Part shown: positions 1-32,834 of the stretch, piece after piece
Position numbering within the stretch: position 1 is the stretch's first letter
How the letters are laid out: the number at the start of each line of letters is the position of its first letter
Position numbers and translations under genes: made by a program
Notes under the pieces: generated by a model
What the model saw: the letters and a program-made list of their open reading frames with translations, nothing else
Told to the model about the DNA's origin: nothing
Databases searched by the model: none
Source: an uncultured Bacteroidales bacterium
GTDB taxonomy: Bacteria; Bacteroidota; Bacteroidia; Bacteroidales; UBA932
DNA: 32,834 nucleotides
Assembly: GCA_944325465.1 (NCBI GenBank)
Contig: CALVAE010000115.1
Span: 1 to 32,834, forward strand
Direction of reading: 5' to 3'

Positions 1-130
1 TTCCGAAGTCGTACTGTTGTGCACTGACAGAGAGTCTGTCCTCAATGATCACCTGAGCGGACAGATCTGATCCTGCAAATAAGGACAAAGCGGAAATCAG
101 ACAGACAAATATTGACATATTCTTTATCAT
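1..130 (-). CDS. N-terminus of a secreted protein (partial, runs off window)
   Basis: Reading the minus strand from an ATG at 130-128 gives an open frame of 43 codons to the window edge. The first residues are a short positively charged start (MIKN), a hydrophobic stretch (roughly residues 5-20), and then Ser-Ala-Gln near residues 24-26. That arrangement is typical of signal peptidase I signal peptides in Bacteroidota, where Gln often follows the cleavage site. The mature part seen so far (VIIEDRLSVSAQQYDFG) is too short to assign a family. The start lies only 36 nt downstream of the aminotransferase stop on the same strand, so the two may be co-transcribed. Function unknown; it is probably periplasmic or surface-exposed. 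Confidence 0.6.
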   Translation of the reverse strand, partial: MIKNMSIFVCLISALSLFAGSDLSAQVIIEDRLSVSAQQYDFG

Positions 131-166
131 CAAAGATTGCGAGTACCATCCCATCAGTACATCCGA

Positions 167-1345
167 TCATTTCAGAAGGGAGGCAAGGAGACGGATGCCT
201 TCGCGAATACGGTCGGCAGTCATAAAGGAGAAATTAAGACGCATCGTATTATGCCCCCCACCGTCCGGATAGAAGAAACTTCCTGCCACATACGCCACTC
301 CGGCATCAAGGGCGGTATCATAGAATCTTACCGAATCGAATCCTTCCGGAAGGGTCAGGAACAGGAAGAGCCCGCCTTCAGGATGAGTCCAGGAAACACC
401 CTCCGGCATTGTCTGCTCCAGCATCCCAAGCATGATGTTCCGCTTGTTCCGGTACAGGGCAATGCTTTTCTCCAGATTCCTGTCGAGACTTCCGTCAGAA
501 ATGAATCCTGCTGCCACATACTGGTCGAATACCGGAGGGCACAGGTCAAGTGACTGCTTGCACACGTAAATCATGTCCAACACATCAGGGTGGCCGAAAA
601 TCCAGCCGAGCCTGAAACCGGGAGCCATTATCTTCGAGAACGAACCCAAATGCAGGGTGATATCCGGATCTATGGAATATATCGTCGGCACGGACTCCCC
701 CTCATATCTCAATTCCCTGTACGGAGAATCCTCCACTATCAGCATACCGAACCGTCTTGCCACCCTTACAAGCCTGCGACGGTGCTCCAGAGGCAGGGTC
801 TCCCCTGACGGATTCTGGAAATCAGGAATCGAATATATGAATTTCAGGCGTTTCCCCTCATTGAGGGCCGCCACAGCCGTCCGGACATACGCCGCTTCGA
901 AACGGTCGGGATCGGAATCGTAAGCGACTCCCCTCACATCCGCCCTGTAGGACCGGAAAGACTGCAGGGCACCGAGATAGGACGGACTGGAAGTAAGGAT
1001 GACATCTCCCGGATCTGCAAGTATCCTCGTACAGACATCAATCCCCTGCTGGGAAGAAGAAGTGATCTGAACCCGTTCGAGAGAGACTCCATATCTCAAC
1101 GACAGGGCCTCCCTGAGTTCAGTGACACCCTGGGTGGCCCCATACTGGAAGGCCTTCGCCCCCACCCGGTCTATCACCTCCGACATTATCCTCCGGAAAT
1201 CTTCCAAAGGGAAGGTGTCTGCCGACGGATAGCCTCCGGCAAAGGAATATATTGCGTTCAGGTCCACCCTTTTGAAAATATCCCTGACGGGGGAGCGGAA
1301 AAACGAAAAGGTGTCCTGCGAAAAGAGATCCGTGTAATTTTTCAT
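167..1345 (-). CDS. Class I/II PLP-dependent aminotransferase (LysN/MocR-type catalytic domain)
   Basis: A 392-residue fold-type I aminotransferase. The PLP lysine is in SFSKIMAPGFRLGW. The substrate/cofactor loop is seen in IPDFQNPSG, and YGATQGVTELREAL near the N-terminus is typical of the 2-aminoadipate/MocR-like branch. No winged-helix domain is present, so it is an enzyme and not a MocR regulator. A longer frame begins at 1459, but the ATG at 1345 (MKNYTD) is preferred because a consensus Bacteroidota promoter lies at 1430-1460 and would start transcription inside the longer version. The substrate cannot be read from sequence. It lies downstream of dapD, separated by a repeat island, so a role as the missing N-succinyl-diaminopimelate aminotransferase is possible but unproven; aromatic or 2-aminoadipate transamination is equally plausible. 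Confidence 0.85.
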   Translation of the reverse strand: MKNYTDLFSQDTFSFFRSPVRDIFKRVDLNAIYSFAGGYPSADTFPLEDFRRIMSEVIDRVGAKAFQYGATQGVTELREALSLRYGVSLERVQITSSSQQGIDVCTRILADPGDVILTSSPSYLGALQSFRSYRADVRGVAYDSDPDRFEAAYVRTAVAALNEGKRLKFIYSIPDFQNPSGETLPLEHRRRLVRVARRFGMLIVEDSPYRELRYEGESVPTIYSIDPDITLHLGSFSKIMAPGFRLGWIFGHPDVLDMIYVCKQSLDLCPPVFDQYVAAGFISDGSLDRNLEKSIALYRNKRNIMLGMLEQTMPEGVSWTHPEGGLFLFLTLPEGFDSVRFYDTALDAGVAYVAGSFFYPDGGGHNTMRLNFSFMTADRIREGIRLLASLLK

Positions 1346-1429
1346 TTTTGAGATTTTCAATGATTTGATACAACCATTCGAAGAATAAACATTTAACGGA
1401 GTATCCGGAAAACAATGGCAATAATAATA

Positions 1430-1460
1430 CAAAAGTAGACAAAATCCTCGTTCCCGCAAA
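1430..1460 (-). promoter_or_regulatory. Bacteroidota-type promoter for the aminotransferase
   Basis: On the minus strand TTTG (1460-1457) is followed after 19 nt by TACTTTTG (1437-1430), matching the TTTG/TAnnTTTG consensus of the Bacteroidota primary sigma factor. Transcription would start near 1424, about 80 nt before the ATG at 1345. Confidence 0.7.
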
Positions 1461-1540
1461 GAAATCGTGGATCAGCGGGAAAAGTATGTATTTTGTTGTT
1501 ACGGACGGATTGCAGCCCCGTGCGCAGATATGTTCTCCAT

Positions 1541-1692
1541 ACCGCGAACATCAACTTTTTGTAATCTATTGAGATACAATATTATGCAAAACAACCCTGT
1601 TCGGGATCCCCACTTTTTTAGGGGGACTACGAACAAGGATATTTTGTAATGTTTTGTCTTTCAAAGAAATACAAATCTGACTTGTTCGCGGT
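1541..1692. repeat. 152-bp segment bounded by 10-bp perfect inverted repeats, with an internal hairpin
   Basis: ACCGCGAACA at 1541-1550 is the exact reverse complement of TGTTCGCGGT at 1683-1692. Near the middle (about 1597-1636) a second imperfect hairpin pairs GTTCG with CGAAC and TCCCC with GGGGA around an A/T loop. The segment is AT-rich and has no credible gene. It could be a small non-autonomous element or an RNA structure. No clear target-site duplication is visible next to the inverted repeats. Confidence 0.4.
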
Positions 1693-1725
1693 CCAATGTC
1701 TCGTCCTGAACAAAACCGTTGTTCT

Positions 1726-1814
1726 GTCATCCTGAACGCCGCCAGGCGGAGTGAAGGATCTGAAGTACCACACCGCCCCATACACCAGATCCTTCGCTGG
1801 CGCTCAGGATGACA
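1726..1814. repeat. CHPERSEGS-type interspersed repeat, inverted pair
   Basis: A forward copy (1726-1763, TGTCATCCTGAACGCC...GAAGGATCTG) and a reverse copy (1786-1814, CAGATCCTTCGC...AGGATGACA) face each other across about 22 nt, so the unit can fold as a long hairpin. Related copies occur at 2108-2136, 14390-14419, 14669-14708, 15612-15639, 15902-15929 and 32625-32654. Translated in one frame the core gives CHPERSEGS, a string often seen in spurious ORFs of gut Bacteroidota. From 1815 to about 1880 further decayed tails of the form CAGAATGACA follow. Confidence 0.85.
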
Positions 1815-1900
1815 GGCGGATCAGAATGACATGGTGGCGATCCCTTAGATGACAGGGAAATCGCTCAGAATGACAGGTGTCACGCTTTCTATGAGAAGAT

Positions 1901-2094
1901 CTGCGCAGGGGTGATGCCGTGAAAGCGTATATCGTGGGATCATTGCGCATATCCACATTTCTGGTGTGGACCTGCGCAGCGGAAGTGCCATACAGAGCAC
2001 ATATCAAGGATTGACTGCGCAGGTCCATCGTTTTGATGTCGACCTGCGCAACGGAGGATGCCATACAGAGCGTATATTGAGGGGGTACTGCGCA
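1901..2094. repeat. Hairpin array of six regularly spaced TGCGCA palindromes
   Basis: TGCGCA occurs at 1902, 1944, 1973, 2016, 2045 and 2089, so the start-to-start spacing alternates 42, 29, 43, 29, 44. The 29-nt segments are stem-loops. One pairs CCACA with TGTGG inside flanking TGCGCA arms. The next pairs TGCGCAGGTC with GACCTGCGCA plus CATC with GATG. The longer segments are diverged copies of one another, sharing GCCRTRMAGAGC-like and GTATAT/CATAT blocks. This gives a repeating unit of about 72 bp, present nearly three times. No coding function is apparent. Confidence 0.75.
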
Positions 2095-2107
2095 ATCCTG
2101 GGGGACA

Positions 2108-2136
2108 CAGATCCTTCGCTGGCGCTCAGGATGACA
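2108..2136. repeat. CHPERSEGS-type interspersed repeat copy
   Basis: CAGATCCTTCGCTGGCGC followed by TCAGGATGACA is identical to the reverse copy at 1786-1814. Two shorter tail copies (TCAGGATGACA) follow at about 2143 and 2163, with a spacing near 20 nt. Confidence 0.85.
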
Positions 2137-2193
2137 TGGTGGCTCAGGATGACAGGCGGCGATCAGGATGACAGTCGGTACGGAGCGACAGAG

Positions 2194-2363
2194 GCCCCAG
2201 GGTAACAGAAGGTCCAAGATGACCGAGAACCTAAGATGACCGAGAACCTAAGATGACTGAAGCCCCAGGGTAACAGAAGGTCCAAGATGACCGAGGACCT
2301 AAGATGACCGAGAACCTAAGATGACCGAGAATCTAAGATGACTGAAGCCCCAGCGTAACGGGA
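2194..2363. repeat. 17-bp minisatellite, about ten units
   Basis: Units such as AACCTAAGATGACCGAG, GGTCCAAGATGACCGAG and GCCCCAGGGTAACAGAA are all 17 bp and follow one another without gaps. The GCCCCAG unit recurs at 2194, 2262 and 2347, intervals of 68 and 85 bp (4 and 5 units), so there is higher-order structure on top of the base period. The array ends right at the 3' end of dapD (stop codon at 2367). Confidence 0.85.
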
Positions 2364-2366
2364 AGG

Positions 2367-3134
2367 TCAGCGGAGAAGGTCTTCAAGGACAAGGGACGCA
2401 TCAGTCCCTGCATCCCGGTATTTCACTATGACAGGGGTATAGATATGGATACCTGCCGCCACGCCAGGTCCCTTGGTCACCGGACGGCTGCCTGCCACGA
2501 CTACAGCCCCCTCGGGCACGACCATCTGCCCGGCCTCGTTGGCCCTGATGTATTCTCCTTTGACCGCATCATAGATAGCAGTGGATGAATTGATTATCAC
2601 TCCGGTGGCGATCACGGCGTTCTCCCTGACTATGGTCCCTTCATAGATTCCGCAGTTGCCGCCTATGAACACATTGTCCTCGATGATCACAGGCAGGGCT
2701 CCGACCGGTTCCAGCACACCTCCCAACTGGGATGCAGCCGAAAGATGCACATGTTTCCCGACCTGGGCGCAGGATCCAACAAGGGCATGGGAATCGATCA
2801 TGGTACCGGCATCCACGTATGCCCCGATGTTGATATATGACGGCGGCATCACTATCACCGACGGTGCCAGATAGGCACCTGTCCGCACTGCGCTTCCGCC
2901 CGGAACTATCCTCACCCCGTCTTCAACGGTGAATTTCCGGGTCGGAATCGTGTCCTTGTCAAAGAAACTGAACCGGCCTTCCGACATATCGGTCAGTTGT
3001 CCGTATCTGAACCCCTCAAGTATGATTTCCTTGACCCTGGAGTTGACTTTCCACTCCCCGTCTTGCTTTTCCGCCACTCTGACTTTCCCCGACTCGAGAT
3101 CGCGGACAAGGGCATTGAAGTTATCTGTCTGCAT
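2367..3134 (-). CDS. dapD: 2,3,4,5-tetrahydropyridine-2,6-dicarboxylate N-succinyltransferase
   Basis: A 255-residue protein that adds succinyl from succinyl-CoA to tetrahydrodipicolinate, the committing step of the succinylase branch of lysine/diaminopimelate synthesis in the cytosol. The N-terminal helical part is followed by a left-handed beta-helix of hexapeptide repeats (about residues 95-210: [52 protein letters not shown]). Length is close to the family norm of about 270. It starts one base after the dapA stop codon, so the two are tightly coupled and dapD is the last gene of the operon. Its presence indicates the succinylase route rather than the one-step DapL route reported in some Bacteroides. 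Confidence 0.95.
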
Positions 3135-3135
3135 A

Positions 3136-4053
3136 CTATCTGTTTTTCAGAGAAGAGATTATCCTTTCCATTTCTTCATAGGTAGACTGTTCTGCCGGGA
3201 CGAGCGGGAGACGGAGTTCGTTGCATATCAGCCCCATTGCTGCAAGACCGGCCTTGACCGGAATCGGATTGCTTTCGATAAAGCAGCCCTTGAACAGAGG
3301 GGAAAGCCTTTCATTCAACATTCCTGCAATCTTGTAGTCTCCTGCAGCCGCTGCAGCCGTCAGATCCGCCATCAGATCCGGTGCTATGTTGGATGCGACA
3401 CTGATTATACCTGCTCCGCCGGCCTTCATGACATCCAGAGTCTGGTCGTCATTGCCGCTGAGGACAGTGAAGCCGTCAGGAGCGCCTTCGATTATCTTCC
3501 TGATCTGTTCCAGGTCACCCGAAGCCTCCTTCACCGCTATTATATTGTCTGTCCGTGCCAGTTCCAGGGCTGTCTCCGCCGTCATATTGGCTCCTGTCCT
3601 GGAAGGGACGTTGTAAAGTACTACCGGCTTGTCGGTCTCGGAAGCCACCGCCTTGAAATATTCGAGCATCCCTCTCTGCGTCGGTTTGTTGTAATACGGG
3701 ACGACGACAAGGAACAGGTCCGCGCCATGATCCTCCAGCAGCCTGATATTCCGGACCGTGTGTCTGAAGGAATTTGTCCCGACCCCCACCATCACCGGCC
3801 TTCCGCCGCTACGGGAAGCCGCACACTCGGTCAACGCCACCTTTTCCTCATCTTCCAGGCAAGGGGTCTCCCCTGTCGAACCAAGAGGAACGAGGAAATC
3901 CACTCCTGCCAGGACCTGTCTGTCCACCAGCGCGGCGAAAGCGTCATAATCAACCTCTCCGTCCCTGAACGGAGTCACGAGGGCCGTACCAAGCCCGCGC
4001 AAAGTAAAATTGCTGTCAATTCTGCCCATGATGATTCCTCTATCGTCTGTCAT
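3136..4053 (-). CDS. dapA: 4-hydroxy-tetrahydrodipicolinate synthase
   Basis: A 305-residue TIM-barrel aldolase that condenses pyruvate with aspartate semialdehyde. GTALVTPF and GSTGETPCL mark the N-terminal barrel strands, the catalytic Tyr is in LYNVPSRTG, and the Schiff-base Lys is in AVKEASG. Usual family length is about 290-300. The ATG at 4053 overlaps the dapB stop as ATGA, which favours this start over an internal Met at 4029. The gene lies between dapB and dapD, so three consecutive pathway enzymes are encoded with almost no spacing. Confidence 0.96.
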
Positions 4054-4718
4054 TTGAAGATAATGTCCTTGAACTCATATACGCCTTCAAGCCTGTCCGC
4101 CTTCAGAGCGGCCTCAACCGCCCCCCTTGCAAAGCCGGCCCTGGAAAACGCTTCATGCTTCAGGACTATCCTGTCATCCGTCCCCTCGAATCCGACTATA
4201 TGAATCCCCGGAATCTCCCCGCAGCGGACCGACTGTATGTCCGGACTTACTCCCATATTGCCTTCCACGACAGATGCCAGACTTTTCGCGGTCCCGCTCG
4301 GAGCATCCAGTTTGTGACAATGATGCATCTCCACGATATACGGGCTGTACCCTCCGGTCTGCGACATCTTCCTCGAAATGAAGTCATTCACAGCAAAAAA
4401 GATGTTTACTCCTATGGAAAAATTGGACGCATAGACCATGGTTGTCCCGCATTTCCTGAAATATGCAATCACCTCATCCCTGATATCGTCCCAGCCGGTG
4501 GTCCCTATCACTACCGCCTTGAAATTCTCGGCCAGGAACCTGTAGTTCTCCCTGATTGCCGCAGGGACTGTGAAATCGATACATACCGATTCTTTTGCCA
4601 CCGCCGGATCGAACGTCCCGATATCCTCGCTTTTGCCTGCACATTCAATTCCCATTTCATCGAGGGTCTTTTCGACCATACGGCCCATCTTACCGTATCC
4701 GCTGATCACCACTTTCAT
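4050..4718 (-). CDS. dapB: 4-hydroxy-tetrahydrodipicolinate reductase
   Basis: A 222-residue NAD(P)H-dependent reductase acting after DapA. The N-terminal Rossmann motif is GYGKMGRM. The active-site region is EMHHCHKLDAPSGTA, with the catalytic His pair and the Lys and Ser/Gly substrate contacts. It is shorter than E. coli DapB (273), as is usual for the compact Bacteroidota form. A longer frame begins with TTG at 4733, but the ATG at 4718 puts the Rossmann strand at the N-terminus and is preferred. It overlaps the 3' end of lysC by 29 bp and dapA by 4 bp, consistent with translational coupling. Confidence 0.94.
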   Translation of the reverse strand: MKVVISGYGKMGRMVEKTLDEMGIECAGKSEDIGTFDPAVAKESVCIDFTVPAAIRENYRFLAENFKAVVIGTTGWDDIRDEVIAYFRKCGTTMVYASNFSIGVNIFFAVNDFISRKMSQTGGYSPYIVEMHHCHKLDAPSGTAKSLASVVEGNMGVSPDIQSVRCGEIPGIHIVGFEGTDDRIVLKHEAFSRAGFARGAVEAALKADRLEGVYEFKDIIFK

Positions 4719-6075
4719 AGTCTCTGTCTTCAAAAAGATATTTATGCACCTCTCTCACGGCATTCTGCATGGATGCCCTGTCCACCACGAAACTTATATT
4801 CACGAAGGAAGCTCCCTGGGAAATCATATAGACATTGCAGTCCTTCAGGGATGTCATAGTCTGTTTGAGAAGCCCGCGCAGATTGACGATATTCTTGCCT
4901 ATTACCGAAATCTGGGCCTTGTCCCTGTCCACATCCACCTCCGCGAATTCCGACAGGGCCTTCACCACCTCATCTATATCCTGGTTTCCGTCCATCGTCA
5001 GGGAAATATTCGCTTCAGACGTACTGATAAGGTCCACCGATACCTTGTACCGGCTGAATATCGCGAATACCTTCTGAAGGAAACCGGACACGTTGATCAT
5101 TCTGGTAGAGAAGATATTGAGCAGAAGGATGTTTTCCTTGTATGAAACGGATTTCACCCCGTCCTCTATCCGGTCGTTCTGGAGAATGGCCGTCCCTTCG
5201 CCCTCCGGATTCATCGAATTGAGCACATAGACCGGGATATTCTTCATGACAGCCGGCTCGATTGTCATCGGGTGAAGCACCTTCGCCCCGAAATGCGCCA
5301 TTTCCGCCGCCTCTTCAAACGATATCCGGCTGATGTTCCTGGTATTCGGAACTATTCTCGGATCCGCCGTCCTCACTCCATCCACATCTGTCCATATCTC
5401 GATACGTTCTGCATCCAGAGCCATTCCTATCAGGGAAGCGGAATAATCCGAACCTCCCCTGCCGAGCACAGTAGTCTCTCCTTTCAGAGTCGATGCCATA
5501 AAGCCCTGCGTAATGACCGCGTCCGCCCCTTCGTATGCCTCAGCCACCACCTCTGGCACCCGCCGGGAAATCTCCGACATATCCGGCTCCCCTTTCATGT
5601 AGGTATCGGACGTGATTATCATCTCCCTTGCATCCATGAAATGCGTGACTATACCTCTTGCATTCATGGCATGGCATATAATATTGGAGGAAAGCCATTC
5701 CCCCCTTGAAATTATCCTCGCCTTGCTCCTGTCGGTGAGTTCTCCCAATGAACAGACCGCTCCTACGAAATCGCGTAGTTCCCCGCATATTTCCGTCACC
5801 TTTGCACAGGCTTCGTCACAAAGCGGACTGCCCTGCAGCAGTTCCCTAGCAAGAGCGGTATGCCTCTCCGCCAGAGCATCTATATATCCATCGGCTGTCT
5901 TCCTGTCCCGCGCCTCCGCACTGTCGGAAATCCTGTACAGAAGATCGGTCACTTTGGAAAGGGCGGATACCACGATGACAGGTTTCCGGTCGAGCCGACC
6001 TTTCACAATCGATATTGTCCTTACTATCGCTTCAGCATTGGCGACAGAAGTGCCGCCGAATTTCATCACTATCAT
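4690..6075 (-). CDS. lysC: Aspartate kinase, monofunctional, with tandem ACT domains
   Basis: A 461-residue enzyme that phosphorylates aspartate, the entry to lysine, threonine and methionine synthesis. The kinase domain begins with MKFGGTSVA and carries LGRGGSDYSASL and EIWTDVDGV. Two ACT domains follow (about residues 310-450: LLNIFSTRMINVSGF and ISVIGKNIVN), typical of lysine-feedback-inhibited AK III forms. No homoserine dehydrogenase domain is attached, unlike ThrA. Placement with dapA, dapB and dapD suggests this is the lysine-dedicated isoenzyme. It starts 13 nt after the M20 gene ends. Confidence 0.95.
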   Translation of the reverse strand: MIVMKFGGTSVANAEAIVRTISIVKGRLDRKPVIVVSALSKVTDLLYRISDSAEARDRKTADGYIDALAERHTALARELLQGSPLCDEACAKVTEICGELRDFVGAVCSLGELTDRSKARIISRGEWLSSNIICHAMNARGIVTHFMDAREMIITSDTYMKGEPDMSEISRRVPEVVAEAYEGADAVITQGFMASTLKGETTVLGRGGSDYSASLIGMALDAERIEIWTDVDGVRTADPRIVPNTRNISRISFEEAAEMAHFGAKVLHPMTIEPAVMKNIPVYVLNSMNPEGEGTAILQNDRIEDGVKSVSYKENILLLNIFSTRMINVSGFLQKVFAIFSRYKVSVDLISTSEANISLTMDGNQDIDEVVKALSEFAEVDVDRDKAQISVIGKNIVNLRGLLKQTMTSLKDCNVYMISQGASFVNISFVVDRASMQNAVREVHKYLFEDRDYESGDQRIR

Positions 6076-6088
6076 AAGTCCGTTTTAT

Positions 6089-7117
6089 TTAAATTCCGGC
6101 CTTCAGGGCCTCGAATATCCGTATGTAATTTTTCTTCGCCTGCTCGATGTCATCCAGCAGGATATATTCGGTATCAGTATGGGCAACCAGGATGGAACCG
6201 GGACCGCACAGGGCCTTGTATCGGAAATTGGTCAACTGAGGGGCATCGCTTCCGAAAGCCACTGTCTTGCTACCGAACCCGTCAAGGGCGAGGTATTCAG
6301 CCGGGGTATCGCCTCCGTATGCTTCCACCTCTATATATTCGTCCCTGAAATTCTCCATGACTTCGCACACCATCCTGTCGCTTGCGAATGTCGTCCTGAA
6401 ATATATGCGGAACGTCAGACGGTCGCTGAGAATATTCTGAGGATTGTCACTTGACAGTCTGCCTATGTTCCACGTGGTCTCCCCGAGTTTGGGATCCATG
6501 GGGAAATCAACAGCCCTCAGGGCATTCATCATATCGATGAAGCGCTCCACCGCACTGGCTCCATAGACAGGGTACCCGGAATGGAAACTCTTTCCCCGTA
6601 CCGTCACAGCAAAGGACTTCGTTCCCTTGCTGGCAGACACCATCCTGTTGTCGGTAGGCTCTCCCACTATCACATACTTGCCTCCGGGGTATTCTGTCCT
6701 GAAATCCTTCGCTCCGAGAGACCCCGCCTCTTCTCCGTACAGAAGCAACAGGCCGAATCCGTCCTCTCCCCGGTCAGCCAGTTCCAGACAGGCTTCATAC
6801 ATGGAAATCAACTGGCCTTTCGCATCACATGCACCCCTGCCCTTAATGACAGTCTTGCCGTCCTCCCTCTTTTCTACAGTCGGGGGTATGTACGGCGGTA
6901 CAGTATCATAATGGGTGCAGAATACCACTTCAGGTCTGCCCCATGAGAGAAGGATGTTCGATGGGGCTTCCGTGCCGTAATCTGTCCGCGGCGACATATA
7001 GACATTGACCTCGCAGCCGGACACCGGAAGCCTGCGGATCAGGAAATCGGAAAGTCTGCCCTCTCTGGAAGAAGTCGAATCGATATTGAGTATTTCAAGA
7101 AAAAGGTCAAGGTCCAT
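6089..7117 (-). CDS. dapE: M20-family metallohydrolase, probable succinyl-diaminopimelate desuccinylase
   Basis: A 342-residue di-zinc amidohydrolase of the ArgE/DapE group. Metal ligands are visible in order: His in CTHYDTVPP, the bridging Asp in GACDAKGQ, the catalytic Glu pair in YGEEAGSLG, a Glu/Asp in VGEPTD, and a C-terminal His in VAHTDTEYI. The dimerisation domain with GKSFHSG is also present. The frame extends to 7147, but MDLDLFLEIL at 7117 is the more natural start. As first gene of an operon with lysC-dapBAD, removing succinyl from N-succinyl-LL-diaminopimelate is the most likely role. Acetylornithine deacetylase activity cannot be excluded by sequence, since the two are close relatives. 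Confidence 0.75.
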   Translation of the reverse strand: MDLDLFLEILNIDSTSSREGRLSDFLIRRLPVSGCEVNVYMSPRTDYGTEAPSNILLSWGRPEVVFCTHYDTVPPYIPPTVEKREDGKTVIKGRGACDAKGQLISMYEACLELADRGEDGFGLLLLYGEEAGSLGAKDFRTEYPGGKYVIVGEPTDNRMVSASKGTKSFAVTVRGKSFHSGYPVYGASAVERFIDMMNALRAVDFPMDPKLGETTWNIGRLSSDNPQNILSDRLTFRIYFRTTFASDRMVCEVMENFRDEYIEVEAYGGDTPAEYLALDGFGSKTVAFGSDAPQLTNFRYKALCGPGSILVAHTDTEYILLDDIEQAKKNYIRIFEALKAGI

Positions 7118-7156
7118 AACAGATATCCTTATCGTTTGCCAATACACAAAATCTTA

Positions 7157-7164
7157 CAAATTTA
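7157..7164 (-). promoter_or_regulatory. Putative -7 element for the lysine operon
   Basis: On the minus strand TAAATTTG matches TAnnTTTG about 40 nt before the M20 start codon. No clean TTTG lies at the expected distance upstream; only TTTC is seen, about 22 nt away. The implied leader of about 35 nt is too short for a lysine riboswitch, and none is seen. Confidence 0.4.
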
Positions 7165-7311
7165 TTCATTTATTTCAGAAAACACCGAAATTTCCATAAA
7201 AAATGAAAAATGAAAAGTTCGGTGTTTATCCGCTAAAGTGCCCCGGACAGACAACGGATATTGCTGACAAGAATCGGGAGTTTCATATTTTGCGAAAAAT
7301 TTCTGCCATAT

Positions 7312-7344
7312 TTTGGCATTTGTAAAGAAAATATTATATCTTTG
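7312..7344 (+). promoter_or_regulatory. Bacteroidota-type promoter of the histidine operon
   Basis: TTTG at 7312-7315 and TATCTTTG at 7337-7344 are separated by 21 nt, a full match to the phylum's primary promoter pattern. Transcription would begin near 7350, giving a leader of about 215 nt before hisG that contains the His-rich peptide and attenuator. Confidence 0.75.
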
Positions 7345-7389
7345 TGAAGTTGTATTTACCGCAATAACTACACAGACTACATTTGACAC

Positions 7390-7443
7390 ATGACAGCAGG
7401 ATTCAGCCATATTCATCATCACGACACAGCCCCCGAGTGGTAG
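7390..7443 (+). CDS. hisL: Histidine operon leader peptide
   Basis: A 17-codon frame, MTAGFSHIHHHDTAPEW then TAG, with His at positions 7, 9, 10 and 11. It lies 40 nt downstream of the predicted transcription start and upstream of an intrinsic terminator and hisG. Dense His codons directly before a his operon are the hallmark of ribosome-mediated attenuation: scarce His-tRNA stalls the ribosome at 7408-7422. The stop codon falls inside GGTAGCC (7439-7445), the segment that can pair with the 5' arm of the terminator. A ribosome completing the peptide would therefore block the antiterminator. The peptide itself is unlikely to have a function. Confidence 0.8.
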   Translation: MTAGFSHIHHHDTAPEW

Positions 7444-7505
7444 CCGTGAAGATAATCATGAATCTGCACATACATGATTAAGGCTTGCCACGAACGGTAA
7501 GCCTT
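7411..7505 (+). promoter_or_regulatory. Attenuator with alternative hairpins upstream of hisG
   Basis: Three competing structures can be drawn. Pause hairpin 1:2: ATTCAT (7411-7416) with ATGAAT (7458-7463), plus TCACG (7419-7423) with CGTGA (7445-7449). Antiterminator 2:3: TAATCATG (7453-7460) with CATGATTA (7473-7480), extended by GGTAGCC (7439-7445) with GGCTTGCC (7482-7489) with one bulged T. Terminator 3:4 uses 7480-7505. Region 1 contains the His codons and region 2 begins at the leader stop codon, as attenuation requires. Confidence 0.7.
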
Positions 7506-7510
7506 TTTTT
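7480..7510 (+). terminator. Intrinsic terminator of the his attenuator
   Basis: AAGGCTTGCC (7480-7489) pairs with GGTAAGCCTT (7496-7505), ten pairs including one G-U, around a six-base loop. A run of seven T follows (7504-7510). It sits 55 nt before the hisG start codon. Confidence 0.85.
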
Positions 7511-7565
7511 GTATGACGCGGAGTGTCGGAACCGTGGCAGCCTGCCGACAAAAAACTTTCACACT

Positions 7566-8417
7566 ATGATACGCATTGCAATCCAGTCAAAAGGACGACT
7601 GAACGAAGACAGCATCCGTCTTCTGTCCGAAGCGGGAATGAAAATAGAGGAATCCAGGAGGAAACTGCTGACCCCGGCAGAGGGATTCCCCCTCGAAGTC
7701 CTGTATCTCAGGGATGACGACATTCCCCAGGCCGTTGCCGACGGGGTCGCGGACATAGGAATAGTGGGACTTAACGAAGTGGAGGAAAGGGACAGGGACG
7801 TGGAAATCGTCCGGAGGCTCGGGTTCGGCAAATGCCGGCTGTCGCTTGCCATACCGAAAGAAGAAGACTACCAGGGTCCCGGATGGTTCGAGGGGAAGAA
7901 AATCGCGACTTCATACCCGGGTATCGTCGGCAGGTATTTCAGGGAAAAGGGCATAAAGGCCAATATAGAAACCATTGCCGGATCCGTCGAAATCGCTCCG
8001 TCGGTGGGGATGGCCGATGCCATCTTCGATATCGTGAGTTCCGGCGGGACCCTTGTCAGCAACGGACTGAAAGAAGTGGAGAAAGTCCTTTTTTCAGAAG
8101 CCGTGCTGATCGGGAACAGGTCCCTGACGGAAGAAAAACGTGGGCTTCTTTCCCAGATGACATTCAGGTTCGAGGCAGTGGAGCGCAGCAGGGGGATGAA
8201 ATACATGCTGATGAACCTCCCGTCAGACAAGGCGGATGAAGCGGTCAGGATACTCCCCGGGATGAAATCTCCCACAATCCTGCCCCTGGCCCAGGAGGGC
8301 TGGTGCTCCCTGCATGCAGCGGTACGCGAGGATGAACTATGGACAAAGATCGGGCAACTGAAAGGGATAGGAGCGGAAGACATACTGGTGCTTTCCCTTG
8401 AAAAGACAATATGGTAG
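7566..8417 (+). CDS. hisG: ATP phosphoribosyltransferase, long form
   Basis: A 283-residue enzyme catalysing the first step of histidine synthesis, PRPP plus ATP to phosphoribosyl-ATP. The start MIRIAIQSKGRL is the canonical HisG N-terminus. A longer frame back to 7485 would run through the attenuator and is rejected. Catalytic-domain motifs include DIGIVGLNEVEE and the PRPP loop around DIVSSGGTLVSNGL. The length and the C-terminal part after about residue 205 (ILPGMKSPTILPLAQEGWCSLHAAV) show the long form with the ACT-like histidine-binding domain, so no HisZ is needed. Feedback inhibition by histidine is expected in addition to attenuation. Confidence 0.96.
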   Translation: MIRIAIQSKGRLNEDSIRLLSEAGMKIEESRRKLLTPAEGFPLEVLYLRDDDIPQAVADGVADIGIVGLNEVEERDRDVEIVRRLGFGKCRLSLAIPKEEDYQGPGWFEGKKIATSYPGIVGRYFREKGIKANIETIAGSVEIAPSVGMADAIFDIVSSGGTLVSNGLKEVEKVLFSEAVLIGNRSLTEEKRGLLSQMTFRFEAVERSRGMKYMLMNLPSDKADEAVRILPGMKSPTILPLAQEGWCSLHAAVREDELWTKIGQLKGIGAEDILVLSLEKTIW

Positions 8418-8420
8418 ACA

Positions 8421-9707
8421 ATGGAGATATTCATCAATCCCGGACGTGACACCTGGAAAAGGCTCACAAGCCGGACAAGGGAAGATGACAGCAGCATCGA
8501 TGAGACAGTCGCTTCTATCATCCGGAGAGTACGGGAAGAGGGTGACGCGGCCCTTTCCGATCTGACGGAAAGGATTGACGGGATAAGGCCTGATTCCCTG
8601 GAAGTCAGCCGGGAAGAAATCCGGGCGGCATCCGGGTCAATCCCGGACAGACTGAAACAGGCTCTGGGACAGGCTGCGGAAAACATCAGGAAATTCCACC
8701 AGGCACAAATGCCTGCTGAAATCAGTATTGAGACCATGCCGGGAATCCGCTGCGTATCCAGACCCGTCCCCATCCGCAGCGCAGGCCTTTATATCCCGGG
8801 AGGCTCGGCACCACTGTTCTCGACCGTACTCATGCTGGTCATACCGGCACAGGTCGCAGGCTGCAGGCAGACCACCCTTTGCACACCACCCGACAGGAAC
8901 GGGAATATCAGCCCTCTCATCCTGTATGCAGCCTCGCTCTGCGGAGTCGGAAGGATTTTCAGAATCGGAGGGGCACAGGCAATCGCCGCAATGGCTTACG
9001 GAACGGAAACAGTTCCCAAGGCAGACAAGATCTTCGGTCCGGGAAACCGCTATGTAACCCGGGCAAAGCAGATGCTAAGTTCGACCGTAGCCATCGATAT
9101 GCCGGCCGGTCCTTCGGAAGTCATGGTCCTGGCGGACGGAAGCGCCAGAGCGGATTTCGTGGCCTCGGACCTTCTCTCCCAGGCGGAACACGGACCTGAC
9201 AGCCAGGTAATGCTGGTATGCAGATCCGTAGAATTCGCGGAAAAGGTAAGGGAGGAAACGGAAGCGGGCCTTGCGCGGCTGCCAAGGAGGGAACTGGCAG
9301 CAAAGGCCCTGGAAAACAGCAGGATCATTGTGATGGACTCTATTGACGATATGGTGGATTTTGCCGACATGTACGCAGCGGAGCACCTGATCATCTCGAT
9401 GAAAGACCCGTGGAAGATTGCATCCAGGATAACGGCTGCCGGAAGTGTCTTCATAGGGAACCATTCCCCTGAAAGCGCAGGCGACTATGCTTCCGGGACC
9501 AATCACACCCTCCCTACTTCCGGATGGGCGGGGTCATACAGCGGAGTGAACACGGAAAGTTTCATGAGAAGGATGACCCTTCAGGAACTTACAAGGGAAG
9601 GACTTGCAGCACTTGGAGACACCATCATGACAATGGCGTCGGCTGAAGGACTGGAAGGACACCGCCGGGCAGTGGAAATCCGGCTCAGGGAGGAACAGGC
9701 AAATTAA
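8421..9707 (+). CDS. hisD: Histidinol dehydrogenase
   Basis: A 428-residue zinc enzyme that oxidises histidinol to histidine in two NAD-dependent steps. Recognisable blocks are [57 protein letters not shown], the zinc/active-site region [15 protein letters not shown], and [12 protein letters not shown] with its conserved His. Length equals the family norm. It starts 3 nt after the hisG stop. Confidence 0.97.
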
Positions 9708-9724
9708 CGGACAGATACTGGAAA

Positions 9725-11380
9725 ATGGAAACACAAGACTTGGAAAGGCTGGTCAGGCCGAACATCCTGTCAATGAGACCGTATTCGACCGCAAGGGACG
9801 AATGCGAGGGCAGGCCCGAAATATTTCTCGATGCCAACGAAAGCCCGTACGGGAACGGATTCAACAGATATCCCGATCCGCACCAGAAACAGTTGAAAGA
9901 AGCGGTTGCAAGAATCAAGGGGACAAGTCCCGACCATATTTTCCTCGGCAACGGAAGCGACGAGGCCATAGACCTTGCATACCGGATATTCTGCAGACCG
10001 GGGATTGACAATGCCGTTTCCATCACGCCCACATACGGGATGTACGGAGTGGCGGCAGCGTGCAATGACACTGAATTCCGGACCGTACCTCTCAGGGAGG
10101 ATTTTTCCCTGGACGAGGAGGCCCTGCTGGCAGCGGCCGATGCCAATACGAAACTGCTGTTCATCTGCTCTCCCAACAACCCCACGGGGAACAGATTCCC
10201 GACATGGCAACTGACCCGCATCATATCTTCTTTCAACGGGATAGTCGTACTGGATGAAGCATACATCGATTTTTCGTCAGAAGAAGGGCTCCTGCCCATG
10301 CTTGGGAGTTTCCCAAACCTCATCATCCTTCAAACCTTCTCGAAAGCATGGGGAATGGCAGGGCTGAGGGTCGGGATGGCATTTGCCTCTCCTTTCATCA
10401 TCCGGCTGTTCTCGAATGTGAAGTACCCGTACAACATCAACGGCCTCACACAGGAAATCGTCCTCAAAAGGATAGAGACGTCCGGACCTGAGACCGGGCC
10501 AGTCATCCGCGAAAGGGAACGGGTCTCCCGGGTCCTGGCAGAATGTCCCGGCATACTGAAGGTCTATCCGTCCGAAGCGAATTTCATTCTGGTAAAATGC
10601 CGGGATCCGAAGGGCCTGTACCGGAAACTGCTCGACAACGGCGTGATAGTCAGGGACAGGTCCGGCATCCCAGGCTGTGAAGGATGTCTGAGGATTACAA
10701 TCGGCACCGGGCCGGAAAACGACAGGATGCTCCACACCGTGACATCCGCTTGCGGCCGGGAGAACCGGGAAGAGGCTTCATCCTCCGGACAGGAAGGAGA
10801 GAGCCGCAACTCCACGGTTTTCAGGGAGACTTCGGAGACCGGGATAGCCGCGATGATGGATCTGGACGGGAAAGGGCCTTCGTTCATATCCACAGGAATA
10901 GGATTTTTCGACCACATGCTCGAACAGATAGCCCGTCACAGCGGCATATCGATGCTGGTCTATGCCAAAGGCGATCTCAATGTAGACGAGCACCATACAA
11001 TAGAGGATGTGGGCATTGTGCTGGGGAAAGCGCTTGCAAAGGCCCTCGGCAGCAAAATCGGAATAGAAAGATACGGATTTGTCCTGCCTATGGACGAAAG
11101 CGAGGCTTCGGTTCTCATCGATCTTGGAGGAAGGACAGACTTCAGATGGGATGCCGAATTCAAACGCGAAAGAATCGGAGACATGCCGACCGAGATGTTC
11201 AGCCATTTCTTCAAAAGCCTCGCGGAATCCGCATGCTGCAACCTGCATGTTTCAGCGACCGGGGAAAACGAGCACCACAAAATCGAAGGCATATTCAAGG
11301 CCTTTGCCAGGGCTCTGAAAATGGCGGTGGCGCACGACCGTTTCCCTTATTCCATTCCCAGCAGCAAAGGAGTCCTGTAA
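9725..11380 (+). CDS. hisC-hisB: Fused histidinol-phosphate aminotransferase and imidazoleglycerol-phosphate dehydratase
   Basis: A 551-residue single frame with two enzymes. Residues 1 to about 338 are His[13 protein letters not shown] near the N-terminus, [20 protein letters not shown] Lys in [15 protein letters not shown], and the closing [16 protein letters not shown] Ser/Glu-rich linker follows (about 340-358). Residues about 359-551 are the IGPD domain of His[22 protein letters not shown], the metal-binding [10 protein letters not shown] and [14 protein letters not shown]. The dehydratase makes imidazole acetol phosphate and the aminotransferase uses it next, so the fusion joins consecutive steps 6 and 7. 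The HAD histidinol-phosphatase half of bifunctional HisB, usual in Bacteroides, is missing. No stop or frameshift separates the parts. Confidence 0.95.
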
Positions 11381-11457
11381 GGCGTAGCAACGGCCTGTCA
11401 TCCGGGATGAAACCGAAAATCAGGCACATGGACCTGCAAAAAGCATAGATAAAAGCA

Positions 11458-12081
11458 ATGAATACAGTCATAATAGATTACGGCACCGGAAACCTGCGTT
11501 CCATCGGGAACGCCCTCAAAAGGATGGGAGCGGAATATCTTGTCTCGTCCGACCCGTCAGACATCCTGTCCGCGGACAGGGTCATACTGCCTGGAGTAGG
11601 AGAAGCCTCTTCCGCAATGAAAAGGCTTCTGGACACGGGACTCGACAGGGTTATCCCGTCATTGAAGCAGCCCGTACTCGGAATCTGCATCGGAATGCAG
11701 TTGATGTGCCGTTCCAGCGAAGAGGGGAAGACGGAATGTCTGGGAATATTCCGCACCGAAGTCAGAAGACTCTCTCCTGCACATCCGTCCATGAAACTGA
11801 AAATTCCGGAAATGGGATGGAACAATATCAGAATGGAAACGGACGGACAGGACGGGAAACAGGAACCGTGTCCTCTTTTCAAAGGGATTCCGGATGGAAG
11901 TTACGTCTATTACGTCCATTCGTTCGCTCCTGACATCTGCCAGGATACGGTTGCGGTTACGGAATACGGACATCCTTTCAGCGCCGCCCTCGACAGGGAC
12001 AATTTCTTCGGAACACAGTTCCATCCCGAAAAAAGCGGGAAGACAGGACAACGGATACTTGAAAATTTCCTTGGGCTATGA
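11458..12081 (+). CDS. hisH: Imidazole glycerol phosphate synthase, glutaminase subunit
   Basis: A 207-residue class I glutamine amidotransferase that supplies ammonia to HisF. The nucleophile is Cys77 in GICIGMQLM, and the His-Glu pair is in TQFHPEKSG near residue 190. The start IDYGTGNLRSI is canonical. It lies 77 nt after the hisC-hisB fusion, the largest gap in the operon, and its stop overlaps the hisA start as ATGA. Confidence 0.96.
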   Translation: MNTVIIDYGTGNLRSIGNALKRMGAEYLVSSDPSDILSADRVILPGVGEASSAMKRLLDTGLDRVIPSLKQPVLGICIGMQLMCRSSEEGKTECLGIFRTEVRRLSPAHPSMKLKIPEMGWNNIRMETDGQDGKQEPCPLFKGIPDGSYVYYVHSFAPDICQDTVAVTEYGHPFSAALDRDNFFGTQFHPEKSGKTGQRILENFLGL

Positions 12082-12836
12082 TACAGATAATACCTGCAAT
12101 GGACATAATCTCAGGAGAATGCGTCCGCCTTACAAAAGGAGACTACTCCACACGGAAATCATATTCCGGCAACCCTCTTGAAATGGCGGAACGGTTCTGC
12201 GGTGCAGGACTGAAAAGGCTGCACATCGTCGACCTGGACGGAGCCAGAGCCTCTTTTCCTGAAAACCTGCATATCCTGGAAAAAATCATATCCCGCACCG
12301 GGATGGAAATAGAATGGGGTGGAGGGATAAAGAACCGGCAGGCACTGGACGCAGTTCTGGACAGCGGAGCATCCCAGGCGATATGCGGAAGCATTGCGGT
12401 CTCGGATCCTGACGAATTCAGGACGTGGCTTTCGGAATACGGGCCGGACCGGATAATCCTCGGAGCGGATGTTCGCAATGGGATGATCGCCACGCACGGA
12501 TGGATGCAGGACTCGTCCGTATCGGTAGAAGACCTTGTGGAAAGGTTCCTTCCTTTCGGGCTTTCAAGGGTAATATGTACTGACATCGCCTGTGACGGAA
12601 TGCTCTGCGGGCCATCTCTCGGACTGTATGCCGGCCTTCTCCGACGCTTCCCGGAGTTGGGACTGACTGCCAGCGGAGGCATAGGGTCCATGGAGGATAT
12701 CATCAGTCTCGACAGGACGGGAATCGGCAGCGTCATCGTAGGCAAGGCCATCTATGAAGGAAGAATCTCCCTGGAAGAGATAGAAGAATTCAACAGCAAA
12801 CAGGAAAATTCAGGAAAATGCTCGCGAGAAGAATAA
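12078..12836 (+). CDS. hisA: Phosphoribosylformimino-AICAR ribotide isomerase
   Basis: A 252-residue TIM barrel catalysing the Amadori rearrangement of ProFAR to PRFAR. IIPAMDIISGECVRL carries the first catalytic Asp (Asp9), LGADVRNG the second, and WGGGIKN plus ASGGIGS the phosphate-binding loops. It overlaps hisH by 4 bp and hisF by 19 bp, so hisH, hisA and hisF are probably translationally coupled. Confidence 0.95.
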   Translation: MIQIIPAMDIISGECVRLTKGDYSTRKSYSGNPLEMAERFCGAGLKRLHIVDLDGARASFPENLHILEKIISRTGMEIEWGGGIKNRQALDAVLDSGASQAICGSIAVSDPDEFRTWLSEYGPDRIILGADVRNGMIATHGWMQDSSVSVEDLVERFLPFGLSRVICTDIACDGMLCGPSLGLYAGLLRRFPELGLTASGGIGSMEDIISLDRTGIGSVIVGKAIYEGRISLEEIEEFNSKQENSGKCSREE

Positions 12837-13579
12837 TACCCTGCCTTGATATCAGGGACGGAGTCACCGTAAAGGGGACCAATTTCCTCGGACTTCGCAG
12901 TGTCGGGGATCCGGTGGAAATGGCAGCGGAATACGCCGGGGAAGGCGCAGACGAACTGGTCTGTCTGGATATAAGCGCCACTCTGGAAGGGAGGAAAACG
13001 TTTGCCTCGCTCGTGGAAAGAATCGCCGGAACCATTGATATCCCGTTTACGGTCGGCGGAGGAATCGCATCGGCCGAAGACGCGGGAAGACTGCTTCTGG
13101 CAGGAGCGGACAAGGTCTCTGTCAACAGCGCCGCCGTACGCAGGCCGCAACTGATAGACGAGATCGCTTCAAGATACGGGAGCCAGTTCGTCGTAGTGGC
13201 AATCGACGCCAGACGTATCGGGGACAGATGGACAGTCACGACCCACAGCGGCAGCCGGACGACAGACAGGGAACTCTTCTCCTGGGCCATGGAGGCTGAA
13301 GAAAGAGGGGCGGGTGAGATACTGTTCACATCAATGGACAATGATGGGACCGGGAAAGGATATCCGTGCGGGACTTTTGCGGCCCTTTCGGAAATGCTGG
13401 ACATTCCCGTCATCGCATCCGGGGGTGCAGGATCGGTTGAAGACATAGCGGAAGTCCTCACCGCAGGCAAGGCAGACGCCGCCCTTGCCGCCAGCATCTT
13501 CCATTACGGAAAGGTCAGCATACCGCAACTGAAGGCAGCCCTTGCGTCCGCCGGGATTCCGGTACGTCCCGCACCGTAA
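12818..13579 (+). CDS. hisF: Imidazole glycerol phosphate synthase, cyclase subunit
   Basis: A 253-residue TIM barrel that uses ammonia from HisH to convert PRFAR to imidazoleglycerol phosphate and AICAR. RIIPCLDIRDGVTVKGTNF holds catalytic Asp11, VVAIDARR the second Asp, and VGGGI and IASGGAG the two phosphate-binding loops. It starts inside the 3' end of hisA. Confidence 0.96.
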   Translation: MLARRIIPCLDIRDGVTVKGTNFLGLRSVGDPVEMAAEYAGEGADELVCLDISATLEGRKTFASLVERIAGTIDIPFTVGGGIASAEDAGRLLLAGADKVSVNSAAVRRPQLIDEIASRYGSQFVVVAIDARRIGDRWTVTTHSGSRTTDRELFSWAMEAEERGAGEILFTSMDNDGTGKGYPCGTFAALSEMLDIPVIASGGAGSVEDIAEVLTAGKADAALAASIFHYGKVSIPQLKAALASAGIPVRPAP

Positions 13580-13629
13580 AGGCTCCGTCACATCCCGTTA
13601 TTCCTGACAAACATCAAAACATACGCTAT

Positions 13630-14271
13630 ATGATACGGTTCGAAGAATTGAATACTGCAAAAAGCAGTGAAGGCCTTGTCCCGGCAATCATCCAGGATGA
13701 TACGACATTGGCAGTACTGATGCTCGGATATATGGACAGGGAGGCTCTGGAAAAGACACAGAAAGAAGGAAAGGTGACTTTTTACAGCCGCTCCAAAGGA
13801 AGGCTGTGGACAAAAGGGGAAACAAGCGGCAATTTTCTGGATGTGGTGTCCATTGCGGAAGACTGCGATTCCGATTCGCTCCTGATAAGGGTCATCCCAC
13901 ACGGACCGGTATGCCACACCGGAACCAGAAGCTGTTTCGCAGATGAGGATACCAGGCGGAAAGTCGCCGGAGGTGAAAAGGAATACTGTACGGAAGGATT
14001 CATCAGAGAACTCGCGAAAGTCATACGCCAGCGGCACACGGATATGCCGGAAGGCTCCTATACATCAAGGCTGTTCAGCAAAGGGACTCCGAAAATCGCC
14101 CAGAAAGTCGGGGAAGAAGCCGTCGAGACTGTCATAGAGGCGGTTGCCGGGAACAGGGACGCCCTGATATACGAGGCCTCGGATCTGGTATATCATCTGC
14201 TGGTCCTTCTCGAAGCCACCGGTTGCTCCATTTCCGACCTTGAAAAGGAACTTGAACGGAGACACCGCTGA
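13630..14271 (+). CDS. hisIE: Bifunctional phosphoribosyl-AMP cyclohydrolase / phosphoribosyl-ATP pyrophosphatase
   Basis: A 213-residue fusion for steps 2 and 3. The N-terminal cyclohydrolase (about 1-115) has LMLGYMDREAL, FYSRSKGRLWTKGETSGN and the zinc motif CHTGTRSCF. The C-terminal pyrophosphohydrolase (about 120-213) is all-alpha with GTPKIAQKVGEEAVETVIEA and YEASDLVYHLLVLL carrying the Mg-binding acids. This fusion is usual in Bacteroidota. It is the last gene of the operon, 50 nt after hisF. No intrinsic terminator is evident before the repeat island. Confidence 0.97.
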   Translation: MIRFEELNTAKSSEGLVPAIIQDDTTLAVLMLGYMDREALEKTQKEGKVTFYSRSKGRLWTKGETSGNFLDVVSIAEDCDSDSLLIRVIPHGPVCHTGTRSCFADEDTRRKVAGGEKEYCTEGFIRELAKVIRQRHTDMPEGSYTSRLFSKGTPKIAQKVGEEAVETVIEAVAGNRDALIYEASDLVYHLLVLLEATGCSISDLEKELERRHR

Positions 14272-14389
14272 ATACCGCTCACCGGCCCCCTGTGTCACTT
14301 GCAGGAAAAGAAGTCTCGACCCACCCTTCATGGCACTCGTACACAGACTGACCGAGCACTTGCTGTATTGTCATTCTGAGCGACTTTCC

Positions 14390-14419
14390 TGTCATTCTGA
14401 GCGCCAGCGAAGAATCTGG
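14390..14419. repeat. CHPERSEGS-type repeat, TTCT variant
   Basis: TGTCATTCTGAGCGCC followed by AGCGAAGAATCTGG. The 30-base copy is the exact reverse complement of 32625-32654, 18 kb away. It differs from the other copies by the paired change TCC to TTC in one arm and GGA to GAA in the other, which preserves the stem. Confidence 0.85.
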
Positions 14420-14433
14420 TATCTCAAGAGATA

Positions 14434-14475
14434 TGCGCCGCCAACCCTCGATATATGCTCCCAGTGGCACTTTCA
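14434..14475. repeat. Diverged single unit of the TGCGCA-array repeat
   Basis: The segment TGCGCC...CCCTCGATATATGCTCCCAGTGGCAC resembles the reverse complement of the long units at 1901-2094 (TGCGCA...CCTCAATATACGCTCTGTATGGCAT). It sits 15 nt from a CHPERSEGS copy, the same neighbourhood as in the first island. Confidence 0.45.
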
Positions 14476-14668
14476 GGGTGCATATCTTCGGAGAAGTATG
14501 TAGGGAAGAACTGGATAAACCATAAAACAGGGCGGACAGGCAGATGACGGGAATGAATGGGCACGGAATGAGGGAACGAAAGAACGGGTGTGAACGGGTG
14601 GGGCATATAGAGAAGTCGAAGCCATCCGACATCTGCGGATGCCGATGTGGAGAACCGATGAGGTACTT

Positions 14669-14708
14669 CAGATCCTTCACTCCGCCTGCGGCTCCGTTCA
14701 GGATGACA
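14669..14708. repeat. CHPERSEGS-type repeat, long-loop variant
   Basis: CAGATCCTTCACTCCGCC, then TGCGGC, then TCCGTTCAGGATGACA. In reverse orientation it closely matches the long variant at 1726-1763. A partial tail (CGGCTCCGTTCAGGATGACA) repeats directly after it. Confidence 0.8.
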
Positions 14709-14899
14709 AAGGCGACGGCTCCGTTCAGGATGACAACCCTTTTTCTGTAAACTTTTTTCAGAACGAGACTCTCCCAAAAATGAGGATCTTGAACAAGTTT
14801 TTTGCTGCAGCATGACGATGAGAGTATAATGCAGACTATAGACGCTGAATGCATGATACTGGCAGTATGATCTCTGAATGACGGAATCCTCCATAGACA

Positions 14900-14929
14900 A
14901 AGAGGCCATGCCGTCTGGCATGACCTCTT
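14900..14929 (-). terminator. Probable terminator of rpmH
   Basis: On the minus strand AAGAGGTCATGCC pairs with GGCATGGCCTCTT (13 pairs, one G-U) around the tetraloop AGAC, starting 23 nt after the L34 stop. The following T-tract is short (TTTG), so termination may be imperfect. Confidence 0.6.
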
Positions 14930-14951
14930 GTAAATCTGTACATTATGTGAC

Positions 14952-15104
14952 CTAGAATCTGTCTTCTGAAGATACGGTCAATTTCTTGCGTCCGTGACGG
15001 CGGCGTGCAGCGAGAACCCTACGTCCGTTCGGAGTGGACATACGCTCACGGAATCCGTGTTTGTTGCGACGCTTCCTCTGTGATGGTTGGAATGTTCTTT
15101 TCAT
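14952..15104 (-). CDS. rpmH: Ribosomal protein L34 (bL34)
   Basis: A 50-residue, very basic protein read on the minus strand from ATG at 15104 to TAG at 14952. It starts [18 protein letters not shown] and continues with [22 protein letters not shown], the diagnostic bL34 pattern. A 3-residue acidic patch (SED) near the C-terminus is an ordinary lineage extension. It is a structural protein of the 50S subunit. It has its own consensus promoter overlapping the end of rsmG. Confidence 0.96.
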
Positions 15105-15148
15105 ATTTTGTTTCTTTTATATTATAATCGTACGGAGTTTTGGGAGTG

Positions 15149-15179
15149 CAAAGGTAGTGTTTTTCACTTTAATTGCAAA
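15149..15179 (-). promoter_or_regulatory. Bacteroidota-type promoter of rpmH
   Basis: On the minus strand TTTG (15179-15176) and TACCTTTG (15156-15149) are 19 nt apart, an exact consensus match. The upstream element lies within the last codons of rsmG, and the leader to the L34 ATG is about 40 nt. Confidence 0.75.
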
Positions 15180-15882
15180 TCTTTTCTATGAAAATGACGA
15201 ATTTTTCAGAAAAGTACGGATAATTTGCCCAGTTGTCTATATGCCAAGTGTGTATGGCATTGCCGGGAATGCGGAATCTTTCCATCACCGTGGAAAGTTC
15301 TTCTGCTATGTCCCCGCCTTTAAGATAAAGGATTCCCCTGGTGTATTTCCCCTTCACCCACGGGATGAACCTGTCAAGGGATGTCACGGCCCTGGAGACA
15401 ATGTAGTCGAATTTCTCGTCAAGATCTTCAGCGCGGGCGTTGATGACAGTGACATTTTCAAGACCTATGGCCTTTGCCACGGCTTCCGCCACCTTCACTT
15501 TCTTTCCAATCGAATCGCAGAGGGTGAAGGCGGCATTCGGGAAGAGGATGGCAAGGGGGATACCAGGGAAACCGCCCCCGGTGCCGAGGTCGAGGAAACG
15601 GAGAGGGGTGACAGATCCTTCGCTCCGCTCAGGATGACAGTCGGAAAAGTCAGGATGAGAGCCGGGATAGCCGGGCAGATATGATTTCATGTATCCGGCT
15701 ATGGCAAGGGAGTGAAGGACATGATGCAGGTACAATCCGTCGATATCCTTGCGGGATATGACATTTATCTTTTCATTCCATTCCCGGTACAGCCCGTCCA
15801 GCAGGCGGAACTGTTCTTTCTGCCGCGGTGCAAGCGGGCCGAGAAGTCTTTCCGTAATTTCTATGAATTCAGTGTAGTTCAT
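15169..15882 (-). CDS. rsmG: 16S rRNA (guanine-527-N7)-methyltransferase with a repeat-derived insertion
   Basis: A 237-residue SAM-dependent methyltransferase that modifies G527 of 16S rRNA. The GidB/RsmG hallmarks are present: NEKINVISRKDIDGLYLHHVLHSL at about residues 36-59, SAM motif I FLDLGTGGGFPGIPLA at 96-111, and SRAVTSLDRF further on. E. coli RsmG has 207 residues. The excess is mainly a segment of about 22-25 residues between the HSLAIAGY helix and motif I. That segment (about residues 70-92) reads PGSHPDF, SDCHPER, SEGSVT and is encoded by a CHPERSEGS repeat plus a 21-bp tandem tail (15607-15670). Catalytic motifs are intact, so the gene is probably functional with an extra surface loop. 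Confidence 0.92.
   Translation of the reverse strand: MNYTEFIEITERLLGPLAPRQKEQFRLLDGLYREWNEKINVISRKDIDGLYLHHVLHSLAIAGYMKSYLPGYPGSHPDFSDCHPERSEGSVTPLRFLDLGTGGGFPGIPLAILFPNAAFTLCDSIGKKVKVAEAVAKAIGLENVTVINARAEDLDEKFDYIVSRAVTSLDRFIPWVKGKYTRGILYLKGGDIAEELSTVMERFRIPGNAIHTWHIDNWANYPYFSEKFVIFIEKICN
15612..15639. repeat. CHPERSEGS repeat inside the rsmG coding sequence
   Basis: CAGATCCTTCGCTCCGC followed by TCAGGATGACA, differing at one base from the intergenic copy at 15902-15929. It is read in frame by rsmG on the minus strand as CHPERSEGS. A second, decayed 21-bp tail (CAGGATGAGAGCC) follows at about 15651. Confidence 0.9.
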
Positions 15883-15901
15883 TTTTGCAGGTTTTGTGTT
15901 A

Positions 15902-16100
15902 CAGATCCTTCGCTTCGCTCAGGATGACAGTTAGGGGGACAGGATGACAGCCAGGGGCTAAGGGTGACTGCCGGGGGACTCTGAATAACAGCCGAGGCTC
16001 AATGGGACTGCCGGGAGAGCCGGGATGACGGTCAGGAGGCTCTGGAAGACAGTCTGGGGGCAGGACGACAGCCGGGATGACGGTCGGGAGAGCCGGACGG
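15902..16100. repeat. CHPERSEGS repeat followed by a degenerate 20-bp tandem array
   Basis: A complete core (15902-15929) lies just upstream of rsmG. From about 15919 to 16100, units of about 20 bp of the form AGGATGACAGCCNGGGGNCT follow, increasingly degenerate (AGGGTGACTGCCGGGGGACT, CGGGATGACGGTCAGGAGGCT). About nine units are visible and they end at the 3' end of the ECF sigma gene. No gene is present between 15883 and 16105. Confidence 0.75.
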
Positions 16101-16105
16101 TCTGT

Positions 16106-16705
16106 TCAGATGAGTTCATCGGATACGTCCATCATTTTCAACAGCATTGCCTTGGCCCTCCTGATCCTGGTCTTGACCGTGTTTATCGGTATTTCCAGTT
16201 CGTCCGCAATCTCCTTATATCCGAAATTGTCTATCAGATTCATTTTGGCAACTATCCTGTAGTCGTCCTTCAGCCTGTCGATGTTGGCCAGCCATTTGTC
16301 ATACTCCTGCTGGTTTATTATCTCATCCTCAGGATTGTGCATCGCTGCCGGGATCTCTGTCATTTCCGATATCTGCTCGCTTATCGAAGTGGTAGGAAGA
16401 TTGTTCTTTTCCCTGTCCTTGCGGCTGATATGGTCAAAAGCCGTATTCCTGGCAATCCTGTACAGCCAGGTGGAGAACTTGTATGCAGGATTATACGAAC
16501 CTATCTGACTGAACGCCTTCTGGAAACTTTCCAGACAGATGTCCTCTATGTCTTCCTGCTGCGACACATACCGCGATATATGCGCCCTGACCCCCTTGTC
16601 ATATCTGGTATAGAGCACTATATACGCAGCCTGGTTCTGTTCCAGAGCCAGGGAAACGAGTTCCGCATCCGTGAGATTAGTGAGCTTCGAGCCAGTTCTT
16701 TCCAT
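16106..16705 (-). CDS. ECF-type RNA polymerase sigma factor
   Basis: A 199-residue sigma-70 family protein with only regions 2 and 4. Region 2 spans about residues 20-95 (YTRYDKGVRAHISRYVSQQEDIEDICLESFQKAF and FSTWLYRIARNTAFDHISR). Region 4 spans about 140-195, with the helix-turn-helix FGYKEIADELEIPINTVKTRIRRAK. The linker between them is rather long (about 45 residues). The start codon lies 29 bp inside the 3' end of polA, and no later Met gives a complete region 2, so the overlap is probably real and the two genes are co-transcribed. No anti-sigma gene is adjacent, so regulation is not apparent from context. Its target promoters are unknown. Confidence 0.9.
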   Translation of the reverse strand: MERTGSKLTNLTDAELVSLALEQNQAAYIVLYTRYDKGVRAHISRYVSQQEDIEDICLESFQKAFSQIGSYNPAYKFSTWLYRIARNTAFDHISRKDREKNNLPTTSISEQISEMTEIPAAMHNPEDEIINQQEYDKWLANIDRLKDDYRIVAKMNLIDNFGYKEIADELEIPINTVKTRIRRAKAMLLKMMDVSDELI

Positions 16706-19334
16706 AATTACAGTCTACCGTAAGCGGGATTGACAATTGTATGACATTTTCCATTTCCTCCGTCACCAGTCTCTTCAGGGTCTCCGCCTCCGATACTAGG
16801 GCATCGAACACGAGTTCGTCATGGACCTGAAGCACCATCCTGCTCCGCATGCCTTCCTTCCTTATCCTGTCCGACACATTGATCATTGCCTTCTTTATAA
16901 TGTCGGCGGCAGTTCCCTGAATAGGAGCGTTTATGGCATTCCTTTCCGCGAGAGAACGCACGGTGGCATTACGGGAGGAAATGTCCGGAAGGTATCTCCT
17001 GCGTCCGAACAGGGTCTGGGCATAACCGCTTTCCCGGACAGAGGCTATGGTCTGTTCTATATAGGAGGATATTGCCGGAAAACTGGCGAAATAGTCTTCT
17101 ATGATCTTCTTGGCCTCGGCCCTGGAAATCTTGAGACGCTGGGACAGTCCGAAAGCCGAGATGCCGTACATTATCCCGAAATTGGCCGTCTTGGCAATCC
17201 TTCTCTGCTCCGGAGTGACCTCTTCCGGTTCTATCCCGAATATCTTCGATGCCGTAATGGCATGGACGTCCTTCCCGTGCCTGAATGCATCAATCAGATG
17301 TCCGTCCTGACTCAGATGTGCCATTATGCGAAGTTCTATCTGGGAATAGTCCGCTGACATTATGACGCCATCCTCCCTGGCGGGAATGAAAGCCTTGCGG
17401 ATTTCCTTACCCCTTTCAGTCCTGACAGGTATGTTCTGAAGGTTGGGCTTGGATGAACTGAGCCTTCCGGTGGCGGTCATGGCCTGATTGAAAGTCGTAT
17501 GAATCTTGCCTGTCCCAGGGGATACATAATTGGGGAATGGCTCTATATAGGTCGACAGAAGTTTCCGGACACCGCGATATTCGAGTATTTCATTGATTAT
17601 AGGGTGCTTGTGGGCAAGTGCCGCAAGGGTTTCCTCATCCGTAGAATAACTGTAACGCTTGTCATTCCCCGCCTTCTTCACCTTGGGATCCAGGGCCAGT
17701 TTTTCAAATATCACATAACCTATCTGTTTTGTAGACAGGATGTTGAGATTAGGTTCCCCTGCCATTTCCCTTACGTTCTGCTGGATTTTTTCCAGTTCCG
17801 TTGAAAGGGTTGCGGCATACATCCTGAGCTGGTTGAGATCAATCTTGACCCCGGTCCGTTCCATTTCCCCAAGAACCCTTATCAAAGGCTCTTCCATTTC
17901 GTCATAAAGCCGGTCAAGTCCAAGCCTTCCGATATCCTGACGCACGGCAATCCCGAGCATTGCCGTTACAACGGCCTCCCTGCTGCGCGGGACATCTGAC
18001 TCCCCGTCACCTGCGGCATCAAACAAAGAAAGAGAGGTAACCTCAGGGGCCCTGTCCGGGTCTTCCATGCCTATATTCAGATAACTTCTTGACAGGATAT
18101 CCAGCCGATGGCTTTTCTCCGGATTGATCAGATAGTGCATAAGTTCGATATCCAGGAGTTTCCCTGCCATATCCAGACCATTGTATTTCAAGATATTCCC
18201 CTGTCTTTTCAGATCATAGCCGCACTTGCTGACATTTCCGTCTTCCAGTATCTCCCTGAATTCCCCGGCACTGCCGGAAGAAACGTACTTCTTCTGGCCC
18301 GAAACGATTCCCACAGTAAGCCTCCTTATCCCGCAGAATATCGTAGAGTCTTCAAAGTCACCGACAACTGAAAAACAACCGGCGCGTCTGGCTTCCTCAC
18401 AGGCCCCGGCCGGAGTGAGTTCCGTAAATTCCAGACTCTCCTCTTCCCTTTTTCCCCCGGATTCCGACACTCCGAGATATCTTTTCAGAGAACCGAATTC
18501 ATATTCATCGAAAAGTTCCGCCGCCCGGGGCGTGAATCCGGTATCCAAAGACATTTCATCCGGTCTGAAATCCACCGGGACGTCGGTCCTGATAGTCACA
18601 AGGTCATGACTCAACGGCAGATACCCACGGGCATCCTCAAAGGCGGCCTTCTGTTTCGGCGTAAGTTCATCAAGATGGCCGTATATCTCCTGCACAGTCC
18701 CGTACCTGCCGATAAGTTTCCTCGCCCCGACTTCACCCACTCCTTTCACTCCGGGCACATTGTCCGACGCATCCCCGCATATAGTGAGAATCTCTATTAC
18801 CTGTGACGGGGAAACTATCCCGTACTTGTCGCATATTTCGGCTACTCCGAGTATCTCCGCCTCCCCTCCGGATTTCCCGGGCCTGTACTGGAATACGTGA
18901 TCAGATACCAACTGACCGTAGTCCTTGTCCGGTGTCACCATATATACGGTAAAACCTTCTGCAGCAGCCTTTCCTGACACTGTACCGATAACATCGTCCG
19001 CCTCATATCCCGCCACCATGAGAACAGGGATATTCATTGCCTTGCAAAGTTCAGTCAAAGGCTCAAGGGCATCAATGACCAGTTGCGGAGTCGCCTCTCG
19101 CGTTCCTTTGTAATCGGGGTATATCGTATGTCGGAACGTACCTCCGGGAGGGTCGAACGAAACGGCCAGATGGGTAGGCTTTTCCTTCTCTATCAGTTCA
19201 AGGATGTATTTGGTAAAACCGAACAGTATGGAAGTGTCCTTTCCCTTGGAATTTATCATGGGATGCCGCAGGAATGCGAAATACATCTTGAAAATCAGGG
19301 CGTGTCCGTCTATCAGAAAAAGTCTTTTATCCAT
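16677..19334 (-). CDS. polA: DNA polymerase I with degenerate 3'-5' exonuclease domain
   Basis: An 885-residue family A polymerase for Okazaki fragment maturation and repair. The 5' nuclease domain (about 1-290) has FDPPGGTFRHTIYPDYKGTR, GYEADDVIG, TPDKDYGQLV and GDASDNVPGVKGVG. The polymerase domain (about 500-885) has motif A DYSQIELRIMAHLS, the O helix RRIAKTANFGIMYG, and motif C VHDELVFD. The middle domain aligns as an exonuclease fold, but the metal ligands look lost: the ExoII region reads GYDLKRQGNIL where E. coli has GQNLKYDRGIL, and no YxxxD ExoIII motif is seen. Proofreading is therefore probably absent. The gene is shorter than the roughly 930-950 residues I recall for Bacteroides PolA. 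Confidence 0.96.
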   Translation of the reverse strand: MDKRLFLIDGHALIFKMYFAFLRHPMINSKGKDTSILFGFTKYILELIEKEKPTHLAVSFDPPGGTFRHTIYPDYKGTREATPQLVIDALEPLTELCKAMNIPVLMVAGYEADDVIGTVSGKAAAEGFTVYMVTPDKDYGQLVSDHVFQYRPGKSGGEAEILGVAEICDKYGIVSPSQVIEILTICGDASDNVPGVKGVGEVGARKLIGRYGTVQEIYGHLDELTPKQKAAFEDARGYLPLSHDLVTIRTDVPVDFRPDEMSLDTGFTPRAAELFDEYEFGSLKRYLGVSESGGKREEESLEFTELTPAGACEEARRAGCFSVVGDFEDSTIFCGIRRLTVGIVSGQKKYVSSGSAGEFREILEDGNVSKCGYDLKRQGNILKYNGLDMAGKLLDIELMHYLINPEKSHRLDILSRSYLNIGMEDPDRAPEVTSLSLFDAAGDGESDVPRSREAVVTAMLGIAVRQDIGRLGLDRLYDEMEEPLIRVLGEMERTGVKIDLNQLRMYAATLSTELEKIQQNVREMAGEPNLNILSTKQIGYVIFEKLALDPKVKKAGNDKRYSYSTDEETLAALAHKHPIINEILEYRGVRKLLSTYIEPFPNYVSPGTGKIHTTFNQAMTATGRLSSSKPNLQNIPVRTERGKEIRKAFIPAREDGVIMSADYSQIELRIMAHLSQDGHLIDAFRHGKDVHAITASKIFGIEPEEVTPEQRRIAKTANFGIMYGISAFGLSQRLKISRAEAKKIIEDYFASFPAISSYIEQTIASVRESGYAQTLFGRRRYLPDISSRNATVRSLAERNAINAPIQGTAADIIKKAMINVSDRIRKEGMRSRMVLQVHDELVFDALVSEAETLKRLVTEEMENVIQLSIPLTVDCNYGKNWLEAH

Positions 19335-19357
19335 CTTGCTTGATAAGGATAGGGGTA

Positions 19358-21052
19358 TTAGGGGTCAAAGGTAATATTTTTATTTCTGAAAATGCTGCCG
19401 GCAACATGTAATTTTTCCGATTCCGCCCCGTCGGATATCCGGAAAATCCTGTCCGATCCGATTGCAGCCAGTGCGGTACAGTGCGCCGCACCTTCCCTGA
19501 TGTCATGGGTCGAGAAGAGCACCGCTGTCCCTGTACGGGAAGGAAGTTCCTGCAGAAGGGATAGTATCCCCGTCCTGTTTTCCGCATCCAGAAAAGCCGT
19601 AGGCTCGTCCAGAAGTATTATGTCCGCCTGCCTGCAGAGGGCGGATGCAATGCACCCTTTCTGGAATTCACCGTCGCTCAAGGTGGAAATATCCCTGTCC
19701 TTCAGACAGGTTATGCGCAGTTTGCACATGGCATCCTCCAGTCTCGCGGTCTCTTCATCAGACAGTCTTCCATCCCGGTCTCCGGTCAGACGGATGAATT
19801 CTTCGAGAGTGAATCCCCGTACCTTTGGAATTCCCGAAGGGATCATGACGGCCCTGACTTTCCCCTGCCTGTCACACTCCGCCGCCATTGCCCGCAGCAA
19901 TGTCGTCTTGCCGCTTCCGTTGGCTCCGCAAAGAAGAATGCAGTCCTGCCTTTTTATCCTGAAAGTTATTCCGGAGCACAGCGCCTTGCCTCCGTATCCT
20001 ATGGACATATCGTTGATATCCAGAAGTGTGTCCTTATCAGGCCTGTCTGCAACCGGATTCCCGCCGGGAGTACGGACGGAATGATCAGGGCTGACGGAAA
20101 CGGCACTCCCGGAACGGCCGGCACCTCCCCGTATCATTATATACAGAATAGCCGGTATTCCTATCAAGGCCATGGTACTGCCTGTCGGCAAAGGTGTCGG
20201 GGTCAGATGAGACATGATATCCGCGAAAACTCCGAGAATGCCTCCGCAGACAAGGCTTGCCGGAAGGACGTACCGGTGTACGGATGTACCTGCAAGTTTC
20301 CTCGCGATATGGGGAGCCACGATTCCGACAAAGCCAAGGGGGCCGCAGAACGCAGTGACAGCACCCGTAACCAGACAGCAGCCTGCCAGCGCTATCCACC
20401 TTATCCTTCGCGGAGAAACGCCGGAGAGGGCTGCATAATCATCTCCGAACAGCAGGATATCCAATCCCCTGGCATTGCGGGAAGCGACAAGACATCCGGC
20501 AATTCCCGCAAGCGCGATTATCACCATTCCGTCATATCCGCAGTTCATGAAACTTCCCGCTGCCCAACTGAAATAAAGCCTGAGACTGTCCGGAGCGGCC
20601 CATGCCTGCAGGACGGACGTGACTGCACTCAGTGCGAATCCGGCCATCACTCCGAATATCAGCAAAGTATATGTCCCCCTGACCCTACTTGAGATATACA
20701 TGATGAGAAGAGAGGCCAGCAATGCACCGGCAGCAGCGGCAGACACCACAGACAGCCCGCCGGCAATTCCGGAAAGGCCGGCCCCTCCGGCAAGAGTCAC
20801 GATTGCGGCTCCCAGGCCTGCCCCTGAACTGACTCCCATGATGTGGGGATCGGCAAGCGGATTCCTGAATACGGCCTGCATCTGCGCCCCGACCAGACCG
20901 AGCAGGCTCCCCGCCAGCAGTGCAGTCAGGGCACGAGGCACACGCAGAAGCCGGAACACTTCAGCGGGCGCATTCCCCCCGACAAGGATATCGCCGGCAA
21001 AAAGCACTGCCAGAACCGAAACGGAGGCTATGAACAATCTCTTCCTTTTCAT
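19358..21052 (-). CDS. Fused FecCD/BtuC-type permease and ABC ATPase (iron-chelate or corrinoid importer)
   Basis: A 564-residue single frame. Residues 1 to about 315 form a multi-span FecCD/BtuC permease: LLRVPRALTALLAGSLLGLVGAQMQAVFRNPLADPHIMGVSSGAGLGA, FGDDYAALSGV, FVGIVAPHIAR and LPTGSTMALIGIPA are signature blocks. After a hydrophilic linker (about 316-342), an ATPase domain follows, with Walker A GANGSGKTT, signature LSDGE (LSGGQ is usual), Walker B IILLDEP and the switch His in FSTHD. The usual Q-loop Gln is not evident (AVMIPSGIP). Permease and ATPase of this importer class are normally separate genes, so the fusion is notable. No substrate-binding lipoprotein or TonB receptor is adjacent, leaving the substrate undefined. 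Confidence 0.92.
   Translation of the reverse strand: MKRKRLFIASVSVLAVLFAGDILVGGNAPAEVFRLLRVPRALTALLAGSLLGLVGAQMQAVFRNPLADPHIMGVSSGAGLGAAIVTLAGGAGLSGIAGGLSVVSAAAAGALLASLLIMYISSRVRGTYTLLIFGVMAGFALSAVTSVLQAWAAPDSLRLYFSWAAGSFMNCGYDGMVIIALAGIAGCLVASRNARGLDILLFGDDYAALSGVSPRRIRWIALAGCCLVTGAVTAFCGPLGFVGIVAPHIARKLAGTSVHRYVLPASLVCGGILGVFADIMSHLTPTPLPTGSTMALIGIPAILYIMIRGGAGRSGSAVSVSPDHSVRTPGGNPVADRPDKDTLLDINDMSIGYGGKALCSGITFRIKRQDCILLCGANGSGKTTLLRAMAAECDRQGKVRAVMIPSGIPKVRGFTLEEFIRLTGDRDGRLSDEETARLEDAMCKLRITCLKDRDISTLSDGEFQKGCIASALCRQADIILLDEPTAFLDAENRTGILSLLQELPSRTGTAVLFSTHDIREGAAHCTALAAIGSDRIFRISDGAESEKLHVAGSIFRNKNITFDP
19366..19373 (-). promoter_or_regulatory. Putative -7 element for polA
   Basis: TACCTTTG on the minus strand, about 31 nt before the polA ATG and just upstream of the permease fusion's stop codon on that strand. 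No TTTG is found at the usual upstream distance, so the call rests on half a promoter. Confidence 0.4.
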
Positions 21053-21063
21053 TTCACGGACCG

Positions 21064-21101
21064 CAAAGTTAATAATATTGTCCCGGAATTTTGTATCTTT
21101 G
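21064..21101. promoter_or_regulatory. Divergent promoter region between the importer fusion and the response regulator
   Basis: On the plus strand TATCTTTG (21094-21101) matches the -7 pattern ahead of the response regulator, giving a leader of about 70 nt. On the minus strand TAACTTTG (21071-21064) matches it ahead of the importer, where transcription would begin only a few bases before the ATG. Neither has a perfect TTTG at the upstream position. Confidence 0.4.
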
Positions 21102-21177
21102 GCAGAACCGGCGATGCCGGAGCGGAATTATGACACAACCGGTCTTCCCGTAACGGAAGGCCCTGACTGATGCGGAA

Positions 21178-21849
21178 ATGAAGATACTTGTCATAGAAGA
21201 CGAAGAAGCCCTCGCCGAACTGACGGACAAAGCCTTGCGGAAAGAAGGGTTCATAGTGGAGACCGCCTTCGACTACGGCTCTGCGGAAGAAAAACTTGCC
21301 GTATATGCATACGACTGCATCCTGCTGGACATAATGCTGCCGGGAGGGAACGGGCTTGACCTGCTCAGGAAACTCAAGGAAAGAGGAGACAGGACAAACG
21401 TCATCATCACGTCAGCAAAGGATTCGATAGACGACAAGGTAACCGGTCTCGGATTCGGGGCGGACGACTATCTTGCCAAGCCCTTCCATATCGCGGAACT
21501 GGTGGCACGGATACGGAGCGTTGCCAGACGCAGCACAAACAGAGGCGATTTCGCTTTCAGGTACGGCAATGTCGCGCTTGAACCGGATTCAGGCAGAGTC
21601 ACGGTAGCCGGTCGGGAAATACAGTTGCTGAAAAAGGAATTCGACATACTGGAATATTTCATGCAGCGTCCCGGACACATTATAGACAAGACGGTGTTGG
21701 CTGAAGCCGTATGGGGAGACCACATAGACCAGGCGGATGATTTCCAGTTCGTCTACGCCCAGATGAAGAACCTGCGGCGCAAACTGACGGCAGCGGGCGC
21801 GGACATCGGGATAAAGTCCGTCTACGGATTCGGCTACAAACTGGTCTGA
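21178..21849 (+). CDS. OmpR/PhoB-family response regulator
   Basis: A 223-residue regulator. The receiver domain (about 1-118) has the acidic pocket VIEDEE, the phosphoacceptor Asp51 in LLDIMLPGG, the switch Ser/Thr in ITSAK, and Lys101 in LAKPF. The C-terminal winged helix (about 128-223) ends with the OmpR-type VYGFGYKL. It precedes the histidine kinase by 11 nt and they form one operon. The signal and regulon cannot be deduced. It is divergent from the importer fusion, which may be a target, but that is only positional inference. Confidence 0.94.
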   Translation: MKILVIEDEEALAELTDKALRKEGFIVETAFDYGSAEEKLAVYAYDCILLDIMLPGGNGLDLLRKLKERGDRTNVIITSAKDSIDDKVTGLGFGADDYLAKPFHIAELVARIRSVARRSTNRGDFAFRYGNVALEPDSGRVTVAGREIQLLKKEFDILEYFMQRPGHIIDKTVLAEAVWGDHIDQADDFQFVYAQMKNLRRKLTAAGADIGIKSVYGFGYKLV

Positions 21850-21860
21850 CATACGGTGAC

Positions 21861-23186
21861 ATGAAACTTGCGACAAAAATAATCCTCGGGCTTTCGATCC
21901 TCGTCTTCTTCGCTCTCGGGATATGGGGAGCCGTCTTCTATTTTTCCTTCATGAGTGAACTGACCGGGGAAATCGACGACACTCTCGCCGACTACTCCAA
22001 TGACATCATAGTGTGGTCTCTCGCAGGAGAACCCCTGCCATATTCGGATGCCGTAGCATACAACACATTCGACATCAAGGAGGTCACTCCGGAATACGCA
22101 GCCGCCAACAACAGAATCCGCTATTGGGAATCAATAACCTACATCCAGAGTCAGGACGAAGATGTCCCGGCAAGGAACCGCAGTTGCATATTCAAGGATG
22201 CCGATGACAGATACTACGAACTTGTGGTTTCCGTCCCCACAATAGAAAGGGATTCCGTCTCGGAACACATCATCAAGTGGACAATCATCCTTTATATAGT
22301 CCTTCTCCTTGCGATAATCGGGATCGCACTCACGGTAGTCAGACGCAACCTGCGCCCTCTGGACGAACTTCTGCAATGGCTTGACGCCTACTCAAGAGGG
22401 GAAAAGCCGGGCTCCGTGCCGACAGACAGGCATGTCGTGGAATTCAGGAAACTGTCCATGGCCACGCAGGAAGCCGTGGACAGACTGGAGAGCCGGAATG
22501 AAGAACAGAAAGCCTTCATCGGCAATGTATCCCACGAACTACAGACCCCTCTTGCCGTCTGTACGGGCAGGATAGAATCCCTCCTTTCAGACACGGAACT
22601 GACAGAGACACAGACGGTGGAACTGATGAAACTTGCCCGCTCCCTCAGGGATCTGAGCCGGCTCAACAAGACCCTGCTGATGCTCCACAGGATAGATAAT
22701 GACAGGTTCCCCGAATCGGAACGCATCGCGTTCCTGCAACTGATCAACGAGAGCATAGGGCTGTATTCCGAAATCTACGCATCCCGAAACATTTCCGTAT
22801 CGGTCCGGACCGATGCACCTTTTATATATGAGATGAATCCCCAGTTGGCGAAAATGCTTGTGAACAATCTTATCAAGAACATCTTTGTCCACAGCGGCAG
22901 CGGAAGTGCCGCGGAAGTATCGGTATCCGCTTCCGGATTCACCGTATCCAATCCGGGGGACGGGCCTCTCGATTCCGGACTTGTCTTCTCCCGGTTCTAC
23001 AGGAAGTCATCAGACAAGGACGGCTCCACAGGACTCGGCCTTGCTCTGGCGTATTCCATCTGCAGGAGCCATTCCCTGACCCTTTCCTACAATTGGGCCG
23101 ATGGGCGACACTGCTTTACCGTCTCCGCATCCTCCGTGTCCCCCTCCACATCCTCCGGACAAAATATTTTGCCGGAAATAAAATAA
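21861..23186 (+). CDS. Membrane sensor histidine kinase
   Basis: A 441-residue kinase partner of the preceding regulator. A first membrane span (about 8-30) and a second (about 140-160) flank a periplasmic sensor of roughly 105 residues. A HAMP-like segment follows (about 161-205), then the dimerisation/phosphotransfer helix with His225 in GNVSHELQTPLA. The ATP-binding domain has an N box VNNLIKNIFVHS at about 334-345, a G1 region NPGDGP, and GSTGLGLALAYSIC as the G2 box. The domain order is that of a PhoR/CusS-type class I kinase. The last 14 residues (SPSTSSGQ...) look like a non-conserved tail. The sensor domain has no recognisable ligand-binding motif. Confidence 0.93.
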   Translation: MKLATKIILGLSILVFFALGIWGAVFYFSFMSELTGEIDDTLADYSNDIIVWSLAGEPLPYSDAVAYNTFDIKEVTPEYAAANNRIRYWESITYIQSQDEDVPARNRSCIFKDADDRYYELVVSVPTIERDSVSEHIIKWTIILYIVLLLAIIGIALTVVRRNLRPLDELLQWLDAYSRGEKPGSVPTDRHVVEFRKLSMATQEAVDRLESRNEEQKAFIGNVSHELQTPLAVCTGRIESLLSDTELTETQTVELMKLARSLRDLSRLNKTLLMLHRIDNDRFPESERIAFLQLINESIGLYSEIYASRNISVSVRTDAPFIYEMNPQLAKMLVNNLIKNIFVHSGSGSAAEVSVSASGFTVSNPGDGPLDSGLVFSRFYRKSSDKDGSTGLGLALAYSICRSHSLTLSYNWADGRHCFTVSASSVSPSTSSGQNILPEIK

Positions 23187-23198
23187 TTGTTATCTTTG
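23168..23198 (+). promoter_or_regulatory. Bacteroidota-type promoter of the L13-S9 genes
   Basis: TTTG (23168-23171) and TATCTTTG (23191-23198) are separated by 19 nt, an exact consensus match. It lies at the very 3' end of the histidine kinase gene. A small hairpin (CCCTA 23203-23207 with TAGGG 23215-23219) follows in the leader and could be a target for feedback control. Confidence 0.75.
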
Positions 23199-23257
23199 CG
23201 CCCCCTATATAGTGTAGGGAACGCAGTTTTAGTATTAACCAATTAAAGATCAAGACA

Positions 23258-23710
23258 GTGAACACACAGAGTTACAAGACAGTATCCGCCACACCGGCGA
23301 CTGTCAGGAAGGAGTGGGTTGTCATTGACGCAACAGACCTTCCTCTTGGCCGTCTTGCTTCTAGAGTGGCTCTCATCCTTCGCGGGAAGAACAAGCCATC
23401 CTTCACTCCGCACATTGACTGCGGTGACAACGTCATTGTTCTCAATGCAGACAAGGTGAAACTTACTGGAAGAAAGATGACCGACAGGGTCTATGTCCGT
23501 CACACAGGCTATCCGGGAGGACAGCGTTTCAGCACTCCAAAAGAGATTCTGGCCAAGAAACCTACAGAACTGGTCAGGATGGCAGTAAAGGGAATGCTCC
23601 CTAAGAACCGTCTTGGTGCAAAGCTCATCAACAACCTTTATCTTTATCAGGGTTCAGAGCATCCGCACCAGGCACAGAAACCGAAAACAATTACATTAAA
23701 CGAAATTTAA
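23258..23710 (+). CDS. rplM: Ribosomal protein L13 (uL13), GTG start
   Basis: A 150-residue 50S protein. The core motifs WVVIDATDLPLGRLAS, DCGDNVIVLNADKVKLTGRK and GMLPKNRLGAK are present. The start codon is GTG at 23258, and the resulting N-terminus MNTQSYKTVSA corresponds to the N-terminus I recall for Bacteroides L13. No upstream ATG in frame fits. It is followed after 4 nt by rpsI, the conserved L13-S9 pair. Confidence 0.97.
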   Translation: MNTQSYKTVSATPATVRKEWVVIDATDLPLGRLASRVALILRGKNKPSFTPHIDCGDNVIVLNADKVKLTGRKMTDRVYVRHTGYPGGQRFSTPKEILAKKPTELVRMAVKGMLPKNRLGAKLINNLYLYQGSEHPHQAQKPKTITLNEI

Positions 23711-23714
23711 TCAG

Positions 23715-24104
23715 ATGAAAGCAGTAAACGCACTTGGAAGACGTAAATCAGCAGTCGCTCGCGTTTATGTCGTGCCTGGAAAAGGTGACATTACAATCAA
23801 TGGAAGGGAAATCAACGACTATTTCAAGGATGAGTCTCTCCGTTACATTGTAAACCAGCCTTTTGAAGTTACAGGTACGGTTGCCCAGTTTGATGTCAAG
23901 GCAAACCTCGACGGAGGTGGAATCAAGGGACAGGCTGAGGCCCTGAGACTCGGTATCGCCCGCGCTCTTTGCGTAGTGGATGCAGAGGCTTACCGCCACA
24001 CCCTCAAGTCCGCCGGATTCCTCACCCGTGACGCCCGTGAGGTCGAGAGGAAGAAACCTGGACAGCCTGGCGCACGTAAACGCTTCCAGTTCAGCAAACG
24101 TTAG
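23715..24104 (+). CDS. rpsI: Ribosomal protein S9 (uS9)
   Basis: A 129-residue 30S protein with the typical start NALGRRKSAVARVYV, the central GGGIKGQAEALRLGIARAL, and the basic C-terminal tail PGARKRFQFSKR that reaches the P-site tRNA. Length is normal. Confidence 0.97.
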   Translation: MKAVNALGRRKSAVARVYVVPGKGDITINGREINDYFKDESLRYIVNQPFEVTGTVAQFDVKANLDGGGIKGQAEALRLGIARALCVVDAEAYRHTLKSAGFLTRDAREVERKKPGQPGARKRFQFSKR

Positions 24105-24316
24105 TATCATAAGGCTGATTTGCATGAGTACAGTCCGGTTGCAAAATTTTCGGATCTTCCTGCAGGGACGTAAGTTCCGGGAAGCTGCCTGAAGATTGCC
24201 GGGACTGCGGAAAATCCTGAAGACCGGCCATGCCGCTACTTCAGATTGATGACAGAGCCTTACAGGCGTGGCAAAAGCCTGGAAGGAAATGAAACAAACA
24301 GAAAATATTTAAAACA
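24105..24316 (+). promoter_or_regulatory. Structured leader of rpsB (possible r-protein autoregulatory RNA)
   Basis: The 212-nt gap before rpsB carries no gene. A two-part stem is visible: CTTCC (24156-24160) with GGAAG (24180-24184), enclosing GGGAC (24165-24169) with GTTCC (24174-24178) closed by a GTAA tetraloop. Further G/C-rich segments follow to about 24240. Leaders before rpsB often bind S2 for feedback control in bacteria. I cannot match this one to a named family by eye. Confidence 0.4.
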
Positions 24317-25219
24317 ATGCCAAGAACAAATTTCCAAGAATTGCTTGATGCAGGAGTTCACTTCGGCCACCTTGCCAGGAAGTGGAACCCTAAAATGGCC
24401 CCATATATCTTTGACCAGAAGAACGGGATCCATATCATCGACCTGCATAAAAGTATTGTAAAGATAGATGAGGCTGCAAATGTTCTCAAACAGCTGGCCC
24501 GTTCAGGCCGCAAGATCCTTTTTGTAGCCACAAAGAAACAGGCAAAGGACATCGTGGCTGAAAAAGCCGCTTCTGTCAACATGCCATACGTGACAGAGAG
24601 ATGGCCAGGCGGAATGCTTACGAACTTCCCGACCATCCGCAAGGCTGTCAAGAAAATGAATACCATCGACAAGATGATTGAAGATGGTACCTTCGATACT
24701 CTCGCAAAGCGTGAGCGTCTCCAGATTACCCGTCAGAGGGCCAAACTGGAGAAGAACCTCGGCTCTATCAAGGATCTGAGCCGTCTTCCTTCAGCACTTT
24801 TCGTAGTGGACGTACAGAAAGAGATGAATGCCGTAAAAGAGGCCAACCGTCTTAATATCCCGGTTATCGCTATGGTTGATACTTGCTGCGATCCAACTCC
24901 GATTGATTATGTGATTCCGGCAAATGACGATGCTGCAAAGTCTATAGCATACATTATGGATGCTGTATGCGGCGCCATCAAGGAGGGACTGGACGAAAGG
25001 AAACTGGAGAAAGAGAAAGAGGCTCCCGAGCAGAACGAGGCTGCCGCTTCCGGCAAGAAACTCCGTTCACGCAAAGGGAACAAGCCTGCAGAGGCTGCAG
25101 ACGCAAAACCTGCAGAGGAAGTGAAGGCCGAGCCTGCAGCAGAGGCAGTTGCCGAACCTGCAAGCGAGACTCCGGCTGCCGAGACAGTTCCTGCCGCTGA
25201 AGAGGCCAAGGCAGAATAA
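24317..25219 (+). CDS. rpsB: Ribosomal protein S2 (uS2) with a long acidic/Ala-rich tail
   Basis: A 300-residue 30S protein. The core (1 to about 228) has the standard blocks AGVHFGHLARKWNPKMAPYIF, ERWPGGMLTNFPTIRKAVKKM and NIPVIAMVDTCCDPTPIDYVIPANDDAAKSI. The last 70 or so residues are a low-complexity tail rich in Ala, Glu, Pro and Lys, containing near-repeats PAEAADAKPAEEVKAEPAAEAVAEPASE. Such tails occur in other Bacteroidota S2 proteins and are presumably disordered. The gene is paired with tsf, the usual bacterial arrangement. Confidence 0.97.
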   Translation: MPRTNFQELLDAGVHFGHLARKWNPKMAPYIFDQKNGIHIIDLHKSIVKIDEAANVLKQLARSGRKILFVATKKQAKDIVAEKAASVNMPYVTERWPGGMLTNFPTIRKAVKKMNTIDKMIEDGTFDTLAKRERLQITRQRAKLEKNLGSIKDLSRLPSALFVVDVQKEMNAVKEANRLNIPVIAMVDTCCDPTPIDYVIPANDDAAKSIAYIMDAVCGAIKEGLDERKLEKEKEAPEQNEAAASGKKLRSRKGNKPAEAADAKPAEEVKAEPAAEAVAEPASETPAAETVPAAEEAKAE

Positions 25220-25257
25220 TCCCGGAAGAGTATTAACGATTAAAAACGATTACAGAA

Positions 25258-26253
25258 ATGGATATTAAAGCAGCTGACGTAATGAAACTGCGTCAAATGA
25301 CCGGTGCCGGCATGATGGACTGCAAGAAAGCCCTTATAGAGGCAGAAGGCGACTATGCCCGCGCACAGGAGATTATCCGTGAAAAAGGCAAACTCGTTGC
25401 AGCCAAGAGGGCTGACAGGGAGACCACCGAAGGTGCGGTAGTTGCCAGGATAGACGGGGACAAGGCTATCATACTCTGCCTTGGATGCGAAACTGACTTC
25501 GTTTCCAAGAATGCAGAATTCCAGGCACTTGCCAATGCAATCGCTGACACTGCAATCAAGAACCTTCCTGCTGATGCAGAGGCTCTCAAAGCCTGCCCTC
25601 TCGCTGACGGAAGGACCGTAGAGGCAGCCATCACAGAGCAGACAGGAAAGACCGGAGAGAAACACGTGCTCGTAGGATATGAGAAGATCGAGGCTCCGTT
25701 CATCGTTTCCTATATCCACGCCATCAACGGCAAACTCGGTGCTCTCGTCGGATTCAACAAGGAAGTCCCTGCAGACCTTGCAAAAGGCGTGGCAATGCAG
25801 GTTGCGTCAATGAATCCGGTTGCAATCAACAAGGACAGCGTTCCGCAGAATATCATCGACAACGAACTCACTGTCGCAGTCGAGAAGACAAAGGAAGAAC
25901 TCGTAAGGAAGGCTGTCAATTCCGCTCTCGAAAAGGCTGGCATCAACCCGGCACATGTTGACAGCGAAGATCATATCGCTTCCAACACTGCAAAGGGATG
26001 GCTTACTCCTGAACAGGCAGACCAGGCACGCGAGATCATCAAGACCGTTTCTGCAGAAAAATCCGCAAATCTTCCTGAGGCGATGATCAACAATATCGCC
26101 AACGGACGTCTGAACAAATTCTTCAAGGAGAGTACCCTCGAAGAGCAGGAGTATCAGATGGGTGACGGCAAGACTTCCGTAAAGGCAGCAATCACCGCTG
26201 TCGACAAGGAAGCCAAGGTCACAGTATTCAAGAGATTCTCTCTCAACGACTGA
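25258..26253 (+). CDS. tsf: Translation elongation factor Ts
   Basis: A 331-residue guanine-nucleotide exchange factor for EF-Tu. The N-terminal UBA-like domain has VMKLRQMTGAGMMDCKKALIEAEGDY. The conserved EF-Tu contact TDFVSKN lies near residue 83. The core continues with HAINGKLGALVGFNKE and ends with VTVFKRFSLND. It follows rpsB by 38 nt and is closed by a strong terminator. Confidence 0.97.
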   Translation: MDIKAADVMKLRQMTGAGMMDCKKALIEAEGDYARAQEIIREKGKLVAAKRADRETTEGAVVARIDGDKAIILCLGCETDFVSKNAEFQALANAIADTAIKNLPADAEALKACPLADGRTVEAAITEQTGKTGEKHVLVGYEKIEAPFIVSYIHAINGKLGALVGFNKEVPADLAKGVAMQVASMNPVAINKDSVPQNIIDNELTVAVEKTKEELVRKAVNSALEKAGINPAHVDSEDHIASNTAKGWLTPEQADQAREIIKTVSAEKSANLPEAMINNIANGRLNKFFKESTLEEQEYQMGDGKTSVKAAITAVDKEAKVTVFKRFSLND

Positions 26254-26284
26254 TTCCTTCCGCAGGGTTCGGAATACACAATAC

Positions 26285-26325
26285 GAAAAACGGCAAGGCC
26301 TATTCATGGGCCATGCCGTTTTTTC
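26285..26325 (+). terminator. Intrinsic terminator after tsf
   Basis: AAAAACGGCA (26285-26294) pairs with TGCCGTTTTT (26314-26323), with an inner GGCC/GGCC stem around the loop. The trailing T-run follows directly. It is 31 nt after the EF-Ts stop. Confidence 0.85.
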
Positions 26326-26474
26326 TTGTACTGCCGCCATAACCTGCCTGTCCCCGTCCCGGGATTCTCCTGTTCCTTTGTTTAACTACTTTATGTCTAT
26401 GCGCATATTTTCCGGAAAATGTCTATATTGCGGTCTGTTCACCGGAATATTTCCGTCCGGAAGAAAAGACAGAT

Positions 26475-27638
26475 ATGGAAAAAACAGTGGAATGCGTGCC
26501 GAACTTCAGCGAAGGCCGCGATATCAGTATCATAAAAGCGATAGCGGAAGCAATCCAGCCGGGTTTTAACGGCATTGCACAGGCCTCCGGCGAGAATTCA
26601 TGCCCAGAGCGGGAATCCGGCATTGCGGCACAGGAAGACAGTGTCAGGATACTGCACATAGACCGTGGCGAAGCAGCAAACAGGACGGTAATCACTTTCG
26701 CCGGGACCCCGGAAGATGTAACTGAAGCCGCATTCAGGAGCGTACGCAAGGCGGCAGAACTGATAGACATGCGTCGCCAGCACGGCATCCATCCCCGCTC
26801 CGGGGCGACAGACGTCCTTCCACTGATACCTGTCAGCGGTGTATCCCTTGAAGAATGTGCAGAAATGGCACGCACGCTTGCAAGGAAAATATACATGGAA
26901 CTCGGAATCCCATGCTACTGCTATGAAGCGGCAGCATTCAGACCGGAAAGAAAAAGGCTCGAAGTGTGCCGCTCCGGAGAATACGAATCACTTCCTGAAA
27001 AGATAGCGGATCCTGAACGACGTCCTGATTTCAGCCCGGACCGCTATAACGAGACCGTGGAACGCAGCGGGGCTGTCAATGTCGGGGCCCGCAACTACCT
27101 GATCGCTGTCAACTTCAATCTGGATTCGGATTCTGTCGCAATTGCCAAAGAAATCGCCCGCGACGTAAGGGAATCCGGAAGACCTGACAGACCTGGACTC
27201 CTGAAAGGCTGCAAGGCCATAGGATGGTACATCGGGGAATACGGGATAGCCCAGGTATCCATGAACATTACCGACATCGACACCACTCCCCTTCACAAGG
27301 CATACGAAACCGTCTGCGCCGCTGCGGAACATTATGGAGCACATATTACCGGTACGGAAATCATCGGTCTCGTACCTGAAAAGGTCCTGCTGGATGCAGG
27401 CAGGCATTTTCTCTCCAAGACCGGATGCGGTACCGGGACAGGACATCCCGAAACCGCCACTGACATCCTGCTCCGGCAGTCAGGCTCTCCCCATCCAGAC
27501 TACAACACCTATCCCGCTACAGTCAGGTCAGCACTGATCGATAATGCCGTTCGGACAATGGGACTTGATGACCTGAAACCATTCGATCCGGACCGGAAGG
27601 TCATCGAATACTGCCTGCAGAGAATGTCTGCCTTATGA
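26475..27638 (+). CDS. ftcD: Glutamate formimidoyltransferase (FTCD formiminotransferase domain) with an insertion
   Basis: A 387-residue enzyme transferring the formimino group from N-formiminoglutamate to tetrahydrofolate in histidine breakdown. Hallmarks are VECVPNFSEGRD at the N-terminus, HIDRGEAANRTVITFAGTP, MRRQHGIHPRSGATDVLPLIP, VNVGARNYLIAVNFNL and AQVSMNITD. It is the transferase alone, with no cyclodeaminase domain. Between the N-terminal helix (to about residue 29) and the HIDRGEA strand there is a segment of some 25 residues not normally present, rich in Gly, Ser and Glu (GENSCPERESGIAAQED). No other hut genes are adjacent, so its pathway partners must lie elsewhere. Confidence 0.92.
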   Translation: MEKTVECVPNFSEGRDISIIKAIAEAIQPGFNGIAQASGENSCPERESGIAAQEDSVRILHIDRGEAANRTVITFAGTPEDVTEAAFRSVRKAAELIDMRRQHGIHPRSGATDVLPLIPVSGVSLEECAEMARTLARKIYMELGIPCYCYEAAAFRPERKRLEVCRSGEYESLPEKIADPERRPDFSPDRYNETVERSGAVNVGARNYLIAVNFNLDSDSVAIAKEIARDVRESGRPDRPGLLKGCKAIGWYIGEYGIAQVSMNITDIDTTPLHKAYETVCAAAEHYGAHITGTEIIGLVPEKVLLDAGRHFLSKTGCGTGTGHPETATDILLRQSGSPHPDYNTYPATVRSALIDNAVRTMGLDDLKPFDPDRKVIEYCLQRMSAL

Positions 27639-27830
27639 CATTTTTTCCTTTACTGACAGTCCGCGCCGCATTCTGAAGCCCGCTGTAGCCGCAGGCTCTG
27701 ACATTTTTTCATATAATCTGACTGACCGGTTCATGGCACTGATATTGTATCGTCATCTTTCCGGTCCGAAGGTCGGAAGAAAGACCGGGAAGGACCGGTA
27801 AACCGGATAAATTCTTAAATTAATAAAGTT

Positions 27831-28310
27831 ATGATAACAAAGAAACTTGAGGCTGCCATCAATGATCAGATCACTGCTGAATTCTGGTCTTCAAACCTCT
27901 ACCTCCAGATGGCATTCTATCTTGAGAAAGAAGGTTGGGACGGCTTTGCACACTGGATGTACAAACAGGCCGAGGAAGAAAAGGAACATGCCCTTGATAT
28001 GGCCCACTACCTTATAAAGAGAGGCGGTGAAGCAAAGGTCGCAATGATAGATGTGGTCCCTGCAGGCTGGGGAAGCGTTCTGGAAGTATTCGAGCACGTT
28101 TACCAGCACGAATGCCACGTATCCGAACTCATCAACACGGTAGTTGATGCCGCTTCCGCCGAGAAAGACAAGGCCACTCAGGATTTCTTCTGGAAATACG
28201 TCCGCGAACAGGTCGAGGAAGAAGCCACTGCTGCCGGCATCGTTGACAGACTGAAAAAAGCCGGAGACAACGGTCTTTTCTACATCGACGCACAACTTGC
28301 ACAGCGCTAG
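27831..28310 (+). CDS. ftn: Ferritin, bacterial non-heme type
   Basis: A 159-residue four-helix iron-storage protein. Ferroxidase ligands are visible: Glu17 in ITAEFWSSNLYLQMA, then Glu/His in AEEEKEHALDMAHY, Glu in YQHECHVSELI, and EQVEEEATAAGIVDRLK near the C-terminus. It forms a 24-mer shell that oxidises and stores iron. It is a single-gene unit with its own strong terminator. The 190 nt before it hold no gene; two TGACATTTTTTC direct repeats are visible there, but no consensus promoter. Confidence 0.95.
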   Translation: MITKKLEAAINDQITAEFWSSNLYLQMAFYLEKEGWDGFAHWMYKQAEEEKEHALDMAHYLIKRGGEAKVAMIDVVPAGWGSVLEVFEHVYQHECHVSELINTVVDAASAEKDKATQDFFWKYVREQVEEEATAAGIVDRLKKAGDNGLFYIDAQLAQR

Positions 28311-28329
28311 ATTCCGTACCCGAGCAATT

Positions 28330-28381
28330 ATACGAAGCCGGTGCAAAAAAAAGAATTTTGCATCGGTTTCGTATTTTTTTT
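28330..28381 (+). terminator. Strong intrinsic terminator after ferritin
   Basis: ATACGAAGCCGGTGCAAAA pairs over 19 positions (several G-U) with TTTTGCATCGGTTTCGTAT, followed by about seven T. It begins 20 nt after the ferritin stop. Confidence 0.9.
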
Positions 28382-28430
28382 AAATTTAAAGGTCGTTAAT
28401 ATTCGAAGAGAAGGAAATCCGCTAGATATT

Positions 28431-30422
28431 ATGAGTAAACTCAAGTCATTTATCCTGTCCTTCCCGGTAGTTGCCATCATATTTTCAGGATGCGGCAAAA
28501 CCGATTATGATTTGTGCATATACGGCGGCACCGCGTCAGGTGTCATTGCCGCAGTCTCCGCCGCCCGACTTGGAATGGACGTTGTTCTTGTCGAACCAAG
28601 CAGCCACATAGGCGGCATGACAACAGGCGGTCTTGGCTATACTGACATCGGAAATAAACAGGTAGTCATCGGTCTTGCAAAAAAGTTTTACCGGGATGCC
28701 GGTGAACATTACGGACGGCTCGAACAATGGATTTTCGAACCTCACGTAGCATCGGAAATTCTCGACTCGTATCTTAAACATCCGAAAATAACGGTTATAA
28801 AACAGCACCGGCTCGAAAATGTAAGGAAATCAGGCAAACGGATAACGGGAATAACCGTATCCAACGGTCCTGGCTTTGCATCTGATTCCGATATTGCAGC
28901 AAAATATTTCATCGACTGCTCATATGAAGGGGATCTTATGGCAAAGGCCGATGTGAGTTATATCGTAGGCAGGGAAAGCAATGACGTGTACGGCGAAACG
29001 ATAAACGGCGTACAACTCATGAACGGCCACCAGTTTCCGGACGGCATAGATCCGTTCGTAGAGCCAGGCAATCCGGACAGCGGACTGCTCTGGGGCATAT
29101 CTCCTGCAGCCAAGGCCCCGGACGGTACGGGAGACACTCTTGTACAGGCATATAATTACAGGATATGCCTGACAGACAGCCTTCAGAATATGATTCCCAT
29201 AACAAGACCGGAAAACTATGATTCCACGAAATACGAACTTCTTCTCAGACTGATAGATTCCCCCAAAAACAAAGAACCAGGACTTGGAGACCATTTCATC
29301 TGGAGCCGCATGCCCGGAAGGAAAACGGACATAAACAACAAGGGCGGATTTTCCACAGACATGATAGGCATGAACCACCGATATCCCGAAGCCGGGTATC
29401 AACAACGGGCAGAAATAACAGATGCGCACAAAGCATACACAATCGGCCTGCTGTATTTCATGGGGCATGACGAGAGAGTTCCGGAAGCAATCAGGAACGA
29501 AATGTTGAGATGGGGTTATCCTAAAGACGAATATGTCAATAACGGACACTGGACCCCGCAACTGTACATAAGGGAAGCAAGGAGAATGATAGGAGAATAT
29601 GTGGCGACTCAGGCAGACTGCGAAGGCCGGACAATACCGGAAGACGGCGTAGCCATGGCAGCGTACACCATGGATTCACATAACTGCCAGAGAATCATAA
29701 TCGAAAAGAACGGACAGGTCATGGTCAAGAATGAAGGCAACGTGGAAGTCGGCGGAAACGGCCCTTATCCTGTTTCGTACAGGTCAATTACACCGCAAAG
29801 GGACGAATGTACGAATCTGCTTGTTCCGGTATGTCTTTCAGCAAGCCATATCGCATACGGCTCGATCAGAATGGAACCTGTGTTCATGGTCCTCGGACAG
29901 GTATCTGCCATGGCAACGTGGCTTGCAGTTAAAAACGGCAATACGGATGTTCAGAATGTCGATTACAAGGAAATAAACAGTATGATGGCAGAGAATCCGT
30001 ACCTCGACGGCAGCACTCCGGACATTATTGTCGATGATCTGGACGCCGGCGTATCGTTTTCCAATGACTGGACAAGGGTCCGCAAAGGCTCAGGCTACGG
30101 ACCTACATATCTTGAGTCAAAGACGGGGGAAGGTACGGTTAAGTTCAATGCCGGCATATCAGAAACAGGAAATTACAGTCTATACTATTTCCTGCACAAG
30201 GACAGCCGTCCGGAACAGGACACACACCTGGAAATAACGTCCTCAGGCGGGACCCGGACTGCCGTAGTGGAACATGACAGACATTCAATTATCGGGCAGA
30301 CGAAAGGCGAATGGGTCATGATAGGGACATTCAGGTTCAAGGCAGGAGAAAATCCATGCGTAAAAATATCCGGCCAGGGGAACAAGGTACGTGCAGATGC
30401 GATTCTGCTTGTCAGGGAATAA
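28431..30422 (+). CDS. FAD-dependent oxidoreductase lipoprotein with C-terminal golvesin-like domain
   Basis: A 663-residue protein. A frame extends back to 28341 but crosses the ferritin terminator, so the ATG at 28431 is chosen. It gives a lipoprotein signal: MSKLKSF, a hydrophobic stretch, and lipobox FSGC with Cys21. The FAD-binding beta-alpha-beta unit follows at once (YDLCIYGGTASGVIAAVSAARLG, then a Glu in LVEPSSHIGGMTTGGLG), typical of the PF12831-type flavoproteins. The last 130 or so residues (from about IIVDDLDAGVSFSNDW) resemble the beta-sandwich golvesin/xanthan-lyase-associated domain. Bacteroidota homologues are often labelled xanthan lyase without proof. A surface or periplasmic redox role on a carbohydrate or similar substrate is a guess. 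Confidence 0.85.
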   Translation: MSKLKSFILSFPVVAIIFSGCGKTDYDLCIYGGTASGVIAAVSAARLGMDVVLVEPSSHIGGMTTGGLGYTDIGNKQVVIGLAKKFYRDAGEHYGRLEQWIFEPHVASEILDSYLKHPKITVIKQHRLENVRKSGKRITGITVSNGPGFASDSDIAAKYFIDCSYEGDLMAKADVSYIVGRESNDVYGETINGVQLMNGHQFPDGIDPFVEPGNPDSGLLWGISPAAKAPDGTGDTLVQAYNYRICLTDSLQNMIPITRPENYDSTKYELLLRLIDSPKNKEPGLGDHFIWSRMPGRKTDINNKGGFSTDMIGMNHRYPEAGYQQRAEITDAHKAYTIGLLYFMGHDERVPEAIRNEMLRWGYPKDEYVNNGHWTPQLYIREARRMIGEYVATQADCEGRTIPEDGVAMAAYTMDSHNCQRIIIEKNGQVMVKNEGNVEVGGNGPYPVSYRSITPQRDECTNLLVPVCLSASHIAYGSIRMEPVFMVLGQVSAMATWLAVKNGNTDVQNVDYKEINSMMAENPYLDGSTPDIIVDDLDAGVSFSNDWTRVRKGSGYGPTYLESKTGEGTVKFNAGISETGNYSLYYFLHKDSRPEQDTHLEITSSGGTRTAVVEHDRHSIIGQTKGEWVMIGTFRFKAGENPCVKISGQGNKVRADAILLVRE

Positions 30423-30450
30423 CGGCAGTTTTATTTAATGACCATATACT

Positions 30451-30918
30451 ATGAAAACAACTGAAATGACTAAAGAAGCAGGACAGAAAGCAGGGAAATT
30501 CCTTGAAGAGTTCAAGAAGTTCGCAATGCGCGGGAACGTTATCGACATGGCAGTCGGTGTTGTCATCGGCGGTGCTTTCGGAAAAATCGTAACCTCACTT
30601 GTCAACGACATCATTATGCCTCTTATCGGGCTTGTCAGCGGAGGACTCGATTTCACGAGCTGGAGATGGGTGATACGGGAAGCCCACACCAACGCCGCAG
30701 GAGAGGAAATCGCAGAGGCATCACTCAATTACGGCAATTTCATACAGACTGCCGTGGATTTCACCATTATCGCATTCTCCATTTTCATTGTAATCAAACT
30801 GATCAACAATCTCAAGAAAAAGGAGGAGGCAAAGCCGGCCGCTCCGGCACCAAAGCCGGCAGATGTGGCACTTCTCGAAGAAATCAGGGATCTGCTCAAG
30901 GAAAAAACAGACAAATAG
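30451..30918 (+). CDS. mscL: Large-conductance mechanosensitive channel
   Basis: A 155-residue inner-membrane channel releasing solutes on hypo-osmotic shock. The pore helix is FAMRGNVIDMAVGVVIGGAFGKIVTSLVNDIIMPLIG (about 25-62), and the second span is VDFTIIAFSIFIVIKLIN (about 99-116). A cytoplasmic C-terminal helix (ALLEEIRDLLKEK) follows an Ala/Pro-rich linker. The N-terminal extension MKTTEMTKEAGQKAGKFLEE is about 15 residues longer than in E. coli. Confidence 0.96.
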   Translation: MKTTEMTKEAGQKAGKFLEEFKKFAMRGNVIDMAVGVVIGGAFGKIVTSLVNDIIMPLIGLVSGGLDFTSWRWVIREAHTNAAGEEIAEASLNYGNFIQTAVDFTIIAFSIFIVIKLINNLKKKEEAKPAAPAPKPADVALLEEIRDLLKEKTDK

Positions 30919-30927
30919 AATAGGATT

Positions 30928-31200
30928 ATGCAGAAATCAGTCATAACAGTAGTCGGCAAGGACACGGTAGGCATCATTGCCAGAGTCTGCACATACCTTG
31001 CAGACAGACGGATAAACATTATGGACATATCACAGACAATTGTCCAGGGATTCTTCAATATGATGATGATAGTGGATACGTCAGAAATGGACACCGACTT
31101 CTCATCATTGTCAGAAGGGCTTGACATGCTCGGCAAAGAAATAGGCGTCCAGATAAAATGCCAGAAAGAAGAAATTTTCAATATGATGCACAGGATCTGA
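30928..31200 (+). CDS. ACT domain protein (UPF0237)
   Basis: A 90-residue single ACT domain beginning SVITVVGKDTVGIIARVCTYLADRRINIMDISQTI. Such domains bind small ligands, usually amino acids, and act as regulators. The pairing with the DUF711/PFL protein that follows is recurrent in bacteria, suggesting the ACT protein senses an effector for its partner. It starts 9 nt after mscL. The ligand is unknown. Confidence 0.9.
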   Translation: MQKSVITVVGKDTVGIIARVCTYLADRRINIMDISQTIVQGFFNMMMIVDTSEMDTDFSSLSEGLDMLGKEIGVQIKCQKEEIFNMMHRI

Positions 31201-31231
31201 AATCCAGCCGTAATTATCCAAAGACTAGCAT

Positions 31232-32596
31232 ATGATAAACATGAATGAAGTCTTCGAGACCATAGATATGGTTGAGAAGGAGAATCTGGACGTAAGGACT
31301 ATCACAATGGGGATCTCTCTTCTGGATTGTGCTGACAACGATGTCGATGCAACGTGCTCCAAGATCAGAGACAAGATATTCCGATATGCCGGTAGACTTG
31401 CGGAAACGGCTGATTGCATAGCGAGGGAATTCGGGGTGCCGATTGTCAACAAAAGGGTATCGGTAACACCCGTATCCATTATAGGAGCATCCTGTTGCAG
31501 AACGGTGGAAGATTATCTGAAAATAGCCGTTACCCTGGACAACACCGCATCCGAAATCGGGATAAATTTTCTCGGAGGCTTTTCCGCCATAGTATCCAAG
31601 GGAATGACAGAAAGCGACAGGCTGCTGATTGAATCCATTCCCGAAGCACTTGCGAAGACTGATATTATCTGCAGTTCCGTCAATGTAGGTTCCACAAAAA
31701 CAGGCATCAATATGGATGCAGTCTGCCTGATGGGGAAAATAATAAAGGAAACCGCCCGCAGGACGGCAGAAAAGGATTCATTCGGGTGTACGAAACTGGT
31801 CGTGCTTTGCAATGCCCCGGATGACAACCCTTTCATGGCAGGGGCATTCCACGGCGTTACGGAACCGGATGCCGTAATCAATGTAGGGGTAAGCGGTCCT
31901 GGAGTTGTAAAATATGCGCTGGAAAGGGTTCATGGAGAAAGTTTTGAAGTTCTGTGTGAAACCGTAAAGAAGACAGCATTCAAGATTACCCGCGTCGGTC
32001 AGGCCGTAGCCCAGGAGGCCTCGGCAAGGCTTGGGGTTCCGTTCGGAATAATAGACCTGTCCCTTGCTCCTACACCGGCCGTCGGAGACAGTGTTGCAGA
32101 AATTCTTCAGGAAATGGGGCTGGAAAAGGCCGGAGCACCGGGAACCACTGCCGCACTTGCTCTTCTGAACGATCAGGTAAAGAAAGGAGGGGTCATGGCT
32201 TCTTCATACGTCGGTGGACTGAGCGGCGCGTTCATCCCTGTCAGTGAAGACCAGGGGATGATAGAAGCCGTAGAATGCGGGGCTCTCAGTATAGAAAAAC
32301 TCGAAGCGATGACATGTGTATGCTCGGTCGGGCTTGATATGATAGCCATACCTGGAGATACTCCCGCGAGCACGATATCTGGAATAATCGCTGACGAGGC
32401 AGCAATTGGAATGGTAAACCAGAAGACCACCGCCGTAAGGATAATCCCCGTAGCGGGCAAGAATGTAGGTGAAAGCGTTGAGTTCGGAGGACTTCTCGGC
32501 CATGCTCCAATAATGGCCGTAAACCGGTTCAGTTGCGAAGAATTCATCAGCCGGGCAGGACGCATACCTGCACCGATCCATAGTTTCAAGAACTGA
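31232..32596 (+). CDS. DUF711 / UPF0210 family protein (PFL-like)
   Basis: A 454-residue protein of the UPF0210 (DUF711) family. Typical segments are the N-terminal [28 protein letters not shown], the glycine-rich [18 protein letters not shown], and [43 protein letters not shown]. Members are structurally reminiscent of the formate-lyase barrel but no reaction is established. A Cys cluster is present (ASCC near residue 90). It is the third gene of the mscL-ACT-DUF711 unit, 31 nt after the ACT gene. Confidence 0.88.
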
Positions 32597-32624
32597 AGGA
32601 GAAGCAGGGTCCTGGCTTTCTGCT

Positions 32625-32700
32625 CCAGATTCTTCGCTGGCGCTCAGAATGACAGGGAAATCGCTCGGAATGACAGGGAGATCCCTCAGAATGACAGCCG
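32625..32700. repeat. CHPERSEGS-type repeat with tandem tails between convergent units
   Basis: The core at 32625-32654 (CCAGATTCTTCGCTGGC, then GCTCAGAATGACA) is the exact reverse complement of 14390-14419. Two tails of the form GGGAAATCGCTCGGAATGACA (period about 22 nt) follow to about 32696. It lies between the DUF711 stop and the rRNA terminator. Confidence 0.85.
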
Positions 32701-32707
32701 ACGTATC

Positions 32708-32755
32708 AAAAAAAAGGAGAGTGACTTCAAGTCTTACGACTCAATGTCACTCTCC
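32708..32755 (-). terminator. Terminator of the rRNA operon
   Basis: On the minus strand GGAGAGTGAC (32755-32746) pairs with GTCACTCTCC (32725-32716), with an inner AGTC/GACT stem, followed by eight T (32715-32708). It starts about 8 nt after the 5S 3' end. Confidence 0.9.
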
Positions 32756-32762
32756 CTAAAAT

Positions 32763-32834
32763 ACCGGCGGTAACCTACTCTCCCACCCTTTCGGGCAGTA
32801 CCATCGGCGCTGGCGGGCTTAACGGCTCTGTTCG
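32763..32834 (-). rRNA. rrf: 5S ribosomal RNA, 3' part (truncated by window edge)
   Basis: Read on the minus strand the sequence runs CGAACAGAGCCGTTAAGCCC, then GCCAGCGCCGATGGTACTGC, and GTGGGAGAGTAGG near the 3' end, the conserved loop and helix sequences of bacterial 5S rRNA. About 72 of roughly 110-115 nt are in the window. The 23S gene would lie beyond the right edge. Confidence 0.93.

Follow-up and report, generated by a model that had tools for sequence, protein, structure and literature searches.

The his operon examined here is preceded by a short frame rich in histidine codons and by hairpins that share strands, and the question it raises is whether a ribosome on that frame decides if transcription proceeds into the operon. 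The locus lies in a 32,834-nucleotide stretch of DNA, which we call the window. The nearest named HisG to that of the window belongs to Candidatus Cryptobacteroides intestinavium (86% identical), which suggests that the window derives from a member of the Bacteroidales. The hisG gene, of the long form, occupies positions 7566-8417 of the plus strand (Pfam HisG, E=1.5e-51; HisG_C, 1.5e-24), and the rest of the operon follows on the same strand at 8421-14271 with hisD, a hisC-hisB fusion, hisH, hisA, hisF and hisIE, identified by Pfam; the two His_biosynth genes were assigned to hisA and hisF by gene order. On the minus strand, divergent from the his leader, lie an M20 peptidase gene and lysine/diaminopimelate genes. 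A single open reading frame of 551 aa (9725-11380) joins a hisC-like aminotransferase to the part of hisB that encodes imidazoleglycerol-phosphate dehydratase and leaves little space for the hisN phosphatase; hisNB is recorded in all the Bacteroidetes considered in the available text of PMC8305728. Further along the window, on the minus strand (19358-21052), FecCD permease and ABC ATPase domains are fused in a single 564-aa frame.

The region upstream of hisG, all on the plus strand, begins with a promoter of the Bacteroidota type at 7312-7344 (TTTG at 7312-7315, a 21-nt gap and TATCTTTG at 7337-7344), which we take to be a match to the -33/-7 pattern of this phylum and which would place the transcription start near 7350. 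The leader frame at 7390-7443 has 17 codons, encodes MTAGFSHIHHHDTAPEW and ends in a TAG stop at 7441-7443; His-rich frames lie upstream of hisG in relatives as well. Its putative regulatory codons at 7408-7422 (CAT ATT CAT CAT CAC), compared with those of close relatives, read His-Ile-His-His-His and place His at leader codons 7, 9, 10 and 11. Segment 2, the 5' strand of the antiterminator, is GUGGUAGCC at 7437-7445, overlaps the stop codon and is recognized by duplex energy and covariation. Segment 3 (7480-7491) serves in two helices, as the 5' arm of the terminator (7480-7489) and as the 3' strand of the antiterminator (7482-7491), and segment 4 (7496-7510), which covaries in relatives, comprises the 3' arm of the terminator (7496-7505) and the T-run. 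The terminator arms AAGGCTTGCC and GGTAAGCCTT form a hairpin of -15.1 kcal/mol; they are followed by seven T ending at 7510, the first two of them paired, and the hisG start lies 55 nt beyond the T-run. An inner helix of the antiterminator at 7454-7479 (AAUCAUG, 7454-7460, with CAUGAUU, 7473-7479) is paired in the predicted fold of the His-stalled leader, while the minimum free energy fold of the untranslated leader contains a 1:2 structure at 7396-7467, in which 7396-7423 pairs with 7443-7467. A preliminary description of this DNA had reported a consensus promoter, then a 17-codon frame with His at these four codons and a stop codon inside segment 2. Sequence and translation bear this out, and every element it named lies where it had placed it.

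To see how widely the leader occurs, we collected 240 regions upstream of hisG, drawn from the genus and family of the window, from named genomes and from a sample of the phylum, of which 217 were distinct and 215 had at least 180 nt. The family contributed through 178 of 398 genomes with a HisG match at E 1e-30, and the phylum sample through 331 of 395 genomes with a HisG match, the upstream regions of 69 entering the main set and 30 more being examined apart; the 80 loci from named genomes left 59 separate rows after removal of duplicates and short regions. Under a strict rule (an ATG-initiated frame no longer than 60 codons, at least three His in five codons, within 260 nt of hisG), a His-clustered frame is present in 173 of the 215 regions. 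Dinucleotide shuffles yield 3.6 such regions and the reverse strand 3, and the same test on the 215 regions brings none of the remaining 19 amino acids close to His (Asn, for instance, gives 9 against 4.6). A looser rule (any start codon, three His in six codons, 340 nt) finds a leader in 187 regions and none in 28, the shuffle control applying to the strict count, and a few of the 187, such as L102 and L173, are doubtful.

By this looser rule the leader is found at 42 of 45 loci of the same genus, 39 of 41 from other genera of the family, 4 of 5 from other families of the order, 42 of 43 from other orders of the class, 16 of 21 from other classes and 43 of the 59 named loci, in addition to the window itself. 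The conservation of His codons in close relatives that the preliminary description had expected is thus found, and its presentation of the leader as a feature of one member of the Bacteroidota proves too narrow. Five loci from other classes (L189, L190, L213, L214 and L215) have a His-rich frame without a good terminator. The 30 loci examined apart carry a divergent HisG (27-37% identity); two of them have a clear leader (L266 and L270) and a third, L241, has a doubtful TTG frame. Since leaders are common in the main set and rare among these 30, the element appears to follow one HisG lineage, chiefly in Bacteroidia. Three loci (L066, L094 and L044) have leaders that look degenerate by eye, with the terminator retained and the His frame lost or thinned. 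One genome of the genus (L293) carries two copies of the his attenuator, at 150-264 and 1718-1831; behind the upstream copy stand what appear by eye to be the opening bases of a hisG copy, followed by a frame with aspartyl protease and PDZ domains.

The 187 leaders use both His codons (CAT 695 times, CAC 286 times), so what is conserved is not a single nucleotide repeat. The fixed first and second positions of these codons were dropped as evidence, as they follow from choosing the leaders for His. Outside the His codons the leader peptide varies greatly among loci. The promoter is also widespread: 131 of 184 loci have TAnnTTTG in the 140 nt that precede the leader start, compared with 12.6 in mononucleotide shuffles. 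Sequences resembling a Shine-Dalgarno motif show no excess before the leader (10 of 160 loci, 12.1 by shuffling), in line with the initiation without Shine-Dalgarno pairing that the consulted parts of PMC9976891 and PMC3155529 report as the rule in Bacteroidota.

A terminator-like hairpin lies between the leader and hisG at 179 of the 187 loci, and at 172 of them it reaches -7 kcal/mol or lower and has a T-rich tail. These hairpins bear on the strongest of the alternatives, namely that control is exerted mainly on the translation of hisG, or on reinitiation there, and not on the termination of transcription. This alternative has a precedent in some attenuators elsewhere, described in the text available for PMC9413887, which do not terminate transcription but hide the region where the first gene starts. 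The widespread hairpin with its T-rich tail, and the 55 nt that separate the T-run from the hisG start in the window, speak against it, and we regard it as very improbable. We prefer ribosome-mediated attenuation of transcription, in which the terminator is opposed by a second helix. For the comparison of the two helices we retained the 161 of the 187 loci with a terminator of -10 kcal/mol or lower, at least 4 T in the next 8 nt and a span below 45; the close relatives L003 and L005 were left out because a longer hairpin was picked there, and the element is still present in both.

Segment 2 of the window forms a duplex of -13.6 kcal/mol with 7482-7491. Taken alone, this 2:3 duplex is better than about 97% of shuffles (p 0.03); of the 161 loci, 45 have an antiterminator duplex that does not outdo shuffles at p 0.05. 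A MAFFT alignment was made of 40 of these loci, the window together with loci chiefly of its own genus, and the structures were named from row L148. The antiterminator is paired in 90.6% of the cells of this alignment, against 31-45% in slid controls, and the terminator in 95.9%, against 22-59%. For both helices the percentage paired and the covariation score exceed all 500 shuffles, a result that related rows can produce without structure. Pairs changed on both sides number 2 in the antiterminator, with 1.1 expected by shuffling (63 of 500 shuffles reach this value; 59 of 500 for further pair types), and 5 in the terminator, with 3.2 expected (18 of 500; 194 of 500 for further pair types). 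The covariation of stems that the preliminary description had proposed to look for is therefore present in the terminator and the antiterminator alike.

Over larger distances segments 2, 3 and 4 change together; in one part of this comparison the partners were chosen by energy, which leans towards pairing. Loci with terminator arms of one type (CTTACC/CTTGCC, labelled Bacteroidales-type in our analysis) and of another (CCCGTTTGAG, labelled Flavobacteria-type) each have their own segment 2. The mean duplex energy of a Bacteroidales-type segment 2 is -11.9 kcal/mol with its own arm, -9.6 with the arms of other loci of its type and -7.0 with those of the other type; the corresponding values for the Flavobacteria-type are -11.4, -9.3 and -7.3 kcal/mol. 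Both alternative helices thus appear to be under selection, as far as comparison of sequences can tell. A profile of the element, built partly from the window, finds one strong site in the genome of the window, which is the window itself (two others, at E 0.66 and 0.70, were ignored). In the genus, under stricter filters, it finds the element at E 0.01 in 53 of 121 genomes and in 29 of 53 among the more complete ones, counts that include the many genomes without hisG.

The position of the antiterminator relative to the His codons is nearly constant. When the 161 loci are anchored at the last His codon, complementarity to the terminator arm peaks in a 16-nt stretch centred at +21 nt, with a mean duplex energy of -12.6 kcal/mol, and drops to -3 to -4 kcal/mol about 18 nt to either side. 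Among 85 non-redundant loci the peak is -12.3 kcal/mol with the locus's own arm and -9.3 kcal/mol with the arms of other loci, the own arm being better in 77 of the 85. Counted from the first base of the last His codon, the 5' edge of the antiterminator lies at a median of 16 nt (quartiles 14 and 17; 14 and 19 around the same median in the 85 non-redundant loci), at 17 nt in the window, and at 11 nt or more at 144 of the 161 loci. A ribosome whose A site holds a given codon extends about 12 nt beyond the first base of that codon. Segment 2 would therefore begin just beyond a ribosome stalled on the last His codon.

The stop codon was tried as a ruler and rejected, since the peak anchored on it is -8.9 kcal/mol compared with -12.6 kcal/mol for the last His codon. 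At 33 of the 161 loci, mostly with longer-tailed leaders, no duplex of -8 kcal/mol or lower is found around the stop, and the distance from the last His codon to the stop varies from 4 to 16 codons (10th to 90th percentile), so the place of the stop codon is secondary. The location of the stop within segment 2, to which the preliminary description drew attention, thus holds for the window and gives way, as a general rule, to the better conserved distance between the His codons and segment 2. One lineage (L006-L008, L010, L013, L014, L016 and similar loci) has leaders of about 29 codons with segment 2 inside the frame, where translation would continue past segment 2 to a stop nearer the terminator; it retains the spacing from the His codons to segment 2, which is 14 nt in L006 and L013.

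The RNA of positions 7350-7515 folds at -41.4 kcal/mol (z=-3.28), and none of 200 shuffles is as stable. We modelled the states of the leader as equilibrium folds in which a 30-nt ribosome footprint is blocked and the RNA is cut before the 3' arm of the terminator. The number of 2:3 pairs expected in the window is 0.38 for the free RNA, rises to 9.9 when a ribosome occupies the last His codon and is 0.5 when it sits on the stop codon, where its blocking of segment 2 is partly built into the model. At least five antiterminator pairs are expected at 149 of the 161 loci when the ribosome is stalled on His, at 16 when it is on the stop codon and at 65 when the leader is free. The expectation thus fails at 12 loci in the His-stalled state, and the pairs persist at 16 with a ribosome at the stop. 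The 1:2 structure is the predicted free fold of the window. Our search for a conserved 1:2 helix across the 161 loci gave little: complementarity between segments 1 and 2 is only modestly above that of shuffled controls and departs from them most at the His codons (-7.8 against -6.1 kcal/mol), and 65 of the free leaders already favour 2:3. The three states of an attenuator that had been proposed from the window alone are supported by its predicted folds; the 1:2 state is weakly conserved, and the free state is not uniformly protected across the phylum.

We consider it very likely, from the comparison of sequences and the modelled folds, that the his leader controls its operon by ribosome-mediated attenuation of transcription. 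The polymerase would start near 7350 and a ribosome would translate the 17-codon leader behind it. When charged tRNA-His is short, this ribosome would stall on 7408-7422 with its leading edge just short of segment 2 (7437-7445), which could then pair with segment 3 (7482-7491) before the 3' arm of the terminator is made, allowing read-through into the his genes. With histidine plentiful, a ribosome reaching the stop at 7441 would cover segment 2, segments 3 and 4 would pair, and transcription would end near 7510. If the leader were not translated, the 1:2 structure predicted in the RNA of the window would leave segment 3 free for the terminator. The reading of this leader as an attenuator in the preliminary description is therefore strengthened by the conservation of His-rich leaders and by the covariation of terminator and antiterminator.

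Leaders of similar design precede other amino-acid genes in the same genus. A genome of the genus (L295) has a Thr-rich leader at 142-204, MRFNLTTTTTTTTGQFYWHG followed by a stop, with eight consecutive Thr codons; a terminator comes next, and the gene behind is a GHMP kinase gene resembling homoserine kinase. Computed in the same way as for his, the antiterminator edge of this leader is 14 nt downstream of the last Thr codon (shuffle p 0.014). Another (L297) has a Phe/Tyr-rich leader at 70-126, MNTRFSAYGYFYFYFPEG followed by a stop, with a terminator before a prephenate dehydratase gene and an antiterminator edge 18 nt after the last Phe codon (shuffle p 0.046); both spacings resemble that of his and speak for attenuation there. 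The genome of the window itself has a Leu-rich leader, MNSRFSLLSLLLWNLSERTPEDRGA followed by a stop, and a terminator before a leuA-like gene (HMGL-like, 4.9e-92) on the minus strand of contig G000:C59 (L278, 1042-965), together with a promoter-like box, TAAATTTG. Here the antiterminator edge is 22 nt after the last clustered Leu codon (shuffle p 0.16), which fits the spacing poorly and does not exceed chance; a spacing estimated by eye for this leader was not borne out by the computed edge. A Leu-clustered ATG frame precedes the leuA-like gene at 10 of 30 family loci, some of them likely by chance, and the leu case is, by its spacing and shuffle p, the weakest of the three. In the genome of the window, which is 82.8% complete, trpE was not found, and the homoserine dehydrogenase gene stands by eye close behind another gene, without a leader.

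These leaders also weigh on the idea that the product of the short frame is a functional His-rich microprotein, such as a metal-binding one, with the hairpins as the ordinary terminator of its gene. The presence of the frame at 173 of 215 loci would suit such a protein. The great variation of the peptide outside its His residues would not, a free protein leaves unexplained both the location of the frame before hisG and the nearly fixed distance from the last His codon to the antiterminator, and frames rich in Thr and in Phe/Tyr stand before the GHMP kinase and prephenate dehydratase genes of the same genus; we give this idea very little credence. Hardly any weight attaches either to control by a ligand- or tRNA-binding RNA (a T-box or riboswitch) or by a DNA-binding repressor, with the frame incidental: T-boxes and the HisR repressor do control his genes in Firmicutes, according to the text available for PMC9413887, but the frame is far above chance, no Rfam family, T-box included, matches the window at its gathering score, and a relaxed threshold returns two chance-level matches, both to snoRNA families.

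Beyond this operon, we somewhat favour the view that Bacteroidota use ribosome-timed attenuators on the scale of the phylum under one spacing rule, in which the antiterminator starts immediately beyond the reach of a ribosome held at the last regulatory codon. Such attenuators would control his in nearly all sampled Bacteroidia that have this HisG, and within the genus of the window they would extend to leaders for Thr, Phe/Tyr and probably Leu. The poor spacing of the leu leader and the dropped codon argument lowered our confidence very slightly, both in this wider reading and in attenuation at his. If it holds, transcription and translation would be kinetically coupled on leaders in a phylum mostly without Shine-Dalgarno pairing. 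Classical attenuation needs a ribosome that keeps pace with RNA polymerase, and the apparently wide attenuation of his in Bacteroidia would thus be evidence for coupling where initiation is independent of Shine-Dalgarno pairing. The his leader would be a ready natural reporter for testing such coupling, attenuation would explain the regulation of his in abundant gut and environmental bacteria, and the his leaders point to many short leader peptides. The element also defines an RNA family beyond the reach of the Rfam His_leader.

Leader-peptide attenuation is already known as a kind of control, and Bacteroidetes/Chlorobi are reportedly among the groups with candidate attenuators in the work of Vitreschak (2004). 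Our search of the literature, outside which lay Vitreschak 2004 and the supplement of PMC9723704, found little on attenuation in Bacteroidota and no account of a his leader across the phylum; in the portions of the papers covered, neither its breadth nor the spacing rule is described. The closest precedent is in Flavobacterium psychrophilum, where the available text of PMC9723704 reports strong clues for leader-peptide attenuation before amino-acid operons and a structured element upstream of hisG that occurs in other genera of Flavobacteriaceae. That element precedes the same gene in the same phylum and, like the window, has no Rfam match, and it is probably the same element in another order; the text examined gives no His leader, antiterminator, spacing or phylum-wide distribution for it. 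A structured hisG element and signs of leader-peptide attenuation are therefore already in print for the phylum; the breadth is what stands out here. Leader-like sORFs have been noted in Bacteroides thetaiotaomicron (PMC7366714, in part), and the accessible text of PMC8305728, on the his genes of the superphylum, brings up attenuation a single time, in connection with S. enterica and E. coli. In 2010 the authors of PMC2965389 stated, in the part available, that to their knowledge no leader-peptide system apart from ermC had been shown outside Proteobacteria and Actinobacteria, and added one from bacilli. The his attenuators of the Bacillus cereus group, Eubacteriales and Erysipelotrichales described in PMC9413887 have 3-5 consecutive His codons, a terminator and an antiterminator, and are not RF00514; they come from 17 genomes of another phylum, and Bacteroid, Chlorobi and Flavobacter are absent from the text examined.

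Under stricter filters the Rfam model RF00514 (His_leader) scores over its cut-off in none of 148 Bacteroidota genomes, with weak matches in 5; it has no match in the window, and of its controls, E. coli and C. glutamicum, both were matched, one of them over the cut-off. The window resembles E. coli hisL in its short His-rich peptide, in a terminator before hisG and in antitermination that depends on a stalled ribosome, which the literature describes for E. coli and which we infer here. The E. coli/Salmonella logic invoked in the preliminary description would carry over for the His leader, the terminator and the antiterminator, and the layout differs as far as it was compared. In E. coli hisL the antiterminator strand lies far downstream of the His codons, which act on it through an intermediate hairpin in a relay of segments A-F. 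There the terminator arm finds its best match (-15.4 kcal/mol) about 51 nt downstream of the last His codon, and a second at 15-18 nt (-11.5 kcal/mol) makes the difference from the Bacteroidota layout incomplete. The Bacteroidota his leaders, in contrast, peak once, at +21 nt, and their energy at +51 is about -3 kcal/mol. Attenuators of the trp and pheA type have four segments that pair as 1:2, 2:3 and 3:4, and their stop codon falls within segment 2 or close to it. In its predicted folds the window follows the same four-segment plan for a different amino acid in a different phylum, a likeness drawn at the level of layout. In Bacteroidota, unlike in E. coli hisL as far as the two were compared, segment 2 adjoins the His codons and has the terminator arm as its immediate pairing partner.
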